Source of the DNA: Actinomycetota bacterium
Lineage (GTDB): Bacteria > Actinomycetota > Actinomycetes > Actinomycetales > Microbacteriaceae
Reading direction: 5' to 3'
DNA: 51,539 bases
Assembly (NCBI GenBank): GCA_947450345.1
Contig: CANFVD010000006.1
Location: 1-51,539, forward strand
The notes beneath the pieces are model-generated. The model had not been told where the DNA came from. It ran no database searches and worked only from the letters and a program-made list of their open reading frames with translations. This document shows, one piece after another, positions 1-51,539 of this stretch. How positions within the stretch are numbered: position 1 is the stretch's first letter; each line of letters opens with the position of its first letter. A program made the translations under genes and the position numbers.

Positions 1-488
1 ACGAGGATTGCCGTGGCAATGACCTCAATGATGATGGCAGCAGGAAGCTCGAAGTGCAGGGGCGAGCGGTCGCCGTATCCGTTGGACGCGAAGCCACTGT
101 CGGTCAGGTACTTAAGAAGGCTCTGGTCCTTGTTCGAGGGGCCGAACATCGCGATGACGTAGAGAACGCTCGAGGCGATAAGACCACCGATGAGCTGGGC
201 CACAATGTACCCGAGCACGTCGCGCCAGGCGAAGCGGCGACCGAGGGCCAGACCGAGCGTCACGGCGGGGTTGAAGTGTCCACCCGAGATGCCACCGACG
301 GCATAGATGGCCACCATGACCGAGAGACCCAGAGCGAATGCAACACCGAGGAAGCCGGCGCCGTTGGTCTGGTTTCCGCCGAAGGTGGTGGCAAACAGTG
401 CTGCACCGCCAACGCCAAATACGAGAACGAACGTTCCGAAGACCTCAGCGAGGAAACGGTTGGTATAGGTAGGAGTTGAGTCAGCCAT
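1..488 (-). CDS. Aquaporin / MIP family channel (3' end beyond the window)
   Basis: Reverse-strand reading from ATG at 488: MADSTPTYTNRFLAEVFGTFVLVFGVGGAALF...GGISGGHFNPAVTLGLALGRRFAW; NPA motif and MIP N-terminal TM pattern. Supplied + ORF 54..479 is antisense. Confidence 0.9.
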   Translation of the reverse strand, partial: MADSTPTYTNRFLAEVFGTFVLVFGVGGAALFATTFGGNQTNGAGFLGVAFALGLSVMVAIYAVGGISGGHFNPAVTLGLALGRRFAWRDVLGYIVAQLIGGLIASSVLYVIAMFGPSNKDQSLLKYLTDSGFASNGYGDRSPLHFELPAAIIIEVIATAIL

Positions 489-727
489 AACTGGCGGCAC
501 CCTTTCTTTTTTTCGAATTCGAGCGACCGACAGTGGTCGCTTCCGGTTCGAGGCTAGCGGACGTTCGCCCGCTCGCCTCTGAGGAATTGCCGGTGAACGG
601 CATCCTCTCAGAATTCGATGACGTTGATAATTATTGTGCTTGTCAACTAATTTCCCGGTTAGCATTACTGAGACGAGAGTCGGGATGTGCACCGCGACAC
701 CGGTCGCGCTGAAAGGGAAATTGTTCA

Positions 728-2248
728 ATGGAGAACCAAGGCATCGGATCGTGGGCCACGCGACGACGCGTCAAGTCCGCGGGTAAAACAGCCTTCATCT
801 TTAACGATGTATCCACCAGCTACGACGAGTTCCACGTTCAGGTCAATCAGCTGGCGCACGCCCTACGCGGCGCGGGAATCACGCGCGGTACGCGCGTGGC
901 GTACCTCGGGGAGAACCACCCCACCTTTCTGGTGACCTTCTTCGCCACCACGCAAATCGGGGCCATCTTCGTTCCCCTCAACACGCGCCTGGCTCCCGCC
1001 GAGGTCTCGTATGCACTTGACGACAGCGGCGCGAGCCTGCTCATCCACTCGGGCGCTCTCGCACACCTGGCCGTGCAGGGCTCGTTCGGGATGTCGCTCC
1101 AGCTCGTTCAGGCCGACGGCGACCCGCACGAGGCGGGAGTCACCACCCTCGCTGCCTTCACCGAGGGAGCATCGGCCGAGTTCATTGACGTGCCCGTGGA
1201 GCACGACGACCCCGCCCTCATCCTCTATACGTCAGGCACCACGGGTCACCCCAAAGGCGCGGTGCTGACCCACGCGAACTTCATCTGGAACACGTTCAAC
1301 GCCATCGTCGACTTCGACATCACGTCGAAAGAGATGTCGCTCATGATCTCGCCGCTCTTTCACGTGGCGTCGCTCGGCATGGGCGCCCTGCCCATGCTCA
1401 TCAAGGGCGGCACCATTGTGCTCGAGGCCGGCTTCAACCCCGAGCGCGCACTCATGCTCATTCAGAAGTACGGCATCACCATGCTGAGCGGCGTGCCCAC
1501 GACCTATCAGATGCTCTGCGAGCATCCCGACTGGGACAAGACGGACCTGTCCACCGTGCACCACATGACCTGTGGCGGATCGGCGGTGCCCGCGCGCGTG
1601 CTCGACGCCTACGAAGCCCGCGGTCTGGCCTTCACACTCTCGTACGGCATGACCGAGTCGTCTCCCGGTGCCACCGCCATGCCGCCGGCCTACAGCCGAG
1701 CAAAGGCGGGCTCCTCGGGACTCCCCCACTTCTTCGTCGACATGCGGATTCGCACCGAAGAAAACAGCGAGGCTCCCGTCGGTGAAGTTGGCGAGATCCA
1801 ACTGCGCGGGCGAAACGTTATTGCGGAGTACTGGAACAAGCCCGAGGCCACCCGCGATTCGTTCGTGGACGGCAACTGGTTCAAGACCGGCGACATGGGC
1901 TACGTCGACGAAGACGGCTTCTTGTTTGTGGCCGACCGCATCAAAGACATGATCATCTCAGGTGGCGAGAACATCTATCCGGCCGAAATCGAGCAAATCA
2001 TTTTCGAGCTCGACGGCGTGACCGGGGTGGCGCTGATTGGTGTTCCCGACGACAAGTGGGGCGAAGTGCCGTGGGCCATACTCACGGTTGCCGGCGAGGC
2101 GACCGTGACGCTCGAGCAGGTGCGGGGTCACCTCGATAACCGGGTGGCGCGCTACAAGATGCCCAAGAACCTCATCATCGTCGACGAGTTTCCGCGCACG
2201 GCCAGCGGCAAGATTCGCAAGGCCGAACTGCGCAAGCGTTACGCCTAG
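728..2248 (+). CDS. AMP-dependent acyl-CoA ligase/synthetase
   Basis: ILYTSGTTGHPKGAVLTHANF (P-loop A3), YGMTE, FKTGDMGYVDEDGFLFVADRIKDMIISGGENIYPAEIE and C-terminal PRTASGKIRKAELR are ANL-superfamily motifs. Confidence 0.95.
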   Translation: MENQGIGSWATRRRVKSAGKTAFIFNDVSTSYDEFHVQVNQLAHALRGAGITRGTRVAYLGENHPTFLVTFFATTQIGAIFVPLNTRLAPAEVSYALDDSGASLLIHSGALAHLAVQGSFGMSLQLVQADGDPHEAGVTTLAAFTEGASAEFIDVPVEHDDPALILYTSGTTGHPKGAVLTHANFIWNTFNAIVDFDITSKEMSLMISPLFHVASLGMGALPMLIKGGTIVLEAGFNPERALMLIQKYGITMLSGVPTTYQMLCEHPDWDKTDLSTVHHMTCGGSAVPARVLDAYEARGLAFTLSYGMTESSPGATAMPPAYSRAKAGSSGLPHFFVDMRIRTEENSEAPVGEVGEIQLRGRNVIAEYWNKPEATRDSFVDGNWFKTGDMGYVDEDGFLFVADRIKDMIISGGENIYPAEIEQIIFELDGVTGVALIGVPDDKWGEVPWAILTVAGEATVTLEQVRGHLDNRVARYKMPKNLIIVDEFPRTASGKIRKAELRKRYA

Positions 2249-2844
2249 TTGGCGAGTGGCTCGGTGACCGCGCGGATGAGTTTGTTCCACGCCTCAGGGT
2301 CGACCTTTGTGACGGCAACGTCGTCGACAGCACGACCCAGCGTGTAGGCCTGCAGGAAGACCGCAATCGCGCGGGCATCCAAGTCGTTGCGAATCCATTC
2401 TTTTTCCTGGGCGGACTGAATTGCCTCCACCAGAGTGTTGGTCAATCGTTCCTGCTCAACCGAGAGCAGTGCACGGAAGCGCAGGTTGGAGTTGGCCATG
2501 CCCAACTCGCGGGCTCGCTCTGCGCGGCGGTGAGCAAGTTGGGGGTCTTGGGTACCGACCGACATTTCATACATGCGGCCGAAGAACTCGGCGCCAGACG
2601 TTGAACTCGCGACAATATCCGCGATCACGGCATTGGTGAAGTCAACACCGGCGCTGAAGCGACGCACGAGGGTGGCTTCAATGAGTGCGGGGAAGTCACC
2701 AAAGTGGTGATACAGGGAGCCGCGGGCAACACCAGAGGCAGCGAGGACGTCCTCGACGAGAATATTCTGCGGATGTTCACCATCGAGCATCTCGGAAACG
2801 GTGTTGATCAGCCGTTCCTTAGTGGATATACCCTGTTTTGCCAT
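2245..2844 (-). CDS. TetR/AcrR-family transcriptional regulator
   Basis: N-terminal HTH TKERLINTVSEMLDG...VEDVLAASGVARGSLYHHFGDFPALIEATL is typical TetR. Confidence 0.9.
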   Translation of the reverse strand: MAKQGISTKERLINTVSEMLDGEHPQNILVEDVLAASGVARGSLYHHFGDFPALIEATLVRRFSAGVDFTNAVIADIVASSTSGAEFFGRMYEMSVGTQDPQLAHRRAERARELGMANSNLRFRALLSVEQERLTNTLVEAIQSAQEKEWIRNDLDARAIAVFLQAYTLGRAVDDVAVTKVDPEAWNKLIRAVTEPLAN

Positions 2845-2913
2845 CGTTCTATCCTAGAAGAAATGAGGTACCGATTTCAGGCTAACATCACGTTAACTCC
2901 AACAAACGCCCGA

Positions 2914-2939
2914 TTTTTGTTCAGAAATCGGAACAAAAA
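2914..2939. promoter_or_regulatory. Palindromic operator-like element TTTTTGTTC-n8-GAACAAAAA in the TetR upstream region
   Basis: Perfect 9-bp inverted arms read at 2914-2922 and 2931-2939, ~70 bp upstream of the TetR start and just 3' of the MarR stop. Confidence 0.5.
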
Positions 2940-2944
2940 CAGGG

Positions 2945-3388
2945 CTAAAGCGTTATTTTGCTCAGCAGTCGGCGCAGCTCTTCGCGCTCACTGTCGGAGA
3001 GCGCAGCAAGGGATTCTGCCTCAGTTGCTTGCGCAACTTCGCGGGCGCGGGCATACATCTCCATACCTTTGGCCGTTGCCACAATGACGTTGGTGCGCCG
3101 GTCAGTGGGCGCAGGGTGGCGCTCAACCAGCTGAGTCTTCTCGAGATGATCGACCAACGCCACGATTTGACTCGCGTCTAGCGAGAGAAACTCTGCAAGT
3201 TCGCGCTGAGTAGGCTCGAGGCCGCTGGCGGCCAGGGAGAGCACCGCGTAGCTCCTGGCCTTCAGACCCAGGGTGAGAAGTCGGCTGTTTGCGTGGCCTG
3301 TTCCGGCGGCGCGGGCGCGAGCAAGTAAGAACTCTGTCTCCTGGGCCAGGTCAGAAGCACCAAAACGGGCGGCGTCAGACTTGGCCAT
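2945..3388 (-). CDS. MarR-family transcriptional regulator
   Basis: LEPTQRELAEFLSLDASQIVALVDHLEKTQLVERHPAPTDRRTNVIVATAKG is a typical MarR winged-helix with DRR wing. Confidence 0.9.
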   Translation of the reverse strand: MAKSDAARFGASDLAQETEFLLARARAAGTGHANSRLLTLGLKARSYAVLSLAASGLEPTQRELAEFLSLDASQIVALVDHLEKTQLVERHPAPTDRRTNVIVATAKGMEMYARAREVAQATEAESLAALSDSEREELRRLLSKITL

Positions 3389-3631
3389 GGCTCACTCCCA
3401 CTCTCTTGCCCACCCTCTTGCGGAACATCGAATTCTCGTCAGGCGAAAAAACTATGCGTCGCACTTGCTCTCACCCGAGATTTAGTTGAAACTATAAACC
3501 ATTGACACTTTAAAGCATTTGAGGTGTCATGGATTGAGGGTAACAACAGTTGGCGCCCCTCGCACCATCACATAGCCTCATTCCGAAAAATCGCTTGCCC
3601 TCAAGAAAACCTCACGCCGTCAAGGAGAACC

Positions 3632-4561
3632 ATGTCACTCGCAGGCAAAGTAGCCGTCGTCACCGGAAGCGGACAGGGTCTCGGCCTTGCCTACGCGCAG
3701 GAACTCGCCGCACAGGGCGCGGCCGTCGTCATTAACGACGTCAACGCCGAGGTGGCCAACGCCGCCGTGGCCAGCATCATCGACGCCGGTGGAAAAGCCG
3801 TGGCTGTGGTTGCCGCTGTGGGTTCCACCGAGACCGCCAAGAAACTCGTCGACACCGCCGTTTCGGAATTCGGGCGCCTCGACATCATGGTCACCAACGC
3901 GGGAATCCTGCGCGACACCGTGCTGTGGAAGATGTCGGACGACGACTTCGATGCCGTGATCAACGTTCACCTCAAGGGAACGTTCACGTGTGTTCGCGAA
4001 GCTGCCATCTACATGCGCGAGAACGAGATTCCCGGCCGCATTATCTGCATCGGTTCGCCAACCGGACAGCGCGGAAACTTTGGCCAGACCAACTACGCAG
4101 CCGCCAAGGCCGGCATCGTGGGAATGGTGCGCACCTGGGCGCTCGAGCTCAAGAAGGCGGGCATCACCGTCAACGCTGTGATCCCGGTTGCCGCCACCGC
4201 GATGACTGCCACAGTGCCCTACTTTGCCGCCGCCATCGAAGCCGACGCCAAGGGCGAGACCATGCCCGACTTCTTCCGCAAGACGCTGGGCTTCGGCACC
4301 AGTGGCGACGTGGCCCCGCTCGTGGCGTTCCTCGCCTCCGACGAAGCGGCCGCCTTCACGGGCCAGGCCATCGGCATCGGTGGCGACCGCCTGCAGGTGT
4401 ACACGCACCCCGACGCTGCGGTGACCGAGTACCACGAGGGTGGCTGGTCCTTCGGTGACCTCGTCGCTGCGTTTGCCGGACCCCTCGCCGGATCCGCCCA
4501 GTCGGTGGGCGAGCGCATGCCCCCACTGCCCGAAGACCTGGTTCGCGAGCCGGCCAAGTAG
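3632..4561 (+). CDS. Short-chain dehydrogenase/reductase (3-hydroxyacyl-CoA dehydrogenase-like)
   Basis: MSLAGKVAVVTGSGQGLGLAYAQELAAQG (TGxxxGxG), NAG motif, YAAAKAG catalytic motif; start chosen at 3632 after AAGGAG RBS. Confidence 0.9.
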   Translation: MSLAGKVAVVTGSGQGLGLAYAQELAAQGAAVVINDVNAEVANAAVASIIDAGGKAVAVVAAVGSTETAKKLVDTAVSEFGRLDIMVTNAGILRDTVLWKMSDDDFDAVINVHLKGTFTCVREAAIYMRENEIPGRIICIGSPTGQRGNFGQTNYAAAKAGIVGMVRTWALELKKAGITVNAVIPVAATAMTATVPYFAAAIEADAKGETMPDFFRKTLGFGTSGDVAPLVAFLASDEAAAFTGQAIGIGGDRLQVYTHPDAAVTEYHEGGWSFGDLVAAFAGPLAGSAQSVGERMPPLPEDLVREPAK

Positions 4562-4566
4562 GCATC

Positions 4567-5448
4567 GTGCGTTACGAACTCAATCTGGATGTGGCCAGCC
4601 TCACGGCCATCGACACGCACGTGCACATCGAAGTCGACGATCACGGGCACAACGCCCTGACCGACGACCTCGTTGAGGCGGCCAGCAAGTACTTCAAGAC
4701 AGACGGTCCCCGCCCCACGCTCGATGACATCGCCACGATTTATCGGGAACGCAAGATGGCCGCCGTGGTGTTTACGGTGGATGCCACCACGTCGCTCGGG
4801 CACTCCCCCAACTCCACCGAGGAAATTGTGGCGGGAGCGATTCGCAACAGCGACGTGCTGATTCCGTTCGGCTCGGTTGATCCGCTCCAGGGCTCACGCG
4901 CGGTGGACCGCGCCAAAGACCTTTTCGAGACTTATGGCGTGCGCGGTTTCAAGTTTCACCCCACGCTGCAGGACTTCGACCCGAGCGACGAAGCCTTCAC
5001 TCCACTGTTCTCGGTGATTGACGAGATGGAGGTGCCGGTCATTTTCCACACGGGCCAAACGGGCATCGGTTCGGGGCTTCCCGGCGGTCGGGGATTGCGC
5101 CTCTCTCTGTCGAACCCCATGCTGCTCGACGATCTGGCCGCGCGCTTTCCCGGTCTCGACATCGTGATGGCCCACCCCTCGGTGCCGTGGCAAGACGAAG
5201 CCCTGGCCGTGGCCACGCACAAAGCCAACGTTTGGATTGACCTGAGCGGATGGTCGCCCAAGTACTTCCCCGAGAACCTGGTGCGTCAGGCGAACTCCAT
5301 TTTGCAGAACAAAGTGCTGTTCGGCTCTGACTTCCCCCTCATCACGCCGGATCGTTGGCTGGGAGACTTTGCCAACCTCACGATCAAAGACGAAGTGCGA
5401 CCCAAGATCCTCAAAGACAATGCCGTGAGGCTTCTGGGACTCAGCTAG
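4567..5448 (+). CDS. Amidohydrolase-family (TIM-barrel metal-dependent hydrolase)
   Basis: GTG start; IDTHVHIE, GFKFHP, IFHTGQ, MAHPSVPW and FGSDFPLITPDRW metal-ligand motifs. Confidence 0.88.
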   Translation: MRYELNLDVASLTAIDTHVHIEVDDHGHNALTDDLVEAASKYFKTDGPRPTLDDIATIYRERKMAAVVFTVDATTSLGHSPNSTEEIVAGAIRNSDVLIPFGSVDPLQGSRAVDRAKDLFETYGVRGFKFHPTLQDFDPSDEAFTPLFSVIDEMEVPVIFHTGQTGIGSGLPGGRGLRLSLSNPMLLDDLAARFPGLDIVMAHPSVPWQDEALAVATHKANVWIDLSGWSPKYFPENLVRQANSILQNKVLFGSDFPLITPDRWLGDFANLTIKDEVRPKILKDNAVRLLGLS

Positions 5449-6626
5449 TGAGCGACCTCTACCCCGCCTGCGACCCGCTCAACCTCGCCGACGTATTGAC
5501 GCCGGCCGAACAGGCAGCGATTCGCCGGTTGCGCGCCACGCTCGAGACAAAGGTTCAGCCGCTCCTCAGCGAGTACTGGGCGCGCGACGAGTTTCCCACG
5601 CAGATCATCCCCGAACTGGTGGGTCTCGGCATGATGAATCCCGCCGAGGTTGTCGAAGCGGGCGAGAAGCCCGGTCACCTCTTTGCCGGATTCCGCACCT
5701 TCGAACTGGCACGCTGTGACACATCCATGGCCACGTTCTATACGGCCGTTGCCGGGCTTTTTCGCACCACCATCAACCTCGGTGGTTCACCCGAGCAGGC
5801 CGCCAAGTGGGATCCACTGGTGCAGACGTTTGAGATGTTCGGTGTCTTCTGTCTCACCGAGCCCGAGCACGGATCCGACATCGCGCGCGGGCTCGCCACC
5901 ACCGCAACCCGCACGGGCGACACGTGGACCATCAACGGCGCCAAGCGCTGGATTGGTGGGGCCGGCATGGCCACGACGCTGGCCATCTTTGCGCGCGACA
6001 CCGCCGACGGCGAGGTGAAGGTTTTCTTGGTTCCCCAGGATGCGCCCGGTGTGACGCTGACCAAAATGGAGGGAAAAATATCCCTTCGGATCATGCAGAA
6101 CTTTGACATCGCGCTCACAGGCGTGCAGGTGAGCGACGACACCCGTTTGGCCAACGTCAATTCATTCGCCGATGTGGCTCGGTTGCTGGGCAACACGCGC
6201 TCAATAGTGGCGTGGATTGCCTGCGGCGCCATGGCCGGCGCTTACGAGGCTGCGGTGCGGTACACCACCGAGCGCGACCAGTTCGGCAAGAAGGTCGCCC
6301 ACTTCCAACTTGTGCAGGAGAAGTTGTCGACGATGCTCGCCAACCTCACGGCCTCCCTGGCCATGACGGTGCGCCTTGCTCAACAAGAAGCCGCCGGTGC
6401 GTACGCCGACGAAAACTCGGCCATGACCAAGATGTTCACGAGCAAAAAGCTTCGCGAGACCGTGGCCTTGGCCCGCGAGGTTGCCGGTGGCAACGGCATC
6501 CTGCTCGAGAACGATGTGGCGCGGTTCTTTGCCGACGCCGAGGCCGTCTACTCCTACGAGGGCACCCACGAGATCAACTCCCTCGTGGTGGGTCGCTCCA
6601 TCACGGGCAAAGGCGCATTCGTTTAG
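5448..6626 (+). CDS. Acyl-CoA dehydrogenase
   Basis: FCLTEPEHGSDIARGLATTATRTGDTWTINGAKRWIGGAGMA; C-terminal YEGTHEINSLVVGRSITG. Start GTG at 5448 overlaps the upstream stop. Confidence 0.93.
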   Translation: MSDLYPACDPLNLADVLTPAEQAAIRRLRATLETKVQPLLSEYWARDEFPTQIIPELVGLGMMNPAEVVEAGEKPGHLFAGFRTFELARCDTSMATFYTAVAGLFRTTINLGGSPEQAAKWDPLVQTFEMFGVFCLTEPEHGSDIARGLATTATRTGDTWTINGAKRWIGGAGMATTLAIFARDTADGEVKVFLVPQDAPGVTLTKMEGKISLRIMQNFDIALTGVQVSDDTRLANVNSFADVARLLGNTRSIVAWIACGAMAGAYEAAVRYTTERDQFGKKVAHFQLVQEKLSTMLANLTASLAMTVRLAQQEAAGAYADENSAMTKMFTSKKLRETVALAREVAGGNGILLENDVARFFADAEAVYSYEGTHEINSLVVGRSITGKGAFV

Positions 6627-6671
6627 GCTCCTCCCCCTTCTTCACCTCCCCATCCAACAGAAAGAGAAACC

Positions 6672-7124
6672 ATGACCACCTCCGTAACTTTCGCTGAACT
6701 CCGCGGCATGGAAGGAGCCGACCTCGGCTTCTCCGACTGGATCACTGTTGACCAGGACCGCATCAACACGTTTGCCGATGCCACCGACGATCACCAGTGG
6801 ATTCACGTTGACGTGGAGCGGGCCAAGACCGGCCCCTTTGGCGCACCCATCGCACACGGCTTCCTCACGCTGTCGCTGGCTATCCCGATGTGGACCACGC
6901 TGCTCGACGTGACCGATTGCGAGACCAAGGTCAATTACGGTCTCGACAAGGTGCGCTTCGTGACGCCCGTGAAGGCCGGAGCCAAGATCCGCATGGGCGC
7001 CAAGATTGCGAGCATCACCGAGGTTGCCGGCGGCGTGCAGTTGGGCGTTGACCAAGTGATTGAGGTCGAGGGCTCGGAGAAGCCTGCCGTCATCACGCAG
7101 AGCCTGTACCGCTTCTACGAATAG
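6672..7124 (+). CDS. MaoC-like (R)-enoyl-CoA hydratase
   Basis: FADATDDHQWIHVDVERAKTGPFGAPIAHGFLTLSL is the MaoC hotdog hydratase signature (D..H..). Confidence 0.93.
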   Translation: MTTSVTFAELRGMEGADLGFSDWITVDQDRINTFADATDDHQWIHVDVERAKTGPFGAPIAHGFLTLSLAIPMWTTLLDVTDCETKVNYGLDKVRFVTPVKAGAKIRMGAKIASITEVAGGVQLGVDQVIEVEGSEKPAVITQSLYRFYE

Positions 7125-7128
7125 AGAC

Positions 7129-7512
7129 TTACGCGACTGGCTCGGAGTTCGCTCTGAGCCAGTCGGTAATCTGCTCAAACTCGAGGTCTCCGCGCGCGCA
7201 CGCGAGCATGAACTCGAGATTTCCGTCCTCGTCTCCCTGGACCTCAAAACCGTTCATCACGAGGAACACGGTGGCCGCAGTCCAGGCCAATCGCTTGTTT
7301 CCGTCGAGGAGTGCATGGTTTCGAGCCAACGACTGGAGAAGAGCGGCAGCCTTTTCGAATAAATCCGGGTATGACTCGGCTCCGAAGACAACGGTTTGTG
7401 GCCGGTATAGCGATGAGTCGAGCAAACCGTAGTCTCGAATGGGACCAATTCCCAAGCGATGCAGGGTTCGCAAGACGTCATCGAACGTGAAGTAATGAAT
7501 TTCTCGCGCCAT
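7129..7512 (-). CDS. Doc/Fic-type toxin (death-on-curing family)
   Basis: HALLDGNKRLAWTAATVFLVMNGFEV is the Doc motif (HxxxDGNKR). Confidence 0.88.
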   Translation of the reverse strand: MAREIHYFTFDDVLRTLHRLGIGPIRDYGLLDSSLYRPQTVVFGAESYPDLFEKAAALLQSLARNHALLDGNKRLAWTAATVFLVMNGFEVQGDEDGNLEFMLACARGDLEFEQITDWLRANSEPVA

Positions 7513-7520
7513 TGTGCGAT

Positions 7521-7727
7521 TTAGGTTTCGCTTAGTCGCTCGATGAGTCCGGCGTGGCGAGACATCACGCGATCGAAAGCAGCATCATATTTGGCGCTGT
7601 GCGCGTGTCTTTCGAGATACTCATCCACAGCTGTCAGAACAAGCTTCTGCTTGCTGATGCCCTCTATCGCCGCCCAAGCATCGAGCTGGGCATCTTGTTT
7701 TTCTGTCAGTCGAAGTGTCATAGCCAT
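7521..7727 (-). CDS. Antitoxin, ribbon-helix-helix type, paired with the Doc-like toxin
   Basis: MTLRLTEKQDAQLDAWAAIEGISKQKLVLTAVDEYLERH is RHH/CopG-like; located directly upstream of the toxin on the same strand. Confidence 0.8.
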   Translation of the reverse strand: MAMTLRLTEKQDAQLDAWAAIEGISKQKLVLTAVDEYLERHAHSAKYDAAFDRVMSRHAGLIERLSET

Positions 7728-7736
7728 GACCTTATT

Positions 7737-7751
7737 GTATCACTATGATAC
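7737..7751. promoter_or_regulatory. Palindrome GTATCA-CTA-TGATAC upstream of the antitoxin, probable TA operator
   Basis: Perfect 6-bp arms with 3-nt spacer, 10 nt upstream of the antitoxin start. Confidence 0.6.
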
Positions 7752-7827
7752 CAGACACGTCTAGGGCGAAATCTGTGGAGAGTCGCCTCGATGTGCGCCT
7801 GTGGAAACGGCTACGCAAGAATGAGAA

Positions 7828-7849
7828 AACCCCCGCCAATGCGGGGGTT
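7828..7849 (-). terminator. Rho-independent terminator for the tRNA-Gln/gltX strand
   Basis: AACCCCCGC-caat/cca-GCGGGGGTT hairpin; followed on minus strand by TTTTCTC. Confidence 0.8.
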
Positions 7850-7857
7850 CTTACTTG

Positions 7858-7929
7858 CTGGGGTACCTGGACTCGAACCAAGAACAACTGAACCAGAATC
7901 AGCCGTGTTGCCAATTACACCATACCCCA
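7858..7929 (-). tRNA. tRNA-Gln (CTG anticodon)
   Basis: Cloverleaf on minus strand TGGGGTATGGTGTAATTGGCAACACGGCTGATTCTGGTTCAGTTGTTCTTGGTTCGAGTCCAGGTACCCCAG; anticodon loop TTCTGGT; CCA not encoded. Confidence 0.95.
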
Positions 7930-7973
7930 AGGGCAAAACCGAAGCCTTGTCCAGTAGCCAAGACTACCGCACG

Positions 7974-9479
7974 TCAGAGTGTTGACGCCAAACGAGCGAG
8001 GCGCGCAAGCGTCTCGGCCTTGCCGAGAATCTCCATCGACTCAAAGAGCGGCGGGCTGATGCGCGCACCCGAGAGGGCCACGCGCAGCGGACCAAACGCC
8101 ACACGCGGCTTGAGTTCCATCTGCTCAATCAGCGACGCGTTTAGTGCGGCCTGAATGTTCTCGGTTGTCCACACGTCGTCGGCAACAGCATCCAGGGCCG
8201 CAGTGCCGGCCGAGAGGACCGAGCCCGCGTCGTCGCCCACGCTCGCGAGGGCATCCGGGGCGTATTCGAGCTGATCGCTCGAAACAAAGAACGACGCCAA
8301 CAGGCCGGGTGCTTCGCTCAACACGTTCATGCGCGTCTGAACGAGAGGCGCCACTGCTTCAAGAACGCGCTGCTGCTCAGCAGTGAGATTCTCGCCCACC
8401 ACGTCGGCCGCCCAGAGGTAGGGCAACAGGCGGTCGGTGAAGTCGGCCAACTCGAGCAAGCGGATGTGATCGCCGTTGATGGAGTCGGCCTTCTTGAGAT
8501 CGAAGCGGGCCGGGTTCGGGTTCACGCTCTCCACGTCGAAGGCGGCGATCATCTCCTGCTTACTGAAGACGTCGCGGTCGTGCGTGAGCGACCAACCGAG
8601 TAGGGCCAGGTAGTTGAGCAGACCCTCGGGAATGAATCCGCGATCGCGGTGGTGGAACAGGTTCGACTCGGGGTCGCGCTTGGAGAGCTTCTTGTTGCCC
8701 TCCCCCATCACGTAAGGCAGGTGACCAAACCGCGGAACGTGCGTGGTCACGCCTGCGTCGATCAGTGCGTGATACAGGGCAATCTGTCGGGGTGTCGAAC
8801 TCAGCAGGTCTTCGCCGCGCAACACGTGGGTGACGCGCATGATGGCATCGTCCACGGGGTTCACGAGCGTGTAGAGCGGATGCCCGTTGGGGCGCACCAC
8901 CACGAAGTCGGGGAACGATCCAGCAGGAAACGTGATTTCGCCGCGCACAAGGTCATCAAAAGTGATGTCTTCGTCGGGCACGCGAAGGCGCAGTGCGGGC
9001 TCGCGGCCCTCGGCCCGGAACGCAGCCTTCTGCTCGTCATTAAGGTCGCGATCGAAGTTGTCGTAACCCACCTTGGGGTCGCGCCCGGCGGCGAGGTTGC
9101 GTGCCTCAATCTCCTCGCCCGTCGAAAAACTCTCGTACACCTTGCCCGTCTCGACCAGCTTGGCAACCACATCAGCGTAGATATCGAACCGCTGCGACTG
9201 GCGGTAGGGCTCGTGGGGGCCGCCCACGTCAATGCCCTCGTCCCAGTTCAGCCCCAGCCAGTTGAGGGCATCGATGATCTGTTCGTAGCTCTCTTCGCTA
9301 TCGCGCGCCTCATCGGTGTCTTCGATGCGAAAAATGAACGTGCCGCCGGTGTGCCGGGCGTAGGCCCAGTTGAACAGGGCGGTGCGGATGAGGCCCACGT
9401 GAGGCGTGCCGGTGGGCGACGGGCAAAAGCGCACGCGCACATCGGAGCCCGTAGCCTGCGTTACTGGGTAATTCGTCAT
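7974..9479 (-). CDS. gltX: Glutamyl-tRNA synthetase
   Basis: [43 protein letters not shown] and [10 protein letters not shown] class I aaRS motifs; start chosen at MTNYPV. Confidence 0.97.
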
Positions 9480-10603
9480 GCGTCGAGCCGGGTGAGCCAC
9501 CCGTGGCGATCGGGCAGACGGCCGTACTGAATGTCGGTGAGTTCCTTGCGCAGGCTCATGGTGAGCTCACCCGCGGGAGCGTTTGCGTCGCCGATGCTGA
9601 GGTCGCGTCCCAGCAGTTGGCAAATCGGCGTGATGACCGCTGCCGTACCGCACGCAAAAACCTCCGTGATCTCGCCGCTCTCCACGCCGTCTTGCCATTC
9701 CTGAATCGACACGTGACGTTCTTCGACCTCGAGTCCGCGATCGCGTGCGAGTGTGAGGATGCTGTCGCGCGTGATTCCCTCAAGAATTGTTCCCGTGAGA
9801 GCCGGCGTGACGAGCTTTCCGTTCTTGTGCACGAAGAAGACGTTCATTCCGCCCAGTTCGTCGATGTGCGTGCCGGTCTCGGCATCGAGGAAGAGCACCT
9901 GAGCGCACCCGTTCTCATACGCCTCGACCTGTGGGAGCAGCGACGACGCGTAGTTTCCGCCGCACTTGGCCGAACCCGTTCCACCGCGTCCCGCGCGGGA
10001 GAAGTCTTCGGTGAGCCAAATCTTGACGGGTGCCACGCCCTGAGTAAAGTAGGCGCCGGCCGGGCTGGCGATCAGCATATAGCTCACACGGTGGGCGGCG
10101 CGCACGCCCAAGAACACCTCGTTGGCGATCATGAAGGGGCGAAAGTACAGGCTTGTCTCGGGAGCCGACGGCACCCAATCGCCGTCGACGGCGATGAGCT
10201 GCTTGAGTGACTCGATGAAGTCGGGCACCGACAACTCGGGCAGGGCGAGTCGGTGCGCCGAGCGCTGCATACGACGTGCGTTGGCCTCGGGGCGGAACGT
10301 CCAGATCGAACCGTCGGCGTGACGGTAAGCCTTAAGTCCCTCAAAGACTTCTTGCCCGTAGTGCAAGACGGCAGCGGCCGGGTCGAGGGTGAGCGGACCG
10401 TAGGCCGTCACACGGGCATCGTGCCAGCCCTGATCAATCGCCCAGTCGATGGTGACCATGTGATCCGTGAAGTGCTTACCGAACCCGGGGTCGGCCAAGA
10501 TTTCTTCGCGTTCCATCTCGTGACGCATGGCGGCACTCGGGGTGAGCGCAAAGCTGAGCGGGAAGGTGGTCTCGTCCACGTTCGATAGTTTGTCCGGCGT
10601 CAT
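9476..10603 (-). CDS. ilvE: Branched-chain amino acid aminotransferase
   Basis: [52 protein letters not shown] (PLP Lys); [11 protein letters not shown]. Confidence 0.97.
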
Positions 10604-10619
10604 TGCACGGCCCTCCGTT

Positions 10620-11672
10620 TTACTGCAGTCGGGCGAGGATGGCGTCGCCAACCTCGCTGGTTGTGCGGGCACCAGCACCGCGATCTGTGACGTCGGCCTC
10701 AACTGCGGCCTGAATTCGGGCGGCCGCATCCGAATGCCCAAAGTGCTCGAACAGCATGGCCACCGACAGGATGGCGGCTGTGGGGTCGGCCTTCTTCTGG
10801 CCCGCGATGTCGGGAGCCGAACCGTGCACCGGTTCAAACATGCTTGGGAACACATTCTCGTGGTTGATGTTCGCGCTGGCGGCCAGACCGATACCGCCAC
10901 TGATAGCGCCGGCGAGGTCGGTGATGATGTCGCCAAACAGGTTGTCGGTCACGATCACATCGAAGCGCGAGGGTTCCGTGACAAAGAAGATGGTTGCGGC
11001 ATCGATGTGCAGGTAGTCGACCTCGATCTGCGGGTATTCGGCCGCGACCTTCTCCACGACCCACGTCCACAGCTGACCCGCGCTGGTGAGCACGTTGGTC
11101 TTGTGCACCCACGTGAGCTTCTTGCGCGGACGCTTGGTTGCCAGTTCGAACGCGTAGCGCACCACGCGCTCCACGCCATAGGCGGTGTTGATCGACACCT
11201 CGGTGGCCACCTCGTGCGGGGTGTCGGAGCGGAAGCGCCCGCCGTTGCCGGCGTACGGCCCCTCGGTTCCCTCGCGCACAACCACGAAGTCCACCACACC
11301 GGGGTTGGCCAGCGGGGTCTGAATCTGGGGGTACACCTTGGTGGGGCGCAGGTTGATGTACTGGTCCATCGAGAAGCGCAGCTTGAGCAACAGACCGCGT
11401 TCGATGATGCCGGCAGGAATCCTGTGATCGTTGGGCTTGCCACCCACGGCACCCAAGAGAATGGCGTCGTTCTCGGCAATGGCCGCCAGATCGGCGTCAC
11501 TCAGCACATCGCCCGTGGCAAGGTAGCGCTCGGCACCGAGTACGAAATGTGTTTTGTCGAAGGTGACTCCGGCGCCCGGGGCCACCGCGTCGAGAACTCG
11601 GACGGCCTGATCAATAACTTCGGGGCCGATGCCGTCTCCGGGGATCACAGCAAGTTTGATGGTTTGCGCCAT
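10620..11672 (-). CDS. leuB: 3-isopropylmalate dehydrogenase
   Basis: [77 protein letters not shown]. Confidence 0.96.
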
Positions 11673-11676
11673 GGCG

Positions 11677-13269
11677 TTACTCCGTAATGTCAATCTCGAG
11701 CATGACGTCGGCCTCGATGGCCGCGCGCACCTTGTCGAGCAGTGTGGCCGGAACGGGCGAATCAACCGTGAGCACACTCAGCGCCTGGCCGCCCTGCTTT
11801 TCGCGGGCAATCTGCATGCCCGCGATGTTGATCTTGGCGTCGCCAAACTCCTTGCCGTAGACGGCAACGATTCCCGGGCGATCCGTGTACTGCATGATGA
11901 TCAGGTGCTGGTCGATCGGCACATCGACCTCGTAGCCATTGATGTCAACAATCTTTTCGACCTGCTTGGTTCCCACGAGCGTGCCACCCACTTGAACCTG
12001 CGTGCCGTCACTGAGAGCACCGCGAATGCTGAGCAGGTTGCGGTAGTTGGGCGACTCCGACTCGACCGTCAGGCGCACCTCGATGCCGCGCTGCTCGGCC
12101 AAGAGTGGGGCGTTGACGTAGGACACGGTCTCGCTCACCACGTTGGTGAAGATTCCCTTGAGCGCGGCAAGCTTGAGCACCTTCACGTCGTGCTCGGCAA
12201 TCTCGCCGCGCACCTCCACCTCAACACTCGTGACAGGGCTCGACTGCGCGAGTCCGGAGAACACCTGGCCCAGCTTTTCCATGAGCGGGATGCCTGGGCG
12301 CACGCTCGGATCGATTACTCCACCGGCAACGTTCACGGCGTCGGGAACAAGGTCGCCGCCGAGTGCGAGACGCACCGACTTGGCGACCGAAATACCGGCC
12401 TTCTCTTGGGCCTCATCCGTGGATGCCCCGAGGTGGGGGGTCACAACAACGTTGGGCAGGTCGAGCAGGTTTGAGCCCTTGGGCGGCTCGTTGACAAAAA
12501 CATCGAGACCGGCGCCGGCGATTTCACCGGTGGTCAGCGCTTCGTAGAGGTCGTCCTCGTCAATGAGTCCGCCGCGCGCCACGTTGATGACGAACGCGGT
12601 CTTCTTCATCTTGGCCAGCTGCGCCTTGCTAATCATGCCGGTGGTCTCAGGCGTCTTAGGCATGTGAATGGTGATGAAGTCACTCTCGGCAAGCAGTTCG
12701 TCGAGCGTGAGCAGTTCGACACCCAGCTGCTGCGCGCGCGCCGAGGTGACGTAGGGATCGAACGCCACGATGCGCGTGCCGAAGGCCTGCATGCGGGCCG
12801 CGATGAGTGCGCCGATGCGGCCGAGGCCGATGATGCCAATGGTCTTTTCGTAAAGCTCGGTTCCCGTGAACGAGCTGCGCTTCCACTCGCCCTTGGCGAG
12901 TGCTGCGTGAGCCGCGGGAATGTAGCGCGCCAGGCTCAGGATGTGTCCGATGGTGAGCTCGGCGGCCGAAATGATGTTGGAGGTGGGCGCGTTGACCACC
13001 ATGACGCCGGCCGTGGTGGCCGCCTTGATGTCGACGTTGTCGAGACCAACACCCGCGCGCGCAATCACCTTGAGCTGAGGGGCTGCCGCAATCACCTCGG
13101 CATCAACCTGCGTGGCAGAACGCACCAGAATGGCCGCGGCCGTGTTCACGGCGTCGAGCAGGGCTGTGCGGTCTGTACCGTCGACCGTGCGCACGTCAAA
13201 GTCGGGGCCGAGCGCCTCAACGGTGGCGGGCGAGAGCTCTTCGGCAATCAAAACGATGGGCTTTGTCAC
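11677..13269 (-). CDS. serA: D-3-phosphoglycerate dehydrogenase (with ASB/ACT C-terminal domains)
   Basis: [50 protein letters not shown]-terminal [44 protein letters not shown]. Confidence 0.97.
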
Positions 13270-13338
13270 GGGTGCGTTTCTCTTTTCAAGCAGGAAATAA
13301 CCGGCGAAAGTACGTGTCTCGCCAGTCTAACCGGCGGT

Positions 13339-13785
13339 CTAGGTCACAAAAATCGAGGTCAAGGGCAGTGCGAGAACGATGTCGAGATTGACCACCGAGA
13401 CGATGGCAAATCCGAGGGCAAACGTGAACACGGTGTGGCTCACCCGCATGCGCCGCGTAATGACGATGCCCGCGGCAAAAAGTAGAACGGGGAGCACGAC
13501 AAGTGTGATGGTCGACGCCCAGCCAATGACGCTGAGGTCGAGGCCCAATTGCAGACGCTGGTTTTGAACGCCTAAGAAATTTCCGATGCCCGACCACGTG
13601 GCGTATCCGTAGAGGAGAAGCGCCACAACGAGCGTGACAATGCGACCAATCAGCCACGTGGCGAGCGGTCCACCGCCCGGCACGGGTCGGCCGACGCCGT
13701 TCGCGCCGGAAACGTTGCCCCCGGAAACGTTGCCCCCGGAGGCCTTGCGCGCCGCGCCGGCACTCTCGGCTCCTGAGCCCGTCAC
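13339..13785 (-). CDS. Small membrane protein of unknown function
   Basis: GTG start at 13785 overlaps the upstream stop (GTGA). Three to four hydrophobic segments; N-terminus carries a duplicated SGGNV unit. Confidence 0.65.
   Translation of the reverse strand: MTGSGAESAGAARKASGGNVSGGNVSGANGVGRPVPGGGPLATWLIGRIVTLVVALLLYGYATWSGIGNFLGVQNQRLQLGLDLSVIGWASTITLVVLPVLLFAAGIVITRRMRVSHTVFTFALGFAIVSVVNLDIVLALPLTSIFVT
13708..13737. repeat. Tandem duplication 2 x 15 bp (GGAAACGTTGCCCCC) inside a coding region
   Basis: Two exact adjacent copies 13708-13722 and 13723-13737; encodes repeated SGGNV. Confidence 0.8.
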
Positions 13786-14336
13786 GATGCCCACCCGAGG
13801 TAGGGCCACGGAATCAGCACCAGGATTCCCACAACAAAGAGCACGCTGCGGCGCACGAGTGACGAACGCCGCGCCAGCACAATGACGCCACCACACCAAA
13901 GGGGTCCTGCGGCGACGGCCGACCAGAGTCCCAGAATGAACATGGCGTTGCCGAGCGGGTCGGCAATCTGAATCGGATTGCGCAGCGCGACAATCAACCA
14001 CGCAACCGCAATCAGTAGGTAAACGGCGGCGAAGACCCCGGTGACAATCAGATCGACGTTGGTGCCGGCCGTCGCTGGTTGAGTAGCCGACTCTGTCGGC
14101 GTATCGAAACCACGTTTCTTCCGTCTCGATACAGCGGCTACGCCGCCACTCGACGAGCGAGCATCCTCAGGGGTTTCGATACGGCCACTGCGTGGCCTAC
14201 TCAACCCGCCACTCGACGAGCGAGCAGACGACGACGGGGACTTGTCGGCCTTCGGGGCACTCCACGTGATGTTGGTGGTGTCGCGATCGCGGTCACCGGC
14301 CCAGGTCAGGGCCTCGTCATCATCGTGTGTGCTCAT
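13782..14336 (-). CDS. Membrane protein of unknown function with REP-derived N-terminal cytosolic segment
   Basis: Continuous ORF MSTHDDDEALTWAGDRDRDTTNITWSAPK... followed by repeat-derived ARSSSGG..., then several TM helices. Confidence 0.65.
   Translation of the reverse strand: MSTHDDDEALTWAGDRDRDTTNITWSAPKADKSPSSSARSSSGGLSRPRSGRIETPEDARSSSGGVAAVSRRKKRGFDTPTESATQPATAGTNVDLIVTGVFAAVYLLIAVAWLIVALRNPIQIADPLGNAMFILGLWSAVAAGPLWCGGVIVLARRSSLVRRSVLFVVGILVLIPWPYLGWAS
14077..14225. repeat. Cluster of three REP-like palindromic units (GGTTGAGTAG-hairpin-CGTATCGAAACC family)
   Basis: Units at ~14077-14111 (GGTTGAGTAGCCGACTCTGTCGGCGTATCGAAACC), ~14123-14162 (GTCTCGATACAGCGGCTACGCCGCCACTCGACGAGCGAGC) and ~14172-14225 (GGTTTCGATACGGCCACTGCGTGGCCTACTCAACCCGCCACTCGACGAGCGAGC). 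Confidence 0.85.
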
Positions 14337-14393
14337 GTGGCGCGGGAAGTCCCCGTCGTTATCGTCTAGCGAATGTGGTGAGTGGGCAGCCGA

Positions 14394-15419
14394 CTAGCGG
14401 GCGGCCGAACCCTCGGTGTAGTCCTTGTCCTGCGGACGCCACGCGAACATCTCGCGGAGCTTGCGGCCCACGGCCTCGATGGGGTGCTTGGCACCCTTCT
14501 CGCGCAGGGCGATGAACTCGGGTGCACCAGCGTCCTGATCGGCGATGAAGCGCTTGGCGAACGTGCCGTCCTGAATGTCGGCGAGAACGGCCTTCATGTT
14601 CTCTTTCACACTCGGGTCGATCACGCGCGGGCCCGAGACGTAGTCGCCGTACTCAGCGGTGTCGGAAACCGACCAACGCTGCTTGGCGATGCCGCCCTCC
14701 CACATGAGGTCAACGATCAGCTTGAGTTCGTGCAGCACCTCGAAGTAGGCAATCTCGGGCTGGTAGCCGGCCTCAACCAGGGTCTCGTAGCCGTACATGA
14801 CGAGCTGCGAGGCGCCACCGCAGAGAACGGTCTGCTCGCCGAAGAGGTCGGTCTCGGTCTCTTCGGTGAACGTGGTCTTGATGCCACCGGCACGGAGAGC
14901 GCCGAGGCCCTTGGAGTACGACCACGCCATGTCCCAGGCCTTGCCCGAAGCGTCCTTCTCAACGGCAACGATCACGGGAACACCGCGACCTGCTTCGTAC
15001 TCTCGACGAACCGTGTGTCCGGGACCCTTGGGGGCAACGAGAATCACGTCAACGCCCTCGGGCGCTTCGATGTAGCCGTAACGGATGTTGAAGCCGTGTC
15101 CAAAGATGAGCGTCTTGCCCGGCGTGAGGTTGGGCTTGATGTCGTCGGCGAACAGGAAACGCTGCACCTGGTCGGGGGCGAGGATGACAATGACGTCTCC
15201 CCACGCGGCGGCCTCAGCGGTGGTCATCACCGTGAGTCCGGCCTCTTCAGCCTTGGCAATCGACTTGCTGCCGGCCTTGAGGCCAACAACCACGTCTACG
15301 CCCGAGTCGTGAAGGTTGAGCGCGTGGGCGTGACCCTGCGAGCCGTAGCCGATGATGGCAACCTTCTTGCTCTTGATGAGCTCAAGGTCAGCATCCTTGT
15401 CGTAGTGAATTTCCAGCAC
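14394..15419 (-). CDS. ilvC: Ketol-acid reductoisomerase
   Basis: [54 protein letters not shown]. Confidence 0.97.
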
Positions 15420-15478
15420 AGTGTTTCTCCTTGGGTTTCTTGGTTCGTGACGTTGAAAAAAATGGATGGCGTGCGGTG

Positions 15479-15991
15479 TTACTTGTAAACGCGCTCGGTG
15501 ATCGACTTGGGACCACGACCAATGGCGAGCAGTCCCGATTGTGCAATCTCTTTGATGCCGTAGGGCTCGAGAACGCGCAACAGGGCGGATGTCTTGCCCG
15601 AATCGCCGGTGACCTCAATGACGAGGGCATCGGGCGACACGTCAACAACCCGTGCGCGAAACAGCGTAACGGCTTCGAGCACCTGTGAACGTGACGCGTT
15701 GTCGACACGAACCTTGATCAGCAGGTGTTCGCGCTGCACCGACTGGTCGATGTCGAGCTCAACGACCTTGATGACGTTCACCAGTTTGTTGAGCTGCTTG
15801 GTGACCTGCTCGAGCGGAAGCTCGTCAACGTCCACCACAACGGTGATACGCGAGAGGCCTTCGATCTCGGAGTGCCCCACGGCCAGCGATTCGATGTTGA
15901 ATCCGCGACGTGCGAAGAGGCCGGCAACGCGGGTCAGCAGACCCGGCTTGTCCTCAACGAGAAGGCTCAGAACGTGCGATGTCATAGCCAT
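15479..15991 (-). CDS. ilvN: Acetolactate synthase small (regulatory) subunit
   Basis: [41 protein letters not shown] domain. Confidence 0.95.
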
Positions 15992-15997
15992 TCCTCC

Positions 15998-17785
15998 CTA
16001 TTCCTCGTTGTCCCACGACGGCGCGTGATCGCGCGCGTACTGGACGTAACTGTTGCTCACGCCCTGGGGCACCATGGGCCAGACCATGGCATCGGCACTC
16101 ACCACGAAGTCAATCACCACGGGGCGATCGTTGGTGGCCAGAGCCAGCCTGATGGCTTCGTCAACTTCTTCGCGCTTGGTCACGCGGATGCTCAGCGCGC
16201 CATAGGCATCGCCCAGCTTCACAAAGTCGGGGATGCGAATGGTGTCGTGTCCGGTGTTGAGATCCGTGTTGGAGTAGCGGCCGTCGTAGAACAGCGTCTG
16301 CCACTGGCGCACCATACCGAGCGACGAGTTGTTGATGATCGCCACTTTGATGGGGATGTTGTTGATGGTGCAGGTGGCCAACTCCTGGTTGGTCATCTGG
16401 AAACATCCGTCGCCGTCGATGGCCCACACCACGCGGTCGGGCTGGGCGACCTTGGCACCCATGGCAGCCGGAACGGCGTAGCCCATGGTGCCGGCACCGC
16501 CCGAGTTGAGCCACGCGTTGGGGCGCTCGTACTTGATGAACTGCGCGGCCCACATCTGGTGCTGGCCCACGCCCGCGGCGTAAACAGCTTCGGGACCACT
16601 GAGTTCACCCACGCGCTGAATCACGTACTGCGGAGACAGCAGGCCATCGTCGGGCTCGGTGAAGCCCAGCGGGAACTCCGCGCGTAACGAGTTGAGCTGT
16701 GCCCACCACTCGGCGATGTCGAGCTTCTTCTTGCCCATCTCCTTGGCGTAGGCATCCGTGAGATCCACCATCACGTCTTTGAGGTCGCCCACGATGGGCA
16801 CCTCGGCGTGACGAATCTTGCCAATCTCGGCCGGGTCGATGTCCACGTGAATCACCTGAGCGTTCATGGCAAAGAGTGCGGCCTTGCCGGTCACGCGGTC
16901 GTCGAAGCGCGCACCGAGCGTGATGAGGAGGTCGGCCTCCTGCAGCGCGAGCACCGCAGGAACCGTGCCGTGCATGCCGGGCATGCCCAAGTTCTGCTCG
17001 TGCGAGTCGGGGAATGCGCCGCGCGCCATGAGCGTGGTCACCACGGGAGCGCCCACGAGCTCGACGAGTTTGAGCAACTCAGCTGCGGCGCCCGAGCGGA
17101 CGATTCCACCACCCACGTAGAAGACCGGCTTCTTGGCCTGCGCCATGAGCTCGGCGGCGGCCTGGATCTGCTTGCCGTTCGCCTTGGTCACCGGGTGGTA
17201 TCCGGGAAGCTCGTAGGTGGGCGGCCAGCTGAAGTCGAAATCGGCCTGCTGGGCATCCTTGGTGATGTCCACGAGAACGGGACCGGGGCGACCCGTCGTC
17301 GCGATTTCGTAAGCGGCGGCCAGCGTGCCGGGAATGTCTTCGGCTTGGGTCACCAAGAACGAGTGCTTGGTGATCGGCATGGTGATGCCCACGATGTCAG
17401 CCTCTTGGAAGGCGTCGGTTCCCATCAGGTGACTAAATACCTGGCCGGTAATGGCCAGCATCGGCACCGAGTCCATGTGAGCATCCGCGATGGCGGTCAC
17501 GAGGTTGGTGGCACCGGGGCCGGACGTGGCGATGCACACGCCGAGCTTGCCCGACGAAGAGGCGTAGCCCTCGGCCGCGTGGCCGGCGCCCTGTTCGTGA
17601 CGAACCAGAATGTGGCGAATTTTGGAGGCGTCCATCAGCGGGTCATAAACCGGCAGAATGGCGCCACCCGGCAGACCGAACACGTCGGTAATGCCCAGCA
17701 GCTCGAGACTGCGCACAACGGCCTCGGCGCCAGTCATTGACTGGGTCTTGGTCGTCTTAGCAGCGGGAGAAGTGTCGGCAGACAT
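15998..17785 (-). CDS. ilvB: Acetolactate synthase large subunit
   Basis: ThDP enzyme: [43 protein letters not shown]...[13 protein letters not shown]; start chosen at [10 protein letters not shown]. Confidence 0.96.
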
Positions 17786-17834
17786 GAGTAAGCGTCCTTT
17801 GCGTCGAAAGGTGAAAAAAGAGGAACGGGCGTCG

Positions 17835-19529
17835 TTACCCGGTAATCGCACCTACCGAGGCGGAGTGCACCAATTTGGAGTACTTCGCCAATACGCCACG
17901 TGTGTAGCGCGGAGGGAGCGGTTGCCAGCTTTGTCGGCGGCTTGCGAGCTCTTCTTCGTCAACCAGTAAGTCGAGAGTCCGAGTCGCGATATCGACCCGT
18001 ATGAGATCACCATCGCGCAGAAGTCCGATGGGTCCGCCATCGACAGCTTCTGGAGCTATATGGCCGATACACAGTCCGGTTGTGCCGCCTGAGAATCGAC
18101 CGTCCGTTAATAGTAGAACATCTTTGCCCAGGCCCGCACCCTTGATGGCGCCCGTGATGGCCAGCATCTCGCGCATTCCCGGACCACCCTTGGGGCCTTC
18201 GTAGCGAATCACCACCACGTCTCCGGCCACGATCTTGCCTTCCGTGAGGGCGTCCATGGCCGCGCGTTCGCGTTCGAACACCCGTGCCGGACCTTCAAAC
18301 ACGTCGAGGTCGAAGCCCGCGGTCTTCACCACGGCACCTTCGGGAGCCATCGATCCGCGCAACACGGCGATACCGCCGTTGTGGTGCAGCGGGTTGTCGA
18401 GCGTGCGAATCACTTCGCCGTCGACCGGCATGATCTTCATGTCGGCGAGGTTCTCGGCCAGCGTCTTGCCGGTCACTGTGAGCGCGTCGCCGTGAAGCAG
18501 GCCGGCATCCAGCAGGGCCTTCATGACCACGGGCACGCCACCGACACGGTCAACATCGTTCATGACGTACTTGCCGAACGGCTTGAGGTCGGCGATGTGC
18601 GGCACCTTGTCGTTGATGCGGTTGAAGTCATCGAGCGTCAGCTCCACCTCGGCCTCGTGCGCAATGGCGAGCAGGTGGAGAACGGCGTTGGTGGAACCGC
18701 CGAAGGCCATGAGCACGGCAATCGCGTTTTCGAACGCCTTCTTGGTGAGAATGTCGCGCGCGGTAATGCCGAGACGAATCAGGTTGACCACGGCTTCACC
18801 CGAACGGTGGGCAAAGTAGTCGCGGCGGCGGTCGGCGCTGGGCGGCGCGGCCGAACCGGGCAGACTCATGCCGAGTGCTTCGGCAATCGACGCCATGGTG
18901 TTGGCGGTGTACATGCCACCGCAGGCGCCCTCGCCGGGGCAGATGGCGCGCTCAATGCGGTCGAGGTCTTCTTCGCTCATGGTGCCGGCCTTGCAGGCAC
19001 CCACGGCCTCGAAGGCATCGATGATGGTCACGCTCTTCTCGGTGCCGTCGGACAGACGCACCCAGCCGGGAGCAATCGAACCGGCATACAGAAAAACGGA
19101 TGCCAGGTCGAGACGCGCGGCCGCCATGAGCATGCCGGGCAGCGACTTGTCGCAGCCGGCCAGTAGCACGGAGCCGTCGAGTCGCTCGGCCTGCATCACG
19201 ACCTCAACCGAGTCGGCAATCACCTCGCGTGAAACGAGCGAGAAGTGCATGCCCTCGTGGCCCATCGAGATGCCGTCGGACACTGAGACGGTGCCGAATT
19301 GCAGCGGGTAGCCGCCACCGGCGTGCACGCCCTCCTTGCTGGCCTGCGCCAAACGGTCCAGGCTCAAGTTGCACGGCGTGATCTCGTTCCATGAGCTCGC
19401 AATACCGATCTGGGGCTTGACCCAGTCTTCGTCGCCCATTCCCACGGCACGGAGCATGCCGCGCGAAGCGGCCTTCTCAATGCCGTCGGTGACGTCGCGG
19501 CTGCGGGGTTTCATGTCAATTTGTGCCAT
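17835..19529 (-). CDS. ilvD: Dihydroxy-acid dehydratase
   Basis: [51 protein letters not shown]. Confidence 0.97.
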
Positions 19530-19669
19530 GCGTTGAGTCTATAACCGCGCGTAAATTGCGCGAATCTTGGCTGCTGCGTGAACGCGAGGTAACTTTTTCC
19601 CCAACTCTTTTCCAGCGTGGAGCAAACGTCCAGCCTGAGCGCCCGAGGCGCCGATAGCGTGGACACATA

Positions 19670-20509
19670 ATGATGAAAATCGGCATGAGCACCTCGTGTG
19701 TCTACCCCCTGTCCGCCGAAGAAGGCTTTCGCTTCGCTTCCCTTGCCGGGTACGACGGCGTTGAGGTGATGGTCACTCGTGACCCCAAAACGCAAACGGC
19801 CGACGGCCTGCGCCGCATGATGGACGAGTACCAGATGCCCGTCCTCTCTATTCACGCTCCCGTGCTGTTGCTCACCCACTTCGTGTGGGGACGCGACCCG
19901 CAGATCAAACTTGAGAAGGCTGCCGAGCTAGCCGCCGAGGTGGGAGCGTCCACCGTTGTGGTGCACCCGCCGTTCCGTTGGCAGTCAACCTATGCCGAGC
20001 GCTTCCTCGACATCGTGCGCGAGACCGGCAACAACACGGGCGTCAACATTGCCGTGGAGAACATGTTCCCGTGGAAGGTGCGCAACTCGTCGATGCAGGC
20101 CTACGCCCCCGGCGCCGATCCTCGTGATTTCGACTGCGACGCTGTCACCCTGGACTTCTCGCACGCAGCACTCTCGGGTCACGACGCCCTCGAGCTCACG
20201 CACGCCTACGGCGAGCGCTTGCGCCACGTGCACCTCTGTGATGGTGCCGCGGCTGCCGACGACAACCGGATCTTCGACGAGCACTTGCTGCCCGGTGAGG
20301 GTCGCCAGCCCGTTGCCGAGGTTCTGCGCCACCTGGCCGACACCAATTGGGACGGTCATATCGTGGCCGAGGTCAACACTCGCAAGGCCAAGTCGGAGGA
20401 TGAACGTCTCGACCTGCTGGTTCGCACCCTCGAGTTTGCGCGCGAGCACACAAGTCCGTCAGGGTCCACAGCGCCAGCAGTTGTCGCGGAGCTCGAACCC
20501 GTCGCTTAG
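19670..20509 (+). CDS. Sugar phosphate isomerase/epimerase-like TIM-barrel protein
   Basis: MKIGMSTSCVYP...GYDGVEVM...VENMFPW...HVHLCDG...LLPGEG; xylose isomerase-like TIM barrel (AP endonuclease 2 family). Confidence 0.82.
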   Translation: MMKIGMSTSCVYPLSAEEGFRFASLAGYDGVEVMVTRDPKTQTADGLRRMMDEYQMPVLSIHAPVLLLTHFVWGRDPQIKLEKAAELAAEVGASTVVVHPPFRWQSTYAERFLDIVRETGNNTGVNIAVENMFPWKVRNSSMQAYAPGADPRDFDCDAVTLDFSHAALSGHDALELTHAYGERLRHVHLCDGAAAADDNRIFDEHLLPGEGRQPVAEVLRHLADTNWDGHIVAEVNTRKAKSEDERLDLLVRTLEFAREHTSPSGSTAPAVVAELEPVA

Positions 20510-20558
20510 CGCCAGCCGGCATCACCGGGTAACCTGTGACCAAGGACGGAGGGTGACC

Positions 20559-20774
20559 ATGCGTAGGTTCTTGTTTAACGGTGGAGTGCTGGGTGCACTC
20601 TTTGGCGGCATCTCGGCCGCACGTCAAACAGCCAAAGGTCCACGTGACTGGCGACTTGCCCTCGTCTGGCTGGGCTGGGGTATTAGCGTCACTCTGGCCG
20701 TCTTGGCCGTGCGCGATGAGGCGCGTGAAGCACGCGAGCTGGCCGAACTTGAGGACGAAGGCTACTGGGACTAG
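20559..20774 (+). CDS. Small (71 aa) membrane-associated protein of unknown function
   Basis: MRRFLFNGGVLGALFGGISAARQTAKGPRDWRLALVWLGWGISVTLAVLAVRDEAREARELAELEDEGYWD; RBS-like GGAGGG upstream; ORF seen in the 3' part of supplied ORF 19956..20774. Confidence 0.65.
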   Translation: MRRFLFNGGVLGALFGGISAARQTAKGPRDWRLALVWLGWGISVTLAVLAVRDEAREARELAELEDEGYWD

Positions 20775-20823
20775 CCCTGTGTTAGCCGGGACAGCCCGGT
20801 AAGCCAGTAGGACCACGGACACC

Positions 20824-21744
20824 ATGCCCCCCATGTCAGCTCTTCTCAACGACGACGTCCTCAACGAACTCGAAGCCGAGGCAATCTGGGCACTTCGCGA
20901 ATGTGCGGGAGCTTTTTCTCGGCCCGTCCTGCTGTATTCGATTGGCAAAGACTCGACGGCCCTCCTCCACCTCGCACGCAAGGCGTTTGCCCCCGGCCCT
21001 TTGCCGTTCACCGTCCTGCACGTCGACACCACGTGGAAGTTCGGCGACATGATTGCCTTTCGCGATCGCCTCAGCCGCGAGTGGGACGTACCGATTCGCG
21101 TGCACACCAATCCGGCGGGTGCGAGCGACAACATCACACCGTTTACCCGCACCTCCGATGACTACACGCGGGTGATGAAGACGGAGGCACTGCGCACCGC
21201 CCTCACCGACGGGGGCTTCGACGTGGCCATTGGTGGAGCCCGACGCGACGAGGAGCGCTCGCGCGCCAAGGAACGCATGTTCTCGCTGCGCGAAGCCGGC
21301 CACCAGTGGAACCCCAAGGCGCAACGCCCCGAATTTTGGACCAGCCCCAATCTGGCTCTCCAACCGGGACAGACCATGCGCGCCTTCCCCCTCTCGAACT
21401 GGACTGAGCTCGACGTGTGGCGCTACATCCGCCGCGAAGGCCTTGAGGTAGTTCCGCTGTACTTTGCCGCACCACGACCCACCGTGATGCGTGGCGACAA
21501 GATCATTGTGGTCGACGACGACCGATTTGAGCTGGCGCCTGACGACGTGGTGTCCACCCGCACCGTGCGGTTTCGCACCCTCGGGTGCTACCCACTCTCA
21601 GCCGCCGAAGAATCCAGCGCCACCTCGGTCGACGACATCATCGCCGAGCTCGAGGCGTCACGCACGTCCGAGCGCGCTGGCCGGCTTATCGACGGTCGCG
21701 GCAGCTCGTCGATGGAGGCAAAGAAGAAGGAAGGGTACTTCTAA
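20824..21744 (+). CDS. cysD: Sulfate adenylyltransferase subunit 2
   Basis: LLYSIGKDSTALLHLARKAF PP-loop; LSNWTELDVWRYIRREGLEVVPLYFA; RFRTLGCYPLS. Confidence 0.95.
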   Translation: MPPMSALLNDDVLNELEAEAIWALRECAGAFSRPVLLYSIGKDSTALLHLARKAFAPGPLPFTVLHVDTTWKFGDMIAFRDRLSREWDVPIRVHTNPAGASDNITPFTRTSDDYTRVMKTEALRTALTDGGFDVAIGGARRDEERSRAKERMFSLREAGHQWNPKAQRPEFWTSPNLALQPGQTMRAFPLSNWTELDVWRYIRREGLEVVPLYFAAPRPTVMRGDKIIVVDDDRFELAPDDVVSTRTVRFRTLGCYPLSAAEESSATSVDDIIAELEASRTSERAGRLIDGRGSSSMEAKKKEGYF

Positions 21745-23624
21745 TGACGTCCTCACCTTCTCAGTCGCACCCTCTCGTGCGCGTGGTGTTCTGCGGCGCG
21801 GTGGACGACGGCAAGAGCACCCTGCTGGGCCACCTTCTTTACGGCACCGACACCGCGACCCTGGACGAGATTTCATTTGTGTCGTCGTCTGACGCAATCG
21901 ACGGGAAGCTCGACTACAGCCTGTTCGTCGATGGGCTCGAATCGGAGCGCGAGCAGGGCATCACCATCGACGTGGCCCACCGCACCCTGACGCTCGAGTC
22001 CGGCCAGCGACTTCAACTGCTCGACTCCCCCGGTCACGCCCAATACACGCGCAACATGGCCGTGGCGGCGGCCTCGGCCGACATCGCCGTTCTGGTGATT
22101 GACGCCACCCGCGGTATTCGGGACCAATCGTTGCGTCACGCCCTGATCGCCCAACTTATGGGAGTGCGACACATCGTGGTGGCGCTCAACAAGCTTGACG
22201 CCGTGGACGATGTTGCTCGCGCCGTGACGTCGGTCACGGCCGAATTTACCGAACGCCTCACCGCCATGACGCATCGCAACGTTGCCGAGGATGCGAGCGC
22301 GACCGTGACGGTAGTCGCCCTCAGCGGACGCACCGGCGCCAACGTGATCGACGTTGAGCCTTCGTTCCCTGCGGGCGAGTGGCCCACCCTCTACGCAGCG
22401 CTCGAGGGCCTATCAGCGGACGTGCGAGCGTCGCGCTCAGAAAGCGACGGCAACGCGCCCTTCCGCATGAGCGTGCAGTTCGTCAACCGCCTGGAGCGCA
22501 CGCGCCGCTACCTTGGTCGACTATCAGGTCGGGCGCCCGAGGTCGGTACACACGTGACAGTGTTCCCGTCGGGTGAGTCTGCCCACATTGTTGATGTTGG
22601 GTGGGCAAGCAATCGGAGTGTCGGCTCTCCCGTGTCGATTGAACTCGATCGGGAAATTGACATCAGTCGCGGCGACGTCATTGTGGAGGCGGCGGCGTAC
22701 GCGTCACTGCCGGTCTTCCAGGGATTCCTTGCCGACGTGGTGTGCCTTTCCCCCGACGGCATCACCCTTGGACAGACCTACAGCCTGATGTCCGGCCCAC
22801 TTGAGCTGCCCTGTCACATCGACGTCACGCGTTACACGGTCGATCCCGAAACAGGCGAACAAGTCGTGGGGCAACCACTGGGCGTCAACGACATCGCGCG
22901 TGTCGAGGTGAGCACGTCGCGACCCATTGCGCTCACGACCTTCAGCGAATCCCGCGAGACCGGCGGCTTCATCATTGTGAATCGGGCCACGGGAGAAACC
23001 GTGGGCGTGGGAATGAACCGCGCCGGCATCACGCGCAAGTCAGATGTGACGCGTCACGCGTTTACGCTGAACAGACAAACCCGCGAGCGAGCCACGGGAA
23101 TTCGCGGTTGCGTGCTGTGGGTGACCGGCCTGCCCGGATGCGGCAAGAGCACACTCGCCAACGCGCTCGAGGTGGAACTCTTTCACCAGGGCGTGCACAC
23201 GGTGATTCTCGACGGTGACACCATTCGTCAAACGCTCAGCGAAGACTTGGGGTTCTCTCCCGAGGATCGGTCAGAGAATGTGCGTCGCGTCTCGCGCGTG
23301 GCTCAGCTCTTGCTCGACACCGGCTGCGTGGTGATTGTCACACTCGTCTCGCCCTATCGCGACGACCGCGCCCTGGCCCGCGGCCTCTTCGCCGACGGAG
23401 ACTTCATCGAGGTATTTGTGGACACGCCCGTTGAGGTGTGTGCCGAACGCGACCCCAAGGGACTTTACGCACGCGCCACGCAGGACCCCACCATGAACCT
23501 CACGGGCGTGACATCGCCCTATGAGACTCCCGAATCCCCGGAGCTCCACATCGACGGCACCGCGCCCGTCCCCGAATCGTTGGCCCGGCTCATGGCCGTG
23601 GTCACCAACCGTCGCGCAAACTAA
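21744..23624 (+). CDS. cysNC: Bifunctional sulfate adenylyltransferase subunit 1 / adenylylsulfate kinase (CysN-CysC fusion)
   Basis: GTPase N-term VFCGAVDDGKSTLLGHLLYG...ERE QGITIDVAHR...DSPGHAQYTRNM; C-term kinase VLWVTGLPGCGKSTLANALE...DGDTIRQTLSEDLGFSPEDRSENVRRV. Starts in the stop overlap TAATG with cysD. Confidence 0.94.
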   Translation: MTSSPSQSHPLVRVVFCGAVDDGKSTLLGHLLYGTDTATLDEISFVSSSDAIDGKLDYSLFVDGLESEREQGITIDVAHRTLTLESGQRLQLLDSPGHAQYTRNMAVAAASADIAVLVIDATRGIRDQSLRHALIAQLMGVRHIVVALNKLDAVDDVARAVTSVTAEFTERLTAMTHRNVAEDASATVTVVALSGRTGANVIDVEPSFPAGEWPTLYAALEGLSADVRASRSESDGNAPFRMSVQFVNRLERTRRYLGRLSGRAPEVGTHVTVFPSGESAHIVDVGWASNRSVGSPVSIELDREIDISRGDVIVEAAAYASLPVFQGFLADVVCLSPDGITLGQTYSLMSGPLELPCHIDVTRYTVDPETGEQVVGQPLGVNDIARVEVSTSRPIALTTFSESRETGGFIIVNRATGETVGVGMNRAGITRKSDVTRHAFTLNRQTRERATGIRGCVLWVTGLPGCGKSTLANALEVELFHQGVHTVILDGDTIRQTLSEDLGFSPEDRSENVRRVSRVAQLLLDTGCVVIVTLVSPYRDDRALARGLFADGDFIEVFVDTPVEVCAERDPKGLYARATQDPTMNLTGVTSPYETPESPELHIDGTAPVPESLARLMAVVTNRRAN

Positions 23625-24493
23625 GCGCGAGCGTCCCGCCGCTCTCGCACAAAGTTTCTGATGCCGAAGAACAGCCCAACCGCCACAATCGCCGCCAAGA
23701 CGGCGAACGCCACGACCACGGCCCACGCAGGCCAATCCACCGCGACCACGAACTGGCGCGTGCTCAATATGGCAATCGTGCAGGCAGTGAGAAGCCCGAG
23801 GATGCGCTGAGGAAGACGCTTGGCGATCAGCGGCCCAAACGGTGCCACGAGGAGCGCTCCCACCAGGAGGCCGCCCACGAGGAGCCACGGGATTTCCTCA
23901 ACGCCGAGACCCACGATGAAACCAATGCTTCCGGCAACAGCCACCAAAATGCGCGCCGTGGTTGACGTTCCTATCGAGCGCACGGGTTCGAGCACCCTGC
24001 TCGCCGTGAGAGTTGACGTGACCACCGTGCCCCAGCCTCCGCCGCCCGTGGCATCGAGCACGCCGCCAAAGGCGCCCAGAGGAATTAACCAGGCGGCGCG
24101 CGGTCGACGTCGCACGACGTTGACGTGTTGCCGCGCAAATCGGACGAGAATTACCATCGCCATGGCAAAGAGGACGGTAGCCATCACGGGTTTGGCAAAT
24201 GAGAAATCAATCGAGCTCAAGAAGAGCGCACCCGCGAAGGCACCGACGGCACCCGGAATCCCGACTTTGAGCAGGATCGGCCACTCGACGTTTCCCACTC
24301 GCGCGTGGAAAGTTCCGTTGAACACCGAGGTGCCGATTTCGGCGAGGTGCACGACGCTCGACGAAATCGCAGGGCTCAAACTCAGCGCCAGCAACCCACT
24401 GGTCGTGATGACGCCAAAACCCATGCCGAGCGAGCCATTGACGATCTGGGCCACCACACCCAAGAGGGCCACGAGAACAAGTCGCACGTTCAC
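23621..24493 (-). CDS. TauE/SafE-family (sulfite exporter-like) permease
   Basis: Multi-TM protein; MGFGVITTSGLLALSLSPAISSSVVHLAEIGTSVFNGTFHARVGNV...GGVLDATGGGGWGTVVTSTL are TauE/SafE motifs. Confidence 0.88.
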   Translation of the reverse strand: MNVRLVLVALLGVVAQIVNGSLGMGFGVITTSGLLALSLSPAISSSVVHLAEIGTSVFNGTFHARVGNVEWPILLKVGIPGAVGAFAGALFLSSIDFSFAKPVMATVLFAMAMVILVRFARQHVNVVRRRPRAAWLIPLGAFGGVLDATGGGGWGTVVTSTLTASRVLEPVRSIGTSTTARILVAVAGSIGFIVGLGVEEIPWLLVGGLLVGALLVAPFGPLIAKRLPQRILGLLTACTIAILSTRQFVVAVDWPAWAVVVAFAVLAAIVAVGLFFGIRNFVRERRDARA

Positions 24494-24610
24494 AGGTTAA
24501 TCCTCACCCGCTAACATCGTTGTGTTGTTGGTCTGAGTTGTTACCTCGTGTTACTCACCGGCAGGCCCATTCGACATTGTCCACATAGTCCGAATCTCAG
24601 AGGAGCCCAC

Positions 24611-25306
24611 ATGTCTGCCACGTCCGCACAGAAGCCCCCAGGTTCGCTCATCAGTTGGCTTTCCAAGCACATCGAGATCATTCTGGTCACCCTCTTGGGC
24701 CTCGCCTCGGTGGCCACCGCGTATACCTCTTTTCAGGCCTCGCTCTACGACTCGCAGATGGCTGGCGCCTACGCCGTTGCCCAAAATTTCAAAACCGAGG
24801 CCGAATCTTTGTACCTTGAGGCCAATCAGCAGTTCGTCCACGATGCCCAAGTTCTCATGACTATCGAAGATCTCGAATATGACATTCATCACGGCGACGC
24901 GGCAACCGCCGCATTGGCTCAAGCCAAAATTGACGGGGTCTACCTACCCTCCGTCAGCGACACGTTTGCCGCCGCAATTTTTGCTGCCGACGCGGCAAAT
25001 GCTGCTAACCCGGACAAGTATGTGGATCCTCAGGAAGACAAGGCCTATGTGGCGGAGCTTTTTGACCCCTACGAGAAGAAGGTCGTCGAATCAGAAGAAA
25101 AAATGGCTATTGGTGATCAGTACAACTCCTACGGTGACGAGCTCACGCTCTATACCGTTCTGATGGCCTTGTCTCTCTTCATCTTGGGCGTCGCCGCCGT
25201 GCTAAAAAAGTTGCGCATGCAAATTATGCTCGTCGCTCTGTCCATGATTGTCTTTACGTTTGCCGCCGTGTTGACCGCCATGGTGCCGTTCGTTGCTCTC
25301 GGCTAG
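24611..25306 (+). CDS. Membrane protein of unknown function (one N-terminal and two C-terminal TM segments around a soluble domain)
   Basis: MSATSAQKPPGSLISWLSKHIEIILVTLLGLASVATAYTSFQASLYDSQMAGAYA...; ATG at 24611 preceded by AGAGGAGC. Confidence 0.75.
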   Translation: MSATSAQKPPGSLISWLSKHIEIILVTLLGLASVATAYTSFQASLYDSQMAGAYAVAQNFKTEAESLYLEANQQFVHDAQVLMTIEDLEYDIHHGDAATAALAQAKIDGVYLPSVSDTFAAAIFAADAANAANPDKYVDPQEDKAYVAELFDPYEKKVVESEEKMAIGDQYNSYGDELTLYTVLMALSLFILGVAAVLKKLRMQIMLVALSMIVFTFAAVLTAMVPFVALG

Positions 25307-25362
25307 TCCCGCGGTGTCGGTGTGCCCGACGAACGCACAGCAAGTGAGCGTATGTTGAGAGC

Positions 25363-25890
25363 ATGACAGAACGCCAGCCTTATACAGTGGTCGAAAAACG
25401 CGATGGTTACGAGATCCGCGATTACCCTGAATCCCGACTCGCCCAGGTCGACACTCGCGCGAGCTTTTCGTCGGCGGGCAACATGGCCTTTGGGTCACTC
25501 ATCCGCTACATCAGTGGCGGTAACGCGTCGTCGCAGCGCATCGCCATGACCGCGCCCGTGTTACAGGAACCGTCCACTGCCAGCAGTTACCTCGTGAGCT
25601 TTGTGATGCCCGCCGACATGACCGACGAGACCATGCCCCGCCCCGTCGATGGACGTGTCACCATGGTCACGGTACCCGCTCGACGTGTGGCTGCTCGGGG
25701 ATATCGTGGCGGGTGGAGCGAACAACGCTTTCACGAACACGCGAGCGCAATCCGCGCAGCCCTCGAAAGAGACAAACGGGAGATCACCGGAGAACCCACC
25801 TACGCGCGCTTTGATCCGCCGTGGAAGCCCGGCTTTCTCAAGTACAGCGAAGTCCTCTTTGCACTGGCAGAACCCGCCACAGTCAGCTAG
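25363..25890 (+). CDS. SOUL-family heme-binding-like protein
   Basis: YTVVEKRDGYEIRDYPESRLAQVDT...AFGSLIRYISGGNASSQRIAMTAPVLQE. Confidence 0.88.
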   Translation: MTERQPYTVVEKRDGYEIRDYPESRLAQVDTRASFSSAGNMAFGSLIRYISGGNASSQRIAMTAPVLQEPSTASSYLVSFVMPADMTDETMPRPVDGRVTMVTVPARRVAARGYRGGWSEQRFHEHASAIRAALERDKREITGEPTYARFDPPWKPGFLKYSEVLFALAEPATVS

Positions 25891-26861
25891 AGCCAGTTTC
25901 TCCACTTGAACAGCCCGTACAGGGCAATCGAGGCGAGGACTGTCACGATGACCGAGGCCCAGAATCCCCACGGTTCCATATAGCCGGGGTAAGGAATGTT
26001 CTGACCGAAGAAACCCGTGATTGCGGTGGGCACGGCGATGATGGCCGCCCAACTGGTGACCTTCTTCATAATGAGGTTCATGCGGTTGCCCTGCATGGTG
26101 AGATTGGTTTCGAGCAGAGTGGTGACGAGGTCGCGCAGTGACTCGGTCCAGTCGGCAACGCGTATAACGTGATCGTACACATCCATGAAGTAGGGAATCA
26201 TGCGGGCATCTATGAGCTTCATGTCGTGCCGAATAAGCGGGTTCACGACTTCGCGCATGGGAACGGTGAGCCGCCGTAGCAACACGAGTGACTTGCGCAA
26301 GTCGTATGACTGACGTTGGACTGCCACGTTGGCGGACGAGTCCTCAGTGAAGATGGCCTCCTCGAGGTTTTCCATCTCGATGTCGAGTTTTTCGACAGCC
26401 TCAAAGTAACCGTCCACGATGAGGTCGAGCAGGCCCCACAACAGATGAGAAACACCCGACGACGCTAACTCTGGCGATTCGGCCCATCGAGTCACTACGC
26501 GATCCATATCAAAGTTCATATCGTCGCGAACCGTGATGAGTCCATTTCGGGTCACAAAAATGGCAATCTCGTCGCTCACGAGTTCGCGTTTCTCGGAATC
26601 AAAGAAGACCGCATAGGCATTGATGAAGATGTGCTTGTCGTAGTGCTCAATTTTGGCCCGCTGACGGCCCGCAAAAGCATCGTCAAGGGCCAGTGAATTG
26701 AGACCAAGTTGCACGCCGAGCGAGTTAAGTTCTTCTCGGGTGGGCGCCACGAGATCGAGCCAAAACCACTTCGACGTGGCCGTGGCCAGTCGGGAGATAT
26801 CCGAAATAGCCACGTCGTCAGCAATCGATCCCGTGTTGTTGAATACTCGCGACGTCATCAC
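25887..26861 (-). CDS. CorA-like Mg2+/metal transporter, GQN variant
   Basis: C-terminal two TM segments with AVPTAITGFFGQNIPYPGY; N-terminal FWLDLVAPTREELNSLG. Confidence 0.88.
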   Translation of the reverse strand: MMTSRVFNNTGSIADDVAISDISRLATATSKWFWLDLVAPTREELNSLGVQLGLNSLALDDAFAGRQRAKIEHYDKHIFINAYAVFFDSEKRELVSDEIAIFVTRNGLITVRDDMNFDMDRVVTRWAESPELASSGVSHLLWGLLDLIVDGYFEAVEKLDIEMENLEEAIFTEDSSANVAVQRQSYDLRKSLVLLRRLTVPMREVVNPLIRHDMKLIDARMIPYFMDVYDHVIRVADWTESLRDLVTTLLETNLTMQGNRMNLIMKKVTSWAAIIAVPTAITGFFGQNIPYPGYMEPWGFWASVIVTVLASIALYGLFKWRNWL

Positions 26862-26937
26862 GATGTCATGCTAGACGAGAATGGGAGAGGGGTCGTGCAA
26901 ACTCGAAGCGGGACCCGAGAGACCGAGGAGATTTCTG

Positions 26938-28272
26938 GTGGCAACGGCCAAGCGACGAACTTTCGTCGATCTGTCGCCGTTGCGGGCGTCGCCCGCCTAC
27001 GCTCGCCTGTGGTTTAGTGCCCTGCTGACCGGTCTCGGTATTCAGTTGACAATTGTCGCGGTGGGTTTGCAGCTCTATGCGATCACCAACGACACGGTGG
27101 CCGTGGCGCTGGTGGGTGGTATTGCGCTGATTCCGGCAACGATCGCTGCGCCACTCGCAGGCATGATGGCCGATGCGTTTGACCGGAGGAAACTCCTGAT
27201 CGGCTTGGCCGTGATCCTGTTCTCATCGACCAGCGGTCTGCTCATCCTCACCATCGCCGAAGCAAACCTGTCAGCTGTCGGGAATCACGTGTGGGTGTGG
27301 CCTTTTTACGTGTTCACCACAATCGGGGCGATGTCCGGAATAGCCATCGGCGCCACCAGAAGCGCTATCGTTCCCCGCATTCTTCCGCTGGAGTTGGTGG
27401 CTCCGGCAAGCGCACTCAATGGTCTGTCCATGGGTGTTCAGTTCATGGTGGGGCCGGCCATCGCTGGCGTGCTGGCTGCGTCCGTGGGATTTCAATGGAC
27501 ATTCGTTGTTGACTTGGTCCTGAGTGCTACGGCGTTCCTCGGTGTCGCGCTTCTCCCCGCCCTGCCCCCGCTGAGCGACGTGACCCGGCCCGGCTGGACG
27601 GCTCTGAAAGAAAGCGTGAGATTTCTGCGCGGCATGCCTCAGATCACGTCTGGTTTTGTCGCAGATATCTTGGCCATGACATTTGGCCGGCCCTATGTTC
27701 TGCTACCTGCGGTGGCCGCCGGACTCATCGGAGGCGGACCCATCACCGTGGGCATCATCATGTCGGCCGGGGCAGCAGGAACATTCCTCACGAGTCTGTT
27801 TAGTGGTCCCGTTAAACACGTGCGTCGCCAGGGGCTCGTCATTGGTCGCGCCGTGCAGATTTACGGACTCTTCATTGTGCTGTTCGGAACGGTTCTGTTG
27901 CTCGTCACACTGGGCGTGCTGCCGAAGGGCGGTCTCGATTTCGCGCAGGTCAGCGTGCTCCCCCTCGCGCTCGCGTGTCTCGCCTATGTGGGCATGGGGG
28001 CATCAGACGAGGTTTCGGCCATCTTCCGCACATCGATGTTGCTCACCGTCGTTCCCGACGAAATTCGCGGGCGCATGCAGGGAATCTTTTTCGCGGTGGT
28101 CAACGGTGGTCCGCGACTGGGTGACGTTTATGCCGGGCTCTTCGCCGGTCTGGTAGCTCTGTGGTTCCCGCCGCTGCTGGGCGGTTTCGTCATCGTCGTG
28201 GTGATGGGTCTCATCCTGCGGCTCACACCGGCATTGCGGACCTACGTTTTCGAGGGTGCCGTTCCACGCTGA
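26938..28272 (+). CDS. MFS transporter
   Basis: 12-TM-like ORF with AGMMADAFDRRKLLIG (MFS loop 2-3 motif); GTG start at 26938 with GAGGAG upstream. Confidence 0.87.
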   Translation: MATAKRRTFVDLSPLRASPAYARLWFSALLTGLGIQLTIVAVGLQLYAITNDTVAVALVGGIALIPATIAAPLAGMMADAFDRRKLLIGLAVILFSSTSGLLILTIAEANLSAVGNHVWVWPFYVFTTIGAMSGIAIGATRSAIVPRILPLELVAPASALNGLSMGVQFMVGPAIAGVLAASVGFQWTFVVDLVLSATAFLGVALLPALPPLSDVTRPGWTALKESVRFLRGMPQITSGFVADILAMTFGRPYVLLPAVAAGLIGGGPITVGIIMSAGAAGTFLTSLFSGPVKHVRRQGLVIGRAVQIYGLFIVLFGTVLLLVTLGVLPKGGLDFAQVSVLPLALACLAYVGMGASDEVSAIFRTSMLLTVVPDEIRGRMQGIFFAVVNGGPRLGDVYAGLFAGLVALWFPPLLGGFVIVVVMGLILRLTPALRTYVFEGAVPR

Positions 28273-30533
28273 CGCGTCGAAAGCGTAATGAGCTTCTCGG
28301 ATTTCGCGAGCGTTGCCACGAAGTTTTCCCATGAGTGTTGCGTGGCCGCCCTGGCGCGAGCAGCCGCAACGAGATTGCCGCGCGAGACGACGTCGTCACG
28401 CAGTGCGAGAAGTGCCTCGATGTAGCCGTCCACGTTTGTGGGGTCCTCAACGATGAGCCCAGATACACCGTTTTCGATGAACTCAGAAATGCCACCCACG
28501 TTGGGCGCCACGATCGGCATGCCCTGTCGAGTTGCCTCGAGAAGTGTGAGAGGCATTCCCTCCCACAACGACGTCATCAAGAAGACGTCATAGTTGGGCG
28601 CAATGGCACTCAGGCCACCCTTAAAGTCACCGTGGAAGGTTGAGCCTCGTCCCAGCTCCCGTGTGATTCGAGCCGACCGCGTGTCGAGAACTCGCGATCC
28701 ATAAATATGGAGCTGGATGGGCAACTTTCTTCGCGCAATTTCCTCAGAAATCTCGATCAGCGTGTTGACGTTTTTTTGTCGATCGAGACGCGCGGCCCAC
28801 AATACTGTCACGTCTTTTGTGCCGGACTGGTCGAGACCTTCGTGAATGACGCGGCTCCCGGGGGTGCCATCCTCGTCTCGTTGTCGACCCACATAGGAAG
28901 GTTGGTAGTGCACGGAAAAGATCTCTTCCGGGAATCCGCCGAGTTGGTGCAGATCCTTCGCTACCTGCTGATTGTCGCAGTAGACAGCCCGAAGTGCAGG
29001 CATGTATCGCGCCGAGTTCCAGAGTAGGTAGCCCGCGGGGATTCCGTCGTCGGTGCGGTCCACGCAAAAGGCAGCAGCAGTAAAGCTGATGGAGTCGCCC
29101 AGTGCCCGGTCAAAGGTCCTCATGGCCGCGTAAGCCAGCGGTGAATTCACAATGTGCACGCGATGAGGCTGGACCTGCAGCAAGACCTCGCTCATCAACC
29201 GGGTCCGGAGAAAATCGGGGAGCGCATTTACTGCATCTCCAATCGTCACCACGCGAATGTCGCCAGTGAGCCCTGGGTGCCGATAGACATCGCCGCGCTC
29301 CGCAAGCATCACCACCTGCCGGTGGTTACCGCTGATTTCAGCGAATCCCTGGGCATAACTCTGAGAGATGAGATCGGCGCCGCCGATGCCCAACCACGGG
29401 ACGGCAACGACGTGCGTGACCCCCGGGCCAATCTCGGCGACAGCGGTGACCAGCAGCTCCGCATAGTCGGGATGCTCGATGCGCCACCTCGGCAAGAGTG
29501 GTATCGGTGCCAAGAAAGCGAGGGTGGGCTCATAGTGACCGAGGGAAATTCTCTCGCGCTCCAAAAACGCGAGCGCGCGCCGTGACAATTGCGTCGCCGA
29601 CGTCACGAGCTCATCCACGGTGATTCCCGTCAGGAAAACGTAGGTTCGACGAGCCAGAAGATAGAGTGCGCGGGACAGCCCAGGCAGGAAACGCGTGATG
29701 AAACGTCGCACAGGACCGAGCGACGCGTAAATCCGAGAAAAGAACCGGCGGCTGCTTCGATGGCGCTGGTGCAGCGCGCTTTGAGTACCCGGGCCCAACA
29801 ACGTGGCAAGGGCGCCAATGTCACACGGCGGCAGCAATGCCCCTCGGGCTTGGCGCCTCTCATTCACGCTCGCCTCAAGCGTCTTGGCTCGATAGAACAT
29901 CACGGTTTCTGGCACCGGCACATGGCGAATGCCCGCCAAGACGGTTTCAATATTCCAAAACCAGTCCTCGGGGCCGAATTGGCTATCCAGAGGAAAATTG
30001 CGATAGGGATGCTCGAGCAGAAGAGACCGTTCCATGACGGCCGCGGTGTCCCACGGGTTCTCGTTGAGCAAGTCCCCGTAACCAAATCGCGGCAAGTCCA
30101 TGCTCGGCACAATGCGGACGCTCGTCCGCTGACCAAACGTGACGACAAATCCGGGATGCGCCACATAGTTACCGGGTTTGTCGCTGAGGTGCGCAACGGC
30201 CCGCGCCAGCCACGTTTCATTGAAGAGATTGTCGCCATCAACCAAGGCCACATAGCGCCCTGCCGCGGCCCGCGCGCCGCTCATACGACTCAGACCCGGG
30301 TCTCCGTTCTCAACGTTGAGAACCGTGTGCTTCGTGCCACTGAGTAATTGACGACCGGTCTCAGCCACGTACGCGGCGGTTGCGGCGGTGGGCTTGTCGA
30401 CAACCAAGATGATCTCTGTCGAAATACCGTTCGCGTGGGCGTATTGCTCGCCGGCAAGCACGTTTCGAAGCGTTGCGTGGAGTTCGATGCCCTCGCCATG
30501 AGCCGTCACGATGACGGAAAGGTCGACGCTCAT
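28242..30533 (-). CDS. Two-domain glycosyltransferase (N-terminal GT2-like, C-terminal GT4-like)
   Basis: MSVDLSVIVTAHGEGIELHATLRNVL...YVALVDGDNLF (GT-A) and VTVLWAARLDRQKNVNTLIEI...DVFLMTSLWEGMPLTLLEATRQGMPIVAPNVGGISEFI (GT-B). Confidence 0.88.
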   Translation of the reverse strand: MSVDLSVIVTAHGEGIELHATLRNVLAGEQYAHANGISTEIILVVDKPTAATAAYVAETGRQLLSGTKHTVLNVENGDPGLSRMSGARAAAGRYVALVDGDNLFNETWLARAVAHLSDKPGNYVAHPGFVVTFGQRTSVRIVPSMDLPRFGYGDLLNENPWDTAAVMERSLLLEHPYRNFPLDSQFGPEDWFWNIETVLAGIRHVPVPETVMFYRAKTLEASVNERRQARGALLPPCDIGALATLLGPGTQSALHQRHRSSRRFFSRIYASLGPVRRFITRFLPGLSRALYLLARRTYVFLTGITVDELVTSATQLSRRALAFLERERISLGHYEPTLAFLAPIPLLPRWRIEHPDYAELLVTAVAEIGPGVTHVVAVPWLGIGGADLISQSYAQGFAEISGNHRQVVMLAERGDVYRHPGLTGDIRVVTIGDAVNALPDFLRTRLMSEVLLQVQPHRVHIVNSPLAYAAMRTFDRALGDSISFTAAAFCVDRTDDGIPAGYLLWNSARYMPALRAVYCDNQQVAKDLHQLGGFPEEIFSVHYQPSYVGRQRDEDGTPGSRVIHEGLDQSGTKDVTVLWAARLDRQKNVNTLIEISEEIARRKLPIQLHIYGSRVLDTRSARITRELGRGSTFHGDFKGGLSAIAPNYDVFLMTSLWEGMPLTLLEATRQGMPIVAPNVGGISEFIENGVSGLIVEDPTNVDGYIEALLALRDDVVSRGNLVAAARARAATQHSWENFVATLAKSEKLITLSTRQRGTAPSKT

Positions 30534-31294
30534 TGTGCCCCTGCTTCTGGGACTAATCGGGCGTGCACATCCCACCACGAGGTTTTCATCAGGCCGCTCT
30601 TACGTGCCGCTTGATTGGCAACGAACAATTCCATGGTCTTGTCGAGTGAGAGCCATTCGCCAGCAGGCAAATCCTGTCCGAACAGTCCGGAATGAAAACT
30701 GCCGAAACCGCCCGCCTCGGGCCAGTAGTTTTCGCCCTCGTGTGATTCAGCCAGTGGCGTGATGAAGCCGTTGAACCACTGATTCACCAATTGGAATTGG
30801 GGGTAACCCACTGTGGCCAGGATGGCGAGAATGATGGGATTGTGGATCTCGAAAGAAACAAACTCTGGCAAGGCCGGGACATCAATCAACGATCGCGCCA
30901 CAGCTTCGTCGCCGCCTTCGATGTCGACCTTAAGGAAGTGTGGCACGCCGAATTTTCGAAATAACTCGCTGAGTCGCACGGTACGCGCGCGGACTGTCTC
31001 AACCGCCATGCCGTCTTTCACGGCCCACGATTCACGCACCGACGACCAGTCGTCCTTCTCAAGATTGATGTAGAAAGGGAGTTCCTTTTCTGGCCCGCGA
31101 ACAATGGCGCGCTCCACGACCGTGAGGCGCTTCTCCGCAATCGCCGAGGAAAACCTCTCGTTCAGCACACGCACTAAGTACGGGTTTGCCTCAACGGCAA
31201 CGACGTCAAAGCCTTTACCCAGGTAGAACTCGGTGTCGTCTCCGTTGTGGGCGCCCACGTCGAAAATCACCTTGCGTTTCTTGGACACATCCAC
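30530..31294 (-). CDS. FkbM-family methyltransferase
   Basis: KVIFDVGAHNGDDTEFYLGKGFDVVAVEANPYLVRVL...GVPHFLKVDIEGGDEAVARSL. Confidence 0.9.
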   Translation of the reverse strand: MDVSKKRKVIFDVGAHNGDDTEFYLGKGFDVVAVEANPYLVRVLNERFSSAIAEKRLTVVERAIVRGPEKELPFYINLEKDDWSSVRESWAVKDGMAVETVRARTVRLSELFRKFGVPHFLKVDIEGGDEAVARSLIDVPALPEFVSFEIHNPIILAILATVGYPQFQLVNQWFNGFITPLAESHEGENYWPEAGGFGSFHSGLFGQDLPAGEWLSLDKTMELFVANQAARKSGLMKTSWWDVHARLVPEAGAQ

Positions 31295-31343
31295 CCAGAA
31301 TTCTGTATTGCCAGCACCACGGTGAGAATTTCGCGCCGTCTCC

Positions 31344-32528
31344 CTACCCTATAGCGGGTGACGAGTCCGCTGCCGAAGCGAGGCCTTCATACTGCTGGCG
31401 CCAGAAAGCGGCCGCCTCTTCGTGGTTACGCGACGTCTCTTGCCAGAACTCGTTGCCTTCAGCCATGTCGCGAAAAATAGCGCCGGTTTTCGAGAGCGCA
31501 ACCAGCAGCATTTTGACAACCAAATCGTGTGATGTTTGGTCGGGACGGCGTGGAACGGAGAAAAGTCGTGAGGGATCAGGCTCAAGGCACGCAGGATCCC
31601 CCCACACTGTCGTAGCCGACTCGAGGAGGCGGTCACGGTAAACGCGAAACGAACCCTCGATCGTGGCCACATCCGTGGAAGAAATCGACTCGGAACAATC
31701 GCAGTCGTGCTCGGGCACGGGTGAATTGATGAATCCGTCGAGAGCGAGCGCGATGAGCTCTTTTTGTTGGGCGACGGTTGCGTAGGAGCGCGCAATGAAG
31801 TTTTGCAGGTCCCAATTGGCGCGGGACGAACAGTCGGAAAGCCGTTCATTCAGTGTGAGATTGTCACGGTTGGGCAGTGGCAAGCCGGTGGCCTGCTGAA
31901 AAAGTTCCAGCACATCTCTCCCCGACGTGAAAACCAGGACCTCGAGGGAAGAATTCACCACGCCGCTTCGCCACGACTCGATGTGCGAGACAAGGGTCCC
32001 GTTTTCCCAAATCGGTTTGAGCCTGCCGTCGAAGTGGTCCATCAGCGACACCGGAGGTGTTCCTCGAACGACTTCGTAGAGCTTCAGATTTTGTGCAAAA
32101 GACGACACAACGTATTCCATTGCCGGGCGCATGGCAGTCACAATCGTCAGTTGCTCAGGCGCTATTTTCGCAATCACGCGCGCAACAGCATCGGAGGTCC
32201 ATGCCGCGCTGAAGTGCTCGGACGAGAGCACCAGCGTGCCACAGCCGAGTTGCCTCATTTCACGGAGAATCTCATCAATGTCCAGTTCCTGTTCCTCCCA
32301 CGGGAACGCTTTCTCAAAGTCATCCCCCGAGAAGAAACGGCGGAGCACCGGAATGCACTGGCCGGGTTCAACAGCGTTGACGGGGAAGAAGACCCCTTCG
32401 CGAATAAGACTTTCTCGATTGCGATGAAGCGCTGTCTGAATTGTCGTTGACCCCGTTTTGTATGGTCCCACGTGCAAAATCAGACGTTGCACCGTACCGG
32501 TGGTGGCCCGCGTGACTGAAGTATTCAT
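31344..32528 (-). CDS. Sulfotransferase-family protein
   Basis: LILHVGPYKTGSTTIQTALHRNRESL is the PAPS 5'-phosphosulfate loop; AMRPAMEYVVSSFAQ resembles the 3'-phosphate-binding motif. Confidence 0.82.
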   Translation of the reverse strand: MNTSVTRATTGTVQRLILHVGPYKTGSTTIQTALHRNRESLIREGVFFPVNAVEPGQCIPVLRRFFSGDDFEKAFPWEEQELDIDEILREMRQLGCGTLVLSSEHFSAAWTSDAVARVIAKIAPEQLTIVTAMRPAMEYVVSSFAQNLKLYEVVRGTPPVSLMDHFDGRLKPIWENGTLVSHIESWRSGVVNSSLEVLVFTSGRDVLELFQQATGLPLPNRDNLTLNERLSDCSSRANWDLQNFIARSYATVAQQKELIALALDGFINSPVPEHDCDCSESISSTDVATIEGSFRVYRDRLLESATTVWGDPACLEPDPSRLFSVPRRPDQTSHDLVVKMLLVALSKTGAIFRDMAEGNEFWQETSRNHEEAAAFWRQQYEGLASAADSSPAIG

Positions 32529-32721
32529 ATTTTTCTATTTCGCATCAGAGTGGTGAAGGCGTGAGCCTCAGGTCGACGCTGACCGGAACTCGGTGCCCGT
32601 CGAAAGAATTCTAGGCCGATGCGCTCGGTCGGTCGGGATGGGCCCCTCGACATGCTCATCGCCTGAAAGGGCCAGCGGAATAAGGGATATCCTTGGGCGA
32701 GCAACTGGGAAAGGATTCACT

Positions 32722-33537
32722 ATGGCTCGACGTGCCTTGTACACAGTGCTGATGGGCAAGTACGAACAGCTGAATCCGTTACCCGATATTGCTCAGGGTG
32801 GCATCGACGCTTATTGCTTCTCCGATGACCCCGACCTTCGCAGCGACACGTGGACTATCGTTCACGTCGAGCCAGAGTTTGCCCTCGACAGCGTTCGATC
32901 ACAGCGACTCATCAAGATTCTGGGGCACCCCATCCTGAACACCTACGGTGAAACGCTCTTCATCGATGGGACCGTGCGCCTCAAGGTGCACCCGAACGAG
33001 ATTCTGGATGCGTGGCTCGCCAACGCTGATCTTGCGCTACCCGAACACAGTTTTCGGGCCACCGTCGACGAGGAGTTTGCGGAAGTTATTGCCGACAAAC
33101 TCGACAGTCGCGAACGTGTGACCGAACAACTGGGCCACTATCGCAAGCTGTATGGCAAAACCCTGACTCGTCGGCCGCTGTGGACGGCAATGATGGCCCG
33201 CCGCAAAACGGCAACCGTAGACGAGTTTTCGCGCGTCTGGGCCGAGCACATCCTTCGCTACTCCCGTCGCGATCAACTCTCTGTTGCGGTCGCGGCCGAA
33301 ATCTCTGGGGTTGCCCTCGCCCGCATCCCTCTCGACAACCATGTCTCTGATCTGCACCAATGGCCAATTCGCAATGGCCTCAAAAAGAAGGTGCGAACAA
33401 CCGACATGCCCGACTACTTTGAAAAGTTCGAGTACAGCCAACTTGAGGTGAGTCACTACAGGGATCAGTTAGAACAAACCTGGCGGTCGCTGTCCTGGCG
33501 TCTCACGAAGCCGCTACGCATCGGACGTCGTCGGTAG
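32722..33537 (+). CDS. Glycosyltransferase-like protein (TOD1/MUCI70, former DUF616-like)
   Basis: MARRALYTVLMGKYEQLNPLP...IDAYCFSDDPDLRSDTWTI...RSQRLIKILGHPILNTYGETLFIDGTV. Start chosen at 32722. Confidence 0.65.
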   Translation: MARRALYTVLMGKYEQLNPLPDIAQGGIDAYCFSDDPDLRSDTWTIVHVEPEFALDSVRSQRLIKILGHPILNTYGETLFIDGTVRLKVHPNEILDAWLANADLALPEHSFRATVDEEFAEVIADKLDSRERVTEQLGHYRKLYGKTLTRRPLWTAMMARRKTATVDEFSRVWAEHILRYSRRDQLSVAVAAEISGVALARIPLDNHVSDLHQWPIRNGLKKKVRTTDMPDYFEKFEYSQLEVSHYRDQLEQTWRSLSWRLTKPLRIGRRR

Positions 33538-33561
33538 CGCGTTGCCACCTCGTGGCTGTGG

Positions 33562-34398
33562 CTAGATGCCGCGGACGTACTCCTGCCACTCCGGAATGGG
33601 GGTCGTCCCCATGGCACTCCACATTTCGGACAGCCCTATTGCCGTTTTCAACGGACCGCGCGCATCATCGTTGCAGACGGCATAGAACCGAGCGAAACCA
33701 TCGGTGTTGACGAGGTCTCGGAGTGTCGTGAGGTAGCTCGAGGTCAATTCGTAGCCGGGGCGCGCGGGACTGTTGAACGGCAGACGGTTAAGACTCAGAT
33801 GAATCCCCAGTGTGGGTCGAAACACCGTGAACCGTTCGTCGCGAAAGAGGCGACCTTGCGACGCAACCAGCGCGTAGAGCAGGTCCTCGTCATTGGGGTA
33901 CTTCTTGACAAGCGACGACGTGTCACCGAGAGGATACTGGTCGGCCGTCTTCGTGAAGTGGAGTCCGGAGAGCTTCTGCGATTGTGGTCGCACGATGTTC
34001 GAGTAGGAGTGGCCAGCCTCGAAAACCTCACGATGCGTCTCCAGCGCGTTTTCAAGCATCAGGATGTCGATGTCGCCAATGTAGGTGAACTCGCGCACGG
34101 TCATCGGATCGAGAATGAACCGATACGTGTTGTCCATGACCGGTGGGCGTCGAAGTTGGGGGATGGGACGAATGAGCACGTCACCCCGTTCGCGCAATGC
34201 TGACAGAGCGTCACCGTGCCTCAGCTCGAACAACGGCAGATCATCGACAACGATTTCACATGCCGCGCCCGGGTTGCTCTCTTGCGCGAACCACACGAAG
34301 GCGGGGACGAAGTTTTGGTAGAAGTGCGTTCCTACCGTGAAGAAACAGACGTCACTGCTCGACGACGTAAGTGGCACTGTGGCGGCAGATGTGGTCAT
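33562..34398 (-). CDS. Putative nucleotide-sugar glycosyltransferase-like protein
   Basis: FFTVGTHFYQNFVPAFVWFAQESNPGAACEIVVDDL...FTYIGDIDILMLEN (DxD-like); located among GT genes. Confidence 0.55.
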   Translation of the reverse strand: MTTSAATVPLTSSSSDVCFFTVGTHFYQNFVPAFVWFAQESNPGAACEIVVDDLPLFELRHGDALSALRERGDVLIRPIPQLRRPPVMDNTYRFILDPMTVREFTYIGDIDILMLENALETHREVFEAGHSYSNIVRPQSQKLSGLHFTKTADQYPLGDTSSLVKKYPNDEDLLYALVASQGRLFRDERFTVFRPTLGIHLSLNRLPFNSPARPGYELTSSYLTTLRDLVNTDGFARFYAVCNDDARGPLKTAIGLSEMWSAMGTTPIPEWQEYVRGI

Positions 34399-34399
34399 G

Positions 34400-35278
34400 C
34401 TAGGCCGCCTTGCCAAAGCGACGTTCGAACGCGCGCGACACCCGCTCGCGAATATCAGCGAGCTCCGGGTTGGCCTGAACTCCGGCAACCATGGTGTCGA
34501 GACGAGACTGACCGTGTTTCTTGACGAAGTTCTTGCCACCCGCGCGCGACAGTTTCACCCGCGTCTCGTGACCAAATGAGGCCGACTTGACGTGGTAGAC
34601 GTAGGCGTCTTCGCACACGAGCAGTCGATATCCCGCATCACTGAGTCGCACACAGTAGTCGTTCTCTTCCCCGTAACCCTTGGGGAAACGCTTCTCGTCG
34701 AGGAGGCCGATGCGCCGAATCGCTTCAGCCCGAAACAAGGTACAAAAACCGTTCAACACGGGAACGCTGGGGCGTTGAGGCGCGGGAAACTCTTGAGCCA
34801 ATACCTCGGCGATGTCACCTGCGGTGTGCCCCTGGGGAAGGGCGTTGATGAAAAAGAGGCCGTCGTCGTCTTTCAAGCGGGGAATCGACTGCCAACTGGC
34901 GGCGTTTGACAGCGGACCCACCGCGGCAACATCGTCGCTGGAGTTAATACCGGCGACAAGGCGGTCAAGGGCACCCGGAGTGACCAGCGTGTCCGAGTTG
35001 AGAATGACGATGGCGTCCGCCACAAGGTCCTGCAGTCCGAGATTGACGGACTTCGTGTACCCCTTATTGGACCGATTGCGCAGGATCCTGACCCGAGGGT
35101 CTTCCTGTGCGATGTGTTCTAACCACTCGCGTGTCTCAACATCCGAGGCATCGTCAACAAAAGTCACGCGCACAAGACGATCACCCGCGTGGGCACTGAG
35201 TGCCGCCCAGCAGTCGCGCAACTCTGGCAGTGCATTGTGCACGGGCACGAGAACCTCAACTGAATCGACGACGTTCAT
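34400..35278 (-). CDS. GT2-family glycosyltransferase
   Basis: SVEVLVPVHNALPELRDCWAALSAH...VTFVDDASDVETREWLE...AIVILNSDTLVTPGALDRLV. Confidence 0.92.
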   Translation of the reverse strand: MNVVDSVEVLVPVHNALPELRDCWAALSAHAGDRLVRVTFVDDASDVETREWLEHIAQEDPRVRILRNRSNKGYTKSVNLGLQDLVADAIVILNSDTLVTPGALDRLVAGINSSDDVAAVGPLSNAASWQSIPRLKDDDGLFFINALPQGHTAGDIAEVLAQEFPAPQRPSVPVLNGFCTLFRAEAIRRIGLLDEKRFPKGYGEENDYCVRLSDAGYRLLVCEDAYVYHVKSASFGHETRVKLSRAGGKNFVKKHGQSRLDTMVAGVQANPELADIRERVSRAFERRFGKAA

Positions 35279-35462
35279 GTTGCCTTCCACCTTGATTGCG
35301 ACTCCACACGCAATGTGCGACGTTATCCCAGACTACTGACGCGCGAAGCGCGAGGCACGGACGCGCGCCGAGCATGGCGCTGTGGAAAATCGAGCCTACG
35401 TGCCCCTAGACTCCATCAAACACGGGGATATTCGACGGCGGTACGAGAACGGATAACGAGAA

Positions 35463-36227
35463 ATGAACGCGTTAGATCGTGTGCGAGCCAAGGTCGCTCG
35501 CGATGGGCTGTGGGCCACCTTCACGGCCGTCGCGCGTTATCCATTTACTCGCGGGCCTCGCCCACACGCCAACCCGGCAGCGTCCCTCACTGTCCAGGAA
35601 CGGTTTGAACGAATCTACGAGAGCAATGCGTGGCAAAGCACAGAATCACGCAGCGGCCCCGGATCTGAACTTGGCCGCACCGAAAACCTGCGAAATTGGC
35701 TGGTCGCCGCGATTCCTCGTTACAACATTCGCTCGATGATTGATGCTCCCTGCGGCGACTTCAATTGGATGAAGGAGGTTGTCCCCCAGGTCGAGGTTCG
35801 CTACCTCGGCCTCGACATTGTTGCCCCCATGATTCGAGCCAACACCGAGAAGTACGGCACAGATCGGGTGGGATTCGGCGTGGCTGACATTCGTCTCGAT
35901 CCGCTGCCCTCAGCCGACCTCATCATGGTGCGCGACTGTCTTTTTCACCTGTCGTTCGCCGATGTCAATAAGGTCTTGCGCAACCTCGCCAAGACGGATT
36001 ACAAATACCTCCTGACCACGACTCACACCGAACTGGGTGAGTTCCGCAACCACGACATCGCTACCGGCGAGTGGCACCTGATTGATCTGTTCTCGACGCC
36101 TTTTGGTTTCTCGCGAGCCGCTGTCGTCGACGCGGTCGAGGACTACCCGCCGGGTTTCGCCATTCCCCGCCAAATGATTTTGTTGAAAAAGAGCGACGTT
36201 CCTCGATCAATCGTTAAACGTCGGTAG
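35463..36227 (+). CDS. Class I SAM-dependent methyltransferase
   Basis: SMIDAPCGDFNWMKEVVPQVEVRYLGLDIVAPMI...DLIMVRDCLFHLSF. Confidence 0.88.
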   Translation: MNALDRVRAKVARDGLWATFTAVARYPFTRGPRPHANPAASLTVQERFERIYESNAWQSTESRSGPGSELGRTENLRNWLVAAIPRYNIRSMIDAPCGDFNWMKEVVPQVEVRYLGLDIVAPMIRANTEKYGTDRVGFGVADIRLDPLPSADLIMVRDCLFHLSFADVNKVLRNLAKTDYKYLLTTTHTELGEFRNHDIATGEWHLIDLFSTPFGFSRAAVVDAVEDYPPGFAIPRQMILLKKSDVPRSIVKRR

Positions 36228-37017
36228 CGGTGACCGGTGGCAGGAACATCTTTCCTGCCGTGCGGATTACAGCTTTGGCCGGCAAGCGCGCCGCCATCCA
36301 CGACATGAAGGCGTTGCGGCCGCCCACCACCACCGATGGCTTCGAGGCGCGCGAGTCGATGTGGCGCATGGTGGCAGTAATCACGTCAACGGTCGGCGCC
36401 ATTCCTACCGATGGCTTTCCACCGGCGACGTCAAAGAATTCCGACTGCGTTGCTCCCGGGTTCACGGCGAAGACGCGAACGTTGGGGCTGTCGATTTCGC
36501 CCCACACGGCCTCCGTGAACGAACGAACGAACGCCTTCGTGGCCGCGTAAACGGCCATGCCAGGCACCGGCTGGAACGACGCTGTGCTGGCCACGTTGAC
36601 TACTATGCCAAAATCGCGAGCAATCATGCCCGGCAAGAAGGCCGCCGTAAGGTCCACGAGCGCCGAGATGTTGAGTGAAATCTCATCGCGAACGCGGTAA
36701 CGGTCTTCGTCGACAAAACGCGCATTGGTGCCAAACCCCGCGTTGTTGATGAGCACATCAACCTGCTTGCGTGTGGAGCGAAGTTTGGCCTCGAGCTCAG
36801 CGGCCGAGTTGGGTGTGCTCAGATCCTGCGCAACAACGAGTACGTCCACCGATGACTCCGCGCGAATCTGGGCCGCCACTGCCTCGAGCCGATCCTTGCG
36901 GCGTGCCACCAACACAAGATTCATGCCCCGGCGCGCAAAGGCTTTCGCGTACTCGACACCGATTCCGGAGCTCGCGCCTGTGATGAGGGCTGTCTTGCCG
37001 GTCAGATCGAGTGCCAT
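36214..37017 (-). CDS. Short-chain dehydrogenase/reductase
   Basis: MALDLTGKTALITGASSGIGVEYAKAFARRGMNLVLVARRKDRLE; NNAGFG; YAATKAF. Confidence 0.93.
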   Translation of the reverse strand: MALDLTGKTALITGASSGIGVEYAKAFARRGMNLVLVARRKDRLEAVAAQIRAESSVDVLVVAQDLSTPNSAAELEAKLRSTRKQVDVLINNAGFGTNARFVDEDRYRVRDEISLNISALVDLTAAFLPGMIARDFGIVVNVASTASFQPVPGMAVYAATKAFVRSFTEAVWGEIDSPNVRVFAVNPGATQSEFFDVAGGKPSVGMAPTVDVITATMRHIDSRASKPSVVVGGRNAFMSWMAARLPAKAVIRTAGKMFLPPVTATDV

Positions 37018-37115
37018 GGGATTTCCCTTCGCTGGCCGCATTCTTTGCGCGCCGAGAGAAGTCTAGGTGGAGGCATGCCGTTTTCGTCATGATTAGCGGG
37101 CCGCGGGGCACGCCA

Positions 37116-38084
37116 CTATTTTGACGTCCCACCGCGCCGATAACTCGGAATCCAGTCTTTGCCAAACCACTCTGAGAAATCGGGCGGCACAAACGTGAAG
37201 TTTCCCGCCGTGGGGTAATTCGTGATTTCCCCCACCCGAAGGTTGCCCGCGTCGTCAATGAGGTCGACCCGGGCGAAATCAACGCCCTGCGAAAGGAGCT
37301 CGGCAATGCGGATGATTTCAGTCAGGAACGTGGGCCGCGGTTCGGGTGTGCTGTTCTCATGAACGTGACCGGCTTCCACAAAAGTGGCATTGAGGTAATT
37401 CCACTCACGGTCATAGTGCGAAAAACGCTTACCCCCGCTCACCGTTCCCCGGTCGACGCGGATAACCTGTACCTGCCCATGAAAGCAAAATGCCTTGTAT
37501 TCGGCGAGATCTCCACCACGTGAATTCCTCATGAGGGGTTCAATGACCACTCGCGGCGTGACGCGCCGGTAAGCCCACTCCGGATTGCGACCCGGCCACC
37601 ACTCGAAGCTGAGGCTCAACCAATGCGCGAGGAGCGCGTCGAGACGAACGTTATCCAGCTGATCGGGGTGAATCTCGAATCGCACCCACCCCACACGCGG
37701 ATCATCGGGGAGGGTTGTCGTGGGATCTGCCCGCTCCGATACAACAATCACGCCGCCACTCCCGTGGCTGACCTTGATAACGAACTCGCGCGGCAGTGAC
37801 GCATAATCAACCTTGACGCCACGGTCACTGATGGCGAGAACCGGCACGACATGCTCGACGCCGGCGCGATCAGCGATGAACTTCCGCACGGCCACTTTGT
37901 CGGCAAAAACGGGCAAGAGCGGGTTTCGATCCCAGGCCATCTTGTAGAGAATCTTTGATGCGAGGCTGCTCCCCGGTGTCGGATGTTGGCGACGCAAGCG
38001 TCGATACGCTCGAGCTCGGGCAAGACGATCGATGAGCTTCACTTCTCGGTCCCACTCTTCGTGCCGAACACGTGCCTCAGTCAT
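37116..38084 (-). CDS. ATP-grasp, TupA-like family
   Basis: RNPLLPVFADKVAVRKFIADRAG...FVIKVSHGSGGVIVV...EWAYRRVTPRVVIEPLM...FARVDLIDDAGNLRVGEITNYPTAG resembles teichuronopeptide TupA-like ATP-grasp. Confidence 0.82.
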   Translation of the reverse strand: MTEARVRHEEWDREVKLIDRLARARAYRRLRRQHPTPGSSLASKILYKMAWDRNPLLPVFADKVAVRKFIADRAGVEHVVPVLAISDRGVKVDYASLPREFVIKVSHGSGGVIVVSERADPTTTLPDDPRVGWVRFEIHPDQLDNVRLDALLAHWLSLSFEWWPGRNPEWAYRRVTPRVVIEPLMRNSRGGDLAEYKAFCFHGQVQVIRVDRGTVSGGKRFSHYDREWNYLNATFVEAGHVHENSTPEPRPTFLTEIIRIAELLSQGVDFARVDLIDDAGNLRVGEITNYPTAGNFTFVPPDFSEWFGKDWIPSYRRGGTSK

Positions 38085-38103
38085 TGTCTCGAAAGTATGG
38101 CAG

Positions 38104-39108
38104 TCAACCCAAGACGTGAGTGATTCGACGCATGGTCTCGGCACGGTACTCGGGGATGATCTCGAGGTGTTCAGGATTACTCGACTGAAGAAGCGAGTTG
38201 AACAGCACGATGCGGCGCTGGAGAAGAAGCAGGTCCATCTCCTCTGGTGTGTATGCGGGGAGAGGTCTCTCGCTGGCATAGCCGGCCAGAAACGCGCCAA
38301 CCTGTTCTTCGTTGTCGAGGTAATACAGCGAAGTCGCGAGGTCTTGAACCGGAAGCCCCATACCGGAGTCGTCAAAGTCAAAGATGGCGAGCGTGCCCTC
38401 GTGCCACATCATGTTCCACGGGTGGATGTCGGCGTGAATCGGCTGCGGCGTCGCGAGCTCCCGCAGGTGGGCGAGTGTTTCCTCGATGCGTGCGTGGGCG
38501 CGAGCCACGAGGTCGCGCTCCTCGCTCGTCAGCGCGCTGTTGGGGGTGAGGAGCACGTCAGGATCTCCCCAAAAGAAGTCCGTAAAGTCGGGCAGCGCTG
38601 CATCCGGCGGAAACTCAAGAGTGCGCGCGCCTTCGTGCAGTCGTGCCATCGCGGTACCGGCCGCCGCCAGCTGTTGGTTGGTGGGCTCGTCACCGGGTTC
38701 TTCGCCCTCGAGCCAGGAATAGAGCACGCTGATGCGCTGCCGGCCGGAGGCTTCGTGCCAACCCGTGCTGACAAATTCACCGTCACGATTCGCCACGGGC
38801 TTCGGCGTGAGGACGTCGGAAATGCTGTTTACCCAATACGTTTCGGCACGTGCATTCTCAGCAAATCGATGCGAGTTGACGTTGACACGAAGAGCGAACT
38901 TGTCTCCGTTGTCGCAGGTGACGGCAAAAGTGGAATTCAGCTCGTGGTTGATTGACTCCACCTGATGCGCACCAATGTCGTACTGCGCCACGATCGTTGT
39001 CACGCAGTCGCTGAGGCTTTCAATCTGCTCATCAACGGTCATGCTCTCAAAGTCCGCAGTTTCGCTCACGCACCCATTGTTGCGTGAATTTTGCCAGTGA
39101 TCCCCCAA
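38104..39108 (-). CDS. Phosphotransferase (APH / homoserine kinase-like fold)
   Basis: PIHADIHPWNMMWHEGTLAIFDFDDSGMGLPVQDLATSLYYL is the APH catalytic motif; start codon uncertain. Confidence 0.88.
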   Translation of the reverse strand: MGDHWQNSRNNGCVSETADFESMTVDEQIESLSDCVTTIVAQYDIGAHQVESINHELNSTFAVTCDNGDKFALRVNVNSHRFAENARAETYWVNSISDVLTPKPVANRDGEFVSTGWHEASGRQRISVLYSWLEGEEPGDEPTNQQLAAAGTAMARLHEGARTLEFPPDAALPDFTDFFWGDPDVLLTPNSALTSEERDLVARAHARIEETLAHLRELATPQPIHADIHPWNMMWHEGTLAIFDFDDSGMGLPVQDLATSLYYLDNEEQVGAFLAGYASERPLPAYTPEEMDLLLLQRRIVLFNSLLQSSNPEHLEIIPEYRAETMRRITHVLG

Positions 39109-39152
39109 AAAAAGAACTGTAGGACCGCCTGGCGAGAGGAGGCCCTACAGTT
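39104..39152 (-). terminator. Rho-independent terminator downstream of tRNA-Lys
   Basis: AACTGTAGG...CCTACAGTT stem; on minus strand followed by CTTTTTTTGG. Confidence 0.75.
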
Positions 39153-39227
39153 GGTGCACCCCCCGGGACTTGAACCCGGAACCCACTGATTAAGAGTCAG
39201 TTGCTCTGCCGATTGAGCTAGAGGTGC
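39152..39227 (-). tRNA. tRNA-Lys (CTT anticodon), CCA encoded
   Basis: Minus strand GCACCTCTAGCTCAATCGGCAGAGCAACTGACTCTTAATCAGTGGGTTCCGGGTTCAAGTCCCGGGGGGTGCACCA. Confidence 0.96.
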
Positions 39228-39349
39228 AGTTGGTCCGAAATTGTGTTCCGAACCGGCTCAACATTACCAGCAGTTTTCACTGCCAAGAAACCGCTCGCGC
39301 TGGGTCTCATGACAAAAGATTCTCAGGGGAGTCACCGTAGGCTGAAGCC

Positions 39350-40249
39350 ATGAGTCGCACCGTGTTCACCCTGGATGAAGACCTCACGCTTGCACTGCGC
39401 CTGGCCGATGCGGCTGACGCCATTAGCCGCGAGCGTTTTCTCGCGCAAGACCTCGTTGTCGAGGCAAAGCCCGACCGCACTCCCGTTACGGACGCTGACA
39501 AGGCGATCGAGCGCGCCATCATCGACCTGCTGGGCAAGGAACGCTCCGAAGACTTCATGCTGGGCGAAGAGTTTGGCGATCAGTCCGGCACCGTTGCCGA
39601 ACACGCCATCGGCACCGCAGACCACCCACACCGCCAGTGGATCATTGACCCGATTGATGGCACGGCCAATTTTCTGCGCGGCGTTCCCGTCTGGGCCACG
39701 CTCATCGCTCTCGCCATCGATGGCGATCCCGTCATTGGAGTCGTCAGCGCGCCCGCGCTGGGCAAGCGCTGGTGGGCGGCGGCCGACAACGGCGCATGGG
39801 TGGACGAATCGGGTGATCCGCTCTCGTCGCTGCCCCTGCCCGATGGACTTGCCGGAATACTCAGCACCCCCATCGAAGCGAGGCCCGAACCGCGGCGATT
39901 GAAGGTCTCGGGTGTTGCTACGCTCGCGGATGCCTCCCTCAGCTACAACAGCCTACAGCAGTGGGACCAGGCCGGTTATCTTGACGAACTCGTCGCTCTG
40001 TCGCGACAGGTGTGGCGCACGCGTGCCTACGGTGACATGTGGTCGTACATGCTGCTGGCCGAGGGAGTGCTCGATGCCGTCGCGGAGTTCGACCTCAAAC
40101 CCTACGACATGGCGGCGCTGATTCCCATCGTGCGCGAAGCAGGCGGGCGCTTCAGTTCGGTTGACGGCCACAACGACTGCTGGCACGGAACGGCTCTGGC
40201 CACCAACGGCCACCTGCACAACGATTTCCTCGGGGCGCTCACGCGATAA
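39350..40249 (+). CDS. Inositol monophosphatase-family protein, histidinol-phosphatase-like
   Basis: WIIDPIDGTANFLRGVPVWATLIAL...RAYGDMWSYMLLAEG...KPYDMAALIPIVREAGG. Confidence 0.88.
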   Translation: MSRTVFTLDEDLTLALRLADAADAISRERFLAQDLVVEAKPDRTPVTDADKAIERAIIDLLGKERSEDFMLGEEFGDQSGTVAEHAIGTADHPHRQWIIDPIDGTANFLRGVPVWATLIALAIDGDPVIGVVSAPALGKRWWAAADNGAWVDESGDPLSSLPLPDGLAGILSTPIEARPEPRRLKVSGVATLADASLSYNSLQQWDQAGYLDELVALSRQVWRTRAYGDMWSYMLLAEGVLDAVAEFDLKPYDMAALIPIVREAGGRFSSVDGHNDCWHGTALATNGHLHNDFLGALTR

Positions 40250-40287
40250 CCCTGTCAGCGCTCAGCGTCGAATGTTAGTCTTCGCTC

Positions 40288-40773
40288 ATGAGCATTGACC
40301 AGACACCCATCACCACAATCGACGGAAAATCCACCACTCTGGGCGCCGTTCGCGCACCCGTGACTATGGTGGTGAACGTGGCCTCGAAGTGTGGTCTGAC
40401 CCCACAGTATGGCGCGCTTGAAGAACTTCAGAAGAAGTATGGCGCACGTGGCTTCACCGTCCTCGGTTTTCCCTGCAACCAGTTCATGTTTCAAGAGCCC
40501 GGCAGCAATGCCGACATCGAGACGTACTGCACCACCACGTGGGGCGTGACATTCCCGATGTTCGACAAGATCAAGGTCAATGGCAAGGGCAAGCACGCCC
40601 TCTACGAAGAGCTGACCAAGGTGAAGGATGCCGAGGGCAAAGCCGGCAACGTCAAGTGGAACTTTGAAAAATTCCTCGTTCTCCCCAACGGCGAGATTAA
40701 GCGGTTCCGACCCACGACAGTTCCCGATGACCCCGCCATCGTTGCGGTCATCGAGGCCAATCTCCCCCAGTAA
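40288..40773 (+). CDS. Glutathione peroxidase-family protein (Cys type)
   Basis: VVNVASKCGLTPQYGALEELQKKYGARGFTVLGFPCNQF...VKWNFEKFLV. Confidence 0.93.
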   Translation: MSIDQTPITTIDGKSTTLGAVRAPVTMVVNVASKCGLTPQYGALEELQKKYGARGFTVLGFPCNQFMFQEPGSNADIETYCTTTWGVTFPMFDKIKVNGKGKHALYEELTKVKDAEGKAGNVKWNFEKFLVLPNGEIKRFRPTTVPDDPAIVAVIEANLPQ

Positions 40774-40778
40774 CGCGT

Positions 40779-40811
40779 AAGACCCCGCAAACCGAAGTTC
40801 GCGGGGTCTTT
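40779..40811. terminator. Bidirectional rho-independent terminator between convergent genes
   Basis: Perfect stem AAGACCCCGC-n12-GCGGGGTCTT plus T. Confidence 0.8.
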
Positions 40812-40823
40812 GCGCGAGACGAT

Positions 40824-41600
40824 TTACGCCTCGGGGTCCTTGACGCTCTCGTCGACGATGCCCTTGGCAGCCAGCGCTGCGGCGCGCTCGTCCACGCGAC
40901 GACGGAAGTGAGCCTCTGCCTTCTCGGCCAGCTCGGGGGTTACGGGGTAGTTCTCAATGCGCGTCTTGCCGTGGTGCTTGGCAATGTAGGCATCGAGCTC
41001 GGGGCCGGACTCCCACGACGTGATGAGGCAGTAGCGGGGCTCGGTGCCCTGGTGCCAGACGGCGTGCCAGAAGCGCTGCGTGTCCACAATGAGCTGCGCA
41101 CCGGCGGGCAGCGGAATGCGTACCTCGGTGGACGGGTCAAAGCGGTCTTCGCGCAGGATCATCATCGAGTCGGGGTTGTCCGACAGGTTGAAGAATCCGC
41201 GAACAATCCAGCCGGTGCCATCAGGGTTCAACCGGTTGTTGTCGTCCTGATGCATGTTGTACAGGGCGTCACCGTATTCGTTGGGCTGAAGCTCAATCAC
41301 GCGGCAACGGCCGATGTTGGCTCCGGGCTCCTCGGCACGCTTCTTGAGGATGGGCGCAACATCAGTGTTGGCCTGAACCCAAACGCCGTCCTTGTCGGTG
41401 CGCGGCGGGGTGTGGTTCCAGAAGCCGTTGCACTCCATCTCACCAAACGCGCTGGCGAGGGGGGCGAAACGGGTAACGCCGGATGACTTCCAGTCGACAT
41501 ACTCGATGTCGAGCCATTCCTTGGGGTCTTTCGCTTGGTCGTACATGTCGAGAACCACGTATCCGGTCTCGTTCATGACGTCAATTTTTGTGTAACCCAT
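40824..41600 (-). CDS. Conserved-looking protein of unknown function; possible Fe(II)/2-oxoglutarate-type oxygenase
   Basis: MHQDDNNRL (HxD) ... LIVDTQRFWHAVWHQGTEPRYCLITSW (distal H and R) matches the spacing of a double-stranded beta-helix facial triad. Confidence 0.55.
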   Translation of the reverse strand: MGYTKIDVMNETGYVVLDMYDQAKDPKEWLDIEYVDWKSSGVTRFAPLASAFGEMECNGFWNHTPPRTDKDGVWVQANTDVAPILKKRAEEPGANIGRCRVIELQPNEYGDALYNMHQDDNNRLNPDGTGWIVRGFFNLSDNPDSMMILREDRFDPSTEVRIPLPAGAQLIVDTQRFWHAVWHQGTEPRYCLITSWESGPELDAYIAKHHGKTRIENYPVTPELAEKAEAHFRRRVDERAAALAAKGIVDESVKDPEA

Positions 41601-41693
41601 GATGATTCCTCTTTCTGTGGCAAAGCGAAGTTTTTACAGAGCCACGCGTGTCAGATTACCAGCGCGGTGGCGTGGCACCGGGAATGAATATGC

Positions 41694-42071
41694 TTAGCGG
41701 CCGAGGAGTAGCGCGGCCATCAGGCACAAGAAGATGACGCCGAAGACTGCGGGCGTGACGAACTTGACCACGTTGAACCACGGAGCGAGTGCAATGGCGC
41801 TGCGACTTGTTGCCGACGGCGTCTTGAGCGCGGCCAGGTCAGCGGCCACGGCCTGTGCTTCAGCCGCACTGGCAAACTGAACAAGCGCTCCGAGGATGCC
41901 GGAGGCGAGCAGGATTCCCAGCGCAGCCAGGCGCACCTCAATCGGAGCACCGCCAATGCCCAGCGGAAAAAGTGCCACGGTGACGATGAGCAGGAAGGTG
42001 GGAGCGATCTGGGAGAGCACGACGTGAAGGCGCGCTTTCTGCCAGAGCCCGAGGAGTTCGATTTCGGTCAT
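41694..42071 (-). CDS. Small membrane protein of unknown function
   Basis: MTEIELLGLWQKARLHVVLSQIAPTFLLIVTVALFPLGIGG...; three hydrophobic segments. Confidence 0.6.
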   Translation of the reverse strand: MTEIELLGLWQKARLHVVLSQIAPTFLLIVTVALFPLGIGGAPIEVRLAALGILLASGILGALVQFASAAEAQAVAADLAALKTPSATSRSAIALAPWFNVVKFVTPAVFGVIFLCLMAALLLGR

Positions 42072-42080
42072 GCGTAAAGA

Positions 42081-42629
42081 CTAAACCGCGCGAGCCGCGG
42101 GCGTGACGGTGGCGCTTCTGCCCGGGAGGGCGTACCCACCAAAGTTGTCGTTCGTCTCGTCGACGAGCATCTTGGCTGATACTTCGTGCCCGTCCCATTC
42201 GTATCCCGTGGTGGTGTGAGCATCCGACATCAGGGTCACGTCATAACCGCGCTCGAGTGCGGCGTGTGTGGTGTGGCGGATGCAGTTGTTGGTCTGCATG
42301 CCGCAAACGAGCAGCTGCCCCACGCCGAGGTCGCTCAGCACCGACTCAAGGTTGGTGGCTTCGAACGAGCTACGAAACTCTTTGCGCACGCGTGGTTCGT
42401 GGGCGAGCGGTGTGAGCTCATCCACGAGCTGCCATTCGGCCGAGTCAATGGGCATCTCCTCGTCGGAGTGCTGCACCCACACAACGGGGATTCCCCCGGC
42501 TCGCGCGCGATCCACGGCACTAGCGATCGTGGCGATGACCTCATCGCGGTGATAGGCGCCTTCGGCAACGCCCTCTTGGACATCGATCACGAGAAGGGCG
42601 GTCTTGTCTCGGCCTGTGAGTGTGCTCAT
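42081..42629 (-). CDS. Isochorismatase-family cysteine hydrolase
   Basis: KTALLVIDVQEGVAEGAYHRDEVIATI...VWVQHSDEEMP...LLVCGMQTNNCIRHTTHAALERGYDVTLMSDAHTT. Confidence 0.93.
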   Translation of the reverse strand: MSTLTGRDKTALLVIDVQEGVAEGAYHRDEVIATIASAVDRARAGGIPVVWVQHSDEEMPIDSAEWQLVDELTPLAHEPRVRKEFRSSFEATNLESVLSDLGVGQLLVCGMQTNNCIRHTTHAALERGYDVTLMSDAHTTTGYEWDGHEVSAKMLVDETNDNFGGYALPGRSATVTPAARAV

Positions 42630-42671
42630 GGAGCCATGTTAGCTGTGACAGCGAAACGGCCATGGCGACGA

Positions 42672-42693
42672 CTCAATTCAATAGCGTGTGATG
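42672..42693 (+). repeat. Left copy of 22-nt inverted repeat flanking ssrA
   Basis: CTCAATTCAATAGCGTGTGATG; 21/22 identical to the reverse complement of 43146..43167. Confidence 0.85.
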
Positions 42694-42717
42694 GCCAGCT
42701 GAGCGCATTGCTCGTTG

Positions 42718-43089
42718 TGGAGATGGGGGGAATTGAACCCCCGTCCACTGCTGTGATTGTGAGTCTTCTACGGGTGTAGCAAGTGAAAACGTTCTACTCG
42801 GCTCCGACCTTTGTCACTGGCACCTAAGTCGACGAGCCCAGCCCGAGTAAGTGTCCCGTGGAGCGCTCAGACGTCACGCCACGGCAAGTTCTCTTAATGA
42901 CGCCGAGAACGAAGGCGAGAACAGACCTTCATACCGACGGACTTCAGGCTCGTTGCTCTAGGCAGCGAGGGCGAAGTCGGCGCGCTTTGTATTGGCACCT
43001 ATAGTTTGCGGAGAGCGTTTACGAGATAGCTCCGCATCCTCGACCCGCTTCTCTCCCGCTCGCAGGCAATGTCGAAACCGATCATCCCC
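42718..43089 (-). ncRNA. ssrA: Transfer-messenger RNA (tmRNA), tag (A)ANTKRADFALAA
   Basis: 5' GGGGATGATCGGTTTCGACATTGCCTGC; internal tag ORF GCCAATACAAAGCGCGCCGACTTCGCCCTCGCTGCCTAG; 3' GGACGGGGGTTCAATTCCCCCCATCTCCA pairing with the 5' end. Confidence 0.95.
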
Positions 43090-43145
43090 ATGAGTGGCCC
43101 GGGCCGCTACTGCCCCAAGACAGGTCGCAACGCGGAGGCTGGTCA

Positions 43146-43167
43146 CATCACACGCTATTGAGTTGAG
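43146..43167 (-). repeat. Right copy of 22-nt inverted repeat flanking ssrA
   Basis: CATCACACGCTATTGAGTTGAG on + strand; reverse complement CTCAACTCAATAGCGTGTGATG. Confidence 0.85.
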
Positions 43168-43287
43168 AACCCGGCGAACCGGTCGTGCACAATTGACTGC
43201 GCTATCGAAGGATACAACGCGCACCTGACAATAAACATTCCGGCTGCCACAACGGGAGCAGGCCGGTGGCCGGGTGAGCGAAACGGG

Positions 43288-43764
43288 CTAGTCGCCCAGA
43301 TTGCGCCGAGCAGAGATGGCCCGATCAGCCTCGCGCTTGTCCTGACGCTCCCGAAGTGCCTGGCGCTTGTCGTAATCCTTCTTACCTTTGGCGAGCGCTA
43401 GCTCCACCTTGGCGCGACCGTCGGTGAAATAGAGCTTGAGCGGTACCAGTGTGTAACCGCCCTCCTTGATCTTCTGACCCAGCTTCACAATCTCCTGCTT
43501 GTGCATGAGGAGTTTGCGCTTGCGCCGCGGCGAGTGGTTGTTCCACGTGCCCTGCGTGTACTCGGGAATGTGAACGGCGTCGAGCCAGCACTCACCGTTT
43601 TCCACGAAGGCGTAGCCATCAACGAGGGATGCCCTGCCCGCGCGGAGCGACTTGACCTCGGTGCCGCTCAGCACCATGCCCGCCTCAAAGGTGTCTTCAA
43701 TGAGGTAGTCGTGGCGCGCCTTACGGTTGGTGGCCACCACTTTTTCGCCGCGTTCCTTTGGCAT
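43288..43764 (-). CDS. smpB: SsrA-binding protein
   Basis: [83 protein letters not shown]. Confidence 0.97.
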
Positions 43765-43829
43765 GGTGCATCACCTCCCGTTGTTCCCCTGCCGAGCCTG
43801 CGCTCAAAGCACCAGTCTACGGCTGGGCC

Positions 43830-44219
43830 TCAGACCAGAACGTTTCGGGCAAATCCTGGATACTGCTTCGCCAGGCGGGCATCCGTCGTCCACATCTCGC
43901 TGCAGTCGTGGCGCTGCGCCGCCGCAACGTGAAGGGCGTCTGGCATGCCCGTGCCTGAATCAGCGCGAAGCTGCGCCGCACGAACAAAGACGTCCTCTCC
44001 CAACGGGACGCGATCAAACTGTCCAAACAGGTGTTGGTAGTGATCGTGAAGTCGATAGTCCTTATCGCGCAAAGGCTTGACGAGGCACTCCATGACGACG
44101 AGAGGCGAGATGCAAAACAACTGATCTGCCGCGTCGGCGAGACGCTGACGAACCGCATTCCCCATGTCACCATCGAGCTCGGTGGAATAGATGAGCACCC
44201 CCGAGTCGAGGTAAATCAT
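43830..44219 (-). CDS. vapC: PIN-domain toxin (VapC-like)
   Basis: MIYLDSGVLIYSTELDG (PIN N-terminal D); MPDALHVAAAQRHDCSEMWTTDARLAKQYPGF. Confidence 0.87.
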   Translation of the reverse strand: MIYLDSGVLIYSTELDGDMGNAVRQRLADAADQLFCISPLVVMECLVKPLRDKDYRLHDHYQHLFGQFDRVPLGEDVFVRAAQLRADSGTGMPDALHVAAAQRHDCSEMWTTDARLAKQYPGFARNVLV

Positions 44220-44470
44220 GACCAGGCGTCGCGGTTCTCTTGCAATTGCGCCTCGATATCAAGCACCGTGCGGGCGCTGGCAACAGGAGCCGGGTTCTGC
44301 GTGAACCAGGTCGCCAGAGCGGATCCGGAGTTTGTCGTCGCTGTCTCAACCGGGACGAGGCGAACTGCGGGCTTGCCGCGATTAGCAATCACGACGTCCT
44401 CGCCGTCGACGGCAGCGGCCACAAGTCGCGACAGCGAGTTCTTGGCGTCGAGCATATTGACCGGCTTCAC
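44216..44470 (-). CDS. VapB-type (Phd/YefM-like) antitoxin
   Basis: MKPVNMLDAKNSLSRLVAAAVDGEDVVIANRGKPAVRLVP; start-stop overlap with toxin. Confidence 0.87.
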   Translation of the reverse strand: MKPVNMLDAKNSLSRLVAAAVDGEDVVIANRGKPAVRLVPVETATTNSGSALATWFTQNPAPVASARTVLDIEAQLQENRDAWS

Positions 44471-44480
44471 AAGGATTCCT

Positions 44481-44505
44481 ATCTGGCTAAGTTACCTAGC
44501 CAGAT
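44481..44505. promoter_or_regulatory. Perfect palindrome ATCTGGCTA-n7-TAGCCAGAT, probable VapBC operator
   Basis: 9-bp perfect arms 44481-44489 and 44497-44505, 10 nt upstream of the antitoxin start. Confidence 0.7.
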
Positions 44506-44569
44506 TATCACGCCCATCGCGCAGGTGTCGAATGGTCGCGACGCGACCACTCAGCCGGGGATGCGACTG

Positions 44570-45271
44570 CTAAGCGAGGATATTGACCGAGCGCGCGATC
44601 ACGAGTGCCAAGAGGATGAACCCACAGAGTGACTGAACACCCATGAGAATCTTGGCGCGCGCCGTCAGTGGCATCGTGTCGGTGGGCGAAAACGCTGTCA
44701 TGTTGGTGAGCGACATGTAGAGATAGTCGATGAAGCCAGGGCGCCAGTCGGCAAACTCCGACGACTGCGCCCTGACCTCAGCCACCGAGTCACCGTCGTC
44801 ATCCTGCACGAACTTGAAATCTGGACGCCCGAGCATGGCTCGCGGTTGGGTTCCGCGGCTCACCGGCCCGCCGCGATCCATCTCCCAGTAGACGAACGCG
44901 AAGCCCACGATGCTCGCCGCCCAGACCTGCAGTGCAGTGAGCAGGATGAGATATCCACCAGTGGAGCCCCGCACCAGTTCGACGATGAGCGAACCCATGT
45001 CGATGAGATTTGCCAAAACGAGCAGCACCGCCAGCAGAATCGACAACCATCGTGACCACGACGTCTCGCGACTCAGGCGATGTGGATTCAGCACAATCAG
45101 CGGAACGAACATCAAAACGGCAATGCCTATCAGTACAAGCCGCGGAACAAACTCGCCCGGCGTCAAACTGTAGAGCACCATCATCACTACGAGCGAAGCG
45201 AAGGCCGGCCACCGGGCTTCGGCCCGACGACTCATCTCGGTGGGTATGCCTCGTGCGCGATTGGTTGACAT
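44570..45271 (-). CDS. Multi-TM channel-like membrane protein (DUF1345 / two-TM ion-channel-like)
   Basis: Four to five TM segments and C-terminal DYLYMSLTNMTAFSPTDTMPLTARAKILMGVQSLCGFILLALVIARSVN pore-like region. Confidence 0.65.
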   Translation of the reverse strand: MSTNRARGIPTEMSRRAEARWPAFASLVVMMVLYSLTPGEFVPRLVLIGIAVLMFVPLIVLNPHRLSRETSWSRWLSILLAVLLVLANLIDMGSLIVELVRGSTGGYLILLTALQVWAASIVGFAFVYWEMDRGGPVSRGTQPRAMLGRPDFKFVQDDDGDSVAEVRAQSSEFADWRPGFIDYLYMSLTNMTAFSPTDTMPLTARAKILMGVQSLCGFILLALVIARSVNILA

Positions 45272-45277
45272 GGTCGA

Positions 45278-46192
45278 CTAAATCTTGAGGTAGCGGGTAA
45301 TCGCGAAGTTGGCAGACAGGGCGGCCAGCAGACAGCCCACCACGATCAGGATGGGTGCCACAACGAAGGCATCGCCCAAACCGACAAACGAGGTGAGAGG
45401 AACATTAACGGCCAGGTATCCGCGCACGAAGAACTGCACGATTCCTACGATTGCGCCAGCCGCGAGAACCGATCCGATGAACGCGGCAATCACACCCTCC
45501 AGGATGAACGGTGTTTGGATGAAGCCGTTAGACGCACCGACAAGGCGCATGATGCCCAACTCGCGTCGACGCGAGAAAGCGGAGAGCCGAATCGTGGTGG
45601 CAATGAGCAGAACCGCGGCAATGAGCATGAGACCCGCGATTCCGATGGCCGTGTAGCTGGCCGCGTTCAGCACCGAGAAAATCTGATCAAGGTAACTGCG
45701 CTGGTCGGTCACTGCCTCAACGCCCGGCTGAGAGCCCAGTGCCTCCACGAGCAGTGCGGACTGCGACGGGTCGGTGAGGTTGACCCAGTACGTCTCGTTC
45801 AACTGGTCTGCGGTGACATACTGCGCCACCGGATTGCCAGCAAACTGCTTCTGGAAGTTATCAAAGGCCTGCTGGTGGTCTTCGAAGTAGTACTTGTCAA
45901 TGAACGACGCCAGCGTTGATCCGTCGAGGTCAGCTTTCACGGCCGCCACCTGAGCCGGCGTGGCCGCTCCGTCGGGGCACGTGGTTTCAGCCGAAACGTC
46001 GGTGCACAGGTACACGGCAACCTGGGCCTTGTCGTACCAGAAGCTCTTCATCTGGCCGATCTGCATCTGCATGAGGATGGCCGTACCCACGAACGTGAGC
46101 GAAATGAACGTGACGAGAACCACAGAGACGACCATCGAGAAGTTGCGACGGAGTCCGTTGGCTACCTCACCCCAGACGAGTCCCACCCTCAT
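45278..46192 (-). CDS. ftsX: Cell division protein FtsX
   Basis: EVANGLRRNFSMVVSVVLVTFISLTFVG; IRLSAFSRRRELGIMRLVGASNGFIQTPFILEG. Confidence 0.95.
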   Translation of the reverse strand: MRVGLVWGEVANGLRRNFSMVVSVVLVTFISLTFVGTAILMQMQIGQMKSFWYDKAQVAVYLCTDVSAETTCPDGAATPAQVAAVKADLDGSTLASFIDKYYFEDHQQAFDNFQKQFAGNPVAQYVTADQLNETYWVNLTDPSQSALLVEALGSQPGVEAVTDQRSYLDQIFSVLNAASYTAIGIAGLMLIAAVLLIATTIRLSAFSRRRELGIMRLVGASNGFIQTPFILEGVIAAFIGSVLAAGAIVGIVQFFVRGYLAVNVPLTSFVGLGDAFVVAPILIVVGCLLAALSANFAITRYLKI

Positions 46193-47355
46193 GAGACCGG
46201 CCCGACGTCCTGGCCCTTTTCGGGCACAGCCTTGGCCCGGCTTCGCGCGGTCGACTTGGCCTGCGCCTTCAGTCGTTGCGTGGGGGTCATGTTGGCCATG
46301 TCCTCGGCCGAGGGGACGCCGGCGTTGTAGCGTGGGTCGTTCTCGGGGTCAATTCGTGGAACGGCCTGCGAATCGTTCAGGGCGAAGAGTTCACTGATGG
46401 CACTGAGGTCGTCGGTGTCGTCTGACGCTTGCACCGAGAACTGGCTGGGCAATTGGGGAACGGCGTCGAGGGTCATCTCTTCGATGCCGCTCGTGCCCTC
46501 GAGGTGGATGCGCGGCACAACGAGGTCAGTGGTCTCGATGATCGATTCAGCCGCTGCCACCGGGGGGCGGGCGATGGGGCCGGTCTTGGCTCGCGGGGCG
46601 CGACGCGTGAGACGCGCCACCTCGCCGGACGCGTTCACGGATGTTTCATCGCCGACGATGGGCATGGCGGCCGTGTAACCGTAACCGGCATCGCGTTCGT
46701 CACGGACGATGTGACCGGCCGAGAGCTCGATCACGCGCTTCTTCATGCGGTCCACAAAGTCGGCGGCGTGTGTGGCCATCACAATTGTGGTGCCGCCGGC
46801 GTTGATCGACTCGAGCAGCGACATGATTCCCGCGCTCGTCGCCGGGTCGAGGTTTCCCGTGGGCTCGTCGGCCAGAAGGAGAGCCGGCTTGTTGACAATG
46901 GCCCGGGCGATGGCCACGCGCTGTTGCTCTCCACCCGACAGCTCGTGCGGATACCGAGACGCCTTGCCCGCGAGGCCCACCATCTTGAGCACATCCGGGA
47001 CTGCGGACTGAATGAATCCCTTTGACTTGCCGATTACCTGGAGAGAAAAGGCGACGTTTTCGTGGACCGTCTTGTTGGGGAGCAGGCGAAAGTCTTGAAA
47101 GACCACGCCGAGGCTGCGGCGAAAGAACGGAATCTTGCGACTCGAGATGATGCCCAAGTTTTGACCGAGAACGTGAATGGTGCCGCGCGTGGGCTTTTCC
47201 TCTTTAATGATGAGTCGCAAGCACGACGACTTACCCGATCCCGAGGCTCCCACCAAGAACACAAACTCACCTCGAAGAATTTCGAAGCTTACGTTGTCGA
47301 GCGCCGGGCGCGTCGAGCCGCGGTACTGCTTGGTGACGTTGTCAAAACGAATCAT
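46189..47355 (-). CDS. ftsE: Cell division ATP-binding protein FtsE with ~160-aa C-terminal extension
   Basis: [13 protein letters not shown]...[14 protein letters not shown]...[35 protein letters not shown] continues past the canonical ABC domain to 388 aa. Confidence 0.95.
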
Positions 47356-47429
47356 GCTGTTCTCGAGCCTAGGCAGGGGACCTTGCGAAGGTGCCGAGCG
47401 ACACCCGCAAATTGGGTGTGTGCCTTCGC

Positions 47430-47600
47430 TGGCTGAGTGCCCACGCAGTGGGCGTGCATCGGTGGCTGAGTGCCCACGCAGTGGGCGTATCGAAGCCAAC
47501 GTGCGTCGCGGTTTCGATACGCGGCTTCGCCGCTACTCAACCAGCGACGGCGGCCTCGCCGCTACTCAACCAGCGACCCCGGCCTCGCCGCTACTTTTGC
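47430..47600. repeat. Cluster of REP-like units between ftsE and prfB
   Basis: Two GGCTGAGTGCCCACGCAGTGGGCG units (~47430, ~47464) and three inverted CGGCTTCGCCGCTACTCAACCAGCGAC / GGCCTCGCCGCTAC units (~47510-47595). Confidence 0.85.
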
Positions 47601-48691
47601 TTGCGCCAGCGGATGCCGGCAGCAATGAACCCGTCGAGGTCACCGTCGAACACGGCGCCGGGATTGTTCACCTCAAACTCGGTGCGCAGGTCTTTGACCA
47701 TTTGGTAGGGGGCGAGAACGTAGGAGCGCATCTGATCGCCCCAGCTGGCGGTGATGTTGCCGGCCAGCTCCTTCTTCTTAGCGTTCTCTTCTTCGCGCTG
47801 AATCAGGAGCAATCGCGAGGCCAAGACCCGCATGGCTGCCGCGCGATTTTGAATCTGGCTCTTCTCGTTCTGGCAACTCACCACGAGACCCGAAGGAAGG
47901 TGCGTGATGCGTACGGCCGAGTCGGTCGTGTTAACGCTCTGCCCGCCCGGGCCGCTCGATCGAAACACGTCGACGCGAATGTCGTTCTCGGGAATCTCGA
48001 TGGCTTCGGCCTCTGCCATGAGCGGCACTACCTCCACGGCAGCGAAGCTGGTCTGACGCTTGCCCGCCGAATTGAACGGGCTCATGCGCACGAGACGGTG
48101 GGTGCCGGCTTCAACGCTGAGCGTGCCAAACGCATAGGGCGCATCGACCTCGAACGTGGCCGACTTGATGCCCGCCTCTTCGGCGTAACTCGTATCGAGC
48201 ACCGAAACGCTGTAGCCGTGCTTCTCGGCCCAGCGCACATACATGCGGAAAAGCATTTCGGCAAAATCTGCGGCATCCACGCCGCCCGCGCCCGCGCGAA
48301 TCGTGATGACCGCAGGGAGAGCGTCGTATTCGCCATTGAGTAGCGTCTGAATCTCGAGGTCCCCCACCAGCTTTGTGACGTCCGCCAGTTCGGCGCGTGC
48401 CTCTGCGGCGGCGGCTTCGTCGCCCGCTTCGTTGGCCATCTCCACAAGCACCTCGACGTCATCGAGTCGACGCTCAATGTCGCTCACCTTGGCCAAATCT
48501 GCTTGGCGGTGTGAGAGGGCACTGGTCACGCGCTGAGCATTCTCAGTGTCATCCCACAGGTTGGCGGCTCCCGCCTGCTCGTTCAGCTGGGCAATCTCGG
48601 CCTCGAGTCGCTCAACACCTACGACGGATCGGATGTCGGCGAACGTTGATCGCAGTGCGCGAATCTCTTCCGAGAGGTCAATGTCGATCAT
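47591..48691 (-). CDS. prfB: Peptide chain release factor 2
   Basis: [60 protein letters not shown] (GGQ, RF2 context). Confidence 0.97.
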
Positions 48692-48742
48692 GGTATTTCC
48701 AGCCTACCGGCGACCCTGCGAGCGCGTAGGCTCGTCAACAGC

Positions 48743-50005
48743 ATGGCTACGTCGAGCAAAGGGTTCTCACTGCGCAAGGGCGCGTTGGCCATTTATCTGC
48801 CCACGTTCCTCTTCTCGGCAGCCGAATCCGCAATCATCCCGGTGATTCCTGCCGTGGCTCGTGACACAGGAGCGACGCTCGCGCTGGCGGGCTTGGTGGC
48901 CTCCATGCTGACGTTAGGAATTGTGCTCGGCGACATCCCGAGTGGATTACTCGTCTCGCGAATCGGCGAGCGCATGGCCATGCTGCTCTCCAGCATCCTT
49001 GCCCTGATGGGCGTCATTCTCGGACTCATTGCCCAGGATCCGTTCACCCTCGGGGTGGGCATCCTCTTGATTGGCCTCGCGACGGCGACTTTTGGCCTGG
49101 CTCGACATGCGCTGTTGACGACCTACGTTCCCTTGGCCTATCGCGCCCGCGCCCTATCGCTACTCGGTGGCATGTTTCGGGCGGGTGCCGTGGTGGGTCC
49201 CTTTGCCAGCGCCGGCATCATTGCCCTGACCGGTTCGCCACACTCGGCGTTCTGGTTCACGGGCCTGGGCACTTTGGGCACCATCGCCGCCGTCTATTTT
49301 CTGACCGATCCTGAGAAGGTCTTTGGTAAGCCCGCCCTGGTAACAGAACCCGACGGTCGCGTCGTGACTCGCGGTGAAGACGAGGTGGAACGTGAGACGC
49401 ACGGTCTCTTCCGCACCATCTGGACAAACCGCGCCGTACTGGGGCGCCTGGGTACAGCAAGTGGAATCACGGGCGCCCTGAGATCGAGCCGGACCGTGCT
49501 TCTCCCCCTGTGGGCACTGAGTATCGGCATGCACGATGCACAGATTTCTCTCGTGATGGGCATCTCTACCGCCATCGACTTCGCGTTGTTCTTCTCGAGT
49601 GGCCAAATCATGGATCGGTGGGGCCGAAGGTGGTCGGCGGTTCCCTCGATGGTCATCATGGCGATCTCGCCACTCATCCTGTGTTTCACCCACGACTTGA
49701 CCAACAACGTGATGTGGTTCATTGTCTGTGCCATGATTCTGTCCGTGGGCAACGGACTCGCTTCGGGGCTGATCCTCACGCTCGGTGCCGACATGGCTCC
49801 GCGCAAGAACCCCGCTCCCTTCCTCGGCGCCTACCGTTTTACCGTCGATGCCGGGTCGAGCCTCGCGCCGCTCGCCGTGACGGTCATCACCGCCGCGGCG
49901 ACAATCTCGGTCGCCGCGGGAGCACTGGGCGTGGTGGGTCTCGCAGGGGCGGGGATGATGTGGCGCTACATTCCCCGTTACGTGCCGTGGAAGCGCCGCA
50001 CCTAG
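48743..50005 (+). CDS. MFS transporter
   Basis: 12-TM-like; GDIPSGLLVSRIGERMAMLLSS; SSGQIMDRWGRRWSAVPSM. Confidence 0.9.
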   Translation: MATSSKGFSLRKGALAIYLPTFLFSAAESAIIPVIPAVARDTGATLALAGLVASMLTLGIVLGDIPSGLLVSRIGERMAMLLSSILALMGVILGLIAQDPFTLGVGILLIGLATATFGLARHALLTTYVPLAYRARALSLLGGMFRAGAVVGPFASAGIIALTGSPHSAFWFTGLGTLGTIAAVYFLTDPEKVFGKPALVTEPDGRVVTRGEDEVERETHGLFRTIWTNRAVLGRLGTASGITGALRSSRTVLLPLWALSIGMHDAQISLVMGISTAIDFALFFSSGQIMDRWGRRWSAVPSMVIMAISPLILCFTHDLTNNVMWFIVCAMILSVGNGLASGLILTLGADMAPRKNPAPFLGAYRFTVDAGSSLAPLAVTVITAAATISVAAGALGVVGLAGAGMMWRYIPRYVPWKRRT

Positions 50006-50442
50006 AAGAAGGTACCGCGCGCCTGGGCGGTGACCTCAAGGAGAACTCCTGCCGGAAAAAACACCCCGACGATGGGTGGTCTCCACCGACTCGACAGTCT
50101 CACGACAGCGGTGGCTCCGTCCGGACTCGTGGCCGCAACGAGGCGGATGCCCCGACCATCGGCCGTGCGAAGAAATGCCTGGCTCGCGGACACGACGTCG
50201 GTGGACGTGAGGCGATACCGCAGCGCATGCGCCGCGGTATCGACGACAACGCTGTCGAGGGTAAAACTCTGACTGGCGGCCAGCGCCGCACCGTCGGCCA
50301 CCAAGAACAGGCGCTTGCGTTCGAGGTAAAGACTTGATGCCGAAACCGTTCCCAGCAGCACGCCCAGCGAAAGCACCACGGAAAAAATCACCATCAGTAG
50401 GGTTGATCCCTCCGCACTTTTCATGCGGTCGAGTGCCCTCAT
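50002..50442 (-). CDS. TadG-like / Flp pilus-assembly-associated protein
   Basis: MRALDRMKSAEGSTLLMVIFSVVLSLGVLLGTVSASSLYLERKRLFLVADGAALAASQSF; matches helicase/secretion-neighbourhood TadG N-terminus style. Confidence 0.65.
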   Translation of the reverse strand: MRALDRMKSAEGSTLLMVIFSVVLSLGVLLGTVSASSLYLERKRLFLVADGAALAASQSFTLDSVVVDTAAHALRYRLTSTDVVSASQAFLRTADGRGIRLVAATSPDGATAVVRLSSRWRPPIVGVFFPAGVLLEVTAQARGTFF

Positions 50443-50879
50443 CCTGAAACCCCGAGGCGTGGGTTCGACTGGGTCGAACTGGCCGCTACGGTCATCGAGG
50501 TGAATCGACGAACCGTGGGCCACTGCGGCAGAAACGGTAGGGCCACTCGAACGGCAACCCGCACAGTGACGCTTCCGCCAGACATGAGACATGGTCCCTG
50601 GCACGCAAAGGTGACACGTGGTGAGGCAGCCTGAGGAGCTTGTTCGGTAAGGCTCACGAGGGCTGTGCGACGGGCAATGCTCGACGCGACGGTCGGCGAC
50701 GCCTGTTCGACATAGACTCGTGCCGCGTGCCGGGCTGCTCCCATCACCGCAAACTGTGCCGATTCGATGGCGCCGAACGAGAGCACGGCATAAACGCAGG
50801 GCACCAACAACACGATGGCGCCGGCGATGAATTCGAGGGCGCCCGAACCGGTGTCCTCGCGAAGTGCCCGACGCCACAT
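50439..50879 (-). CDS. TadE/TadF-like pseudopilin
   Basis: LREDTGSGALEFIAGAIVLLVPCVYAVLSFGAIESAQFAVMGAARHAARVYV. Confidence 0.7.
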   Translation of the reverse strand: MWRRALREDTGSGALEFIAGAIVLLVPCVYAVLSFGAIESAQFAVMGAARHAARVYVEQASPTVASSIARRTALVSLTEQAPQAASPRVTFACQGPCLMSGGSVTVRVAVRVALPFLPQWPTVRRFTSMTVAASSTQSNPRLGVSG

Positions 50880-51268
50880 CAGCGACTACCGCCCAGCGTC
50901 TCTACCGGAGCGCGGCCCATGACGCGCAGGGCGTGTGGCGGGCCGAAGAATCCGAGAAGGGGCAGTGGCGCCGTGACCTCCACGACAACTGTCGGGGTGC
51001 CCTGCCATACTTCGCGATGTGCCTCCACCTCGGGTGCAACGGCCTCCCCCACTGCGACGCGAATGAGGTCTCGCGTGCGCGCGACGCCATCCTGTTGCGT
51101 GGCTCCGACGAGGGACGCCTCGCGTGCCCCCTCCGCAGCTGCATCGGCCAACGTGTTTCGCACGTGCAGCGCGAGAGCAAGCTGCACCAGTCCTGCGGTG
51201 AGAGCAACGAGCAGGAGACTGACAAGGAGAAACTCCACAATCGCCGAGCCTGATTCGTCCCGCCACAT
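50879..51268 (-). CDS. TadE-family pilus assembly protein
   Basis: MWRDESGSAIVEFLLVSLLLVALTAGLVQLALALHVRNTLADAAAEGARE. Confidence 0.82.
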   Translation of the reverse strand: MWRDESGSAIVEFLLVSLLLVALTAGLVQLALALHVRNTLADAAAEGAREASLVGATQQDGVARTRDLIRVAVGEAVAPEVEAHREVWQGTPTVVVEVTAPLPLLGFFGPPHALRVMGRAPVETLGGSR

Positions 51269-51278
51269 CGTTCGAGTC

Positions 51279-51467
51279 CTAGAAACTTACGACACGTGTG
51301 ATGGCTTGGTTGAACACCTGCCCGAGTGACGGCCCGGCTAATGCCCAGAGCGCCACCACCAGACCCGCCGTCATCAGGGTGATGAGCACCCAACCGGGTA
51401 CGTCACCCCGTTCACTTGCCAATACTCGCCGCGCGCGACGAGAGAGGTGGAAAATCTTCTGGACCAT
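51279..51467 (-). CDS. Small Flp pilin-like / DUF4244-like protein
   Basis: ARRVLASERGDVPGWVLITLMTAGLVVALWALAGPSLGQVFNQAITRVVSF; single TM with preceding ERGD motif, just upstream of TadE genes. Confidence 0.65.
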   Translation of the reverse strand: MVQKIFHLSRRARRVLASERGDVPGWVLITLMTAGLVVALWALAGPSLGQVFNQAITRVVSF

Positions 51468-51539
51468 GGAGTCTCCTCACCGAATTGTTCGTCCGGTGAG
51501 TCTTCTCCAGAACCGCTGTCAGCGAGGTGACCTATCCAC

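Follow-up and report, generated by a model that had tools for sequence, protein, structure and literature searches.

The ssrA locus and its flanking repeat

The window (the whole 51,539-nt stretch of DNA that was analysed) contains a gene for tmRNA, the bacterial ribosome-rescue RNA, on its minus strand (Table 1). According to Rfam model RF00023, the tmRNA occupies positions 42715-43089 (-). Between the gene and its downstream neighbour no terminator-like site was found in the window. The position of smpB directly upstream of ssrA is shared with close relatives, and the closest named SmpB matches include those of Leifsonia, Cryobacterium, Agromyces, Clavibacter, Curtobacterium and Rathayibacter, which points to Microbacteriaceae as the family. 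The encoded 3' end of the tmRNA at 42715-42718 (-) is ACAA, not ACCA; among the loci of the same genus, L015 and L021 also have ACAA and L009 has ACCA. As ACCA is encoded in just 81 of the 120 loci with a readable acceptor end, the CCA must be added post-transcriptionally in the remaining loci.

Table 1. Features of the ssrA locus in the window and the basis of their assignment.
Feature	Position	Strand	Basis
ssrA (tmRNA), tag ANTKRADFALAA	42717-43089	-	ARAGORN
smpB (tmRNA partner gene), directly upstream of ssrA	43288..43764	-	PF01668, E 4.5e-62
Isochorismatase-domain gene, next downstream, same strand as ssrA	42081..42629	-	PF00857, E 2.4e-36
Probable -10 element TATCCT, 50 nt upstream of leader motif	43209..43214	-	positional enrichment, 111 loci
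5' (leader) arm, outer part (right-hand repeat copy)	43146..43167	-	folds, covariation
3' (trailer) arm, outer part (left-hand repeat copy); transcript reads CATCACACGCTATTGAATTGAG	42672..42693	-	folds, covariation
Inner leader strand: CCAGC (43138-43142, pairs with 42695-42699) and CGCGTTGC (43127-43134, pairs with 42704-42711)	43127..43142	-	folds
Inner trailer strand: GCTGG (42695-42699) and GCAATGCG (42704-42711)	42695..42711	-	folds
boxC-like core AACTCAATAGCGTG, in common with the 16S rRNA leader	43151..43164	-	sequence comparison

A first-pass annotation of this DNA had described a 22-nt inverted repeat with one mismatch around the tmRNA gene. The repeat was recovered at the same positions, with the left copy CTCAATTCAATAGCGTGTGATG read on the plus strand and the right copy CTCAACTCAATAGCGTGTGATG read on the minus strand, identical at 21 of 22 nt, and it lies far beyond chance expectation. 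No further copies with up to three mismatches were found in the window (100 shuffles likewise gave 0) or across the 1.68-Mb assembly. The proposed genome-wide search for the 22-mer thus returned only the two copies at ssrA, and a dispersed repeat was ruled out. Two details of the earlier description were corrected. The distances to the tmRNA, given as 25 and 57 nt, were slightly off, since the left copy begins 21-23 nt beyond the 3' end and the right copy stops 56 nt ahead of the 5' end. In addition, the length was under-reported, as the complementarity runs further inwards, to about 35 bp in total. Between the two arms lies ssrA and nothing else.

A leader-trailer helix in Microbacteriaceae

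The repeat is the outer part of a leader-trailer helix of about 35 bp that encloses the minus-strand pre-tmRNA. In the RNA, the pairing proceeds in the order CUCAA/UUGAG, UCAAUAGCGUGUGAUG/CAUCACACGCUAUUGA, CCAGC/GCUGG and CGCGUUGC/GCAAUGCG, interrupted by one C.A mismatch and small internal loops. The energy of the helix is -63.0 kcal/mol, compared with a mean of -27.0 and a best value of -41.5 in 2000 shuffles, and folding of the precursor, a check suggested with the first-pass annotation, gave the same helix with z = -3.3. A long-range stem in a pre-tmRNA had been one of the readings offered there; folding, covariation and phylogeny all lend it strong support.

The conservation of the helix was analysed in 121 ssrA loci of Microbacteriaceae, drawn from the genomes of relatives. 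The leader motif was present in 117 of them, and in 111 of these it paired strongly with its own trailer, so that a helix encloses the mature RNA in 111 of the 121 loci. Both arms were found in L009 and L015, which belong to the window's own genus; in a third locus of the genus, L021, the copy runs into the contig edge. The core of L009 shows a change from U-A to C-G. The arm sequences vary from genus to genus with complementarity preserved, and the trailer follows the leader through compensating changes, G-U pairs among them. Conservation of pairing is weak for the outermost pairs (24-44% at the alignment ends).

Leaders paired with their own trailers had a mean energy of -41.0 kcal/mol; when the trailers were dealt out to other genomes, the mean was -27.3 (sd 0.41) and the lowest permuted mean was -28.8. 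Mutual information, calculated from leaders and trailers that had been aligned separately and hence structure-free, placed all 10 of the 10 strongest column pairs on one antidiagonal, the best value being 0.67 versus a permutation maximum of 0.41. Two-sided compensated changes numbered 326 across 20 pairs (permutation maximum 162). On a tree built from the mature tmRNA, each of four pairs underwent 14-19 switches of pair state, and at these leader and trailer changed jointly in independent comparisons (median p 0.004-0.04). Together, these comparisons argue strongly for an RNA helix retained by compensatory change. In ssrA loci, several core positions are nearly invariant in the leader although the trailer positions they pair with are variable; the leader strand may therefore be under an additional constraint, for example the binding of a protein.

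A TANNNT -10 element was found 25-80 nt upstream of the 5' arm motif in 106 of the 111 helix loci; as a control, it occurred in 15 of 111 within the next 50 nt upstream. Because this element lies upstream of it, the 5' arm is part of the transcribed leader. The distance from the end of the motif to the mature tmRNA 5' end is 20-82 nt (median 37). At the other end of the transcript, the lack of a terminator-like site before the downstream gene in the window suggests that the helix may also release the tmRNA from a longer transcript. A simple rule by which the helix replaces a terminator was considered as well and fails: a hairpin with 8 bp or more that begins within 100 nt was found in 60 of 111 helix loci and in 5 of 10 helix-less loci.

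Relation to rRNA operons and to other ssrA loci

The core AACTCAAYAGYGYG is a conserved motif of the Microbacteriaceae 16S rRNA leader, located roughly 170-250 nt upstream of 16S, and in all 26 of the 26 rRNA loci carrying the motif, part of the 16S-23S spacer is complementary to it and forms a pairing with it. A search with the 14-mer in 18 genomes gave 33 matches, which were assigned by hand from locus coordinates, and 30 of these lay in rRNA operons or at ssrA (19 in rRNA leaders, 3 on the opposite strand in the 16S-23S spacer and 8 at ssrA). The 3 matches elsewhere, of which L089 and L097 resemble coding sequence and the third is in G011, were taken as chance.

The motif presumably matches the exact NusA ligand sequence of M. 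tuberculosis reported by Beuth et al. 2005. Its identification as boxC is based on this match together with the boxC of M. tuberculosis rRNA, which binds NusA and forms one strand of the duplex where RNase III excises pre-16S rRNA (PMC6614801). In E. coli, the 16S leader-trailer helix bears boxC and an RNase III site (PMC10250234). The helix at ssrA is similar to the pre-16S helices of both species in that a long duplex of leader and downstream flank surrounds a stable RNA, with a conserved element in the leader strand. With the pre-16S helix of the same family it also shares an identical core, which pairs there with the spacer. Unlike these helices, it encloses a tmRNA of about 370 nt from a single gene and not a ribosomal RNA, and its strands outside the shared core differ from those of rRNA. 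Because the enclosed RNA is tmRNA, the helix appears to work like the rRNA helix yet is not an rRNA element.

Compared with a standard ssrA system, neither the mature tmRNA nor its partner SmpB is unusual, and RNase P is still expected to act at the 5' end. To our knowledge, the standard tmRNA precursor has no leader-trailer helix. No published leader-trailer helix or boxC at ssrA was found in the open-access literature.

The genome of the window encodes a NusA-type KH domain gene and an RNase III gene; the latter was not found in two relatives of the same genus, the genomes of which are incomplete. Since RNase III is nearly universal, the presence of its gene lends weak support to cleavage of the helix.

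In 10 of the 121 family loci the helix was not found, so tmRNA can mature without it. These ten loci require at least four changes on the tree, and several of them again have the motif abutting the mature tmRNA. In L133 (G115), which was scored as helix-less, inspection by eye revealed, upstream of the motif, the leader sequence GTGGAATG and its possible trailer counterpart CATTCCAC. As these may belong to a diverged helix placed further upstream, the ten helix-less loci represent an upper bound.

In Streptomyces, Kineococcus, Cellulosimicrobium, Nocardioides and most other families of the order, a related motif directly adjoins the mature tmRNA, and their loci have no such helix. For Actinomycetota outside Microbacteriaceae as a whole, the motif usually abuts the mature tmRNA without a helix; in helix-bearing loci it is pushed upstream by the inner strand. 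Among the loci outside the family, L004, L005, L049, L236, L249, L254 and others have a TGACAACTCAACA-like motif whose last nucleotide directly precedes the mature tmRNA 5' end, where RNase P would be expected to cut. Also outside the family, L039, L048 and L241 pair better than almost all shuffles. One relative carries a pair of ssrA genes (L165, G102:C7:175332-177104) that are separated by about 1.4 kb and encode the same tag, ANAKRTDFALAA; the motif is present in both leaders, each trailer having its own complementary arm. In an rnc mutant of S. venezuelae, ssrA RNA rises (PMC12096830); this result is not direct support for the proposed cleavage, because the Streptomyces loci analysed here lack the helix.

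Possible functions of the helix

The first-pass annotation had also offered two readings of the repeat at the level of DNA. The inverted orientation of the copies and their near identity in the window would fit promoter or regulator-binding sites that drive sense and antisense transcription of ssrA. This reading is very improbable: the 5' copy lies downstream of the conserved -10 element, a simple sigma-70 scan of the window locus found no site, and the trailer tracks the leader as an RNA pairing partner, G-U pairs included, without keeping a site sequence. That tmRNA genes are common integration sites and that the repeats are inverted around the gene would suit repeats that mark the boundaries of an ancient insertion at ssrA or, as a variant considered here, the ends of an invertible segment. 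Such an origin is still harder to credit, as the arms bracket ssrA alone, smpB keeps its upstream position in close relatives, the genome holds no additional copies, and the arms change together across genera and stay complementary.

A different alternative accepts the helix and denies that it is chiefly an RNase III substrate; it would serve as a folding clamp that unites the tRNA-like ends, or as a shield against exonucleases. The E. coli 16S leader-trailer helix, which has a role in 30S assembly that does not depend on RNase III (PMC10250234), provides a precedent. This role is nevertheless rather unlikely to be the main one, given that the core sequence is common to the helix of actinobacterial rRNA processing; moreover, a helix that is cleaved could also act as a clamp.

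Cleavage by RNase III is considered the most likely function, given the presence of the RNase III gene and a core identical to that of the leader-spacer helix in the rRNA of the family. The structure is very probably a processing helix of the rRNA type that is cut by RNase III to release the pre-tmRNA, and the enzyme that excises tmRNA in Microbacteriaceae is probably the one that excises rRNA. The order of steps that we infer would be as follows. Transcription would begin just upstream of the 5' arm, and RNA polymerase would pass first the boxC-like motif, then the tmRNA and finally the 3' arm, possibly running on into the downstream gene. The trailer would then fold back on the leader and enclose the folded tmRNA in a long double-stranded stem, which would resemble the closure of leader and spacer around 16S rRNA. 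RNase III most likely cleaves this stem to give a short pre-tmRNA, and RNase P at the 5' end, followed by 3' exonucleases and CCA addition, would complete the tmRNA.

The leader sequence is kept beyond the need for pairing and matches an rRNA leader element; it may therefore be bound by a protein, possibly NusA as part of the elongation complex, that holds it until the trailer has been made. Binding of NusA to the leader motif is plausible. A more extended proposal, put forward tentatively, is that tmRNA in Microbacteriaceae is made like a small rRNA, with NusA or an rrn-type antitermination complex binding the shared boxC-like leader, carrying it to the trailer and presenting the helix to RNase III.

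The maturation of tmRNA is usually regarded as tRNA-like. Here, an actinobacterial family with plant-associated, soil and freshwater members encloses its tmRNA in an rRNA-like helix bearing an rRNA leader motif. The abutting motif without a helix outside the family and the repeated absences of the helix within it provide natural comparisons. If RNase III and NusA act on the helix, the level of tmRNA, as the main RNA of ribosome rescue, would be coupled to the ribosome-producing machinery; if tmRNA is indeed produced in an rRNA-like manner, the supply of rRNA and that of tmRNA would share transcription and processing control.
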